The position numbers were made by a program, and so were the translations under genes. Below, piece after piece: positions 1 to 45,175 of a stretch of 45,175 bases of DNA. Origin of the DNA: Butyrivibrio sp. (GTDB taxonomy: Bacteria; Bacillota; Clostridia; Lachnospirales; Lachnospiraceae). Under the pieces are notes generated by a model. The model saw only the letters and a list, made by a program, of their open reading frames with translations, made no database searches and was not told the DNA's origin. The stretch spans positions 1-45,175 of the forward strand of contig JAFUYO010000003.1 in NCBI GenBank assembly GCA_017470505.1, read 5' to 3'. Every line of letters begins with the position of its first letter. Positions within the stretch are counted from its first letter, which is position 1.

Positions 1-211
1 AAATCCCGCTAAAAGCACCAAGGGGCAAGTGCGGCCTTTTTTAGGAGTTCATTCACCAACCTCGCAAGCCCATCATTCATCCACATCAGATTACGCCTGC
101 TTTATACCACTAAACACTACTGGGTTGTTAACATTGCCTTTTAATGCGTTTCCGCGCCTCAATAGTATAATATCCCCGGATATATGTCAAATGTTTTCGA
201 GCTGCATAGAA
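1..211. other. Left edge, no gene supported
   Basis: No reading frame here has a convincing ribosome binding site or family resemblance. A T-run at about 37-42 follows a GC-rich stretch and could be the end of an upstream transcript, but no strong stem is visible. It may be the tail of a neighbouring unit cut by the window edge. Confidence 0.4.
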
Positions 212-233
212 GCCGCTGCGAAAACGCAGCGGC
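212..233 (-). terminator. Hairpin after hicB
   Basis: A perfect 9-bp stem, GCCGCTGCG/CGCAGCGGC, encloses an AAAA loop a few bases beyond the hicB stop on the minus strand. The U-tract after it is weak (TTCTATG), so it is a probable but not textbook rho-independent terminator for hicAB. Confidence 0.55.
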
Positions 234-239
234 CATGAG

Positions 240-626
240 TCAGGAAAATCTAGCCAACAAGCTGTCCTGTAGCAATTGAGAGCAGTTAATACCTTTCTTA
301 TCCGCGAGAGTTGCCATCCAGGCAGGGAGAGAAACGTTTTTACGCACGGCTCTCGTATCGGTAGCGGCCCGATAAGCAATCGTATCGATGCGGATAAGAG
401 AAACCACTGCTCCATCAGGTATATCCAGAGAAGACTGAGCGGAAGCTTCGGGAATGATATCACCATCATCCTCTGCTGACACAAGCCATACACTTGCGGC
501 ATCAGTTATAAGCTCAATGGCTTCATCAAGGTTCTTTCCGGATGTAATACACCCGGGGAGATCAGGAACTCTCGCATAGACGTGAGAGTCTTCGGTAATA
601 AAAGTTGCGGTATACATATAGATCAT
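240..626 (-). CDS. hicB: HicB-family antitoxin
   Basis: This 128-aa protein is the likely antitoxin of a type II HicAB module: it should bind and block the HicA RNase and repress its own promoter. Residues 1-70 form the partial RNase-H-like HicB fold, seen in FITEDSHVYARVPDLPGC followed by an amphipathic helix (NLDEAIELITDAASVWL). The C-terminus (about 92-126, KNVSLPAWMATLADKKG onward) resembles a ribbon-helix-helix DNA-binding tail. The start is supported by AAGGAGG five bases upstream. It lies 27 bp after hicA on the same strand, the usual toxin-first order. Family identification is by motif recognition. Confidence 0.85.
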   Translation of the reverse strand: MIYMYTATFITEDSHVYARVPDLPGCITSGKNLDEAIELITDAASVWLVSAEDDGDIIPEASAQSSLDIPDGAVVSLIRIDTIAYRAATDTRAVRKNVSLPAWMATLADKKGINCSQLLQDSLLARFS

Positions 627-653
627 AAAAACCTCCTTTAAGAAGGTGGAGCG

Positions 654-839
654 TTAAGCTCCACCATTTTGTGCTATTTCTTTGTTAATGTACGCCAGGT
701 CGTTGTCATCAAAGTCGTGTCTTTTCAATGGAATCCTGTGGCCTTTGCCGTCTTTGTAAATGTCGTGCTTGGCACCGTGTCGGTCAAGGCAATAACCTGC
801 ATTTTTGAGATTATGCTCAGCTTGTTTTCTTGGGCTCAT
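654..839 (-). CDS. hicA: HicA-family mRNA interferase toxin
   Basis: This 61-aa protein is a likely HicA toxin, a small double-stranded-RNA-binding-fold RNase that cleaves mRNA. The diagnostic central part is present: a GAKHDIYKD-like strand carrying the catalytic-type histidine, then HRIPLKRHD and a C-terminal helix (NDLAYINKEI) matching the usual end of the family. Its length is typical for HicA. AAGGAGG precedes the ATG and the promoter is immediately upstream (860-887). HicB follows downstream. Known for the family: translational arrest on activation. Inferred here: regulation by HicB at the TACACA repeats. Confidence 0.85.
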   Translation of the reverse strand: MSPRKQAEHNLKNAGYCLDRHGAKHDIYKDGKGHRIPLKRHDFDDNDLAYINKEIAQNGGA

Positions 840-859
840 TGCAACCTCCTTATAATTAC

Positions 860-911
860 ATTATACACACTTTTACACAAAGGTCAATAGAATAATACAC
901 AAATATACACA
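860..911 (-). promoter_or_regulatory. hicAB promoter with paired TACACA repeats
   Basis: On the minus strand a -35 TTGACC (887-882) and a -10 TATAAT (865-860) are 16 bp apart, a near-consensus sigma-A promoter reading into hicA. TACACA occurs four times on the plus strand, at 864, 874, 896 and 906: two pairs with 10-bp spacing, one lying in the promoter spacer. This arrangement suggests the HicB operator. The plus-strand gene at 936 must start from the same region. Confidence 0.6.
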
Positions 912-935
912 AATAGCCAAAGAAAGAGGAGAAGG

Positions 936-1520
936 ATGATAGTAAAAGAGATACTGGTAAACATACGCTGTCTTGAGTTTCGACAGGACAGAGAAGATGC
1001 AGATTACGGCGCATGCCTGTATGCAAGGTTCTACTTCAATCTTGATACCTACGGATTAACGATTGTATCAGATGTTGAGGACCTCGAAATGATGGGACTC
1101 AATATTCCACCTGAGCAGGAGCAGATGTTTGTTGCTTCTGTGGAGGGCAATGTCCACGGAGCCGGAGTTCTTGCATATGAGGACTTCATGGACAAAGCTT
1201 CAGAAAGAGTCGGTGGACAGAGCTTTTTCATTTTACCCAGTTCGATTCATGAGCTTCTGATTATTCCTGATAATGGGAACTTCGATCTTAAGAGCCTTGA
1301 GAACATGGTAAAAGAGGTTAATGCCACAACAGTAGACCCTGCAGACCAGCTCACAGACAACGTATATCACTACGATGCCAAGGACAAGGTGTTTGAACTT
1401 GGTGAAAAGTTTGTAGAGCGTCAAACTGAAAAGGATACAAAGATAAATGGAAGAACATTCTGCTTTCCGTGTATGGGAAAGATCATGGATGAGCACAGAG
1501 AACTGAGAAAGGCGGCGTAA
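936..1520 (+). CDS. DUF5688 family protein
   Basis: This 194-aa protein has unknown function. It resembles the C-terminal part of DUF5688 proteins common in Lachnospiraceae: a LPSSIHELLIIP segment near residues 101-112, then a helix ending MVKEVNAT and a strand with NVYHYDAKD. Full-length relatives I recall are larger and contain a DUF5688 core after an N-terminal region, so this may be a short variant. No signal peptide or membrane segment is visible, so it is probably cytosolic. An AGGAG site (about 926-932) supports the start. It lies divergent from hicA and is followed two bases later by a small broken gene. Confidence 0.6.
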   Translation: MIVKEILVNIRCLEFRQDREDADYGACLYARFYFNLDTYGLTIVSDVEDLEMMGLNIPPEQEQMFVASVEGNVHGAGVLAYEDFMDKASERVGGQSFFILPSSIHELLIIPDNGNFDLKSLENMVKEVNATTVDPADQLTDNVYHYDAKDKVFELGEKFVERQTEKDTKINGRTFCFPCMGKIMDEHRELRKAA

Positions 1521-1522
1521 GA

Positions 1523-1874
1523 ATGGAAGAACTGAAAATAAAAATAGAACTGGAACCTGCCCGTGACGGAATCGAGTGGCCGGAAGACGGACAGGATATT
1601 TGAAGAGATTGGAAAAAATGGCATGGCATGTTCACTCAGCGATGATTATGTCATCTGCTTTTCTTCAAATGCAATTGTCTATTCGGGGGATTCAAGATAT
1701 CTGGTGGGAAGTGCTCTTGCCATAAAAACCAGAAAAGATTCCAGGATAAAGGATCTTACGGATATAGATATAAAAAAGATCAGGGCATTGTTCCAGATGG
1801 GGATAGTGAATCTTACATTTGGTGAAGCAAGATTAGGAGACACAAGCAATGAATGTAACCGAAGGTGGGTTTGA
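1523..1874 (+). pseudogene. Small unknown gene, apparently frameshifted
   Basis: A frame opening with ATG at 1523 codes 26 residues (MEELKIKIELEPARDGIEW and so on) and stops at 1603. A second frame continues from about 1600 with FEEIGKNGMACSLSDDYV through to 1874. Joined, they would make a natural protein of about 115 aa without internal repeats. The break falls in the ATTTGAAG stretch at 1598-1606, where two missing bases would restore the frame. A GTG at 1563 could instead start the second frame separately, but no good ribosome binding site precedes it. Function unknown. It follows the DUF5688 gene by two bases, so it was probably co-transcribed with it. Confidence 0.45.
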
Positions 1875-1965
1875 CGTAAGCCAAGGAGATTATCAGAGGA
1901 GCAGAGAGGCGGCGAGGAAGAGGATGGAACATTTGAAGACAGAAATGAGTGGTGAAGATACCTGA
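1849..1965 (+). CDS. Possible 38-aa small protein
   Basis: An ATG at 1849 follows a good AGGAG site (1835-1839) and opens a 38-codon frame beginning MNVTEGGFDVSQGDYQRSRE and ending KTEMSGEDT. It overlaps the end of the broken gene above and would be translationally coupled to it. The sequence is hydrophilic and probably helical, with no membrane segment. I do not recognise it. It could be a true small protein of the DUF5688 transcript or a chance frame. Confidence 0.35.
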   Translation: MNVTEGGFDVSQGDYQRSREAARKRMEHLKTEMSGEDT

Positions 1966-1982
1966 TGAAGATACCTTGCATA

Positions 1983-2026
1983 ATAACAAGGATGTAGTTT
2001 ACAATAGCTCTGAATCTTGTTATAAT
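1983..2026 (+). promoter_or_regulatory. Promoter and inverted repeat of the Cro/C1 regulator
   Basis: TTTACA (1998-2003), a 17-bp spacer and TATAAT (2021-2026) form a near-consensus promoter. The inverted repeat ATAACAAG (1983-1990) and CTTGTTAT (2016-2023) brackets the -35 and overlaps the -10. This is what an autorepressor operator would look like, and the gene downstream encodes a helix-turn-helix protein. Confidence 0.6.
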
Positions 2027-2072
2027 TAGTCGTATTAGAGGGATTAAAAAAGGGAGGCAAAAAGGAGCGTTT

Positions 2073-2291
2073 ATGGCATTGCACTGTACTTTATCAACAC
2101 TAATGGGTAAGAATCGTTATTCCATACAAGATGTTCATGAAAAGACTGGGTTATCGAGGAATACGGTGTCATGCCTTTATAATGACAAGGCTACAAGAGT
2201 CGATTACGAAACTATTGACCGACTTTGCAGACTATTTGAGTGTCCTATAAATGAGCTTTTTGAAATTAGTCAAGAGGGCTCACATAAATGA
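2073..2291 (+). CDS. Cro/C1-type helix-turn-helix regulator
   Basis: This 72-aa protein is almost entirely one Xre-type helix-turn-helix domain: YSIQDVHEKTGLSRNTVSCL (about 16-35) is the first pair of helices with the recognition helix, and the second half ends RLCRLFECPINELFEI, the usual tail of the short Xre class. It has no sensor domain. AAGGAG lies about ten bases before the ATG. It probably represses its own promoter (see 1983-2026), and it may also control the unknown gene 89 bp downstream. Such single-domain regulators often sit in mobile or accessory regions, as here. Confidence 0.8.
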   Translation: MALHCTLSTLMGKNRYSIQDVHEKTGLSRNTVSCLYNDKATRVDYETIDRLCRLFECPINELFEISQEGSHK

Positions 2292-2380
2292 GCAAAAAGT
2301 AGAATGATTGGAAGATTATCTTTTAGTTAAACGTAACAACAGGTTTGATTTGTATAGAAAATTAGTGCTTTGAGGTCAAA

Positions 2381-3076
2381 ATGAATTATTATGGAACAGA
2401 AAAACACAAAGAAGATATGAAGAAACTCGATGAACAGATTTTTTCGAAAATTAGGTTTGATAAGCCTGAGAGAGAAAAAGAACTGGAATCAGGTTATATT
2501 GTCAGATACTATTACTACGCTGATGAGGAGAACTGCAAGCCCGGTCAAGCGCCAGTTGACGGAGAGGTATGCAGATTGTTTAAGGGTGATAAACAGGTAT
2601 TCGAGTGGAAAAATACGGACGGTAATTCAAGGTTAGCCTGTATTATTCACCATGCGGATGGGAATACTTATTTTGTTTTTGATGAGGATTTATATGGTTA
2701 CAGTGTTTTGAATCTTGATACTCTTCAAAGTATGCACTACATTCCAGCAGAATCTCACGGGAAGTATCCTGGGGAATTTAAAGAAACATTTATTTGGTGT
2801 GATTGTTTCTACAATTCCCAAAATAATCTTCTAGCTGTGGATGGATGTTTTTGGGCTTGTCCAGGCGATGTTATTGTTCTGGATTTTAAAGATCCTTTGA
2901 CTGCAGTGAAACCGAAGGACTGGATTTCAATTTATAGCAGATGTGAATGTGATGATCTTGATTTGGACGATATTGAGTTTGATAGATGGGATGCAGATAC
3001 ACTTGTCTGTAAAGCAACTGGAGCTGAACCGGTAGCATTTAATCTTGAAGGCAAGTGTAGAATAAGGTTTATTTGA
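2381..3076 (+). CDS. Unknown 231-aa protein
   Basis: I do not recognise this protein. It is acidic and rich in aromatic residues and cysteine, with no signal peptide or membrane helix. The middle looks like beta strands of a WD- or propeller-like or SMI1-like fold: YFVFDEDLYGYSVLNLDTLQ, then WCDCFYNSQNNLLAVDGCFW (about 138-157) and VIVLDFKDPLTA. Relatives I recall carry the same LAVDG-C-W-A-C-P pattern without an assigned role. A GAGGTC site precedes the ATG. Its codon use is more A/T-rich than the housekeeping part of the window. It sits between the regulator and the PD-(D/E)XK protein, so a role in an accessory or immunity-type module is possible but unproven. Confidence 0.55.
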   Translation: MNYYGTEKHKEDMKKLDEQIFSKIRFDKPEREKELESGYIVRYYYYADEENCKPGQAPVDGEVCRLFKGDKQVFEWKNTDGNSRLACIIHHADGNTYFVFDEDLYGYSVLNLDTLQSMHYIPAESHGKYPGEFKETFIWCDCFYNSQNNLLAVDGCFWACPGDVIVLDFKDPLTAVKPKDWISIYSRCECDDLDLDDIEFDRWDADTLVCKATGAEPVAFNLEGKCRIRFI

Positions 3077-3188
3077 TTCTGAACTATATGCACCAAGAAA
3101 TATGAGGATTGATATTACATTATATTGGAAGTTAATGTGTATTAGAGGATATTTGAAATAGTAGGATCCTTCGGAAGGAGGTTGTTGT

Positions 3189-4865
3189 ATGGAATTTAAG
3201 GTGGGTGTCGGAAAATCTGATTTTGAGGAACTTAGAGAATCAGGTAATTATTATGTCGATAAGACGGAACTGATTTATGAACTTGTTAACGATACTGATA
3301 ACAAGGTAACGCTCTTTACCAGACCACGCAGGTTTGGAAAAACACTCATGATGAGTATGATAGAGAATTTTTTCAGCATACGCAAAAATAGCGAGAGCAT
3401 ATTTGAAGGACTTGCCATAACAGAACATAGTGATTTCTGCGGGGATTGGATGAATCAGTATCCAGTATTGTATATTTCGTTTAAGGATGCGGAATCGGAA
3501 ACTTATGATGTGGCATACGCAAAATTGATGACGATCGTAGCAGATATATGTAAATCAAATTCCGAGTTAAGTAATAATGATACGACAGACAAGGATGATC
3601 TGGAAGTATTTGCAAGGCTAAAGGCGCAAAAAGGAACAGAGAGTGATGTTCAGAATTCATTAAAGACGATCATGCGCATGATGAACGCCGTTTATGGGAA
3701 AAAAGTCATTCTCTTGATTGACGAATACGATGTTCCTCTTGCAAAGGCGAGCGAAAAGGATACATCAAAGAATGGGTACTATTCCAAGATGCTTGATGTC
3801 ATCAAGGGTATTATGAGTACTGCCCTTAAAGATAATGAGTTTCTTCAATTTGCCGTAATAACAGGATGTCTTCGCATTGCAAAGGAGAGTATCTTTACGG
3901 GCACCAATAATTTTGCCTCATACTCAGTGCTGGACGAAGATTTTTCGGATTACTTCGGTTTTTCTAATGGTGAAGTAGATGCAATCCTTGAGGCGGCAGA
4001 TCGGAAGGATAAAGCTGACATCATTAAGGAATGGTATGATGGTTATGTGTTTGGCAACAGCTATGTGTATTGCCCCTGGGATGTTATAAACTATCTTTCG
4101 GCATTGAAAAAGAGGAAGGATGCCAAGCCTAAGAATTATTGGAAAAACACCAGTCATAATGGTATCTTGCTGACATTTGTAAAACGCACAGATTTCGATG
4201 TCGCAGGGAAATTTGAAAAACTGTTAAATGGTGGGAGTATTGTTCAGACGATAGCTGATGAATTGACTTATGATACTCTTCATTCCACAGAAGACAATCT
4301 ATGGAGTGTTCTATTGATGACAGGCTATGTTACAAAGGCTGATACTGATGAAGATACAGATACGGTTTCACTGAAGATACCCAATAAAGAGATAGCGTCT
4401 ATTTTTCAGGATTCCGTTGTAAGATATTTTACGGATACTGTAAGCTCTGATACAATTAAAGAACTACTAGAGGCGTTGTGGGAAAAGGACGAAATAGGAT
4501 CTGGCGAAATACTATCCGGTTTGTTGTGGGATACAATCAGTTATAATGATTATCATGAGGACTATTATCATGCCTTCCTTGCGGGGGTATTTGTTGGAAG
4601 AGGATATGAAGTTGAATCCAATAAAGAGAAAGGGCTTGGTAGACCGGATATATTTCTGAAGGATAGAAAAAACAGACGGGCTATCATTATAGAGGCGAAG
4701 AAATCTGATAAGGAAGCAGATCTGAATAAAGATTGTGATAAAGCGATAAAGCAGATCATTGATGAGAAATATGCTGGTGGGATGTACGGTTATGATCAGA
4801 TTCTTTGCTATGGGGTAGCATTTTTCCAGAAGCAGGCGAAGGTGAAGCTGCTAACTAATGAATAG
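3189..4865 (+). CDS. AAA-ATPase-like / PD-(D/E)XK nuclease family protein
   Basis: This 558-aa protein matches the AAA-ATPase-like family with a C-terminal PD-(D/E)XK domain (PF09820 plus PF08011), abundant in gut Firmicutes and Bacteroidetes. The N-terminal signature FEELRESGNYYVDKTELI precedes a Walker-A-like RPRRFGKT (45-52). A Walker-B-like LLIDEYD has Asp178-Glu179. The C-terminal nuclease core shows GRPDIF with Asp487, then IIIEAKKS with Glu502 and Lys504, so catalytic residues are intact. An AAGGAGG site supports the start. The biological role is not established for the family; defence, plasmid or mobile-element functions have been proposed. It is one of several accessory genes in this region. 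Confidence 0.85.
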   Translation: MEFKVGVGKSDFEELRESGNYYVDKTELIYELVNDTDNKVTLFTRPRRFGKTLMMSMIENFFSIRKNSESIFEGLAITEHSDFCGDWMNQYPVLYISFKDAESETYDVAYAKLMTIVADICKSNSELSNNDTTDKDDLEVFARLKAQKGTESDVQNSLKTIMRMMNAVYGKKVILLIDEYDVPLAKASEKDTSKNGYYSKMLDVIKGIMSTALKDNEFLQFAVITGCLRIAKESIFTGTNNFASYSVLDEDFSDYFGFSNGEVDAILEAADRKDKADIIKEWYDGYVFGNSYVYCPWDVINYLSALKKRKDAKPKNYWKNTSHNGILLTFVKRTDFDVAGKFEKLLNGGSIVQTIADELTYDTLHSTEDNLWSVLLMTGYVTKADTDEDTDTVSLKIPNKEIASIFQDSVVRYFTDTVSSDTIKELLEALWEKDEIGSGEILSGLLWDTISYNDYHEDYYHAFLAGVFVGRGYEVESNKEKGLGRPDIFLKDRKNRRAIIIEAKKSDKEADLNKDCDKAIKQIIDEKYAGGMYGYDQILCYGVAFFQKQAKVKLLTNE

Positions 4866-4907
4866 ACTTGCTGAGTGTTGAATATTGCTATTTGCGGAGG
4901 AAACAAT

Positions 4908-5149
4908 ATGATAGAAGTTCCGGCTTATCTTAATTCGTATGCTAATAATGTAAAGGTAAGAAAGAATCTCATAAACTTTTCTTTAAGATGTAATTGCGGG
5001 TGTGAATCCTTTTGGTTGCTCAAGAATACCTATACAGATGAAGAAAACAAGCAAATAGAGGAAGTTCGTCGTATCAATGATAAGAAAGTCGGATGGCATA
5101 CAATACATGGGGCATAGACGCAACAGGAAAACCGTATATGTACATTAGG
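4908..5149 (+). pseudogene. Frameshifted small cysteine-containing protein
   Basis: An ATG at 4908 follows a good GGAGG site and opens a frame starting MIEVPAYLNSYANN with a zinc-type CNCGCESFW motif near residue 27. It runs to a stop at 5117 after KKVGWHTIHGA. The next frame carries the natural continuation GIDATGKPYMYIR, so one G appears to be missing from the GGGG run at 5109-5112. Homologues I recall continue for some dozens of residues, but here the sequence after 5150 does not look like that family, so the gene seems both shifted and truncated. Function unknown. It follows the PD-(D/E)XK gene by 42 bp. Confidence 0.5.
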
Positions 5150-5185
5150 ATTAATTACGTTAACAGCGCATTAGCGCAGATCGCA

Positions 5186-5224
5186 GGATATCATGCGGCT
5201 GGTAACAAGGGCTGCATGATATCC
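5186..5224. repeat. Perfect 11-bp inverted repeat
   Basis: GGATATCATGC (5186-5196) and GCATGATATCC (5214-5224) are exact reverse complements with a 17-base loop. There is no adjacent T-run, so it is not a classical terminator. It sits between the broken gene and the ptsI end and might be an operator, an RNA 3' structure or the scar of a mobile element. Confidence 0.6.
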
Positions 5225-5250
5225 ATAATTATAGTTAGGGGTGGTGTGAG

Positions 5251-5280
5251 AGGGCGGAGAAAATCCGCCCTACTCGATTT
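5251..5280. terminator. Hairpin beyond ptsI
   Basis: AGGGCGGA (5251-5258), loop GAAAA, and TCCGCCCT (5264-5271) form a perfect 8-bp stem about 17 bases beyond the ptsI stop. The T-rich tract lies on the plus-strand side (ATTTTTATTC, from 5277), so it fits a plus-strand terminator or a 3' stabiliser for the minus-strand operon. Confidence 0.55.
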
Positions 5281-5287
5281 TTATTCT

Positions 5288-6994
5288 TTATTCTTTGGAT
5301 GCTTCCTTCAGGGCTGCAACGATCTCTGCCTCGGTGGAGAGGGCCATTACCTTCTCTGTGAGGGCATCGGCTTCTTCCTTGCTCCACTTGGAGATGATGC
5401 ATCTTGCTGTGAGCACGAGAACAGGATTTACGCTGAACTCATTCAGACCAAAGGATAGAAGAAGAGGTATCATAAGCGGATCTGCGGCTGCTTCTCCGCA
5501 CATTCCAACGGTTATCCCGGCATTTCTGCCAGCCTCGATGATCTGCCTTATGGAACGAAGGACTGAGGGCTGGAAGGTGGAGTACAGGTAAGCGACATCT
5601 GCATTTCCCCTGTCAACGCTCATGGTGTACTGTGTGAGATCGTTGGTTCCGATTGAGAAGAAATCAGCTTCTTTGGCAAGAAGGTCTGCGATGAGGCTCG
5701 CTGAAGGTGTTTCGATCATGCAGCCAACTTCGATGTCCTTGTCGTAGGCGATGCCCTGCTCATCAAAGTCGTCCTTGATCCCGGAAACCATTTCTTTTAC
5801 CGCGCGTATCTCCTCGACGCAGGTAACCAGAGGAACCATTATCTTGACCTTGCCGTAGGCACTTGCGCGAACGATTGCCCGCAGCTGTATCATATAGCTG
5901 TCCCTGTTTCCAAGGCAGTACCTGACAGCTCTGTAGCCGAGGAAAGGATTCTCCTCCTTCTTCATGTTTAGGTATGGGATATCCTTGTCTCCGCCGATGT
6001 CGAGGGTCCTGATGATGACGCTCTTTCCTCCCATCGTCTCGGCTGCTTCCCTGTATGCGGCAAACTGCTCATCCTCGGATGGCATGTGGTTGTTGTCCAT
6101 GAAAAGAAACTCTGATCTGAAGAGGCCGATTCCTTCGCCATCACACTCAACAGCCTTTTTGGCATCCTTGGGCGTTCCGATGTTGCAGAAGAGTTCAACA
6201 CCGACGCCGTCAGCAGTTACGGTCTCTTTGCCGAAAAACTTCTTGAGCTCGGCCTGCTTTTTGATGAACTCCTCGCGCTTTATGATGTATCCGGAAAGAA
6301 TGTCACCCTCAGGATTGATGTAGACACACCCTTCAGTTCCGTCAACAATGGCTGTGTCCTTGTCCTTGACGATAGTTGTTATGTCGGGGACGGAGAGAAC
6401 AGCAGGAATCTCCAGCGCCCTTGCGAGGATAGCAGAGTGGGAAGTCTTGCCGCCTACCTCTGTTATGATTCCGACTACGTTTTCCTTTACAATCTGTGAA
6501 GTCATGGAAGGTGTGAGGTCCCTTGCCACCAGAACGGTTCCCGGAGCAACCTTGCTGATGTCTATGTCCTCAATGCCCAGAAGGATCTTTAATAGGCTCA
6601 CCTTGATGTCGCCGATATCAGATGCTCTCTGCTGCATCAGCTCGTCCTCCATCTTGGAAAACATACCGATGAACATGTCGCACACAGCCTCTACAGCTGA
6701 CTCTGCACACTGACCGGCAGCTATCATCTTGCTCATCTCACCTGCCATTGTGGGGTCGGAGATCATAACAAGATGTCCCTCAAGAATCTCAGCCTCCTTG
6801 GGACCGATACGCTTTCTGATATCTTCAGCCATCTCTGAGGTCTCAACCTTGAACTTCTCTATGGCTTCATTAAAACGCTTCTGTTCGCTCTCTGTGTCCT
6901 CAATCTTTTTGGCCTCGTACTTTAGCTCATGCTCGGCGATTACACAGATGCTGCCTATTCCGATTCCGCGTGATGCGGCAATTCCGTTGTACAT
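5288..6994 (-). CDS. ptsI: PTS enzyme I (phosphoenolpyruvate-protein phosphotransferase)
   Basis: This 568-aa cytosolic protein transfers phosphate from phosphoenolpyruvate to HPr, the first step of all PTS sugar uptake. The active site GGKTSHSAILAR carries His186, the N-terminal swivel domain comes before it, and the PEP-binding TIM-barrel domain shows LFRSEFLFMD, the FFSIGTNDLTQY loop and the GMCGEAAADP cysteine loop near the end. Its length is normal for the family. GGAGG lies about ten bases before the ATG. It is the last gene of the fructose operon, 53 bp after ptsH. Finding it here rather than at a stand-alone ptsHI locus suggests that fructose is a main PTS substrate. Confidence 0.97.
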   Translation of the reverse strand: MYNGIAASRGIGIGSICVIAEHELKYEAKKIEDTESEQKRFNEAIEKFKVETSEMAEDIRKRIGPKEAEILEGHLVMISDPTMAGEMSKMIAAGQCAESAVEAVCDMFIGMFSKMEDELMQQRASDIGDIKVSLLKILLGIEDIDISKVAPGTVLVARDLTPSMTSQIVKENVVGIITEVGGKTSHSAILARALEIPAVLSVPDITTIVKDKDTAIVDGTEGCVYINPEGDILSGYIIKREEFIKKQAELKKFFGKETVTADGVGVELFCNIGTPKDAKKAVECDGEGIGLFRSEFLFMDNNHMPSEDEQFAAYREAAETMGGKSVIIRTLDIGGDKDIPYLNMKKEENPFLGYRAVRYCLGNRDSYMIQLRAIVRASAYGKVKIMVPLVTCVEEIRAVKEMVSGIKDDFDEQGIAYDKDIEVGCMIETPSASLIADLLAKEADFFSIGTNDLTQYTMSVDRGNADVAYLYSTFQPSVLRSIRQIIEAGRNAGITVGMCGEAAADPLMIPLLLSFGLNEFSVNPVLVLTARCIISKWSKEEADALTEKVMALSTEAEIVAALKEASKE

Positions 6995-7047
6995 ATATAA
7001 TATACCTCCAAAGTAATAGGGCGTCGAACCTCGTTAAGTGATCATGG

Positions 7048-7311
7048 TCAGTCACCGAGGCCGCTCTCGATGAGCTCGATTGCCTTTTTGAGTGCGTCCT
7101 GCTCGTCTGCGCCGTCACATTCAACCTCAATCTCGGCGCCGCACTTGATGCATGCGCTCATGAGCATCATTACGCTCTTTGCATCGTAGGTGTTGCCGTT
7201 AAAATTGATCTTTACGGTTGAGGCAAAGGGTGTCATTGCCTGTGAAAAAACGCTTGCGGGACGCATGTGCATTCCCTGCTCATTAGTTACTGTGATCTTC
7301 TGTGATACCAT
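7048..7311 (-). CDS. ptsH: HPr phosphocarrier protein
   Basis: This 87-aa protein is HPr. GMHMRPAS places the phospho-accepting His at position 15, and DAKSVMMLM places the regulatory Ser at position 46, the site of HPr kinase in Firmicutes. With both residues present it can carry phosphate to EIIA and, in the Ser-phosphorylated form, serve as CcpA co-repressor, which matches the cre-like site upstream of kduI. It lies between fruA and ptsI, with a strong hairpin in the fruA-ptsH gap. The end KKAIELIESGLGD is the usual HPr C-terminal helix. Confidence 0.97.
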   Translation of the reverse strand: MVSQKITVTNEQGMHMRPASVFSQAMTPFASTVKINFNGNTYDAKSVMMLMSACIKCGAEIEVECDGADEQDALKKAIELIESGLGD

Positions 7312-7352
7312 ATTTTTTCTTCCTTTCTGTCTGTGTGTTTTTTATTAACTAT

Positions 7353-7377
7353 GCACAGCTGCAAAAAGCAGCTGTGC
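7353..7377 (-). promoter_or_regulatory. Intercistronic hairpin fruA-ptsH
   Basis: A perfect 10-bp stem, GCACAGCTGC (7353-7362) and GCAGCTGTGC (7368-7377), has a five-base loop. On the minus strand it is not followed by a T-run, so it is unlikely to stop all transcription. It is better read as an RNA processing or stabilising element, or a partial terminator that sets the ptsHI to fruA ratio. Confidence 0.5.
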
Positions 7378-7394
7378 AGATGTTTTACAATGAC

Positions 7395-9332
7395 TTATGC
7401 TTCCCTGACATTCTTTTTGAGGAGTCCTAAGAGGGCGCATCCTACAACCGAACCGATAAGGAGAGCTACGAGGTACATTCCTACGTTTCCGACAACGGGG
7501 AATACGAAGATTCCGCCGTGAGGAGCCATAAGTGTGCATCCGAATGCCATTGAAAGTGCTCCTGCAACTCCGCTGCCTACAAGGAGTGAAGGAATAACTC
7601 TTGCGGGATCGGCAGCTGCGAAAGGAATGGCACCCTCTGTGATGAAGCACAGGCCCATGATGAAGTTTACAGGTCCTGACTTTCTCTCAGCCTCAGTGAA
7701 CTTGTTCTTGAAGATGATCGTTGCAAGTGCGATAGCGATGGGAGGAACCATTCCGCCGACCATAACTGCAGCCATGATCATGTAGCCTGTCTCGTTCTGG
7801 TTAGCGAGGGCGGCAGTACCGAATACATAGGCTGCCTTGTTGAGAGGACCACCCATATCTGTTGCCATCATAGCTCCGAGAAGTGCTCCGAGAGCGATGA
7901 TAGAGCCGCTTGACATTCCTGTGAGAACACCTGAGATCCATGCATTGAGTGCGCCTACGATAGGATTGATGAGGCACATTACAATGCCGATGAGGAGGGT
8001 TCCGACAAGCGGGTAGATGAGTACGGGCTTGATGCCTTCGAGTGCTGCAGGGAGTTTGTCGCAGGCCTTACGAAGACCAAGTACGATGTATCCGCCGAGG
8101 AAACCGGCAACCAGCGCACCGAGGAATGCTGAAGGAACATCTCCTCCGGGATTTGCGAAGGTTGCACCTGTCGATGCGAGATATCCGCCTACGAAACCAA
8201 CTGCAAGACCGGGACGGTCAGCAATACTCTGGGCGATGAAACCGGCCAGGATTGGAAGCATGAATCCGAATGCAGCGCCGCCGATTGACTTGAACCATGC
8301 AGCAACAGGTGTGTTTGAACCAAAGTTGCCGGGATCTATTGAGTAGTCATCGAGAAGGAATGCGATAGCGATGAGGATACCGCCGCCGATAACGAACGGA
8401 AGCATATGTGATACACCGTTCATCAGGTGCTTGTACGCTTTTCTTCCGATACTCTCATTGGACTCATCGGATGCCTTTGAAACAGTACCTGTGTGATGAT
8501 AAACAGGAGCGTTTCCTTTTGATGCCTTCTCAATCAGAGTCTCGGGCGAGTGGATCGCCTCTTTTGTGGAAGTGATGAGGACGCTCTTTCCGTCAAACCT
8601 TCCCATTTCTATATTCTTGTCGCAGGCAACGATGACTGCATCTGCTTCTGCAATCTCTGCTGAAGTGAGGACATCCTTGGCTCCGCCTGATCCGTCCTTC
8701 TCAACCTTGATATCGATGCCGAGCTCCTTTGCCTTGAGCTCAAGTGCCTCGGCTGCCATAAATGTGTGAGCGATACCTGTAGGGCAGGCTGTTACGCCGA
8801 CGAGCTTGACAGCCTTTTTAGCTGCCGGAGCGGGAGCAGAAGAGGATTTCTTCCTGGCTGCCTCCTCTTTGTTCTTCTCTTCTTCCTTGGCATCAATGAT
8901 GGAAAGGAACTCGTCAGCTGACTTTGCTTCTACAAGCTTTTTTGAAAAATTCTGATCCATCAGAAGTGTCATCAGTTTGGACAGCACCTCAAGATGTGTA
9001 TCTGCTGCGGTGTCAGGTGCAGCAATCATGAAGAACAGATTGCTGGGATTGCCGTCGAGCGACTTGTAGTCGATGCCTGCAGGAACAGTCATGGCACTTA
9101 CTCCTGCCTTGGAAACTGCGGATGACTTGCCGTGAGGAACAGCAATTCCCATACCTATTGCGGTTGAACCCTTAGCCTCTCTTGCGAGAATGGCTTTTTT
9201 GAACTCTGCGGCATCCTTGAGGTTGCCGGCTTCGTCGTGAAGCTCAATGAGCTTGTCAATTGCCCCGTTCTGGTCGGCAACTTTTGCGCCGATGGCAATG
9301 CCATCTTTCTTCAGTAAATCTGTGATTTTCAT
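7395..9332 (-). CDS. fruA: PTS fructose transporter, EIIABC
   Basis: This 645-aa membrane protein imports fructose and phosphorylates it at C1. Domain order is EIIA-EIIB-EIIC. EIIA (about 1-150) has GIAVPHGKS with the active His67. A charged, Ala/Ser/Pro-rich linker (148-175) follows. EIIB begins KLVGVTACPTGIAHTF with the phosphocysteine Cys183. EIIC (about 300-645) has many hydrophobic helices with Gly-rich loops such as GALLGAMMATDMGGPLNKAA. The fused single-chain form is typical of Firmicutes FruA. It lies between fruK and ptsH on one transcript, and induction by fructose-1-phosphate through FruR is expected. Confidence 0.95.
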   Translation of the reverse strand: MKITDLLKKDGIAIGAKVADQNGAIDKLIELHDEAGNLKDAAEFKKAILAREAKGSTAIGMGIAVPHGKSSAVSKAGVSAMTVPAGIDYKSLDGNPSNLFFMIAAPDTAADTHLEVLSKLMTLLMDQNFSKKLVEAKSADEFLSIIDAKEEEKNKEEAARKKSSSAPAPAAKKAVKLVGVTACPTGIAHTFMAAEALELKAKELGIDIKVEKDGSGGAKDVLTSAEIAEADAVIVACDKNIEMGRFDGKSVLITSTKEAIHSPETLIEKASKGNAPVYHHTGTVSKASDESNESIGRKAYKHLMNGVSHMLPFVIGGGILIAIAFLLDDYSIDPGNFGSNTPVAAWFKSIGGAAFGFMLPILAGFIAQSIADRPGLAVGFVGGYLASTGATFANPGGDVPSAFLGALVAGFLGGYIVLGLRKACDKLPAALEGIKPVLIYPLVGTLLIGIVMCLINPIVGALNAWISGVLTGMSSGSIIALGALLGAMMATDMGGPLNKAAYVFGTAALANQNETGYMIMAAVMVGGMVPPIAIALATIIFKNKFTEAERKSGPVNFIMGLCFITEGAIPFAAADPARVIPSLLVGSGVAGALSMAFGCTLMAPHGGIFVFPVVGNVGMYLVALLIGSVVGCALLGLLKKNVREA

Positions 9333-9388
9333 AGACCCTCCTTTTGGCCGTTGGCCGGTTAATAGTATCCCCTTTACAAATCTTCCTC

Positions 9389-10294
9389 TTAAAGATTTTT
9401 ATAAAGACTAAGTATGTCCTCTTTGGTGGCGAGATCGTCGGAAAAAGCTGTTGCTGATCCGGCAGCGGTACCCATCTTGAGAGCTTCCTCATAACTCCCG
9501 TTTTGGAGGTACCCGGCTATAAAGCCTGCTACCATCGAATCTCCGGCGCCTACCGAGTTCCTGACCTTGCCCTTCGGAACTCCCATGCGGAATTTGTTTC
9601 CGTCCTCGGATATGAGCATTGCTCCGTCACCCGCCATGGAGATCAGAACATTTCTTGCGCCCATTTCCTGGAGCTTTTTGGCGTGGATCTCGATATCTTC
9701 GTCCCCTTCAAGAACCTTGCCAAACATCTCACCAAGTTCGTGGTTGTTTGGCTTTATTAAAAATGGATGATATTTAAGGACATTTTTTAAAAGATCCTTT
9801 GTCGCATCCACAACGACATCTATTTTTTTATCGCTTAAAAGTGCGATTATCTTCTCGTAAACATCGCTGGGGAGTGAACCTGGGATGCTCCCTGCAAGTA
9901 TCAGTATGTCCCCGTCGACAAGATTCTTAATCTGTTCAAAGAGCTTATCCTGCGCATCCTTCGGTATCTTTGGCCCCTGGGCGTTGATCTCGGTCTCGGC
10001 CTCGCCCTTTATCTTGACGTTGATCCTCGACATGCCTTCGGGCAGTCTTATGAAGTTGGAGATGATACCCTTTTTCCTGACGCTCTCCTCGATTGCCTCT
10101 CCGGTGAAGCCGGCTGTGAAACCGAGGGCTGTGTTCTCGTATCCCAGATTCTGCAGGATTGTCGATACGTTGATGCCCTTGCCGCCGAAGTAACATTCCT
10201 CCGAGTCGGAGCGGTTTGTCATTCCGGGGAGAAGAGCGCTGCCCATTCTGACTACGTAGTCGATGGCAGGATTAAATGTGACTGTATAGATCAT
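9389..10294 (-). CDS. fruK: 1-phosphofructokinase
   Basis: This 301-aa PfkB-family kinase converts fructose-1-phosphate to fructose-1,6-bisphosphate. The N-terminus MIYTVTFNPAIDYVV is typical for the 1-phosphofructokinase subgroup (FruK/LacC), the GGKGINVS loop (about 38-45) binds substrate, and the C-terminal RNSVGAGDSMVAGF contains the catalytic Asp and anion hole. Its length is normal. It sits 11 bp after fruR and 56 bp before fruA, so translation is probably coupled in the fruRKA transcript. LacC-type tagatose kinase is the only serious alternative, and the fruA neighbour argues against it. Confidence 0.95.
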   Translation of the reverse strand: MIYTVTFNPAIDYVVRMGSALLPGMTNRSDSEECYFGGKGINVSTILQNLGYENTALGFTAGFTGEAIEESVRKKGIISNFIRLPEGMSRINVKIKGEAETEINAQGPKIPKDAQDKLFEQIKNLVDGDILILAGSIPGSLPSDVYEKIIALLSDKKIDVVVDATKDLLKNVLKYHPFLIKPNNHELGEMFGKVLEGDEDIEIHAKKLQEMGARNVLISMAGDGAMLISEDGNKFRMGVPKGKVRNSVGAGDSMVAGFIAGYLQNGSYEEALKMGTAAGSATAFSDDLATKEDILSLYKNL

Positions 10295-10305
10295 GATTGC
10301 CTCCC

Positions 10306-11052
10306 TTACACGACCTTGATAATGGTCTTGGATGAATAGTTTTTGCTGACTTCCCTGTCTGTTATGATGCAGCAGCTCGTGATGTCCGCGAAGGTGACGC
10401 TGCTGACCTGTCCGAACTTGGTGTGGTCTGCGAGTATGTAGGATATGTAGGCGTGCTTAACCGCCTCCTCCTTGACCAGGGCCTCGTCGACGTCGGGAGT
10501 GGTAAAGCCTGCCGTGACCGAGATGCCGTTGGTCCCCATAAAGGCCTTGGTAAAATGGTATTTCCTGATGCCGTCGATGCAGTCGGGGCCGATGATGGCC
10601 TCTGTCGAAACCTTGCATCTTCCGCCGATTATCATTGTGTTTAAGTTCTTTTCAAGAAGCTTCTTGGCGTGGACAATACCGTTTGTGATGTACTTGGCCC
10701 TGGTGTTCTCGATGTACTTGATCATCTCCAGGGTGGTGGAGCCTGAGTCGATGTAGACAAAGTCGTCATCATAAATAAGAGATGCCGCGTATCTGCTGAT
10801 CCTGTCCTTCTCGTCGATATTGAGAGCGGATTTGGCTTTCATCGTGGGCTCGAAAGTGTTGACATCGCTGTTTGTGATTGCCGTTGCTCCGCCAAAGACC
10901 TTGAGGATCCTTTTTTCATCGTGGAGAACCGAGAGATCTCTTCTGATGGTTGCAGCTGAGGCGTCAAACTCTGACATCAGTTCCTGGACCGTCACTGTAT
11001 TGTTTTCGTTTATATAATCAACAATCCGATCACGTCTGGTATGAGTGAGCAT
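10306..11052 (-). CDS. fruR: DeoR-family regulator of the fructose operon
   Basis: This 248-aa protein has the DeoR layout. An N-terminal winged helix-turn-helix contains DASAATIRRDLSVLHDEK (about 30-47), followed by the family hinge KVFGGATA. The C-terminal ISOCOT-type effector domain shows YIDSGSTTLEMIKYI and ends with the FADITSCCIITDR region. In related systems fructose-1-phosphate relieves or triggers control. It is the first gene of the operon and probably controls it through the phased repeats just upstream. AGGAGG lies eight bases before the ATG. The exact effector is inferred. Confidence 0.9.
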   Translation of the reverse strand: MLTHTRRDRIVDYINENNTVTVQELMSEFDASAATIRRDLSVLHDEKRILKVFGGATAITNSDVNTFEPTMKAKSALNIDEKDRISRYAASLIYDDDFVYIDSGSTTLEMIKYIENTRAKYITNGIVHAKKLLEKNLNTMIIGGRCKVSTEAIIGPDCIDGIRKYHFTKAFMGTNGISVTAGFTTPDVDEALVKEEAVKHAYISYILADHTKFGQVSSVTFADITSCCIITDREVSKNYSSKTIIKVV

Positions 11053-11080
11053 TTTTTACCTCCTGACAAAGCCATGATAC

Positions 11081-11169
11081 CATCATAAACAATCAAAGGC
11101 AATCAAAATAAATCACAAATAATCAACAAGTTTTTTATTAAATAATCACAAAATCATCAAAGTCAATCA
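11081..11169 (-). promoter_or_regulatory. Phased ATCA repeats, putative FruR operator region
   Basis: On the plus strand AATCA begins at 11091, 11101, 11111 and 11121, exactly 10 bp apart, with CATCA in the same phase at 11081. Further copies begin at 11144, 11152 and 11165. Read toward fruR these are TGATT boxes on one helix face, a layout expected for several DeoR-type subunits. Candidate -10 sequences (TATGAT, TATCAT) overlap the proximal repeats; the -35 is ambiguous. Confidence 0.65.
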
Positions 11170-11290
11170 ATGAAGATAATCTAAAAAAAGAATAAAGCTT
11201 TGCATATAGCCGTAAATCTTCCTTTACAAAGACCAAAAGAAAAAATAAAATATTAATATGGTACGCAAAAATATTTCGGAGGTGACCGAA

Positions 11291-11896
11291 TTGGAAGATT
11301 TTAATCTCAATCATGAACAGATAGACATTTTAGGCGAGATAGCTAACATCAGCATGGGCAATTCTGCGACGACCTTAAGCATGATGGTCAACAGAAAGGT
11401 CGATATTACGACTCCCAATGTTAAGGTCATAAAGAGAAGCGAAGCTCTCGATGACTATGAGAAGACCTGTATTTTTGTTCAGATCCACTATGTGAAGGGA
11501 CTTCAGGGCAACAACGTCTTAGTGCTCAAGGAGCATGACGTTAAGGTCATGACCGACCTCATGATGGGCGGCGATGGTACCAATACCTCGGGCGAGATCA
11601 CGGAGCTTCATCTGTCAGCGGCGTCTGAAGCCATGAACCAGATGATGGGGACCAGCGCAACAAGTCTGTCTTCCATGCTCGGAGTTGCAACAGACATTTC
11701 TACTCCCATCGTCAACCAGATTGACGTTGAGAGTATTAAGGTCTTTGAGAAGATGTTTGACACCACCTACGATAAGTTTGTCAAAATTGCGTTCAGAATG
11801 ACCATCGGCAATCTCATCGATTCTGTCATGGTACAGCTCTATCCGGTGCAGTTTGCAGTGGATGTATGCAACAAATTTATGAATAAGGGGAAGTGA
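11291..11896 (+). CDS. CheC/FliY-type chemotaxis phosphatase domain protein
   Basis: This protein of about 201 aa matches the N-terminal CheC-like domain of FliY. It contains the two phosphatase signatures, EIANISMGNSATTLS and SEAMNQMMGTSATSLS, each with the Glu and Asn used to dephosphorylate CheY-P, and the family loop TDLMMGGDG between them. The C-terminal SpoA (FliN) domain that docks FliY in the motor is absent. An upstream ATG at 11258 is in frame, but the ideal GGAGGTGA site at 11279-11286 points to TTG at 11291 as the real start. It probably works in chemotaxis signal termination; a cheY lies at 16939. Divergent from fruR. Confidence 0.8.
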   Translation: MEDFNLNHEQIDILGEIANISMGNSATTLSMMVNRKVDITTPNVKVIKRSEALDDYEKTCIFVQIHYVKGLQGNNVLVLKEHDVKVMTDLMMGGDGTNTSGEITELHLSAASEAMNQMMGTSATSLSSMLGVATDISTPIVNQIDVESIKVFEKMFDTTYDKFVKIAFRMTIGNLIDSVMVQLYPVQFAVDVCNKFMNKGK

Positions 11897-11904
11897 TCTT
11901 ACAG

Positions 11905-13041
11905 ATGAATAAAGCAGAAGCGTTGGAGATAAAAAAGCAGTTTACTCCTGACAGGTGTACTATTGACCACATTTGCGGGTGTCTCGTTGACCACGAAAAG
12001 AACAAGCGTCTCACCTTCAGAAAGGCTTTTGATTCGCTGCCGGAGGAGGAGATGTTCAAGTATCTGGACATCTTCCAGCACACTCTGGCAGGTACTTTTG
12101 GCAAAAATCTGATAAGTCTTGAGTTTCCGCTCGACCAGGAACAGCCTGGTGGTACTCAGGACTTTCTTTTAACTTTGAGGAACTCCCATCTTGAGGATGA
12201 TGAGCTTGTTGAGGAATTCTATGACAGGATCATCGCAAATTACATAAACGGTGAGAATTATTACATCATTCTCATCCACGCCGTATATGATATTCCCGGA
12301 GTCACCGGGGACGGCATCATGATGGAGGATGCCTCAGAGAATGTATATGACTACACACTGTGCAGTATCTGCCCTGTCAAGCTCTCCAAGGCGGGACTTG
12401 GATACAACGAGTCCAAGAACTGCATAGAGGACAGATTCAGGGACTGGATCGTAGAGGGGCCGACAAAGGGATTTCTTTTCCCTGCGTTTATCGAGAGGAA
12501 CACCGACATCCACAACATGCTCTATTTCACCAAGAAGCCGGATGACCTCCAGCCTGAGTTTATTGAGGCCATGTTTGGCGCAAGAGCGCCGATATCCGCT
12601 CCCGAGCAGAAGGATATATTTGATGCAGTGGTCCAGAGCACCATTGGAGATGAGGCCGACTATGACATCATGCGCAATATACACGACAACTTAAATGATA
12701 TGATAGAGGATCACGTGGACGACCCGGAGCCTTTGGAGCTCTCCAGGAAGGATGTTAAGCAGCTCCTTTCAGACAGCGGAGTTCCGCAGGATCGGATGGG
12801 CTTCTTTGAAGAGAACTATGCAAAATGCGCCGGAGATGAGGACTATCCGCTGCTTGCCAGCAACATAGCCAACACCAGGAAGTTTGACATTGAGACTCCC
12901 GATGTTGTCATCAAGGTAAAGCCCGACAGGACAGACCTTGTTGAGTCGAGGATAGTAGACGGGAGGCAGTGCCTGGTTATAGCGGTAGACGATCACATTG
13001 AAGTAAACGGTATCAATGTAAGGACATTTATGAATAAGTGA
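11905..13041 (+). CDS. DUF4317 family protein
   Basis: This 378-aa protein belongs to DUF4317, a widespread clostridial family of unknown function. Its recognisable landmarks are FTPDRCTIDHICGC near the N-terminus, DYTLCSICPVKLSKAGLGY in the middle, and KGFLFPAFIERNTDIHNML following. It has no signal peptide or membrane segment and is acidic, so it is probably cytosolic. I set the start at MNKAEALEI (11905) because family members begin there; a GTG at 11893 overlaps the previous stop and is the alternative. Neither has a strong ribosome site, suggesting coupling to the upstream phosphatase gene. No enzyme motif is visible. Confidence 0.85.
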   Translation: MNKAEALEIKKQFTPDRCTIDHICGCLVDHEKNKRLTFRKAFDSLPEEEMFKYLDIFQHTLAGTFGKNLISLEFPLDQEQPGGTQDFLLTLRNSHLEDDELVEEFYDRIIANYINGENYYIILIHAVYDIPGVTGDGIMMEDASENVYDYTLCSICPVKLSKAGLGYNESKNCIEDRFRDWIVEGPTKGFLFPAFIERNTDIHNMLYFTKKPDDLQPEFIEAMFGARAPISAPEQKDIFDAVVQSTIGDEADYDIMRNIHDNLNDMIEDHVDDPEPLELSRKDVKQLLSDSGVPQDRMGFFEENYAKCAGDEDYPLLASNIANTRKFDIETPDVVIKVKPDRTDLVESRIVDGRQCLVIAVDDHIEVNGINVRTFMNK

Positions 13042-13065
13042 TCCCAGGAAAACAGGTAGAAAAAC

Positions 13066-14811
13066 ATGCTGAAAACACTAATGGCACAGATAAAGGAATT
13101 CAAGCTCCCGTCCATAATTACCCCCATCTGTATGATAGGTGAGGTTATCTGCGAAATGGTCATACCGGTACTGATGGCCGGAATAGTAGACAAAGGTATA
13201 TATGGCGGCGACATGGGCTATATCTTCCGTGTCGGCGGGATGATGGTTGTAATCGCCGTTTTCGGGCTCTTTGCGGGGCTCGGGGGAGCGTATTTCGGAT
13301 CCAAGGCATCCACCGGATTTGCCAGGAATCTGAGGAAGGCGATGTTTGACAACATTCAGACCTTCTCTTTTTCAAATATCGACAAGTTCTCAACTTCAGG
13401 ACTTGTCACAAGACTTACGACAGACGTCACCAATATCCAGAATGCCTACATGATGATACTGAGAATGGCGATGCGGGCTCCTTCATCGATGATAGTTGCG
13501 ATGATAATGAGCTTTATCATAAGTCCCAGGCTTGCGAGCATATATTTTGTCGCAGTTATTTTCCTCGGAATCATCATTGGCTTTGTTATGAACAGGGCGA
13601 CGAAGTATTTTAAAGAGGTTTTTGAAAAGTACGACCTGCTCAACGAGAGCGTACAGGAGAACGTCTCTGCGATAAGGGTGGTCAAGGCCTATGTAAGAGA
13701 GGACTACGAGAATGACAAGTTCAGAAAGGCCGCGACAAATATCTACAACATGTTCGTGAAAGCTGAGATGAACATCGTCTACATGAGCCCTGTAATGACG
13801 GGAACGGTTTACGCCTGCATACTTCTCATCAGCTGGTTTGGAGCTCACATGATAGTTGCAGGTGACCTCTCTACAGGTAACCTCATGAGTCTTCTCACCT
13901 ACTGCATGAACATATTGATGAGCCTTATGATGCTGGCGATGATATTTGTTATGATCACGATGGCTTCTGCAAGCGGCAAGCGTATCGCGGAGGTTATCGA
14001 GGAGAAGGCTGACCTTGTCAACAAAGAAAATCCCGTCATGAGCGTTCCTGACGGAAGCATTTCTTTTGACCATGTGAACTTCGCATACAACAGGACGTCG
14101 GACGAGCCGGTATTAAAGGACATAAATCTCGATATAAAATCAGGAGAGACAATAGGTATCATCGGGGGAACAGGTTCTGCCAAGTCCTCCCTTGTAAACC
14201 TCATCAGCAGACTATACGATGTAACGGACGGATCGGTCAGAGTCGGCGGGGTGGACGTAAGGGATTACGACATGCAGATACTCAGAGACCAGGTGTCTGT
14301 GGTCCTTCAGAAAAATGTTCTGTTCTCTGGAACCATCCTTGAAAACCTCAGGTGGGGAGATCCGAACGCCACAGATGAGGAGTGCAGGAGAGCCTGCAAA
14401 ATGGCCTGCGCAGATGAGTTCATAGAGAGGATGCCCGATGGGTACGACACATTCATCGAGCAGGGCGGAAGCAATGTATCGGGCGGACAGAGGCAGAGGC
14501 TGTGTATCGCCAGGGCACTTCTTAAAAAGCCCAGGATACTGATACTCGATGATTCGACAAGCGCGGTTGATACAGCGACAGACGCCAGGATAAGAAGAGC
14601 CTTTGCCGAGGAAATTCCCGGGACTACAAAGCTCATCATCGCGCAGAGGATCAGCTCTGTTCAGGACTGTGACAGGATAATAGTCATGGATGACGGTCAG
14701 ATCAGCGGCTTTGATACTCACGAGCAGCTTATTAAGAACAACGTGGTCTACAGAGAGGTTTACGAGTCACAGACAGGAGGCGCAAACGCCGACTTCGACA
14801 AGCCGCAGTGA
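13066..14811 (+). CDS. ABC exporter subunit with degenerate ATP site
   Basis: This 581-aa protein has an N-terminal six-helix exporter domain (to about 310) and a C-terminal nucleotide-binding domain. Walker A is GGTGSAKSS (Lys373) and the signature is NVSGGQRQRL. The Walker B is followed by Asp496 where the catalytic Glu should be (LILDDSTSAVD), and the switch His is replaced by Gln527 (IAQRISSV). These changes mark the subunit contributing the non-catalytic site of a heterodimeric exporter such as BmrCD, LmrCD or TM287/288. Its partner begins 22 bp downstream. The substrate is unknown; multidrug or lipid export is typical. It follows the DUF4317 gene by 24 bp. Confidence 0.93.
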   Translation: MLKTLMAQIKEFKLPSIITPICMIGEVICEMVIPVLMAGIVDKGIYGGDMGYIFRVGGMMVVIAVFGLFAGLGGAYFGSKASTGFARNLRKAMFDNIQTFSFSNIDKFSTSGLVTRLTTDVTNIQNAYMMILRMAMRAPSSMIVAMIMSFIISPRLASIYFVAVIFLGIIIGFVMNRATKYFKEVFEKYDLLNESVQENVSAIRVVKAYVREDYENDKFRKAATNIYNMFVKAEMNIVYMSPVMTGTVYACILLISWFGAHMIVAGDLSTGNLMSLLTYCMNILMSLMMLAMIFVMITMASASGKRIAEVIEEKADLVNKENPVMSVPDGSISFDHVNFAYNRTSDEPVLKDINLDIKSGETIGIIGGTGSAKSSLVNLISRLYDVTDGSVRVGGVDVRDYDMQILRDQVSVVLQKNVLFSGTILENLRWGDPNATDEECRRACKMACADEFIERMPDGYDTFIEQGGSNVSGGQRQRLCIARALLKKPRILILDDSTSAVDTATDARIRRAFAEEIPGTTKLIIAQRISSVQDCDRIIVMDDGQISGFDTHEQLIKNNVVYREVYESQTGGANADFDKPQ

Positions 14812-14833
14812 CTGATGCAGGAGGAGTATTTAA

Positions 14834-16774
14834 ATGGCAGAAGCTAAAGTTATACAGGGCGGCCCCGGAACAAGAGGGCAGAGACGGGGAATGCCAAGGC
14901 CAAAGGTAGAAAATCCCATTGGGATCCTCAAGAGGATAATGGGATACGTCTTTAAGTATTATTCACTGCACATGGTAGTGGTTGTCATATGTATATTCCT
15001 GACGGTTTTTTCGTCGGTGCAGGGAACTCTTTTCACAAGGACGCTTATCGATTCATATATACAGCCCATGGTTGAGTCGGGGAGCGCTGACTACGGTCCG
15101 CTCCTTGCTGCAATAATGAGGGTTGCGCTCTTTTACCTCTTAGGAGTTGCAGCCACCTTTGTTCAGCAGAAGGTTATGATATACCTGGGACAGGGTACAC
15201 TGAAAAGGCTCCGTGAGGACATGTTCGAGCACATGGAGAGTCTGCCGATCAGGTATTTTGACACTCACGCCCACGGAGATATCATGTCGATGTACACAAA
15301 CGATATCGACACTTTGAGACAGATGATCAGCCAGAGCGTACCTCAGATGCTCTCGAGTGCGATCACTATTGTATCGGTGCTTGCGTCGATGATCGTCTTG
15401 TCGATACCGCTTACGGTCCTCACTCTTGTGATGGTTGCAGTTATGCTCTTCTGCTCGGCGCAGGCCACCAGGATGAGCGGAAAGAACTTTGTCGCACAGC
15501 AAAAGAATCTGGGAGATCTGAACGGCTACATCGAGGAGATGATGACGGGACAGAAGGTAGTCAAGGTGTTCAACCATGAACAACTTGCAGTTGAGAAGTT
15601 TGACAAACTCAACGAGGAACTGTGCCAGAGCGCTTTTAAGGCAAATGCATACTCCGGAGCGCTGGGACCCATCAATTCACAGCTGGGCAACACCAGTTAT
15701 GTCATCTGCGCCATGATAGGCGGAGCCATTGCTCTTTCAGGAAGTGTGGGGACAGGCTTTACGGTAGGAGCACTCGCAAGCTTTCTTACCTTCAACAAGA
15801 GCTTTTCGATGCCTATCAACCAGGTGAGCATGCAGTTTAACTCCATAATCATGGCTCTTGCAGGTGCCGACAGGATATTCAGGCTGCTTGATGAGAAGCC
15901 CGAGACTGATGAGGGCTATGTAATGCTCGTTGACTCGGAGAAGAAGGACGGCGAAATAGTAGAGGCCGATCACCACACCGGACACTGGGCGTGGAAACAC
16001 TACCACAAGGCCAGCGACACGACAACATATCAGCCCATGGAGGGTGATGTCACCTTCAACGGGGTTGATTTCGGATATACCGATGAAAAGATGGTTCTCC
16101 ACGACATCGTCCTTCACGCAAAGCCGGGGCAGAAGATTGCCTTTGTCGGCTCAACGGGTGCCGGGAAGACCACTATCACAAACCTTATCAACCGTTTCTA
16201 TGATATCCAGGACGGCAAGATCAGGTATGACAATATCAACATCAACAAGATAAAGAAAAAGGACCTCAGAAGAAGTCTTGGAATTGTCCTGCAGGATACG
16301 CATCTCTTCACAGGAACGGTCAAGGACAACATCAGATACGGCAAGCTCGATGCGACGGATGAGGAAATCATTGCGGCAGCCAAACTCGCAAATGCTCACA
16401 GCTTCATAAAGAGGCTTCCTGAGGGGTATGACACCATGCTCACGGGAGATGGCGGCAACCTCTCCCAGGGACAGCGCCAGCTCCTCGCCATCGCGAGAGC
16501 TGCGATTGCGGATCCTCCGGTTCTCATCCTCGATGAGGCTACTTCCTCCATAGACACCAGAACAGAGCGTATAGTTCAGGACGGAATGGACAAGCTGATG
16601 AGCGGCAGGACAACCTTTGTCATCGCGCACAGACTCTCCACGGTCAGAAACAGTGACTGCATCATAGTCCTGGAGCAGGGCAGGATAATTGAGCAGGGAA
16701 CGCATGATGAGCTGATCGCCAGAAAGCAGAAGTATTACCAGCTGTACACAGGAATGCAGTCAGAAACAGCATAA
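14834..16774 (+). CDS. ABC exporter subunit with canonical ATP site
   Basis: This 646-aa protein is the partner of the previous subunit. After six membrane helices it has a polar insertion (about 360-405, rich in His, Lys and Asp) before the nucleotide-binding domain. Walker A is VGSTGAGKTT, the signature NLSQGQRQLL, Walker B LILDEATSSID with the catalytic Glu568, and the switch is His599 in IAHRLSTV, all canonical. It should supply the working Glu and His of the pair, while the partner gives the weak site. The basic, Gly-rich N-terminus (GGPGTRGQRRGMPRPK) is typical of this class. AGGAGG lies ten bases before the ATG. A terminator follows at 16810. Confidence 0.93.
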   Translation: MAEAKVIQGGPGTRGQRRGMPRPKVENPIGILKRIMGYVFKYYSLHMVVVVICIFLTVFSSVQGTLFTRTLIDSYIQPMVESGSADYGPLLAAIMRVALFYLLGVAATFVQQKVMIYLGQGTLKRLREDMFEHMESLPIRYFDTHAHGDIMSMYTNDIDTLRQMISQSVPQMLSSAITIVSVLASMIVLSIPLTVLTLVMVAVMLFCSAQATRMSGKNFVAQQKNLGDLNGYIEEMMTGQKVVKVFNHEQLAVEKFDKLNEELCQSAFKANAYSGALGPINSQLGNTSYVICAMIGGAIALSGSVGTGFTVGALASFLTFNKSFSMPINQVSMQFNSIIMALAGADRIFRLLDEKPETDEGYVMLVDSEKKDGEIVEADHHTGHWAWKHYHKASDTTTYQPMEGDVTFNGVDFGYTDEKMVLHDIVLHAKPGQKIAFVGSTGAGKTTITNLINRFYDIQDGKIRYDNININKIKKKDLRRSLGIVLQDTHLFTGTVKDNIRYGKLDATDEEIIAAAKLANAHSFIKRLPEGYDTMLTGDGGNLSQGQRQLLAIARAAIADPPVLILDEATSSIDTRTERIVQDGMDKLMSGRTTFVIAHRLSTVRNSDCIIVLEQGRIIEQGTHDELIARKQKYYQLYTGMQSETA

Positions 16775-16809
16775 TACATAACAATATGATCAGTGTTTCA
16801 ATAAAAATG

Positions 16810-16843
16810 CGCAGGTACCGGAAGATGGTATCTGCGTTTTTTT
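16810..16843 (+). terminator. Terminator of the ABC exporter operon
   Basis: CGCAGGTACC (16810-16819) pairs with GGTATCTGCG (16827-16836), with one G-U pair and a 7-base loop, and is followed by seven T residues. It lies 36 bases after the exporter stop and is a standard rho-independent terminator. Confidence 0.9.
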
Positions 16844-16876
16844 GGTACTTGTTAAATGATAGCAAGGCACGAAAAG

Positions 16877-16905
16877 AGGAGCTGCAGCGATATGTTGCAG
16901 CTCCT
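16877..16905 (-). terminator. Terminator of cheY
   Basis: A perfect 10-bp stem, AGGAGCTGCA (16877-16886) and TGCAGCTCCT (16896-16905), has a nine-base loop. On the minus strand CTTTTC follows. It lies 34 bases beyond the cheY stop. Confidence 0.75.
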
Positions 16906-16938
16906 GAAAAAATATTCTATAGGATATGGAGCGAAAAA

Positions 16939-17301
16939 TCAGCCGATGGCCTTCTTGACAGCCTCAAGAACACGGTCAGCCTGGAAAGGCTTAACGATGA
17001 AGTCCTTGGCACCTGCCTGAATAGATTCAATTACCATTGCCTGCTGACCCATAGCAGAACACATGATGCAAACCGCATTAGGATCTGCAGCCTTGATTCC
17101 CTTCAAAGCTCCGATTCCGTCGAGCTCCGGCATAGTGATATCAAGAGTTACAAGGTCGGGCTTCAACTCATTATATTTCTCGATTGCGACTTTCCCGTTC
17201 TCTGCTTCGCCGGCAATCTCATATCCGTTCTTCGAAAGGATATCCTTGAGCATCATGCGCATGAAAGCGGCGTCATCAGTAATGAGTATTCTTTTTCCCA
17301 T
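16939..17301 (-). CDS. cheY: CheY response regulator
   Basis: This 120-aa protein is a single receiver domain. The acidic pocket is Asp9-Asp10, the phospho-acceptor is Asp54 in LVTLDITMPELDG, the switch Ser is 82 (CSAMGQ) and the conserved Lys is 104 (IVKPF). There is no output domain, and the sequence is close to chemotaxis CheY of Firmicutes and Thermotoga, so it should bind the flagellar switch when phosphorylated. The CheC/FliY-type protein at 11291 is a candidate phosphatase. It has its own terminator and lies downstream of, and in the same direction as, the pseudopilin operon, 146 bp away, so it is probably transcribed alone. Confidence 0.92.
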   Translation of the reverse strand: MGKRILITDDAAFMRMMLKDILSKNGYEIAGEAENGKVAIEKYNELKPDLVTLDITMPELDGIGALKGIKAADPNAVCIMCSAMGQQAMVIESIQAGAKDFIVKPFQADRVLEAVKKAIG

Positions 17302-17447
17302 ATTGAACCTCCAATAAATATTTATAGTTGCTGTGAGAATAGCAATTACTTTTGAATCTCTATTTGATACATATACTATTGTACCACATCATTTTGTTTG
17401 TGTGCGTTAAATCGTAATGACAAAAATTAAAATTTGATAAAGTCAGG

Positions 17448-17852
17448 TCATTTCATGACAGGCAGGGGCGTATCGTAATCATAGTCTGCATGGCTTACGA
17501 CCTTCCACTTTGTGACTGTGCAGACCGTTTCACCTTCCGCGGAATGGCCGGAGGCGCCTGCAGTTATCGCTATATCCAGAGTCTGATTATCCGTAAAAGG
17601 AATGCTCTTTTCAATTATACCATCAGTTTCGCCCTCGGAGTAGCCTGAATTTACGGCTGCGACAAAGGCGTTCCCCTTGTGGCAGGCTTCGTAGTACATC
17701 AGCTGCCTCTTTGCGAGGTTCTCGCTCAGCCGGTAGTCAGCCGAAGCGCTTGACAGGGACAGGACGGCAAAAGAGACGAGGGAGAGGACGGTAAATATGA
17801 GCAGGATGGACGCACTTCCCACGTGCGAGATATGAAAATCGTTTTTATTCAT
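17448..17852 (-). CDS. Minor pseudopilin-like membrane-anchored protein
   Basis: This 134-aa protein has a short basic leader, one hydrophobic N-terminal helix (SASILLIFTVLSLVSFAVLS, about 13-32), and an extracellular-type C-terminal part. The junction HVG/SASIL resembles a prepilin peptidase site but lacks the Glu at position +5, as in PilX/GspK-like minor pilins. The globular part has a CHKGNAFVAAVNSGY helix and a CTVTKWKVV strand; its two cysteines could pair. It is the last gene of the six-gene operon and starts five bases after the preceding stop. The assignment rests on layout and context, not on a known family. Confidence 0.6.
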   Translation of the reverse strand: MNKNDFHISHVGSASILLIFTVLSLVSFAVLSLSSASADYRLSENLAKRQLMYYEACHKGNAFVAAVNSGYSEGETDGIIEKSIPFTDNQTLDIAITAGASGHSAEGETVCTVTKWKVVSHADYDYDTPLPVMK

Positions 17853-17857
17853 ATATC

Positions 17858-18415
17858 TTAATTGGCCTCCGTTCCTATATAAGTGTCGACGGTGTTCGAA
17901 AAGATTAATCTCTCATCGCCCTCTGAAATTTCCTGAAGGACTGAATCTGTGCCTTCGGTGTCCAAAACCTTTATGTCACAGACAGCCGCTTTCCCTGTAA
18001 GGGCTGTGCCATAGTCTGTCACATCGCTGTAAACATCGGAAGCGTCGAGTATCCTTGCCTTCAGGATGATCTCGTAGGATGCTGCAGAGGTTTCGGTATT
18101 TATCGTGTTCCACTCATCGTCAAAGATCAGGATAAAGGTATGTGAATCTTCTTCGGAATCAGATGGAGTCTCGGTTATAAAGGCATCCGGGAAGAGGCGG
18201 GAGAGACTGGAAAGATCCCCTTTTTCTCCTACGAATGCCTCGGATATGCTCTGGGCCCACTTGATGGCATTCCTGAGATCTTCCGTCTTTTTGGCAGCAA
18301 GATGCGCAGATGAAAAGAGACTGACACAGACTGCGGCAGACAGTGAGAAGAACATTATTGCAACTATGAGTTCCATGAGGAACAGACTCTGCTTTGAACT
18401 GTTCATATTGGACAT
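17858..18415 (-). CDS. Type IV pilin-like (prepilin N-terminal motif) protein
   Basis: This 185-aa protein starts with a short leader and LFLMELIVAIMFFSLSAAVC (about 11-30), a type IV pilin N-terminal helix with the conserved Glu at +5 if cleavage falls before LFLME. The residue before the cut would be Ser, not the usual Gly, so processing is uncertain. The rest is polar and acidic with many Ser/Asp, fitting an exposed pseudopilin head. It is one base after the DUF4860 gene. It is likely the most pilin-like subunit here and could be a GspI/J- or PilV/W-like minor pilin. Confidence 0.7.
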   Translation of the reverse strand: MSNMNSSKQSLFLMELIVAIMFFSLSAAVCVSLFSSAHLAAKKTEDLRNAIKWAQSISEAFVGEKGDLSSLSRLFPDAFITETPSDSEEDSHTFILIFDDEWNTINTETSAASYEIILKARILDASDVYSDVTDYGTALTGKAAVCDIKVLDTEGTDSVLQEISEGDERLIFSNTVDTYIGTEAN

Positions 18416-18416
18416 A

Positions 18417-18911
18417 TCAACCTGCTTTTTCGCTCCTTTTTGTCACGAACAGCCTCTCTTCATTGCCGTCCGGAAGAATAAATAATACATCAAACATATT
18501 GTCCGAAACCTTCTGGATATCGAAGGAGACAACGGGCGTTATCTTCTGCCCGGACCTTGGGTAAAACACTCCCATGTCATCTCTTGCATACAGCTCCATC
18601 AGGTTCCCGTCGAAGTCGTAGATGTAGGTCTTGTATGTGACGCCGTTAATATCCTCGGAGAACACAAGCGCATTCTCGCCAAAGATCCTCTCTACATCTA
18701 TTGCTCCGTTCTCATCTGCCTGCCTGACCTTCTCTGTGAGATATGCGCAGGCAATTCTGTGGGAGCTGTTCTCAGACATTTTTTCCACATTTTTTTTGTA
18801 AATGCTCGCTCCGATCGCTATGACGGAGAGCGCAGACAGCATAAAGAGCAGAAGCAGTGCTATCACGAACACGGCGTCTATTGTGTGAGAGCTTTTTTTA
18901 TCAAGTTCCAT
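18417..18911 (-). CDS. DUF4860 family protein
   Basis: This 164-aa protein matches DUF4860: a KSSHTIDAVFVIALLLLF start with a single membrane helix (about 11-35), then SHRIACAYLTEKVRQADENG, the segment I recall as typical of the family. The C-terminal part is a mixed beta domain (SFDIQKVSDNMFDVLFILPD). No function has been assigned that I know. DUF4860 genes recur beside GspF/PilC-like genes and pilin-like genes in Clostridia, as here, which suggests a part of the same pilus-like machine. It begins four bases after the upstream stop. Confidence 0.75.
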   Translation of the reverse strand: MELDKKSSHTIDAVFVIALLLLFMLSALSVIAIGASIYKKNVEKMSENSSHRIACAYLTEKVRQADENGAIDVERIFGENALVFSEDINGVTYKTYIYDFDGNLMELYARDDMGVFYPRSGQKITPVVSFDIQKVSDNMFDVLFILPDGNEERLFVTKRSEKAG

Positions 18912-18915
18912 AATC

Positions 18916-19251
18916 TTACCTCAGGATAACGGTGTAATCGGGATAAAGGTTCGCTGCCACGGGCTGGTAGTCCACGAAAAAGGTGCTCTTGTCGTAGGCA
19001 AGTCCGTAGTGGTCCTCCATGTACTCAAGGTTTGGCGGGTAGGCTCCCTCGATTGCGTAGCACTGAACAATATCCCTTGCAATGGCGCTCTCTAAGGACT
19101 GCTGCTGCTTCTCAATTGAGCTCTTTCCGGAGTAGTCGACTGCTGCGACAAAAATGATGGCTATGATAACAAAGATGACGGCGGAAACAGCTCTGTAAAA
19201 GCTCTCTGAGGGCCTGAAAAAATGATTGTCTGAATCAAATCTGTTTGCCAT
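18916..19251 (-). CDS. Small pseudopilin-like protein
   Basis: This 111-aa protein has a polar N-terminus of about 18 residues, one membrane helix (AVSAVIFVIIAIIFVAAVDY, about 21-40) and a C-terminal domain containing IARDIVQCYAIEGAYPPNL. The AIEGAYPP segment is like the one in many pseudopilin heads (length and position fit), but no prepilin cleavage motif is visible. It lies 13 bp after the GspF-like gene. I read it as an assembly component of the same machine; the family has no name that I can give. Confidence 0.6.
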   Translation of the reverse strand: MANRFDSDNHFFRPSESFYRAVSAVIFVIIAIIFVAAVDYSGKSSIEKQQQSLESAIARDIVQCYAIEGAYPPNLEYMEDHYGLAYDKSTFFVDYQPVAANLYPDYTVILR

Positions 19252-19264
19252 ATTAAAACCTCTT

Positions 19265-20320
19265 TTAACCGATGGATGTCATGATTCCCATGAGCGGAAG
19301 TATTACAGAGAGAAGTATCATACCGACTATGAGAGAGAGTATGATGACGAGCGTTGGCTCAAGGACCGAGATAAGTGCGTAGATCCTCTTGCGGGTGCCG
19401 GATTCTATCCTCTCTGAAACCTGCTTCATCGCCTGATCCATTGAACCTGAGCGAAATCCCACGGAGATCATCTGGGAGTAGAAGGATGAAAAGAGTCCTG
19501 ACTTCTGAAGTGCCTCAGGGAAGCTGTCGCCGTCAAGCAGAAGGTTCCTGCATTCTTCGATCTTTTCCTTCATCGCATCGTCTGACACAAGCTTTTTGAC
19601 CAGAGAGAGGCCCTCGTAGGTGTCCATGCCGCTCGATAAGGTGAGCACCATACCGCTTGCAAAGCGCTCTGTCTCGATGTCTGACATAAGCTTTTTGGTG
19701 GGACCAAATGCCTTTAGCAGTTTCCTGAAGTTCTCTCTGCCGCTGACTGCCTTGGTGAAGTAGAAAAAGCATGCCGCGAAAAGAACAAGTATCATCACCA
19801 TGACGATGGAGTAGCGGTTCAGCGCATTTCCGAGATTTAAAAGAGACTGCGCAAAGCCTGTCATACTGGTCCCGAGCTGTGCAAAGACCTGCTCGAAGAT
19901 GGGAAGGACCTTGGTTATGAGGACCAGCACAACAATCAGCATCATGAAGACCATGATGAGAGGGTAGCTGACAGCGCTCTTAATGCTGCTCTCTATGTTC
20001 TCCTCGCGGTCGTAGTAGTCAGCCAGTGACTCCATGACTACGTCCATATTTCCGGATTCCTCGCCTATATTGACCATGTGGACGACATACTCGGGGAAGA
20101 CCCCGCTCATTTCAAGGGCGACGTGGAATTTTTCACCGGAGTGAAGAACCTGCGCGAGAGAGGTGAGTATTTTTTGGGCGGACTTATCAGGGGTGTCCTC
20201 CAGGAGGATATCGACACCGTCCTGCGGCGCGATGCCCGCTCTCAAAAGAAGTGACATCTGCCTGCAGAAGCTCGATATCTCGCTGCTGTTCAGAGCTTTT
20301 GTTCCTGTAATCTTACTCAT
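19265..20320 (-). CDS. GspF/PilC inner-membrane platform protein
   Basis: This 351-aa protein is the platform protein of a type II secretion or type IV pilus system. It has the two repeated GspF domains: the first starts FCRQMSLLLRAGIAPQDGVD, the second FASGMVLTLSSGMDTYEGL. Three membrane helices are visible, about 117-140, 168-190 and the C-terminal one (LVIILSLIVGMILLSVILPL). Residues GEESGNMDVVMESLADYYD fit the family motif. In known systems it couples the ATPase to pilin extraction, yet no ATPase gene is seen in this window. It starts 13 bp after the transglutaminase gene and is in one operon with the four pilin-like genes. Confidence 0.9.
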   Translation of the reverse strand: MSKITGTKALNSSEISSFCRQMSLLLRAGIAPQDGVDILLEDTPDKSAQKILTSLAQVLHSGEKFHVALEMSGVFPEYVVHMVNIGEESGNMDVVMESLADYYDREENIESSIKSAVSYPLIMVFMMLIVVLVLITKVLPIFEQVFAQLGTSMTGFAQSLLNLGNALNRYSIVMVMILVLFAACFFYFTKAVSGRENFRKLLKAFGPTKKLMSDIETERFASGMVLTLSSGMDTYEGLSLVKKLVSDDAMKEKIEECRNLLLDGDSFPEALQKSGLFSSFYSQMISVGFRSGSMDQAMKQVSERIESGTRKRIYALISVLEPTLVIILSLIVGMILLSVILPLMGIMTSIG

Positions 20321-20333
20321 GGTGCCTCCAAGT

Positions 20334-21356
20334 TTAATAAATATATTTCACTGAATAGTTTGAGCCGTCGCCAATGAAGTCCTTTAATGACTTGTCTTTG
20401 GTGTTGGATGCAAAGGTTGGATCCATAAGCTCCCAGTCTGTTCCGTTGAACTCGATCATGCCGTTTACCCAGCCGATATCTTCTATATAAGTAGAGAGCC
20501 AGGCGTGGTAGACGCTTCCTGCGTAGCCGACCTCCATTCTGGTGGGGATCTTCTGGGAGCGCAGGATCGAAGTCATAAGCGCGGCATAGTCGAGGCAGAT
20601 ACCCTTTTTCGACTCAAGGACCTCATCGATGTCCGGAAGGTACCCGCTCTGAACTGTCTCGGCCTCATCGTAATCATAGGAGATATTGCCGATGATGTAG
20701 TTGTAAACCTCCGATACGACTTCGAGGTCAGAGTTGCATACATACGCAAGGTCGGCGCCTTTTTTGACGGCGCTGCTACTGCTCTCGAAATTCACGTACT
20801 GGTTGGGATATAGAAAAGGAGAGAACTCATTGGGCATCTTTACGGATATCTCCTGTGAGAATGCCTGCGAGTACTGTGTTCCCTCGATATTTTCAAAGAC
20901 GTTTATCATATACTCCCCGTCGCCTGACTGCAGGGGAAAGACCTCCTCGGTCGGAGCTGTGGTCGTCAGATTGTAGGTGTAGGTGATCTGCGTCGGTCCT
21001 GTGATCTGAAGCTTGACCTTTGGCGATGAGCCAAGATATGAGACAACAACGTAGCCCTCTGAACAGTTTGATGCGTCGAGCCTTGCGTACGCATTCTCAT
21101 AGACGGTTTCGCCGCTTGCAACCGGCACAAGACAAACAGGGGTGTTGTCGCGGCTTCCCTTTTCGCGCGGTGCCTCTTCTTTGGGAGAAGCACCTGCGCT
21201 TTCTCCTGATTGGGCTTGCTGTGAGGCGGAAGGAGAGGATACATCCGCTCCTGAAGAGGCACCTCCACATGCGCTCAGAGACAGGACCATGACCGCGATT
21301 GCTGTCAGCATTATCGTGTATGAAGTTTTATTTGTTTCTCGTTTATTTAACTTCAT
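20334..21356 (-). CDS. Transglutaminase-like lipoprotein
   Basis: This 340-aa protein has a signal peptide with a lipobox (VLSLSACGG, Cys30), so it is predicted to be anchored outside the membrane. A low-complexity Ser/Ala/Gln linker (31-70) precedes a beta-rich domain (about 75-190) and a C-terminal transglutaminase core. The catalytic triad is visible as Cys254 (KGICLDYAALM), His284 (YHAWLS) and Asp312 (WELMDPT). Proteins of this type act as cell-surface peptidases or cross-linkers. It heads the pseudopilin operon, 13 bp before the GspF-like gene, so a role in surface modification of the pilus or cell wall is a reasonable inference. Confidence 0.85.
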   Translation of the reverse strand: MKLNKRETNKTSYTIMLTAIAVMVLSLSACGGASSGADVSSPSASQQAQSGESAGASPKEEAPREKGSRDNTPVCLVPVASGETVYENAYARLDASNCSEGYVVVSYLGSSPKVKLQITGPTQITYTYNLTTTAPTEEVFPLQSGDGEYMINVFENIEGTQYSQAFSQEISVKMPNEFSPFLYPNQYVNFESSSSAVKKGADLAYVCNSDLEVVSEVYNYIIGNISYDYDEAETVQSGYLPDIDEVLESKKGICLDYAALMTSILRSQKIPTRMEVGYAGSVYHAWLSTYIEDIGWVNGMIEFNGTDWELMDPTFASNTKDKSLKDFIGDGSNYSVKYIY

Positions 21357-21392
21357 GATTATAATTCTACTACATTATGAAAAATGATTAAA

Positions 21393-21409
21393 ACCGTTTC
21401 CGGCAACGG
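21393..21409 (-). terminator. Weak terminator after the PHP gene
   Basis: On the minus strand CCGTT (21409-21405) and AACGG (21398-21394) can pair around a six-base loop, followed by TTTTAATCATTTTT. The stem is short, so this is a tentative terminator between the PHP gene and the lipoprotein start. Confidence 0.4.
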
Positions 21410-21426
21410 ACCGATACGGCTGTTTC

Positions 21427-22248
21427 TCACAGGCTGTGGGGGATGGGATTCCTCTTATCAAAGGTAAAATACTCTCTAAAGCCCGCATCAATGGCAATCT
21501 GCTGCATTCTGTCAAAACCGCATGCAATCGGTGCAGGTTTGTGCGCGTCGGATCCGAAGGTGATGACCATGCCGCCGAGCTCCTTAAAGCGTGATATTAT
21601 CTCCGGGCAGGGATTTGGGGATGATTTTATGTCTTTTCCAAGCATCTTCGAGTTGAGGTCGAGCCCCTTTCCGCGCCCGGCAAGGTGTCTTAATATTGGA
21701 TCGATGTACGATGAAAAGAGCTCGTACCTGTAGACTGCATCAGCGTCGGGGGCATAGCGGGTTACGTAGTCGAGATGCCCTAAGACGTCGTAGTTGTCAA
21801 ACAGCTCAATGTTTTCAAGGGTTGACTCAAAGTATCTTTTTATCAGATCTTTTGAATCTTTCCCCTCCCACATATCCTTGTAGTAGGGGTCCTTTCTGTC
21901 AACAAGGTGCATCGATGCTATGACAAAATCAAAGTTATAAGAAGATACAAAGTCAGCGTTTTGCTTTGCAATCTGAGTCTGCATCCCGACTTCAACTCCG
22001 AATTTAAGTTTTATCCTGCCTTCGTATCTCTTTTTCATCTCATCAAGTTCTTTTTTATAAGAAAGAACGTCCAAAATAAAAGGATCATCCGGAAGATCAT
22101 ACCCTGTCGGGTAGTCCATGTCCATGTGCTCGGTGAAGCAGATCTCTGAAAGCCCCTTTTGTATTGCGCTCTCGATCATGTCAGCCATCGGAGCAGTTGA
22201 ATCTCCGGAGTTATGGGTGTGAAGATGATAATCTGCGATTATTGGCAT
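21427..22248 (-). CDS. Histidinol-phosphatase-like PHP-domain protein
   Basis: This protein of 273 aa (starting MPIIADYHLHT) is a PHP-superfamily metal-dependent phosphoesterase of the HisK class. The metal-binding motifs are YHLHTHNSGD (HxH, at the start), CFTEHMDMD, GVEVGMQ, the DFVIASMH loop and the late TFGSDAH. A frame 14 codons longer exists, but the GGAGG site five to seven bases before 22248 fixes the shorter start. It could perform histidinol-phosphate hydrolysis, but many PHP proteins of this length act on other phosphoesters, and no his genes are near. It is divergent from gap. Confidence 0.82.
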   Translation of the reverse strand: MPIIADYHLHTHNSGDSTAPMADMIESAIQKGLSEICFTEHMDMDYPTGYDLPDDPFILDVLSYKKELDEMKKRYEGRIKLKFGVEVGMQTQIAKQNADFVSSYNFDFVIASMHLVDRKDPYYKDMWEGKDSKDLIKRYFESTLENIELFDNYDVLGHLDYVTRYAPDADAVYRYELFSSYIDPILRHLAGRGKGLDLNSKMLGKDIKSSPNPCPEIISRFKELGGMVITFGSDAHKPAPIACGFDRMQQIAIDAGFREYFTFDKRNPIPHSL

Positions 22249-22342
22249 AATATCCTCCGCATATGGTGTTTGTGCATAAAAATCCAACAATCATTTTAGC
22301 GAAAATTTACCACTTAATCTAGCATATTTTTAATATTCTCAC

Positions 22343-22396
22343 TTGATTTATGAGCAAAAGTTTATTAGAATTGAAGTTGCTGATAAAAAATTATCA
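22343..22396 (+). promoter_or_regulatory. gap promoter and 5' leader hairpin
   Basis: TTGATT (22343-22348), a 17-bp spacer and TAGAAT (22366-22371) form a strong promoter. A short perfect stem, TGATAA/TTATCA (22381-22386 and 22391-22396), would lie at the very 5' end of the mRNA, a position where such stems protect glycolytic mRNAs in other Firmicutes. A second TTATCAA copy begins at 22403. Confidence 0.6.
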
Positions 22397-22420
22397 ATTA
22401 AGTTATCAAATTCATTTTAG

Positions 22421-23458
<1,038 letters not shown>

Positions 23459-23461
23459 TCA

Positions 23462-23608
23462 CCTGGCGAGGTCTTTTCGAGCCTGGTGTACTACTTAGTC
23501 CTGGCGAGCGCGAAGCGCGAGAGCAGGACTTCCTTGTGAAGACTGTTATCGTAGCGCGAGAGCAGAACTTCCTTGTGAAAACCACGCGATACTAATAGGA
23601 TTCATTGA
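23462..23608 (+). repeat. Repeat-bearing structured spacer, gap to pgk
   Basis: Two 30-nt direct repeats begin at 23514 and 23553 (39 nt apart) and match at 28 of 30 positions; each starts AGCGCGAGAGCAG and contains ACTTCCTTGTGAA. CCTGGCGAG is also duplicated, at 23462 and 23500, and GCGCGAAGCGC (about 23508-23518) can fold on itself. No reading frame with a ribosome site is present. This looks like a non-coding RNA structure or interspersed element. A similar GAAGACTG-N-TA motif appears in the next spacer. Confidence 0.55.
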
Positions 23609-23637
23609 GGTCCGGTCCACATGGACCGGACCTTTTT
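23609..23637 (+). terminator. Terminator after gap
   Basis: GGTCCGGTCC (23609-23618), loop ACAT, and GGACCGGACC (23623-23632) form a perfect 10-bp GC-rich stem followed by five T residues. It is a strong rho-independent terminator or attenuator 35 bases before pgk. Confidence 0.9.
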
Positions 23638-23671
23638 ACATGCACAAGATTTTTTAAGGAGGGTTTTATAA

Positions 23672-24910
23672 ATGGCATTAAACAAAAAGTCAGTTGACGA
23701 CATCAATGTTAAGGGCAGACGTGTTCTTGTACGCTGCGACTTCAACGTTCCCTTAAAGAACGGCGAGATCACAGATGAGACCAGGATTGTGGCTGCACTT
23801 CCCACGATCAAGAAGCTCATCAAGGACGGCGGCAAGGTTATCCTCTGCTCACACCTCGGCAAGGTTAAGAACGGCCCCAACGAGGGAGAGTCACTTGCAC
23901 CCGTTGCAAAGAGACTTTCAGAGAAACTCGGCAAGGATGTTAAGTTCATCAGCGATTACAACGTAACAGGCGCAACAGCAACAGGTGCTGTTGAGGCTAT
24001 GAATGACGGAGATGTTATCCTTCTTCAGAATACACGTTTCAGGGGCAAGGAAGAGACCAAGCCCGAAGAGGCAGGCGATGCTTTTGCAAAAGAGCTTGCA
24101 GACCTCGCAGACGACTATGTATGTGACGCATTCGGATCAGCTCACAGAGCGCACGCATCCGTAGCAGGCGTTACAAAGTTCATCACAGAGAAGGGCGGCA
24201 CAAACGCGGTTGGATACCTCATGCAGAAGGAAATCGACTTCCTCGGAAATGCGGTTGAGAATCCTGTAAGACCTTTCGTAGCGATCCTCGGCGGCGCTAA
24301 GGTTGCTGACAAGCTCAACGTTATCAACACCCTGCTCGATAAGTGCGACACCCTCATCATCGGCGGCGGAATGGCCTACACCTTCTTAAAGGCAAAGGGA
24401 TATGAGGTTGGAAATTCACTTCTCGACGAGAGCAAGGTTGATTACTGCAAGGAGATGATGGACAAGGCTGAGAAGGCCGGCAAGAAGATCCTCCTTCCTG
24501 TTGATACCGTTTGCATCGATGCTTTCCCTGATCCTATCGACAATCCCAACATCACAACAGTAGTTGTTGATGCTGACAAGATCCCTTCAGACAAAGAGGG
24601 CGCTGATATCGGACCTAAGACAATCGAGCTCTATGCTGATGCTGTTAAGTCAGCAAAGACAGTTGTATGGAACGGACCTATGGGCGTATTTGAGAATCCT
24701 GTTCTTGCTGAGGGAACAAGGGAGGTTGCAAAGGCTCTTTCTGAGACAGAGGCAACAACTATCATCGGCGGCGGCGACAGCGCAGCAGCTGTTAATCAGC
24801 TTGGCTACGCTGACAAGATGAGCCACATCTCAACAGGCGGCGGCGCTTCACTTGAGTTCCTCGAGGGCAAGAAGCTTCCCGGAGTATATGCAGCTGACGA
24901 CAAAGCGTAA
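23672..24910 (+). CDS. pgk: Phosphoglycerate kinase
   Basis: This 412-aa enzyme makes ATP and 3-phosphoglycerate from 1,3-bisphosphoglycerate. It has the N-terminal substrate motif [18 protein letters not shown], the [12 protein letters not shown] loop, the [13 protein letters not shown] motif, and the C-terminal nucleotide-binding WNGPMGVFE plus [12 protein letters not shown]. Length and all landmarks are typical. AGGAGG lies ten bases before the ATG. It sits between gap and tpiA in the same orientation, with the same high-expression codon preference. Because a strong terminator precedes it, read-through or an internal promoter is needed; I see no clear one in the short gap. Confidence 0.98.
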
Positions 24911-25075
24911 TAAATGAGTCATAGATACGGCATTTCTGCTTGCAGAAAATGACGTATCCATGACGAATAAACCGGATGAGCAATATCACGTGCGCAGCAC
25001 GGAAGAGATATTGCGAAGACTGGTAGGATTTTGAGAGCGAAGCGGAAAAATCCGTATTACGCTCTGTTATGAAAG
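24911..25075 (+). repeat. Structured spacer, pgk to tpiA
   Basis: Three stem structures can be drawn. The first is a long imperfect stem around 24919-24964 (GATACG and CGTATC arms with CTGC/GCAG at the loop). In the second, GCAATATC (24980-24987) pairs with GATATTGC (25007-25014), with an inner CGTGC/GCACG. The third is GGATTTT (25026-25032) against AAAATCC (25047-25053). GAAGACTGGTA at 25015 is near-identical to GAAGACTGTTA at 23538 in the gap-pgk spacer. No coding frame is supported. Confidence 0.55.
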
Positions 25076-25085
25076 GAGAATAGTA

Positions 25086-25832
25086 ATGGCAAGAAGACGT
25101 ATTATCGCCGGAAACTGGAAGATGAACAAGACTCCCAGTGAGGCAGTAGCTCTCTGCGAAGAGCTTAAGGATCTTGTAAAAAATGATGACGTGGACGTAG
25201 TTTACTGCGTTCCAGCAATTGATATCGTACCTGTTGCAGAGGCAGTTAAGGGCACAAACGTACATGTTGGCGCTGAGAACTTCTACATCGAGGACAAGGG
25301 TGCTTTCACAGGTGAGATTTCAGCTCCCATGCTCAAGGATGCGGGAGTTGAGTATATCATTATCGGTCACTCAGAGAGAAGAGACATCTTCGGTGAGAAC
25401 GATGTACTTATCAACCAGAAGGTTAAGAAGGCATTCGCAGCAGGCTTAAATCCTATCCTCTGCTGCGGTGAGTCCCTTGCGCTCAGAAAGGCTGACACCT
25501 ACAAGGAGTGGATCAGAAGACAGATCACATGGGACCTTGACGGCGTAACAGCAGATCAGGTAAAGAAGCTTGTCATCGCTTACGAGCCTATCTGGGCTAT
25601 CGGAACAGGCGAGACAGCAACAGCTGATCAGGCTGAGGAAGTTTGCGGACTTATCCGCTCACTTATCGCTGAGCTCTACGATCAGGCTACGGCTGACGAA
25701 GTTCGTATCCAGTACGGCGGATCAATGAATGCCGGAAACGCTGCGGAGCTTTTATCAAAGCCCAACATCGACGGCGGTCTCATCGGCGGAGCAAGCCTTA
25801 AGCCTGACTTCGGCAAGATTGTTAATGCTTAA
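25086..25832 (+). CDS. tpiA: Triose-phosphate isomerase
   Basis: This 248-aa enzyme interconverts dihydroxyacetone phosphate and glyceraldehyde-3-phosphate. It starts [17 protein letters not shown] with the substrate Lys, carries the general-base-region IIGHSERR with the electrophilic His, the catalytic Glu in [13 protein letters not shown] (loop 6 follows), and the C-terminal [11 protein letters not shown] phosphate loop. The size is normal. An AAAGGAG site precedes the ATG. It is last in the gap-pgk-tpiA cluster and is followed by a clear terminator. Its product joins the fructose and uronate routes encoded in the same window. Confidence 0.98.
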
Positions 25833-25868
25833 TAAGTGATATATAATACTGAAAAAGTCTTAAAAAGG

Positions 25869-25914
25869 CGGATTCTTTTGGTGAACCTTACCAATAGAAT
25901 CCGTTTTTTATTTT
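25869..25914 (+). terminator. Terminator after tpiA
   Basis: CGGATTCT (25869-25876) and AGAATCCG (25896-25903) pair, with further TTGGT/ACCAA pairing inside, followed by TTTTTTATTTT. It ends the glycolytic cluster. Confidence 0.9.
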
Positions 25915-25938
25915 GTACCATTTTTTTGGCATGTAAGT

Positions 25939-27363
25939 TCATTGTCTTTCCGCATGCATATTCTTCTTGTTTATATACATGTTATTGTCTGCACGTTTAA
26001 AGACATTTATTGCACCGGCATCTTTACTGCTGTCATATGTGGCATAGCCGATTGCAGCAGAAACAGCCTCCCAGGGAGGAAGCTCCTTGTTATTTGAAAG
26101 ATCCAGAAGCTGCTTGTTAAACTGATCTATCAGAGAATCAATATTTTCCAGATCATGACCTTTCAGGATTATTGCAAATTCGTCGCCGCCTATCCTGAAA
26201 ACAGGAGAGTGCGCAAATATAACACAGACTATCCTGCAGATGTTTTTGATGGCTTCGTTGCCCTTGTCGTGACCGTAAGTGTCATTGATGACCTTGAGGT
26301 AGTTTAGGTCAACGACTCCGATTCCAAATTCAGTTTTGCCCAGTTGGAGATTCCATTCAAGCGACTTGATCTCATTATCATACGCAGTTTTATTTCTTAT
26401 TCCGGTAAGTGAATCCCTGTTCGCAAGAGCCTCCAGCTGGGAGTTCTTATCCTGCATATCACTTAATTTCCTGTCTTTGTCGATGAGGTCCGAGGCGTAA
26501 TCCCGTATATCTTCGACCATTGATGAAATAGAGTCTGACAAAGATTCTATTTCATCGTGAGTATGTATGTTCAGGTCATCCATCACAAGCTCTGATACAG
26601 GAGCGCGTTTTCGGCATTTGTCCTCTATCATTCCGGTGGCATTTTCAAGGCTTTTGATAGGACGGACAATCCGCTTGTTATACCATTTGTTGAGCGCAAC
26701 GATTACCAGGAACCCTGCAATGAGGGCAACTATGACAGTTGCAGTTGCATAGGTATAGGCTGCCTTATAAATGTCATCAATAAGAATATCGCCACATATG
26801 ACTGCAACAGGTTCTCCTTTGCTGTTTATAAGAGGACGGATAGCAGTATATATTTTTCCAAAATCAGTATCATTTCTGAAGTAGGTGACAGTTGTATCCG
26901 TATCCATGCGGTTCATGTACTGAATGGCAACTTCCCGGGGATAGGCAACACCTGTGTAGTTTCCAAGATCCGTAAGTCCATCGGTTCCATCTGCTTTTCC
27001 CCATGAAGTATATGCAGCAAAGACATCCATCATGTTATCCGGAGGATCTGCCTTTAACGGTTCGATGATATATATATAATACAGGTCGTGGGTTTCTTTG
27101 AAATTATTGGCCAGTGTTTGGAGATTAAGGTATTTATCTGACTTGACACCGGTACGCATACATGCTTCAAGGTCGTCGACGTCTATGCACCTGCATAAAA
27201 AGTTGATGGAATCACCGGCGTAGTTCTGATAACGGCCTATCATATTTCTTCTATAGATGTTAAAACATAAAGCTCCCACAGAGACTGATATGAATACAAC
27301 AATTATGACGCTGATACGGATCAGCGATTTCTGAAGGGAGTTTTTCATTTTCTTATTGTTCAT
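25939..27363 (-). CDS. Membrane diguanylate cyclase (extracellular sensor, HAMP, GGDEF)
   Basis: This 474-aa protein has a membrane helix (about 14-34), an extracellular sensor region (35-205) of Cache-like size, a second helix (about 208-228), a HAMP-like linker (NKRIVRPIKSLENATG onward), a coiled coil (SDLIDKDRKLSDMQDKNSQL) and a GGDEF domain. The catalytic motif RIGGDEFA is intact (Gly392-Phe396), with the upstream RDSLTGIRNKTAYD and NDTYGHDKGN landmarks, so it should make cyclic di-GMP in response to an outside signal. No RxxD inhibitory site precedes the motif. It is transcribed alone, divergent from the GNAT gene and convergent with tpiA. Confidence 0.9.
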   Translation of the reverse strand: MNNKKMKNSLQKSLIRISVIIVVFISVSVGALCFNIYRRNMIGRYQNYAGDSINFLCRCIDVDDLEACMRTGVKSDKYLNLQTLANNFKETHDLYYIYIIEPLKADPPDNMMDVFAAYTSWGKADGTDGLTDLGNYTGVAYPREVAIQYMNRMDTDTTVTYFRNDTDFGKIYTAIRPLINSKGEPVAVICGDILIDDIYKAAYTYATATVIVALIAGFLVIVALNKWYNKRIVRPIKSLENATGMIEDKCRKRAPVSELVMDDLNIHTHDEIESLSDSISSMVEDIRDYASDLIDKDRKLSDMQDKNSQLEALANRDSLTGIRNKTAYDNEIKSLEWNLQLGKTEFGIGVVDLNYLKVINDTYGHDKGNEAIKNICRIVCVIFAHSPVFRIGGDEFAIILKGHDLENIDSLIDQFNKQLLDLSNNKELPPWEAVSAAIGYATYDSSKDAGAINVFKRADNNMYINKKNMHAERQ

Positions 27364-27642
27364 GTCTGTGCCTCCGTATATGTTAATTCAGAAGGTGGAA
27401 CCTACTTTGAAAAATGTTGAAATACCGTTTCATTTTAATTGTAACTTGAATCATGCCGTGACTCAACTAAAAGCTATATAAACGACTGCTTTTTGTGATC
27501 GTAACCAATGCAGGTCTCCTTATTAGTTCAAATAAGCAGATGGTTGCTGACAACAAAAGTGAAAAGAGAGATAATATAGAAAAAGAAAAAACTCCCTGCA
27601 AAGCTGCAAGGGGCTTTTGAAGTAATATAAACAGGAGATCGA

Positions 27643-28446
27643 ATGAGACTTTTTTCCATAAAAAATGGACAGGCCAAAGAGGCGAAATCGCTGTTGTTGC
27701 CGGATACGGTAAAGGCGATAGAGAAGGGCCTCCCGGTCACTGCCATCATAGCGGAGGAAGATGAGAGGGCTGTTGGAGCTGCAGCCGGAATTGCGGACGG
27801 CGATGTGTTCAGGCTGCTGAGCATATATGTGGAGCCGGAATACAGGAAAAGGGGCATAGGAAGAGCTCTTTTGGAGAAGCTTGAAGAGATCGTGGCCGTC
27901 ACAGGGCGTCTTATAAGAGCTGAGTACACCGCGGCAGGCGAGGATCTTGAGGCTCTTGCACCCTTCTTTTTGCACCTTGGATACAGGGATGATGCGCAGA
28001 ACAGACCGGGATACTACATCGGAAAGATAGGCAATCTGACAGAGGATGAGACAATTCCGGATCTTCCGGAAAACTTCTCCTTATCATTTCTTGATGATAT
28101 TGGGGAGAAGACTCTTTCAGATTTTCAAAAAACAACGGAGATCGACTTTACGGCAGGTACAGTCCTTAAGGATGTGAGCTGCGCTGTTCTGATGGAAGGC
28201 ACAATTAAGGCGTATATTGTTGTCGAAAGAGTGGAAAAAAAGATTCTCAAGGTGGAGGAAATCGATTCGGAAATATCTGACCACAGGATGCTGTCAGCCT
28301 TAGTTCTCAAAACATGCAGGAAGCTAAAGAAGAAGTTTGACCCGGAAGTAAAGCTGGTGGTGCTGGTACTTGGTGATAAGCCGTCAAGGACGCTCAGGTC
28401 GGTGATGGGCGATGCCGCTTCTTGTTCCTATTCATTTATCAAGTGA
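27643..28446 (+). CDS. GNAT-family acetyltransferase with unknown C-terminal domain
   Basis: This 267-aa protein has an N-terminal GNAT fold. The acetyl-CoA loop is YVEPEYRKRGIGRALLEKLE (about 64-83), including the R-x-x-G-x-G/A pattern, and the following strand-helix region is present. The C-terminal 130 residues (from about 135) seem to be a second, degenerate GNAT-like half: SFLDDIGEKTLSDFQ and MLSALVLKTCRKLKKKF. The substrate is not evident. An AGGAG site fixes the start. The kinase-like gene begins 78 bp after the stop on the same strand, with a hairpin but no T-run between, so the two may share a transcript. Confidence 0.8.
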   Translation: MRLFSIKNGQAKEAKSLLLPDTVKAIEKGLPVTAIIAEEDERAVGAAAGIADGDVFRLLSIYVEPEYRKRGIGRALLEKLEEIVAVTGRLIRAEYTAAGEDLEALAPFFLHLGYRDDAQNRPGYYIGKIGNLTEDETIPDLPENFSLSFLDDIGEKTLSDFQKTTEIDFTAGTVLKDVSCAVLMEGTIKAYIVVERVEKKILKVEEIDSEISDHRMLSALVLKTCRKLKKKFDPEVKLVVLVLGDKPSRTLRSVMGDAASCSYSFIK

Positions 28447-28473
28447 TGTGAAGATCAAAAGCTGACATCATTA

Positions 28474-28506
28474 AGGAACTGTTCAAGTTATTTCGCTACA
28501 GTTCCT
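28474..28506 (+). promoter_or_regulatory. Hairpin before the kinase-like gene
   Basis: AGGAACTGT (28474-28482) and ACAGTTCCT (28498-28506) are exact complements with a 15-base loop. No T-run follows; the AGGAGG ribosome site begins only five bases later (28512). It could set translation or stability of the downstream message. Confidence 0.5.
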
Positions 28507-28524
28507 AAGCAGGAGGTTTTATCT

Positions 28525-31476
28525 ATGGAAGGCATGGGTGAAGTAAAGAAACAGATTAATAAACCGTTGCAGGAGATTCAGGTTACCTCAGAAAAAAATA
28601 AAGAGGACTCTGTCTATGACCTGAATAAATCAGAGCTTATTCAGCCTGAGGAGCAAATAAACTTCGAAAAGGAAAAGGACTCAGCCCTTGATATCATGGT
28701 CAAAAACTCCATGGATGCAAATCTGCAGCTTAAGGAGAGACAGAGCGTTCTTTTGACGGTTGAGGATAAGTGGAAGGCCTATGATGAGTACAGAAAGCTC
28801 CCGGTACAGAAAATTCCTGAGGCAAGGAGTACCCAAAAGGCCCGTAAAACCGAGGCTGGTGCCCTGAAGAAAGCACAAAAGACATTTTCCTTTGCGGATA
28901 CATGTACAGTCAGGGAGATGGACAATCTAAAGGCCCATATTAAGTTTTTGCAGGATGGGAAAAAATCTGAAATAACAGGGCAGGATGGCGCTGACAATGA
29001 GAGCCTTCTCTCTTTTGTTTCTGACATTGTCTCTCTCGATATGTCGGAGAAGTATCTGACAGATGACTATCTCTCGGACCACATCGGAGAGATGCTTGAG
29101 TATTGCAAAAAGCTTGAAATGTTTGGAGAGCTGAGAGACAAGTACCCGAAGTTTTTTTCTTCCATCCCGGACAGCCACCTGATGATACTTGAAGAGCGCT
29201 CTGACATGGCAAAAGACCTGAAAGGACTCCTTAATTCTCACCTTGAGCTTCACGGTATAAATGTGGAATATCAGGACGGGGATCCCGGCGCTGTGACCCT
29301 CAAAGAGGTTAAGGGCAAAAGCGCACAGGAGCGCAGTCAGAATGAAGAAAACCATGAAAAGGCAAAAGACGCCTACGATAAGCAGTGGAAGGAATTCTAT
29401 GTAAAGAACATTGAAGAGGCAGGACTTAACAATGCGGCCAGATATACCAGGGGGAAGGCCTATTCCTCCGAGGTGGCTGCTCCAAGGCTTTTTGCAAGAA
29501 TATCGCAGCTCAATAAAGATGTGCCCTGGGTAAAAGAATCCATAGATGCTGCAAAGGAGGAGATTACCAGGTCGTTCCAGAAGAGGGATGAACTGATAAC
29601 AGCGCTTAAAGATAATCTGAAAAAGTACGGGGAGTGTAAAACGGCGGAAGAGGTAAGCGCGCGGATTCATATGATAGTTGATTTAAATGCCAGAATCCGC
29701 AAGATCACGACGGATGCCGATAAGCTCATCGATTCGCTTAACATACAGGAAGAGCTTAAAGTAAATGAGACCACCAGGGATGCGGTCAAAGCCATGGAAG
29801 ACAGAAAGGAAGATGGCGGTAATGATTCGGCTTCGATGAAGGAGTTTTCGGCTGCCATGAATGCGATCTACAACTTCCTCGGACAGAAGATGCCGCCGCT
29901 TAGTTTTGATGATGAGGCAATTGATGCCGGCTGCCTTCTGGCTGTTAATATCTACAACAGGGCAGAGAAGAGTATTGATAAGTGCCTTAACAAACCGGAA
30001 AATTACAACAATTCCGAGGAGATAAAAAAACAGCTGCAGGATGCGAGAGAGCTCTGCAAAAAGGAGAGGAGTCTTTTCAGGCAAAATGTATTTGAGCTGC
30101 GAGACCTGATAAAAACGCAGCAGTTAAAGCTCGCAAAGCCGCTTACCTGGGCTGATGCCTTAAAGTATCAGCGCAGCGTTAAGCTCAATGTCAATGGGGA
30201 AGACGGCGTTAATATGAAGAAAATCGGCGCGGGTTCTTCGACCATTTACAAGTTTGACTACGAAGGCAAAAGTGTCTTTTTCCGCAAAGGAGAAGTGGTT
30301 CCACCGAAGGATAACCAGGAGTTTGTAAAATATTTTCTGGACAAGACAATGGCTGAAGGCAGCTTCATGGAAAGAACTCTTCGCCCGATATTTGAGATCT
30401 TTGGCAAAGAGAAAACAATAAACGGTAAGACTATGACAGATTTCTTTAAACCGATGAGAAGAAACAGCAGTGAGGAGATATTTGATGCAGTCTTAAAATC
30501 TGATTCAAAGGCAAAAGAGTTTCTTAAAAATATAAAGGACAAGGATGAAATAAAGAAGGTCGGCTCATACCTTACGGAATTTGCAAGATCTGTTTTTCAG
30601 CGTGATTTTTGCAAGGGAGCACATATTGGTTATGGAAAGCCCTTGTCCGAGAGGAACGTTGCTACCAGCAGAATGGCCCTCATTCTGGGTATCCCGGGCA
30701 TGATAGCGGAATCGAGGACGGCTCTTATGCGTGATGGTGACAAGGTGGAGATGGGCAACCTCATGGAGGACACAAAGGGCGAAGAGGTAACTGAGCTGGT
30801 AAAAGAGGCCAGGAAAAACGACGGAAAGGTAAGCTATAGCGACGAAGCCATAAGTCAGTTATACACCATTCAGATATTTGATCTTTTGTGTCAGCAGATG
30901 GACAGGCATTTTGGAAACTATCACGCGATAACAGAGAGAAAAAACGGCCAGATCATCGTGAAGAAAATCAAGGGAATTGACAATGATATTGCCTTTGGAA
31001 CCATTAAATATGAGCGTCTAAAAAATGGGCTTAACAGAATCAGGCCGATCACAAATGAAAACATCAAGGGAATGCCCATTGCTTTTTTAAATGCTGTCAT
31101 GAATCTAAATGATGATGTAGCGGCAAACTCTCTCTGTGACATTCTCGACGCCAAAGAGATAAAAGCGTTCAAGGAACGCCTGAATGGTCTGAGGAATGAC
31201 ATAAAAAACGCTATGGGCGATATAGGACTTAAGAGGGATGTGACAGGTTCTGCGGATGGCTTTGCCGGACGCTACTACTACGAAGGAGAAGAGCAGGACG
31301 ACACCTTAAGGCAGCTTTTGCAGCTCAAAAAGCAATATGAAATACTTGATTCAAGTCCCAATCAGCAGCTTTTGGGAGATGTTTCGGTATTTCATGAGGG
31401 CGTGATCGGTCAGGGAGAGATAAAAAGAAGGATCAAAGAGAGGAGGGAGCAGCTGAAACAACAGAATCAAAACTGA
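28525..31476 (+). CDS. Large protein with atypical kinase-like C-terminal domain
   Basis: I do not recognise a named family for this 983-aa protein. Residues 1-550 are hydrophilic, highly charged and mainly helical (coiled-coil-like), without signal peptide or membrane helix. From about 553 there are kinase-fold hallmarks. KKIGAGSSTIYKF (565-577) resembles a Gly-rich ATP loop, followed by SVFFRKGE with Lys588 as a candidate ATP lysine. MDRHFGNYH has Asp793-Arg794-His795 and Asn798, like the catalytic D-x-x-x-x-N of HipA, Fam20C and PI-kinase-like folds. KGIDNDIAFG (816-825) resembles the metal-binding DFG equivalent. The end (about 930-983) is a charged helix. AGGAGG lies eight bases upstream. 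Function, substrate and partner are unknown; the kinase reading is inference from motifs. Confidence 0.6.
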   Translation: MEGMGEVKKQINKPLQEIQVTSEKNKEDSVYDLNKSELIQPEEQINFEKEKDSALDIMVKNSMDANLQLKERQSVLLTVEDKWKAYDEYRKLPVQKIPEARSTQKARKTEAGALKKAQKTFSFADTCTVREMDNLKAHIKFLQDGKKSEITGQDGADNESLLSFVSDIVSLDMSEKYLTDDYLSDHIGEMLEYCKKLEMFGELRDKYPKFFSSIPDSHLMILEERSDMAKDLKGLLNSHLELHGINVEYQDGDPGAVTLKEVKGKSAQERSQNEENHEKAKDAYDKQWKEFYVKNIEEAGLNNAARYTRGKAYSSEVAAPRLFARISQLNKDVPWVKESIDAAKEEITRSFQKRDELITALKDNLKKYGECKTAEEVSARIHMIVDLNARIRKITTDADKLIDSLNIQEELKVNETTRDAVKAMEDRKEDGGNDSASMKEFSAAMNAIYNFLGQKMPPLSFDDEAIDAGCLLAVNIYNRAEKSIDKCLNKPENYNNSEEIKKQLQDARELCKKERSLFRQNVFELRDLIKTQQLKLAKPLTWADALKYQRSVKLNVNGEDGVNMKKIGAGSSTIYKFDYEGKSVFFRKGEVVPPKDNQEFVKYFLDKTMAEGSFMERTLRPIFEIFGKEKTINGKTMTDFFKPMRRNSSEEIFDAVLKSDSKAKEFLKNIKDKDEIKKVGSYLTEFARSVFQRDFCKGAHIGYGKPLSERNVATSRMALILGIPGMIAESRTALMRDGDKVEMGNLMEDTKGEEVTELVKEARKNDGKVSYSDEAISQLYTIQIFDLLCQQMDRHFGNYHAITERKNGQIIVKKIKGIDNDIAFGTIKYERLKNGLNRIRPITNENIKGMPIAFLNAVMNLNDDVAANSLCDILDAKEIKAFKERLNGLRNDIKNAMGDIGLKRDVTGSADGFAGRYYYEGEEQDDTLRQLLQLKKQYEILDSSPNQQLLGDVSVFHEGVIGQGEIKRRIKERREQLKQQNQN

Positions 31477-31545
31477 TGTCAACAGCTTTTTCTCATAAGC
31501 TTTTCTTACCAAAAAGAGGGCAGTTTGATTGTGAGATAGTTCCAA

Positions 31546-31574
31546 TTGAGAAAGAGTCCGGGATGTACTATAAT
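31546..31574 (+). promoter_or_regulatory. Promoter of the alcohol dehydrogenase
   Basis: TTGAGA (31546-31551), a 17-bp spacer and TATAAT (31569-31574) give a near-consensus promoter, placing the transcript start near 31581, just before the Rex-like repeat. Confidence 0.8.
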
Positions 31575-31586
31575 AGGGATATCGAC

Positions 31587-31604
31587 GTGTTATTTTTTTA
31601 ACAC
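31587..31604 (+). promoter_or_regulatory. Rex-like operator
   Basis: GTGTTA-N6-TAACAC is a perfect inverted repeat spanning 18 bp, close to the Rex consensus TTGTTAA-N4-TTAACAA (the outermost bases and one inner base differ). It lies just downstream of the promoter, where a repressor would block transcription. Rex senses NADH/NAD and often controls alcohol dehydrogenases in Clostridia, which fits the gene. Confidence 0.5.
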
Positions 31605-31626
31605 AATATAAGGAGGTATTTTTATT

Positions 31627-32844
31627 ATGGCACGTTTTACATTACCCAGAGATGTCTATCACGGCAAGGGAGCTTTGGAGGCACTCAAGACTCTTGAGGG
31701 AAAAAGAGCTATCGTTTGTGTTGGTGGAAGCTCAATGAAAAAGGGAGGATTTCTTCAGAAGGTAGAAGATTATCTGAAGGAAGCCGGAATGGAGGTCGAG
31801 CTCTTTGAGGGGATTGAGCCTGATCCTTCAGTTGAGACAGTTATGAAGGGCGCCGAGGCTATGCAGAAGTTCCAGCCCGACTGGATCGTTGCAATCGGCG
31901 GAGGCTCACCCATTGATGCAGCCAAGGCTATGTGGATCAAATACGAGTATCCCGAGACAACGTTCGAGGATATGTGCAAGGTATTCGGACTTCCCAAGCT
32001 TCGAACAAAGGCTCATTTCTGTGCTATTCCTTCAACATCGGGAACAGCTACGGAGGTTACGGCTTTCTCAATCATTACAGATTACCAGAAGGGTATCAAG
32101 TATCCTATCGCTGACTTCGAGATCACACCTGATGTTGCCATCGTTGATCCCGAGCTCACACATACGATGCCGGTTAAGCTCGTTGCACATACAGGTATGG
32201 ACGCAATCACTCATGCCATCGAGGCCTATGTTTCAACTGCGAACTGCGAGTACACAGACGCTCTTGCAATCCATGCAATCGAGCTCATCCAGAACAACCT
32301 TGTTAAGTCCTATAAAGGAGATATGGACTCAAGAGACACAATGCACGATGCGCAGTGCCTTGCAGGAATGGCATTCTCAAATGCCCTCCTTGGAATCGTT
32401 CACTCAATGGCTCACAAGACAGGCGCTGTCTTTGCTGACCAGGGTGCACACATCATCCACGGCGCTGCAAACGCAATGTACCTTCCCAAGGTTATCGCCT
32501 TCAATGCCAAGGACGAGACAGCCAAAAAGAGATACGGCGTTATCGCTGATTACATGAATCTGGGCGGAGCAAATGACGATGAGAAGGTTAAGCTCCTCAT
32601 TGATTATCTGCGCAAGATGAACGATGACCTCAACATTCCTCACTGCATACAGCACTACGGTGCAGACGGACTTCCTGCTGATCAGGGCTTCGTTTCTGAG
32701 GAAATCTTTAACGAAAGACTCAAAGACATCGCAGCAAACGCTATCCTCGATGCCTGCACAGGGTCCAATCCCCGTCAGCCCAGCCAGGAGGAGATGGAGA
32801 AGCTCCTTAAGTGCTGCTACTACGACACTGAGGTTGATTTCTGA
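31627..32844 (+). CDS. Iron-containing alcohol dehydrogenase
   Basis: This 405-aa enzyme is of the Fe-ADH family (group III), reducing aldehydes to alcohols with NAD(P)H. The nucleotide-binding part has AIGGGSPIDAAKAMW (about 92-106) and IPSTSGTATEVTAFS. The metal site is in VAHTGMDAITHAIEAYVS with its Asp-His, and later GIVHSMAHKTGAVF and GAHIIHGAANA. It resembles NADPH-dependent butanol or 1,3-propanediol-type dehydrogenases; substrate and cofactor cannot be fixed from sequence. AAGGAGG precedes the ATG. It has its own promoter, a Rex-like operator and a terminator, so it is monocistronic and probably redox-regulated for fermentation. Its codon bias suggests high expression. Confidence 0.93.
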   Translation: MARFTLPRDVYHGKGALEALKTLEGKRAIVCVGGSSMKKGGFLQKVEDYLKEAGMEVELFEGIEPDPSVETVMKGAEAMQKFQPDWIVAIGGGSPIDAAKAMWIKYEYPETTFEDMCKVFGLPKLRTKAHFCAIPSTSGTATEVTAFSIITDYQKGIKYPIADFEITPDVAIVDPELTHTMPVKLVAHTGMDAITHAIEAYVSTANCEYTDALAIHAIELIQNNLVKSYKGDMDSRDTMHDAQCLAGMAFSNALLGIVHSMAHKTGAVFADQGAHIIHGAANAMYLPKVIAFNAKDETAKKRYGVIADYMNLGGANDDEKVKLLIDYLRKMNDDLNIPHCIQHYGADGLPADQGFVSEEIFNERLKDIAANAILDACTGSNPRQPSQEEMEKLLKCCYYDTEVDF

Positions 32845-32886
32845 TATTAGGAACTGCTGACTATTCCTTATAGAAAAAGATTATAG

Positions 32887-32919
32887 AGCGTGCAGACAGT
32901 TTGCTGTCTGCGCGCTTTT
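32887..32919 (+). terminator. Terminator after the alcohol dehydrogenase
   Basis: GCGTGCAGACAG (32888-32899) pairs over 12 bp with CTGTCTGCGCGC (32904-32915), including one G-U pair, and is followed by TTTTA. It is a clear terminator. Confidence 0.85.
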
Positions 32920-33093
32920 ATAGTGCTGAGTGGAAGTTACCGTCATGAGGCAGCTCCCGCCCTCCTCACGAGGAGGTGCTTTCATCACACCTACGCCGGC
33001 TTTGAGGAAATAAGTTCATCTATTTTTCACAAATTGTCATTTAATCTGTGGTATAAAGGAATATATAATCTTATCAGAAAGACAGGTGGGAAA

Positions 33094-33516
33094 ATGAACA
33101 GGAATCAGTTTCAGTATAGAATGCAGAACGGCCTTGCGCAGTTTATGTACGGGCGCAACGGTTTTGACAACATGGCGAGAGCTTTTTATATCGGCTCACT
33201 CATTCTTCTTGTGATCAATCTGTTTGCGGCGAATTCAGTTATCTATTTTCTCTGGGTGGGAATGTTCGGATACGCACTGTTTAGAACATTATCAAAAAAC
33301 ATCCCAAAGAGATATGCTGAAAATCAGAAGTTTTTAGCTGCAACCGCCGGGATCAGGAAGAGATTAAATCTTCTTGGACTACAGTGGAGAGACAGAAAGA
33401 CAAGCAGATACTATATCTGCTCAAAGTGCGGCACACAGATAAGAGTTCCTAAAGGCAAGGGCAGGATCGAGATTACCTGCCCGAGGTGCCAGGAGAAGTT
33501 TATCAGGAGAACGTGA
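33094..33516 (+). CDS. Membrane protein with C-terminal zinc ribbon
   Basis: This 140-aa protein starts [17 protein letters not shown] after an AGGTGGG site; longer in-frame starts upstream lack one and run through the dehydrogenase terminator. Two membrane helices are visible (about 32-48 and 50-66), then a basic region, and a zinc ribbon [17 protein letters not shown] with a second Cys pair, TCPRCQEKF, at the end. The four cysteines should bind one zinc. Stop and next start are one base apart, so it is translationally coupled to the J-domain protein. The pair may form a membrane-linked chaperone or nucleic-acid-related unit; function is not known. Confidence 0.75.
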
Positions 33517-33517
33517 T

Positions 33518-34120
33518 ATGATGATGGATCCCTACAAGGTGCTTGGCGTTCAGATGGGAGCATCTTACGACGAGATAAAAAGTGCATACAGGAAACTTGC
33601 CAAGAAGTATCATCCCGACCTTCATCCCGATGATCCCAAGGCTTCTGAGCGAATGAACGAGATAAACGCCGCCTATGATCTTCTGACCAAGCCTCACGCA
33701 TCTGATTCAACGAGGCGGAGCGCATACAGCGGCTCGGCCTACGGATCTTCATACAGCGGACAAAACGGTTACGGAAGCTCCTACGGTGGTCAGGGCAGCA
33801 GTGGCAGCGGCTCATCCTATGGGCAGCAGGGCTACGGCAGCGCTTACGGAAGCGGTTCATCCTACGGGCAGCAGGATGGATATGGACAATGGTCTGCGTT
33901 CAGCGGGCGCAGCGCTTACGATAGTGATAACCCGTTTGGAAGCTTCGGAAACGGCGGGTTTTACTGGAGCTTCGGTCCGATGTTCGGCTCAGGCTTTGGC
34001 AATTATCGTAATAGCTACAACAGGCCGGTACGCAGACAGTCCGTATTTGGCAAGCTCATTAAGTGGTTTGTCATTTACCAGATTGTATCCCTTATCATCA
34101 GAATGTTTTTCTTTTTCTGA
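33518..34120 (+). CDS. J-domain protein with Gly/Ser/Tyr/Gln-rich tract and C-terminal helix
   Basis: This 200-aa protein has an N-terminal J-domain (about 4-60): [19 protein letters not shown], then the diagnostic HPD in [11 protein letters not shown] and the closing helix [11 protein letters not shown]. Residues about 65-150 are a low-complexity tract with repeated SYG, YGQ and SSYGQQ units. A C-terminal hydrophobic stretch ([17 protein letters not shown]) should anchor it in the membrane. The zinc-finger and client domains of DnaJ are absent, so it is a specialised co-chaperone that would activate DnaK locally. AGGAGA precedes three consecutive ATG codons, so the precise start is uncertain by two residues. 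Coupled to the upstream zinc-ribbon protein. Confidence 0.9.
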
Positions 34121-34149
34121 AGCTTTTTCAAATTCCAGATTTTAACAGG

Positions 34150-34189
34150 GCAGGCTGCAAATATCCAAAAAAAGCAGCCTGCTTATTTT
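34150..34189 (+). terminator. Terminator after the J-domain gene
   Basis: GCAGGCTGC (34150-34158) and GCAGCCTGC (34174-34182) pair perfectly around a 15-base loop, followed by TTATTTTATT. It ends the two-gene unit. Confidence 0.8.
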
Positions 34190-34291
34190 ATTCAACAGGA
34201 AATTGCTCCGCAATTCAAATTATTAAATAATTTTAAACAGCAATTTTTTCAATGATAATTATGCCAAGTCATGTTAAAATGTAACTATGTG

Positions 34292-34305
34292 TGAAAGCGG
34301 TTACA
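34292..34305 (+). promoter_or_regulatory. Catabolite-responsive element (cre) upstream of kduI
   Basis: TGAAAGCGGTTACA matches the Firmicute cre consensus TGWAANCGNTNWCA at every position. It lies just downstream of a possible -10 (TAAAAT at about 34275), where CcpA or another LacI-family repressor would block transcription of the kdu operon. A perfect match does not distinguish CcpA from a uronate-specific LacI-type regulator. Confidence 0.7.
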
Positions 34306-34388
34306 TTCAGTCAAGATTTGCAAGTTTTTGATGTAAAAATGAAGTGAAAATGAAAATTGTTTACTTTATTATGGGTATACATCGAATT

Positions 34389-34410
34389 AAAGCGTTTCGT
34401 GACCGCTTTT
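34389..34410 (+). promoter_or_regulatory. Second AAAGCG inverted repeat upstream of kduI
   Basis: AAAGCG (34389-34394) and CGCTTT (34404-34409) form an inverted repeat with a nine-base centre. On the minus strand it reads AAAGCGGTCAC, matching the AAAGCGGTTAC core of the cre site 100 bases upstream. It could be a second operator half of a looped complex or an RNA leader stem. Confidence 0.45.
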
Positions 34411-34448
34411 AAGAGAAGGTTTTCTATCAAATGGGAATGGAGGTTACT

Positions 34449-35312
34449 ATGGAACTCAGGACAGCATGTTCGCCAAAGGACGAGAAGTACTACGACACCA
34501 CAAGGCTTCGCGAGGAATTCCTTATCGATGATCTGTTTAAGCCTGACGAGATCAAGCTCATTTACAGTCACATCGACAGGATCATCACGGGATCTGCGGT
34601 GCCGGTAAAAGAAGAGCTTAAGCTCGTGGCGGGAGACGAGCTCAGAGCGGAATACTTTTTACAGAGAAGGGAAATGGGTGTCATCAATATCGGCGGTGAT
34701 GGCATTATCAAAATAGACGGAAAGAACTACGATGTGGATTACAAGCAGGGCATGTACATCGGAATGGGATCAAAGGACGTATCCTTTGCCAGCAAGGACG
34801 CATCTAAGCCTGCAAAGTTCTACTTAAACAGCGCACCTGCACACAAGACATATCCCACAGTTCTCATTAAGAGAGAGGGTACACCTTCAGATGATGTTGT
34901 CATCATCAAGGACGAGAACAAGAAGGAACTCGGATCACTCGAGCAGGCAAATCACAGAGTCATCAACAAATATATTCTCCCCGGACAGGTAGAGACCTGT
35001 CAGCTGGAGATGGGCATGACAGAGCTTCAGCCCGGATCGGTCTGGAACACAATGCCCTGTCACACACATGACCGCAGAATGGAGGTCTATCTCTACTTTG
35101 ATATTCCCGATGACGCTTTCGTTGTACATCTTATGGGAGAGCCGACAGAGACAAGGCACATAATCATGAGAAATGAGCAGGCAGTCATCAGCCCCAGCTG
35201 GTCAATCCACTCAGGGTGCGGCACACAGGCCTACACCTTCATCTGGGGAATGGTCGGAGAGAATCAGGACTTTGACGACATGGACGACTGTGCTATGCAG
35301 GATCTGAAATAA
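34449..35312 (+). CDS. kduI: 5-keto-4-deoxyuronate isomerase
   Basis: This 287-aa cytosolic enzyme converts 4-deoxy-5-ketouronate from pectin or polyuronate lyases to 2,5-diketo-3-deoxygluconate. It has the family start MELRTACSPKDEKYYDTTRLREEF, a cupin beta-barrel, and the zinc site MPCHTHDRRMEVYLYFD with His-x-His and Glu. The later SPSWSIHSGCGT is also typical. A longer frame starts at 34431, but the GGAGG site (34440-34444) selects the ATG at 34449, which also fits the family start. It is the first gene of the uronate cluster. Confidence 0.95.
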   Translation: MELRTACSPKDEKYYDTTRLREEFLIDDLFKPDEIKLIYSHIDRIITGSAVPVKEELKLVAGDELRAEYFLQRREMGVINIGGDGIIKIDGKNYDVDYKQGMYIGMGSKDVSFASKDASKPAKFYLNSAPAHKTYPTVLIKREGTPSDDVVIIKDENKKELGSLEQANHRVINKYILPGQVETCQLEMGMTELQPGSVWNTMPCHTHDRRMEVYLYFDIPDDAFVVHLMGEPTETRHIIMRNEQAVISPSWSIHSGCGTQAYTFIWGMVGENQDFDDMDDCAMQDLK

Positions 35313-35402
35313 CTGATATTGGAATTCAGATTCATATAACGCTTTGCAATCCGTATACAAGTAACACAAAACATATAACACATTTTTTAGGAGGGTAACA
35401 AA

Positions 35403-36257
35403 ATGGCAGACTTTTTAAAGAACTTTTCACTCGAAGGCAAAGTAGCCTGGATCACAGGCGCTTCCTACGGCCTTGGACTTGCTTATGCAGTAGCATACGC
35501 TGAGTCCGGCGCAAAGATCGTTTTCAACGACATCAACCAGGATCTCGTTGACAGAGGAATGGCTGAGTATGAGAAGCGCGGCATCAAGGCTTTCGGCATG
35601 GTATGTGACGTAACCAAAGAGGATCAGGTAAACGCTTTTGTTGAGGCTGTTGAGAAGAATGTCGGAACAATCGATATCCTCGTAAACAATGCCGGCATCA
35701 TCAAGAGAATCCCTATGGTAGAGATGACAGTTGATGAGTGGAACCAGGTTATAAACGTAGACCTCACAGGTCCTTTCATCTGCTCCAAGGCAGTTCTTCC
35801 TGCAATGATCAAGAAGGGATCAGGCAAGATCATCAACGCATGTTCAATGATGTCAGAGTTTGGCCGTGAGACAGTTTCAGCTTACGCTGCAGCTAAGGGC
35901 GGACTCAAGATGCTCACAAGGAACATCTGCTCTGAGTATGGTCAGTACAACATCCAGTGTAACGCCATCGGACCCGGCTACATCGCTACACCTCAGACAG
36001 CTCCTCTTCGCGAGAAGCAGGCAGACGGATCAATGCATCCTTTCGACAGGTTCATCCGTTCCAAGACACCCGCTCAGAGATGGGGCAAGACAGAGGACCT
36101 CATGGGACTTGCAGTATTCCTTGCATCTCCTGCATCTGATTTCATCAACGGACAGGTTGTTTACATCGATGGCGGTATCTCAGCTTACATCGGACAGGAT
36201 CCTAACAACCTTGATCCCAGCAAGTTCACAGACATCGACGAGAGCCAGGCACAGTAA
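35403..36257 (+). CDS. kduD: SDR dehydrogenase, KduD or gluconate 5-dehydrogenase type
   Basis: This 284-aa short-chain dehydrogenase probably reduces 2,5-diketo-3-deoxygluconate to 2-keto-3-deoxygluconate. The NAD-binding motif is VAWITGASYGLGLAYAVAYA, the NNAGI motif is present, and the catalytic Ser-Tyr-Lys is in NACSMMSEFGRETVSAYAAAKGGL (broken here as Ser, Tyr-x-x-x-Lys). Database naming of close relatives is often gluconate 5-dehydrogenase, and sequence alone does not separate the two. The kduI neighbour favours KduD. AGGAGGG precedes the ATG. It is 90 bp after kduI and has a C-terminal acidic tail of about 20 residues beyond the usual SDR end. Confidence 0.85.
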   Translation: MADFLKNFSLEGKVAWITGASYGLGLAYAVAYAESGAKIVFNDINQDLVDRGMAEYEKRGIKAFGMVCDVTKEDQVNAFVEAVEKNVGTIDILVNNAGIIKRIPMVEMTVDEWNQVINVDLTGPFICSKAVLPAMIKKGSGKIINACSMMSEFGRETVSAYAAAKGGLKMLTRNICSEYGQYNIQCNAIGPGYIATPQTAPLREKQADGSMHPFDRFIRSKTPAQRWGKTEDLMGLAVFLASPASDFINGQVVYIDGGISAYIGQDPNNLDPSKFTDIDESQAQ

Positions 36258-36263
36258 TTTATG

Positions 36264-36332
36264 AAAAAAGTGCAAATAGTCATTCGCCGCGCATGCCTGC
36301 ATGAAAGCGGTGAAATGGCTTTACACTATAAT
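36264..36332 (+). promoter_or_regulatory. eda promoter region with repeated 44-nt element
   Basis: Bases 36264-36307 match 41472-41515 at 32 of 44 positions without gaps (shared AAAAAAGTG, TCATTCGC, CATG, CATGAA). A TATAAT -10 at 36327-36332 lies 20 bases further; the -35 position is occupied by AAAGCGGT (36304-36311), the same core as the kduI cre site. The promoter lacks a TTGACA-like -35, so activation or cre-type control is likely. Confidence 0.6.
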
Positions 36333-36383
36333 AATTTGTGACAAAACCATATATTTTTAAGTGATTAAAAAGAGAGGCAAAAA

Positions 36384-37349
36384 ATGGATAAGATTTGTGA
36401 AGAGCTTTACAGAATCGGTATCGTTCCGGTAATCGCAATTGATGATGCAAAGGACGCTGAGCCCCTTGCAGAGGCGCTCATAAAGGGAGGTCTTCCCGCT
36501 GCTGAGGTTACATTCCGTACCGCAGCTGCTGAGGAGGCTATCAAGATCATCTCCAAGAAGTTCCCTGAGATGGTTGTAGGCGCAGGCACAGTCCTCAACA
36601 AGGACCAGGCTGACAGAGCCAAGGCAGCAGGCGCCAAGTTCATCGTAAGCCCCGGATTCAACAGATCAAACGTTGAGTACATCCAGTCAATCGGTGTTCC
36701 GGTAGTTCCCGGAACAGCTTCACCCGGAGAGGTTGAGCAGGCAATAGAGCTTGGACTTGAGTGTGTTAAGTTCTTCCCTGCAGAGCAGAATGGCGGTATT
36801 GCCAAGATTAAGGCTATGGCAGCTCCTTACACCAAGATGCACTTCATGCCCACAGGCGGCGTAACAAAGGCAAACTTAAACGACTACCTGAGCTTCAACA
36901 AGGTATTCTGCTGCGGCGGAACATGGATGGTTAAAAAGGACCTCATCGCTGCCGGCAAGTTCGATGAGATTGAGGCTATGACAAGAGATGCTGTAAACGC
37001 TATGCTCGGCTTTAAGCTCAAGCACATCGGCATCAATCAGGACAGCCCTGAGGCTGCTGAGGGCGTTGCTGATATGTTCGACAAGTTCTTTGGCTTTACC
37101 AAGAAGGTTGGCAACTCATCAGTATTTGCGGGTTCTTTTGTAGAGGTTATGAAGGCAAAGGGACGCGGAGACTGCGGACATATCGCGATCGGTTGCAACA
37201 ACATTGACAGAGCTGTTTACCACCTTCAGAAGCAGGGCGTTAAGTTCGAAGAGGCTTCTCTTTCATACGATGCTGAGGGACACCTTAAGAACGCATACCT
37301 CGAGGACAACTTCGGCGGATTCAGGGTACACCTTGGAAAGAATGAGTAA
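36384..37349 (+). CDS. eda: KDPG/KHG aldolase fused to a VOC-like domain
   Basis: This 321-aa protein joins two domains. Residues 1-205 are a KDPG/4-hydroxy-2-oxoglutarate aldolase: AAEVTFRT with Glu41 and Arg45, the AGTVL and SPGFN loops, and CVKFFPAE with the Schiff-base Lys129, then MPTGGV. Residues 208-321 resemble the vicinal oxygen chelate/glyoxalase fold: LKHIGINQDSPEA with His214, FVEVMKAKG, GHIAIGCNNID, and FRVHLG at the end. Stand-alone KDPG aldolases are about 200-220 aa, so the extension is a real fusion. The aldolase splits KDPG to pyruvate and glyceraldehyde-3-phosphate; the VOC part could bind the sugar acid or catalyse a further step. It has its own promoter. Confidence 0.9.
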   Translation: MDKICEELYRIGIVPVIAIDDAKDAEPLAEALIKGGLPAAEVTFRTAAAEEAIKIISKKFPEMVVGAGTVLNKDQADRAKAAGAKFIVSPGFNRSNVEYIQSIGVPVVPGTASPGEVEQAIELGLECVKFFPAEQNGGIAKIKAMAAPYTKMHFMPTGGVTKANLNDYLSFNKVFCCGGTWMVKKDLIAAGKFDEIEAMTRDAVNAMLGFKLKHIGINQDSPEAAEGVADMFDKFFGFTKKVGNSSVFAGSFVEVMKAKGRGDCGHIAIGCNNIDRAVYHLQKQGVKFEEASLSYDAEGHLKNAYLEDNFGGFRVHLGKNE

Positions 37350-37448
37350 TCGCCTGGAAGAGAAACTGTTTATCGTCCGGAAAATGAAAACAAACCGTGA
37401 AATAATTAGAAGAGCATAAAAATAATTATACGAAAGGAAAAAAGAACA

Positions 37449-38474
37449 ATGGCAAAAAAGGTTGTTACATTTGGAGAGATCATGCTGCGTCTGCAGCCCG
37501 ATAACTATTTAAGATTTGTACAGGTTGACCATTTCGAGGCTACATTCGGCGGTGGAGAGGCAAACGTATCTGTTTCACTTGCTAACTACGGACTTGATTC
37601 CGTATATGTAACCAAGCTTCCCAAGCATGAGATCGGCCAGGCTGCTGTAAACTCACTCAGAAAGTTCGGCGTTGATACATCCAAGATCGCACGCGGCGGC
37701 GACAGAGTTGGTATCTACTACAACGAGAAGGGCGCATCACAGAGAGGCTCAAAGTGCATCTACGACAGAGCACATTCAGCAATCGCTGAGGCTGTTCCTT
37801 CAGACTTCAACTGGGATGAGATCTTCGATGGAGCTGAGTGGTTCCACTTCACAGGTATCACACCCGCTGTAAGCGATTCACTTGCTGCTATCACACTTGA
37901 GGCCTGCAAGGCTGCAAAGGCAAAGGGCATCACAGTTTCATGTGACCTCAACTACAGAGGAAAGCTCTGGAGCAAGGAGAAGGCAGGCAAGGTTATGGGC
38001 GAGCTCTGCCAGTATGTTGATGTTTGTATCGCCAACGAGGAGGATGCCGGCGACGTATTCGGAATCAAGGCTTCTTCAACAGACGTTACAACAGGTAAGC
38101 TCAACAGAGAGGGCTACATCGAGGTTGCCCGGAAGCTCACAGAGAAGTTTAACTTCAAGAAGGTTGCCATCACCCTTCGTGAGTCACTTTCTGCAAATGA
38201 CAACAACTGGAGCGCTATGCTCTACACAGACGGACAGGCTTACTTCTCCAAGAAGTACGCACTTCGTATTGTTGACCGTGTAGGCGGCGGCGATTCATTC
38301 GGCGGCGGACTTATCTACAGCTGTGTAAATGCTTTTGATCCTCAGCAGACCATCGAGTTCGCTGTTGCAGCATCAGCACTTAAGCACTCCATCGAGGGAG
38401 ATTTCAACCTCGTATCAGTTGACGAAGTTGAGAAGCTCGCAGGCGGAGACGGCTCAGGACGTATCCAGAGATAA
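37449..38474 (+). CDS. kdgK: 2-keto-3-deoxygluconate kinase
   Basis: This 341-aa PfkB/ribokinase-family kinase phosphorylates KDG to KDPG for the aldolase upstream. The start VVTFGEIMLRLQPDNYLRF, the substrate GGGEANVSVSLANYG loop (about 35-50), the SCDLNYRGKLWS strand and the catalytic VDRVGGGDSFGGGL are all present; the last is GGGDSF instead of the more common GAGDSF. It matches bacterial KdgK in length. An AAAGGA site precedes the ATG. It is 99 bp after the aldolase gene and ends in a clear terminator, closing the uronate operon. Confidence 0.93.
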   Translation: MAKKVVTFGEIMLRLQPDNYLRFVQVDHFEATFGGGEANVSVSLANYGLDSVYVTKLPKHEIGQAAVNSLRKFGVDTSKIARGGDRVGIYYNEKGASQRGSKCIYDRAHSAIAEAVPSDFNWDEIFDGAEWFHFTGITPAVSDSLAAITLEACKAAKAKGITVSCDLNYRGKLWSKEKAGKVMGELCQYVDVCIANEEDAGDVFGIKASSTDVTTGKLNREGYIEVARKLTEKFNFKKVAITLRESLSANDNNWSAMLYTDGQAYFSKKYALRIVDRVGGGDSFGGGLIYSCVNAFDPQQTIEFAVAASALKHSIEGDFNLVSVDEVEKLAGGDGSGRIQR

Positions 38475-38495
38475 TTAAAAAATTAAAAAAATATT

Positions 38496-38535
38496 AAAAA
38501 GCGTCATGCTTATTTAACTGCATGGCGCTTTTTTT
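38496..38535 (+). terminator. Terminator after kdgK
   Basis: AAAAAGCGTCATGC (38496-38509) pairs with GCATGGCGCTTTTT (38520-38533) through one G-U pair, around a ten-base loop, followed by more T residues. The distal arm overlaps the promoter of the next gene. Confidence 0.85.
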
Positions 38536-38542
38536 GTATAAT
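38514..38542 (+). promoter_or_regulatory. Promoter for a probably leaderless GGDEF mRNA
   Basis: TTAACT (38514-38519), a 17-bp spacer and TATAAT (38537-38542) make a good promoter embedded in the kdgK terminator. Transcription would begin around 38549-38550, exactly at the ATG at 38550. No ribosome binding site could therefore be on the message. Confidence 0.65.
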
Positions 38543-38549
38543 GAAAGTT

Positions 38550-39698
38550 ATGGAAGTTCAAGGTTGGGTAATACTTAATTTTTATACTGCGCTTTTGCTG
38601 GTCCTTCTTTTTATTTTTGAGACCAAAGCCCCAAGGACAAGTGCCGGAAGACGTTTTAATGAGCTCGATTTCATGACACTTTTACTTGTGGTATGCGAAA
38701 CTATAGGACACATAGGCGAGACTTTTCCCGATAAGTATCTGGTTCTGATGAAGGTGGGATATTATCTTATATATATCCTGGACCCCGTGGACTATGTCTT
38801 TTTTATACTGTACATCAACTGCTGGATCAACGATAAGGCGGGGCTTGATATCAAAAAGAGATTTCTTTTTGTGTACAAGGCGTTTGTGGTTGTCAATTTC
38901 ATTGGAATAACTCTGGATATGGTTCTGGGGCTGAAGCTCTTTTATTACTTTGACGGGCTGAATTACTGCAGGGGACCGCTTTTCTTCGGGAGAGCTGCGA
39001 TACTTCTTGTCTTGTGTGTGATGATGTCGCTCTACACTATTGTGTGCTGGAAGAACATATTTGAGGGGTACAGGTTTGCGGTCTTTGCCCTTCCCACGAT
39101 GGCAACTCTCGGAGCAGCGATCCAGATATTCTTTACCAATATGACCACAACCTATGCGGCCATTTCGATAGGCCTTCTGATACTGTTTTTCTATATTCAG
39201 TCCAAGAACCTGGATGTGGATTATCTGACAGGCGCTCTGAACAGGCGAGGCCTCGATATCAGGATGGAAGAGGCGGTAAAAAATGCCCAGTCATCGGGCA
39301 GGCTCTTTTCCGCGATCATGCTGGACCTGGACCACTTTAAGCAGATAAATGACACCTACGGGCACTCGGAGGGAGATTATGCATTAAAAACAGTGGCAGA
39401 TCTTTTGTTCAAGGTTTTTTCACACAGGTCGGCAATTGGGTGTTTCGGCGGAGATGAGTTCTGTGTCATCACAGACATCGCCTCGGAAGAGGAGCTGGGT
39501 GAGAAGGTCGAGATCATGGACGACGAGCTGGACAAGCTGAACTACTGGACCGAGAAGCCCTACAAGCTTGAAGTCAGCATGGGGCACATGATCTACGACA
39601 GGGAAAAGAACATGAGCGCCAAGGAGTTCCAGATGGCTATCGATGAGCTTATGTACATCCAAAAGCGCAAGCATCATCTTGCGGACAACAGAAGGTGA
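38550..39698 (+). CDS. Seven-helix membrane GGDEF protein
   Basis: This 382-aa protein (starting MEVQGWVILNFYTALL) has about six to seven N-terminal membrane helices (to about 212) of a 7TM sensor type, then a GGDEF domain. LTGALNRRGLDIRM, LDLDHFKQINDTYGHSEGDYAL and GCFGGDEFCV (about 297-306) are the landmarks; the catalytic GGDEF is intact, though the preceding Arg is Cys. Probably a diguanylate cyclase that answers a membrane signal. An ATG at 38541 lies inside the promoter's -10 and cannot be the start. No Shine-Dalgarno site precedes 38550. It is convergent with the serine-hydrolase gene, 34 bp apart. Confidence 0.85.
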   Translation: MEVQGWVILNFYTALLLVLLFIFETKAPRTSAGRRFNELDFMTLLLVVCETIGHIGETFPDKYLVLMKVGYYLIYILDPVDYVFFILYINCWINDKAGLDIKKRFLFVYKAFVVVNFIGITLDMVLGLKLFYYFDGLNYCRGPLFFGRAAILLVLCVMMSLYTIVCWKNIFEGYRFAVFALPTMATLGAAIQIFFTNMTTTYAAISIGLLILFFYIQSKNLDVDYLTGALNRRGLDIRMEEAVKNAQSSGRLFSAIMLDLDHFKQINDTYGHSEGDYALKTVADLLFKVFSHRSAIGCFGGDEFCVITDIASEEELGEKVEIMDDELDKLNYWTEKPYKLEVSMGHMIYDREKNMSAKEFQMAIDELMYIQKRKHHLADNRR

Positions 39699-39732
39699 TC
39701 CGGAAAAGAAAATGCTTCTGGGATATAATTCA

Positions 39733-41400
39733 TTAGGAAAGAAGGCCATGAAGATGACCCTCGAATTCCGAGAAGCAGGTCTCTTCAATCTTGCGCATGA
39801 AGACGGTGACTTCGCCCTCCTCAAAGTATAGCTCAAAGTGAACGGAGCCCACGCACTCACCTATGAGGTGCGCGCGGATGTAGAGGACATTGTCACGGCT
39901 CCACATACCGCCTGCCGTGTAAGGAATATTGTATATCGGAAAGAGCCCTTCGCACATTGCGCCGATCTTAAAGGCAATCGTGTGGAGGGTATTGTTTTGT
40001 CTGAAGGTTAGGCGGCAGGGGGAGTCACCGTGCCTGCTACCACCGGCTGCTTCTGAGGAAGCTTCTTTGTAAGGCTCAGAGGTTACTTTTGAATAAGCAT
40101 CTTTTGGAAGTTCAATAGAGAGTGCCTCAAAGCCCTGCTTGTTGGGATCGAGCTTGTAGGTACCACCGGTAAAGAGAGTGCTGCCGGAAATCACCTGCTC
40201 TGATGTTGTATGCCTTTCCAAGCTTGCCCGGTCTGCAGCTGAATCAGCACTTATGCGCATAATATCCCTGGTAGCGCCCGTGCCTGTATAGGCGTAATTC
40301 TCCGGAAGGCGCGGAGGGAAAATACGAAGTGTGTCCGCATATTCTATAAGGTGCCTGTACGCGTCTGATGGCTGTGAAGGTACCTCTGATGAGCTGACTG
40401 TTTCGTCTCCGGACAAATCCTGTGCACATTCACTTCCAAGGAGATTATCGTAGATCGCATCGTATATTATCTGGTTGCCACCCTGCATACCCTGGGTGTC
40501 GGCTGTCGTCATGACAAGCAGGTCTGCACCCGGAATGCTGATGGCGAGCTGACCACCCATACCGTAGAGCACAAAGCCGCCCTTTTCATTCTGCCAGATC
40601 TGCATCCCGTAGCCCTGCGTCTCGCTGGGAAGAGGCCCTGTCACATAGTTGTCGGAGAGGTTAGATGTCGCTTCTCTGACGAAATCCTCGGGAATGAGCT
40701 GACGAATCTGTCCATCGGAGCAGGTGATCCTGCCGTTATTTGCAAGTATGTACAGAAACTTGAACACGTCCATTGGAGTTGCCATCAGTCCGCTTCCGCC
40801 CATGGATACGCCAAAAGGGTCTTTGACCATGTAGGAGTTTTCGCTGAAGTCGACATGGCAGAGCATTTTCCCTTTCATGTAGGTCAGCATATCCGTTCCG
40901 GAGAGCTTTTCGACCAAGGCGCAGAGAACGTGGGCAGCTGAGGTGTCGTAGTGGAACACAGTTCCCGGCTTGTGAGTAGGCGTAACCTTGAAAAAGCTCT
41001 CAACCCAGTCTGACTTCATGTTGACCTTGTAGGTGGTTGAGGCGTGGCAGGTGCGCATCATAAGCATGTTGCGGATGGTCATCATCCTGATCCACGGGTG
41101 GGTGCTCTCGTCAACATACTCGGGAAAGTATTTGATTATTGGATCATCAAAGTCTATTTTTCCTTCTTCCCGTAAAAGAGCCACGGCTACGGCACTAAAG
41201 CTCTTACTGATCGAGAACATCCTGTGGAGCGTGTCTTCTTTGTAGGGCGCGTAGTATTTCTCAAATACAATCCTGTCGTTCTTCATGATGATGAGCGAGT
41301 GCATTGGTACATTCTTATTATCAAGTGTCCTAAGGACCTTCTCTATATCTGCTGAACATAGGCCTGCTTCTTCGGGCAGAGCTCTTTTAAATGTGAACAT
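39733..41400 (-). CDS. Beta-lactamase-family serine hydrolase with C-terminal domain
   Basis: This 555-aa protein belongs to the class C beta-lactamase/penicillin-binding-protein-like superfamily. The nucleophile is Ser63 in SISK (S-x-x-K with Lys66). The second motif is FHYDTSAAH with Tyr151, and GMGGQLAISI (about 300) replaces the usual K-T-G/H-x-G strand. Residues 1-340 are this domain, and 340-555 are an extra mostly beta region without clear identity. No signal peptide is seen, so it is probably cytosolic and an esterase or peptidase rather than a resistance enzyme. A GGAGGACA site supports the start. It is divergent from the gene at 41554, and the upstream region is shared with that gene's repeat element. 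Confidence 0.85.
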   Translation of the reverse strand: MFTFKRALPEEAGLCSADIEKVLRTLDNKNVPMHSLIIMKNDRIVFEKYYAPYKEDTLHRMFSISKSFSAVAVALLREEGKIDFDDPIIKYFPEYVDESTHPWIRMMTIRNMLMMRTCHASTTYKVNMKSDWVESFFKVTPTHKPGTVFHYDTSAAHVLCALVEKLSGTDMLTYMKGKMLCHVDFSENSYMVKDPFGVSMGGSGLMATPMDVFKFLYILANNGRITCSDGQIRQLIPEDFVREATSNLSDNYVTGPLPSETQGYGMQIWQNEKGGFVLYGMGGQLAISIPGADLLVMTTADTQGMQGGNQIIYDAIYDNLLGSECAQDLSGDETVSSSEVPSQPSDAYRHLIEYADTLRIFPPRLPENYAYTGTGATRDIMRISADSAADRASLERHTTSEQVISGSTLFTGGTYKLDPNKQGFEALSIELPKDAYSKVTSEPYKEASSEAAGGSRHGDSPCRLTFRQNNTLHTIAFKIGAMCEGLFPIYNIPYTAGGMWSRDNVLYIRAHLIGECVGSVHFELYFEEGEVTVFMRKIEETCFSEFEGHLHGLLS

Positions 41401-41471
41401 GTCATTGTCCTCCTGTAATCATTATAATTGAAAGATGCCCGTTGTTGGGGTATAATTTATGATACCGACGC

Positions 41472-41515
41472 AAAAAAGTGTTACAATTCATTCGCTACTC
41501 ATGTCCACATGAATG
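41472..41515 (+). repeat. Second copy of the 44-nt promoter element
   Basis: This stretch matches 36264-36307 at 32 of 44 bases without gaps. It contains CATTC (41489-41493) and GAATG (41511-41515) as an inverted pair and two CATG palindromes between. A weak -10 (TATAAC at 41529-41534) follows it before the gene at 41554. Confidence 0.6.
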
Positions 41516-41553
41516 TATCATTTTGCGATATAACTTTATATGTGAGGTAAACA

Positions 41554-41982
41554 ATGTCATCAATAATCCAGAACAAACAGGTTTTTAATAATGAGGTTCC
41601 TTTCTGCAGGGTCTACAGCATGGACAGCAAGAAGCAGCTCGAGGAGAGGTTTCTTGCACATCGCATCTCGTACTTCATAGAGTGGCAGGAGAAATCGATC
41701 TTCCAGAAGCTATTCGACAGGAACGGCAACAGAATTGTGTGTACCTTCAAGATCAACAAGGGCGATATCACAAAGGCCAAAGAGCTTGCTCAGGGAATTG
41801 AGGGCATCAAGTTCAAGGACTACGGGGAGATCAAGAACACCGAGCGCATCAAGAAGAGAGCGGAGATCCTCAAGGAGGACGGCATCGGAATGGAGGTTCC
41901 CAATAAGCTTCGGTTTGAGAATCCTCCACAGGAGATGGCAGAAGAAAGCAGTGCCGTAATAGCTGAAGAAAAAAGCGAGTGA
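41554..41982 (+). CDS. Unknown 142-aa protein
   Basis: I do not recognise this protein. The N-terminal third (VPFCRVYSMDSKKQLEERFL, then HRISYFIEWQEKS) looks like a small alpha/beta domain, possibly related to the putative signal-transducing DUF2007 fold, but that is only a suggestion. The middle is rich in Lys and Glu, and the C-terminal 30 residues are acidic and probably disordered. There is no signal peptide or membrane helix. A GTGAGG site lies before the ATG. It is monocistronic, with the 44-nt repeat element upstream and a terminator at 41990. Confidence 0.65.
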   Translation: MSSIIQNKQVFNNEVPFCRVYSMDSKKQLEERFLAHRISYFIEWQEKSIFQKLFDRNGNRIVCTFKINKGDITKAKELAQGIEGIKFKDYGEIKNTERIKKRAEILKEDGIGMEVPNKLRFENPPQEMAEESSAVIAEEKSE

Positions 41983-41989
41983 ACTACAG

Positions 41990-42017
41990 GGCAGGGAATT
42001 AACTCCCTGCCTTTTTT
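41990..42017 (+). terminator. Terminator before the RlmD-like gene
   Basis: GGCAGGGA (41990-41997) and TCCCTGCC (42004-42011) form an 8-bp stem around ATTAAC, followed by six T residues. It is a textbook terminator for the gene at 41554. Confidence 0.95.
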
Positions 42018-42044
42018 CCATATAGTAATGAAAGTGAGATAAAA

Positions 42045-43340
42045 ATGCCTGATAATAAAAAAGAAACCTATCCAAAGCGAAAAAAAGCAAATACAGATAT
42101 GCGTAAAATCCCCAAAAAAGAAGGTTGGGAAACAAAAAATAAAGATGACAGGAAGGATACGCCAGCTAAAAAGGTGAGTCGCTGCCCGTACTCCAAAAAG
42201 TGCGGGGCTTGTCAGATGATAGATATGCCCTATAACAAGCAGCTCAAAAAGAAGCACGCCCGTGTGCAGGAGCTCTTAGAGCCGTTTACGAGGGTTGAGG
42301 CATTTGTCGGAATGGATGAGCCTGAGCACTACCGCTGCAAGGTGCACGCGGTCTTTACCCATGACAAAAAAGGGAATCCGCTATCAGGCATATACAGAGA
42401 GGGAACGCATGAGGTTGTGCCTGTGGATGGGTGTCTTCTGGAGGACGAGAAGGCAGATGCCATCATAGCTTCGATAAGAGGTATGCTTAAATCCTTCAAG
42501 ATAAAGACTTACGACGAGGACAACGGCTACGGACTCCTACGCCATGTCCTGATCAGAATCGGTAAAAACACAGGCGAAATCATGGTGGTGCTGGTCACGG
42601 TATCCCCGATTTTTCCGTCCAAGAACAACTTCGTCAAAGCTCTTTTAAAGGAGCATCCCGAGATCACAACGATTGTTATGAACGTCAACGACAAGCAGAC
42701 CAGCATGATACTGGGTGACAAGGAAAAGCCTATGTACGGACCCGGCTTTATCTATGATGAGTGCTGCGGTATGAGGTTTAAGATAAGCCCCAAGAGCTTC
42801 TACCAGGTCAACCCTGTTCAGACCGAAATCCTGTATAATTCAGCCCTTGATATGGCAGAGCTGTCGGGAGACGAAGTGGCTCTTGACTGCTACAGCGGAG
42901 TCGGGACAATCGGCATCATCGCAGCGAGGCGTGTAAAAGAGGTAATCTCAGTGGAACTCAACAAGGATGCGGTGAAGGACGCCATCCTCAATGCAAAGAT
43001 AAACGAAATAAAAAATATTACCTTCTACCAGAACGACGCTACCGCCTTCATGCAGCAGATGGCCGATTCGGGTGACAAGGTGGACATCGTGTTCATGGAC
43101 CCCCCAAGGTCAGGCTCGACACCTGAGTTCATTGACAGCGTATCAAGGCTCTCGCCCGAAAAGGTCATTTACATATCCTGCAGTCCGGACTCACTTGCGA
43201 GGGACCTTGCTCTCTTTGCCAAAAAAGACTACGAGGTAAAACGCGCTGTTCCGGTTGATATGTTCCCTTTTACGAGAGGGATAGAGACCTGTTGTTTGCT
43301 GACGAACCGTAAGCCGGACACATATGTTCATCTTACTTGA
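42045..43340 (+). CDS. rlmD: RlmD-like 23S rRNA (uracil-C5) methyltransferase
   Basis: This 431-aa protein is a TrmA/RumA-family methyltransferase that should add a methyl group to C5 of a uridine in 23S rRNA, using SAM. A Lys-rich N-terminus (1-45) precedes CPYSKKCGAC with Cys47, Cys53 and Cys56, and Cys130 in VDGCLLED completes the iron-sulfur site. SAM-binding motifs are ALDCYSGVGTIGIIAA and VFMDPPRSGSTPEF, and the catalytic Cys loop is ISCSPDSLARD (CSP instead of the usual CNP). The N-terminal TRAM domain of RlmD is missing. The start has only a weak AGTGAGAT site; the ATG is the first in frame after the terminator. Confidence 0.85.
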   Translation: MPDNKKETYPKRKKANTDMRKIPKKEGWETKNKDDRKDTPAKKVSRCPYSKKCGACQMIDMPYNKQLKKKHARVQELLEPFTRVEAFVGMDEPEHYRCKVHAVFTHDKKGNPLSGIYREGTHEVVPVDGCLLEDEKADAIIASIRGMLKSFKIKTYDEDNGYGLLRHVLIRIGKNTGEIMVVLVTVSPIFPSKNNFVKALLKEHPEITTIVMNVNDKQTSMILGDKEKPMYGPGFIYDECCGMRFKISPKSFYQVNPVQTEILYNSALDMAELSGDEVALDCYSGVGTIGIIAARRVKEVISVELNKDAVKDAILNAKINEIKNITFYQNDATAFMQQMADSGDKVDIVFMDPPRSGSTPEFIDSVSRLSPEKVIYISCSPDSLARDLALFAKKDYEVKRAVPVDMFPFTRGIETCCLLTNRKPDTYVHLT

Positions 43341-43437
43341 TAAGAGTCTTTATGATGTGAGAGCTTCCGAACAATATCACGGTGGAACTGAACCGCTTAT
43401 GCGGGTTAGTATTATGGAAAAAATCGCAATATTCATG

Positions 43438-43752
43438 CTAATACACCTTGTTTTCGTGATCCTGCAGTTCGTGGAAGATATTGTCAACGACTGCTGTGTC
43501 ATCTTCTATGCGATATAGCATAAAGTATCTGTGAGAGAGAAAATTGATGCGTCTGTATCCCAAAGCATTCAGCTTGGGATTATCACAGAGCTTAAGAGAG
43601 CCGGCGACTCTTTTTAAGCTTTCCTTTGTCACTTCAAAATCATCAAGTACGGCTGCAGCAGCCTGTCTGTTTTTCTTTTCAAACAGGAGATATCCGATAA
43701 AGGCATTAAGATCCGCATCGGCATCTTCCGTGATCACAACCTTATAGTCCAT
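43438..43752 (-). CDS. RelE/ParE-family toxin
   Basis: This 104-aa protein has the RelE/ParE layout: KVVITEDADADLNAFIGYLL at the start, a central helical pair (QAAAAVLDDFEVTKESLK), and the C-terminal YRRINFLSHRYFMLYRIEDDTAVVDNIFHELQD. Toxins of this type either cut mRNA on the ribosome or inhibit gyrase. The conserved strand order YFMLYRIEDD-VVDNIFH is typical for RelE/YafQ-like proteins. Its start overlaps the antitoxin stop by 11 bases (43742-43752), so the two are translationally coupled in antitoxin-first order. It converges on the RlmD-like gene. Confidence 0.85.
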   Translation of the reverse strand: MDYKVVITEDADADLNAFIGYLLFEKKNRQAAAAVLDDFEVTKESLKRVAGSLKLCDNPKLNALGYRRINFLSHRYFMLYRIEDDTAVVDNIFHELQDHENKVY

Positions 43753-44035
43753 ACTTATTCCTCATATCCCTGACTACATCATCTGCGTCCCGTAAACGCC
43801 CCTCATCTGCGTGGGCTCTGGATACTTCCAATTTTCTTAAGATTTCATCCTCAGTCATTGTGACATAAGGGTCTGCGGTGGTTTTTCTTACCTCAAAGGG
43901 AAATCCATTCATGGCTACGGCTTTTGTCAGAAATATCCGGATAGCCGTGGTAGTATCAGTTCCCAGATCACGGAACAGGTTATCGGATTTGGTCTTAAGG
44001 TCATCATCAACTCGTAATTGTATTGTACTTGCCAT
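43742..44035 (-). CDS. RelB/DinJ-family antitoxin
   Basis: This 97-aa protein has the ribbon-helix-helix of RelB/DinJ antitoxins: STIQLRVDDDLKTKSDNLF is the DNA-binding ribbon and first helix, followed by GTDTTTAIRIFLTKAVAMNG and FPFEVRK. The acidic C-terminus (about 70-97) would neutralise the toxin. It should bind and block the downstream RelE-like protein and repress its own promoter; the palindrome CTGTT-A-AACAG (44046-44056) overlaps the AGGAGG ribosome site and is a candidate operator or control hairpin. TTGACC near 44087 on the minus strand with TATATA downstream could be the promoter. Confidence 0.87.
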   Translation of the reverse strand: MASTIQLRVDDDLKTKSDNLFRDLGTDTTTAIRIFLTKAVAMNGFPFEVRKTTADPYVTMTEDEILRKLEVSRAHADEGRLRDADDVVRDMRNKYGL

Positions 44036-44125
44036 AGGATACCTCCTGTTAAACAGAATATATATAGATATTTTGGGTTACAGGTCAAATATACTGCAAA
44101 ATCAATACAAATGCAATAATGTAGC

Positions 44126-44296
44126 ATGGCAAAATGCACCGATGGCAATGCGTGGGACTTTGCAAACTGCGACGTGCTGACGAGCTCCACCTCCGGCACG
44201 GTGACGATTCCCAACGGAGCAAGTATTACGCTTTCCGATGCTGCGATAGGCGGCATCGTGTGTGAGGGTTCTGCAACGATTACCCTTGCTGGCTAA
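44126..44296 (+). pseudogene. Fragment of a surface carbohydrate-binding-type protein
   Basis: A 56-codon frame reads MAKCTDGNAWDFANC, then VTIPNGASITLSDAAIGG and CEGSATITLAG before a stop. Its pattern of short beta strands with ITL and VTI repeats is that of large Lachnospiraceae cell-surface proteins, where such a segment is one of several repeats. There is no ribosome binding site and no signal peptide, and the flanks do not continue it on either side. Its GC is higher than that of the flanking sequence. I read it as an orphan piece left by recombination, not a functional gene. Confidence 0.5.
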
Positions 44297-44397
44297 TTTA
44301 ATGTTAATCAAATTGCAATGCTTTAATTTTTCTGTACATTTCTTGGGGGAGAAGCAAATGTGATGATTCACAGTCTTTGATAAACAAGACTATTTCT

Positions 44398-44772
44398 TCA
44401 TGATTTATCAACATTAAAACAAATTGAGTCCAAAAACTGCTTCGCTATATTCCGTTGCTCTTCCCAAAATTCATTTAATTTCATAGCATCATGCGACCAA
44501 ACTACAGCCTTGTCTGAATCCTGAAATGCATTCTCAAAATTATAAAGTATTCTCTTAAGCATTTGTAAAGATTCATCTGAAATAGCCTGAGCCAATTCTT
44601 TTGAATAAATTATACCTTTTGCATCAACCCACCCAAGACCGATCTCTTCAGGCAAATTCCACCTGGCAAATTCTTCCATTTCATCATATTGCTCTTCATA
44701 CTCCTTAGAAAGATATCTGGCTTCATTTATCATAAAATTCAGCTCATTACAAAAATTATACTTTTGATTCAA
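44398..44772 (-). CDS. Unknown 124-aa protein
   Basis: I do not recognise this protein. It is helical and acidic with many aromatic residues: NELNFMINEARYLSKEYEEQ and EEFARWNLPEEIGLGWVD near the start, ESLQMLKRILYNFENAF in the middle, and DAMKLNEFWEEQRNIAKQFL near the end. It has no signal peptide or membrane segment. Its AT-rich composition differs from the core genes, which suggests recent arrival. Its small size, position between a toxin-antitoxin pair and a nuclease fragment, and unrelated neighbours fit an accessory or immunity-type gene, but that is only context. Confidence 0.55.
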   Translation of the reverse strand: MNQKYNFCNELNFMINEARYLSKEYEEQYDEMEEFARWNLPEEIGLGWVDAKGIIYSKELAQAISDESLQMLKRILYNFENAFQDSDKAVVWSHDAMKLNEFWEEQRNIAKQFLDSICFNVDKS

Positions 44773-44948
44773 AAAGTTATCCTCACTTTCCCGGGAAGAT
44801 TGATTTGCTATCCTTTCAAACTGGTGCGTGGAATACCTTTTTACAGATTTACCATGGCATTACAAATAATGTAACTATATCAAACGTCAATTTACCATTG
44901 AACAATAAAAAAGTAAAGGCTGAATACATAAAACGACGTTTATTCTGC

Positions 44949-45175
44949 ATGAAAAAAGCTTTGATAGACAATGCAAGAAGCAGCATGGGTGTTGTCGTCA
45001 ATGCAGTGACGGTATATACCAGCTATCTTCTGGGAAATACATGATAGAGGAAGAACAACAAGGCTCAGAACGTGCACAATATGGAGCAAGAGTACTGGAT
45101 TCGCTTTCGGTATATCTGACAAGCGAATACGGTCGCGGTTTTTCGAGAAGCAATCTGGCTGGGATGAGAAAGTTC
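44949..45175 (+). pseudogene. DUF1016/YhcG nuclease, N-terminal part, frameshifted, cut by window end
   Basis: One frame reads MKKALIDNARSSMGVVVNAV through to SYLLG and then stops after GNT at 45044. The next frame continues KYMIEEEQQGSERAQYG, then YLTSEYGRGFSRSNLAGMRKF to the window end. Joined across GGGAAATAC (45032-45040), with one base missing, they give the DUF1016 N-terminal domain, including the Y-x-x-G-x-x-I-x-E-x-E-Q-x-G signature region. Full proteins continue for about 200 residues to a PD-(D/E)XK nuclease domain, outside the window. The true start is uncertain, since no ribosome site precedes 44949. It may be real decay or a sequence error. Confidence 0.65.

Follow-up and report, generated by a model that had tools for sequence, protein, structure and literature searches.

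The window, the whole stretch of 45,175 nucleotides analysed here, is contig C41 of a Butyrivibrio sp. genome (G000, 84% complete). On its + strand lies a gene for a 983-residue protein with a kinase-like domain, preceded by a gene for a tandem GNAT acetyltransferase-like protein. The features of this pair are the following:

27547..27575, + strand: promoter-like site 5' of the GNAT gene (10/12 matches), of a kind found around the locus at about chance level (13 found against 10.8 expected)
27633..27637, + strand: AGGAG ribosome-binding site of the GNAT gene
27643..28446, + strand: tandem GNAT acetyltransferase-like protein, 267 residues, the partner gene
28511..28516, + strand: AGGAGG ribosome-binding site of the kinase gene
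28525..31476, + strand: kinase-family effector-like protein, 983 residues
28525..29793, + strand: residues 1–423, N-terminal part, variable within the family and without a recognised domain
29794..30156, + strand: residues 424–544, helical module common to kinase and non-kinase relatives
30145..31209, + strand: residues 541–895, kinase domain (family HMM; AF2 model of residues 516–935)
30223..30249, + strand: residues 567–575, IGAGSSTIY Gly-rich loop
30283..30288, + strand: R587-K588, ATP-lysine region, with the conserved basic column at 587
30652..30672, + strand: residues 710–716, RNVATSR family signature
30901..30918, + strand: residues 793–798, DRHFGN catalytic loop
30973..30999, + strand: residues 817–825, GIDNDIAFG metal-binding loop

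The kinase gene starts with ATG, 8 nucleotides downstream of its ribosome-binding site. As the preliminary description had noted, a GNAT gene precedes it, on the same strand and with a gap of 78 nucleotides; the sole + strand terminator-like sites between the two are a pair of weak 5-pair hairpins at 28400–28420, within the 3' end of the GNAT reading frame. The product of this neighbour holds two GNAT folds in one chain. On the other side, the kinase gene adjoins what reads as an alcohol dehydrogenase gene. Also by reading, a membrane sensor with a GGDEF-like C-terminus (25939–27363, − strand) diverges from the GNAT-kinase pair, and a small operon at 17448–21356 (− strand) contains a GspF/PilC-like gene and short genes for one-helix pilin-like proteins; this block has an orthologous counterpart in genome G006 (L029, 2605–6483).

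Conservation of the kinase domain was assessed in 51 aligned domains, namely that of the window protein and 50 from genomes found by DNA patterns. The patterns left out DRHFGN and GIDNDIAFG but included RNVATSR, the signature whose R710 is present in 51/51, and the domains were picked as strong, near-complete matches, so that degenerate members are under-represented. In this sample the motifs that had led to the earlier reading of an atypical-kinase-like protein were found at the positions given and proved to be conserved. D793, R794 and N798 of the catalytic loop are invariant (51/51 each), D819 (50/51), N820 (48/51), D821 (48/51) and G825 (51/51) of the metal loop nearly so, and G568 and S572 of the Gly-rich loop occur in 42/51 and 47/51. 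The catalytic Asp and the metal-binding Asn and Asp of an atypical kinase are thus in place, and this D-N-D triad is kept in 103 of 116 domains that cover the sites; some of the other 13 are fragments. Lys588, proposed as the candidate ATP lysine, is present, but the conserved basic column is the adjacent 587 (K in 33, R in 14, together 47/51), where the window protein has Arg; position 588 is Lys in 22 domains and Glu in 11. Based on these residues, we regard kinase competence of the window gene as well supported.

The AF2 model of residues 516–935 is two-lobed and kinase-like, and a Foldseek search matched it to PI4K II, CtkA and Fam20 better than to HipA, with modest TM-scores for PI4K II (0.33–0.41 on the query). 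Named sequence families barely register the protein, in agreement with the earlier statement that none was known: Fam20C in Pfam (E 0.026) and TIGR03843 in NCBIfam (E 0.001) stay under their cut-offs, and PADLOC matched 0 families. Searches with the single protein returned Lpp alone from the PDB, at E 0.7–0.8, and no match among contigs. A 14-row profile reached PI4K type II and Fam20C in the PDB at E about 1e-3, and a 51-row profile did less well (Fam20C, E 0.0086). PI4K type II and Fam20C are eukaryotic, and their sequence likeness to the window domain is seen at profile level only. The HipA_C model had no match in the window domain and one among 14 family members (E 0.017); membership of the HipA toxin family was rejected on its cut-off, and the N-terminal half also differs from that of HipA/HipT kinases. 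Among the closest known systems is CtkA of Helicobacter pylori (solved structure 3akk), a protein of about 300 residues that has, to our knowledge, neither a helical module nor a GNAT partner. The kinase domain of the window protein thus appears to be competent and of the atypical kind, within the PI4K-II/CtkA/Fam20/HipA fold group.

The family to which it belongs is Clostridial, patchy and multicopy, with members of up to 3483 residues. With the single protein as query, members were found in 9 of 41 relatives, which all belong to a single genus. Profile searches found it in 21/397 genomes of the taxonomic family (E<=1e-9; hits above this value, in 33 of 54 genomes, were mostly short catalytic-loop matches and were not counted) and in 20/392 of the order (E<=1e-10), across five families. 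Named relatives, from 46 loci, include Butyrivibrio strains (Su6, AE2015 and FCS014 among them) and MAGs, other Lachnospiraceae MAGs, Oscillibacter valericigenes and [Clostridium] asparagiforme. Besides the window gene, G000 itself has five strongly diverged matches at four places (C52:72–74 kb with two, from one interrupted gene; C52:41 kb; C52:37–38 kb; C39:275 kb). On C52, a kinase paralogue has an in-frame stop (L024, 8026–13275), and an uninterrupted relative is found at L028, 8734–13125.

The N-terminal half had been described as a long helical part without a known domain. This stands for residues 1–423, for which neither Pfam nor NCBIfam gave anything over cut-off; residues 424–544, by contrast, form a helical module shared across the family and encoded in 104 of 131 kinase genes (116 after an 85% identity filter, with duplicates kept among background genes). 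In the window protein the module scores E 6e-21, and it also occurs in 18 non-kinase entries at E<1e-3, one of them a duplicate, on a profile that was iterated and whose later E-values are therefore inflated. In control searches with 1163 genes, shuffled sequences gave 0 hits and reversed ones 4 weak hits (best E 0.005). The non-kinase entries with GNAT neighbours include an ABC1-kinase protein and one of 942 residues, beside tandem GNATs, whose protease domain is of the calpain family (E 3e-21). Among non-kinase proteins of at least 350 residues, the module is present in 9/39 of those adjacent to a GNAT gene versus 5/301 of those with neither GNAT nor kinase neighbour. Proteins of this family begin with a variable part, continue with the shared helical module and end in an enzyme domain that can be exchanged; the kinase seems to be one payload among several that this common chassis carries. 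Inspection by eye of 74 GNAT/AAA-linked and 48 unlinked N-termini revealed no clear common loading motif.

In one branch of the family, many members adjoin either a tandem-GNAT gene, as in the window, or a gene for a winged-helix AAA+ ATPase. Such a neighbour flanks 14/21 kinase genes in family genomes with a contractile tube gene, leaving 7/21 without one, versus 0/20 in tube-negative family genomes. These genes were counted on separate loci, because the GNAT profile had at first been made from genes beside kinases. In the two AAA proteins tested, a winged-helix domain (PF22977) at the N-terminus is combined with an AAA domain at the C-terminus, and the latter resembles IteA, an ATPase of anti-phage defence (E 2e-35; bit score 123, cut-off 510). 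Pvc15 of the Photorhabdus PVC, which loads eCIS effectors, combines an N domain with tandem AAA domains according to the accessible text of PMC11495950; the family-linked ATPase, whose gene is absent from this window and lies near some members only, is likened to it by this layout. Several AAA-adjacent members are partly degenerate (L026, L034, L037, L074). Directly beside the ATPase gene, L026 (8181–9743), L034 (2382–3854) and L037 (5897–7318) encode short pseudokinases that have lost the Asp and Asn and in which the Gly loop is unaligned; these are perhaps adaptors derived from effectors. At L079, L083 and L096, a kinase-family gene lies near a SpoIIE phosphatase gene and a metallo-beta-lactamase-like gene. 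These loci may hold a cAMP-controlled phosphatase circuit.

G000 also encodes an eCIS, with tube, sheath, DUF4280/PAAR-like, gp25 and Baseplate_J genes at C39:68726. Tube and sheath searches of this genome matched on C39 only, and the window kinase gene, on C41, is neither in nor beside the CIS operon. Among the genomes tested first, a contractile tube gene was present in 10/10 with GNAT- or AAA-linked kinases, for which linkage they had been chosen, versus 0/14 controls. In the 41 relatives, a tube was found in 10, a kinase in 9 and both in 8 (Fisher 4e-6; same genus only, 7e-5); the exceptions are G002 and G040, with tube and no kinase, and G018, with kinase and no tube. Among the 397 family genomes, 21 have the kinase, 43 a tube and 10 both (p 1e-5), with 11/21 kinase genomes lacking a tube and 33/43 tube genomes lacking a kinase; all these counts and p-values ignore relatedness. 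Besides the genome of the window, the nine joint genomes belong to eight genera. A 'long tube' class gave p 7e-9 and was defined post hoc, after the data had been seen. Against solved sheaths, that of G006 matched 9ezm best (E 2e-108) and also Pvc2 (3e-47), Afp3 (5e-47), 7b5h (3e-45) and 7adz (2e-43), the last two of which are the cyanobacterial tCIS and AlgoCIS.

Two family kinases, encoded by Oscillibacter valericigenes (L146, E 1e-20) and an uncultured Clostridia MAG (L144, E 9e-21), have the eCIS core domain at their N-terminus. At L144 and L146, arrays of three and two kinase-family genes, respectively, are flanked by two AAA genes, and L144 also encodes a large protein with a PPPDE-peptidase-like stretch barely below cut-off. 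As far as the accessible text of PMC8213781 goes, this core domain (DUF4157) stands at the N-terminus of eCIS toxins; not all such effectors have it, though many do. Those toxins, like the window protein, are large and come from genomes with an eCIS, and they often combine long linkers with a C-terminal enzyme domain; the window protein differs from them in lacking the core domain, in its place outside the CIS operon, in its kinase payload and in its tandem-GNAT neighbour. In the text of PMC8213781 at hand, 'kinase' denotes regulators, and in that of PMC11297309 it stands in a cited title.

A second branch of the family is associated with type IV secretion. The T4SS pilin PF18895 scores over cut-off in 10/11 tube-negative kinase genomes versus 2/10 tube-positive ones (G371, G382), counts that cover kinase genomes only; no sheath match was found in the 11 tube-negative genomes. 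At three loci (L083 in G151, L148 and L149), VirB4 and pilin genes lie upstream of the kinase, and the G151 cluster also holds a VirD4-type gene. In a tree of 102 leaves drawn from the 116 filtered genes (one best domain each, those with <200 aligned columns excluded), all 17 leaves from pilin-positive, tube-negative genomes fall with L148 and L149 into one clade of 22 (support 0.983), and all 35 leaves from tube-positive genomes fall outside it. Both kinases of G018, the same-genus genome without a tube, lie within this clade.

This distribution and the gene neighbours point to injection-machine cargo rather than to ordinary cell enzymes, and the simplest account is an effector family whose members go with the machine that delivers them. 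Since the eCIS core domain is missing from the window protein and the CIS is encoded on a different contig, we infer its own role as CIS cargo from the family; on balance we favour an effector-type kinase, here probably carried by the CIS, with a GNAT partner and AAA+ loading. We propose that the kinase protein and its tandem-GNAT partner would be made in the cytosol; a Pvc15-type AAA+ ATPase would help to load the kinase into the cell's contractile injection system of eCIS type, which would then inject it into a neighbour. There, the Gly-rich loop and the basic residues 587/588 would hold ATP between them, with D793 as the base and N798 and D819 holding the metal, for the phosphorylation of a protein or lipid in the recipient. 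For the sister branch, the carrier would be a type IV secretion system.

The main alternative, distinctly less probable in our judgement, is a regulatory kinase that remains inside the producing cell, governs how the machine is assembled or fired and is opposed by SpoIIE-type phosphatases, for which the PpkA/PppA pair of the T6SS provides a model. SpoIIE phosphatases, RsbW-like ATPases and STAS proteins are indeed encoded near several family members, with a cNMP-binding SpoIIE and a CHASE2-adenylate cyclase at L079 and FecR at L083, and STAS (E 6e-18) and SpoIIE (E 3e-75) genes stand at the ends of the CIS cluster in G000. The pseudokinases that adjoin AAA genes, and the third of tube-positive kinase genes without GNAT or AAA neighbour, would also suit a regulator. 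Such a role is harder to reconcile with five strongly diverged members in one genome, with the size of the largest members, with calpain or ABC1 domains in place of the kinase on proteins with the same module or a GNAT neighbour, and with the eCIS core domain fused to family kinases; moreover, the SpoIIE, RsbW, STAS and AAA-gene profiles run on the window gave no match.

A HipA-like growth-arrest toxin acting on the producing cell and neutralised by the GNAT or another neighbour appears improbable, given the better matches to other kinases than HipA, the alcohol dehydrogenase and GNAT genes as direct neighbours, and the lack of either linked gene beside kinases of tube-negative family genomes. 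We consider least probable of all an anti-phage defence kinase with accessory acetyltransferase and AAA ATPase; the patchy, multicopy occurrence and the likeness of the linked ATPase to IteA would fit it, but the window protein has no PADLOC match and the family is associated with CIS tube genes.

If the preferred reading of an injected effector kinase is true, one has to ask what common bacteria of the rumen deliver in this way, and to which recipients. Published work on the cargo of Clostridial contractile injection systems seems to be scarce: we found no paper joining these systems with Butyrivibrio, and with Lachnospir* only a mention in a reference list. EAT12 of Ruminiclostridium cellulolyticum is the single Clostridial toxin tested in the accessible text of PMC8213781. 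As something possible rather than probable, we envisage an undescribed modular effector arsenal of rumen and gut Clostridia that uses two unrelated machines, contractile and type IV, with PI4K-like and ABC1-like kinases, a calpain-like protease and perhaps membrane-inserting domains as payloads, many with a tandem-GNAT helper, and maybe eukaryotes as targets. The kinases MavQ and LepB and the tandem-GNAT VipF are T4SS effectors of Legionella, a Gram-negative pathogen, and because of these parallels, which concern fold type and not sequence homology and are suggestive only, ciliates or other gut eukaryotes may be among the targets. A kinase payload with a conserved site and a sister branch in T4SS operons are directly testable candidates, and the GNAT neighbour marks further candidate cargo genes.

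Two other kinds of protein are encoded near tandem GNATs. On C39 of G000, L157 (1019–6469) encodes an 1816-residue protein that has no Pfam match over cut-off and contains two Cys/His segments resembling papain/C39-type proteases. A protein of 173–183 residues, one example of which had no match in Pfam, recurs near tandem GNATs and large proteins (L159, 8350–8901; L160, 8565–9107; L024, 3995–4516) and is a possible chaperone-like partner.
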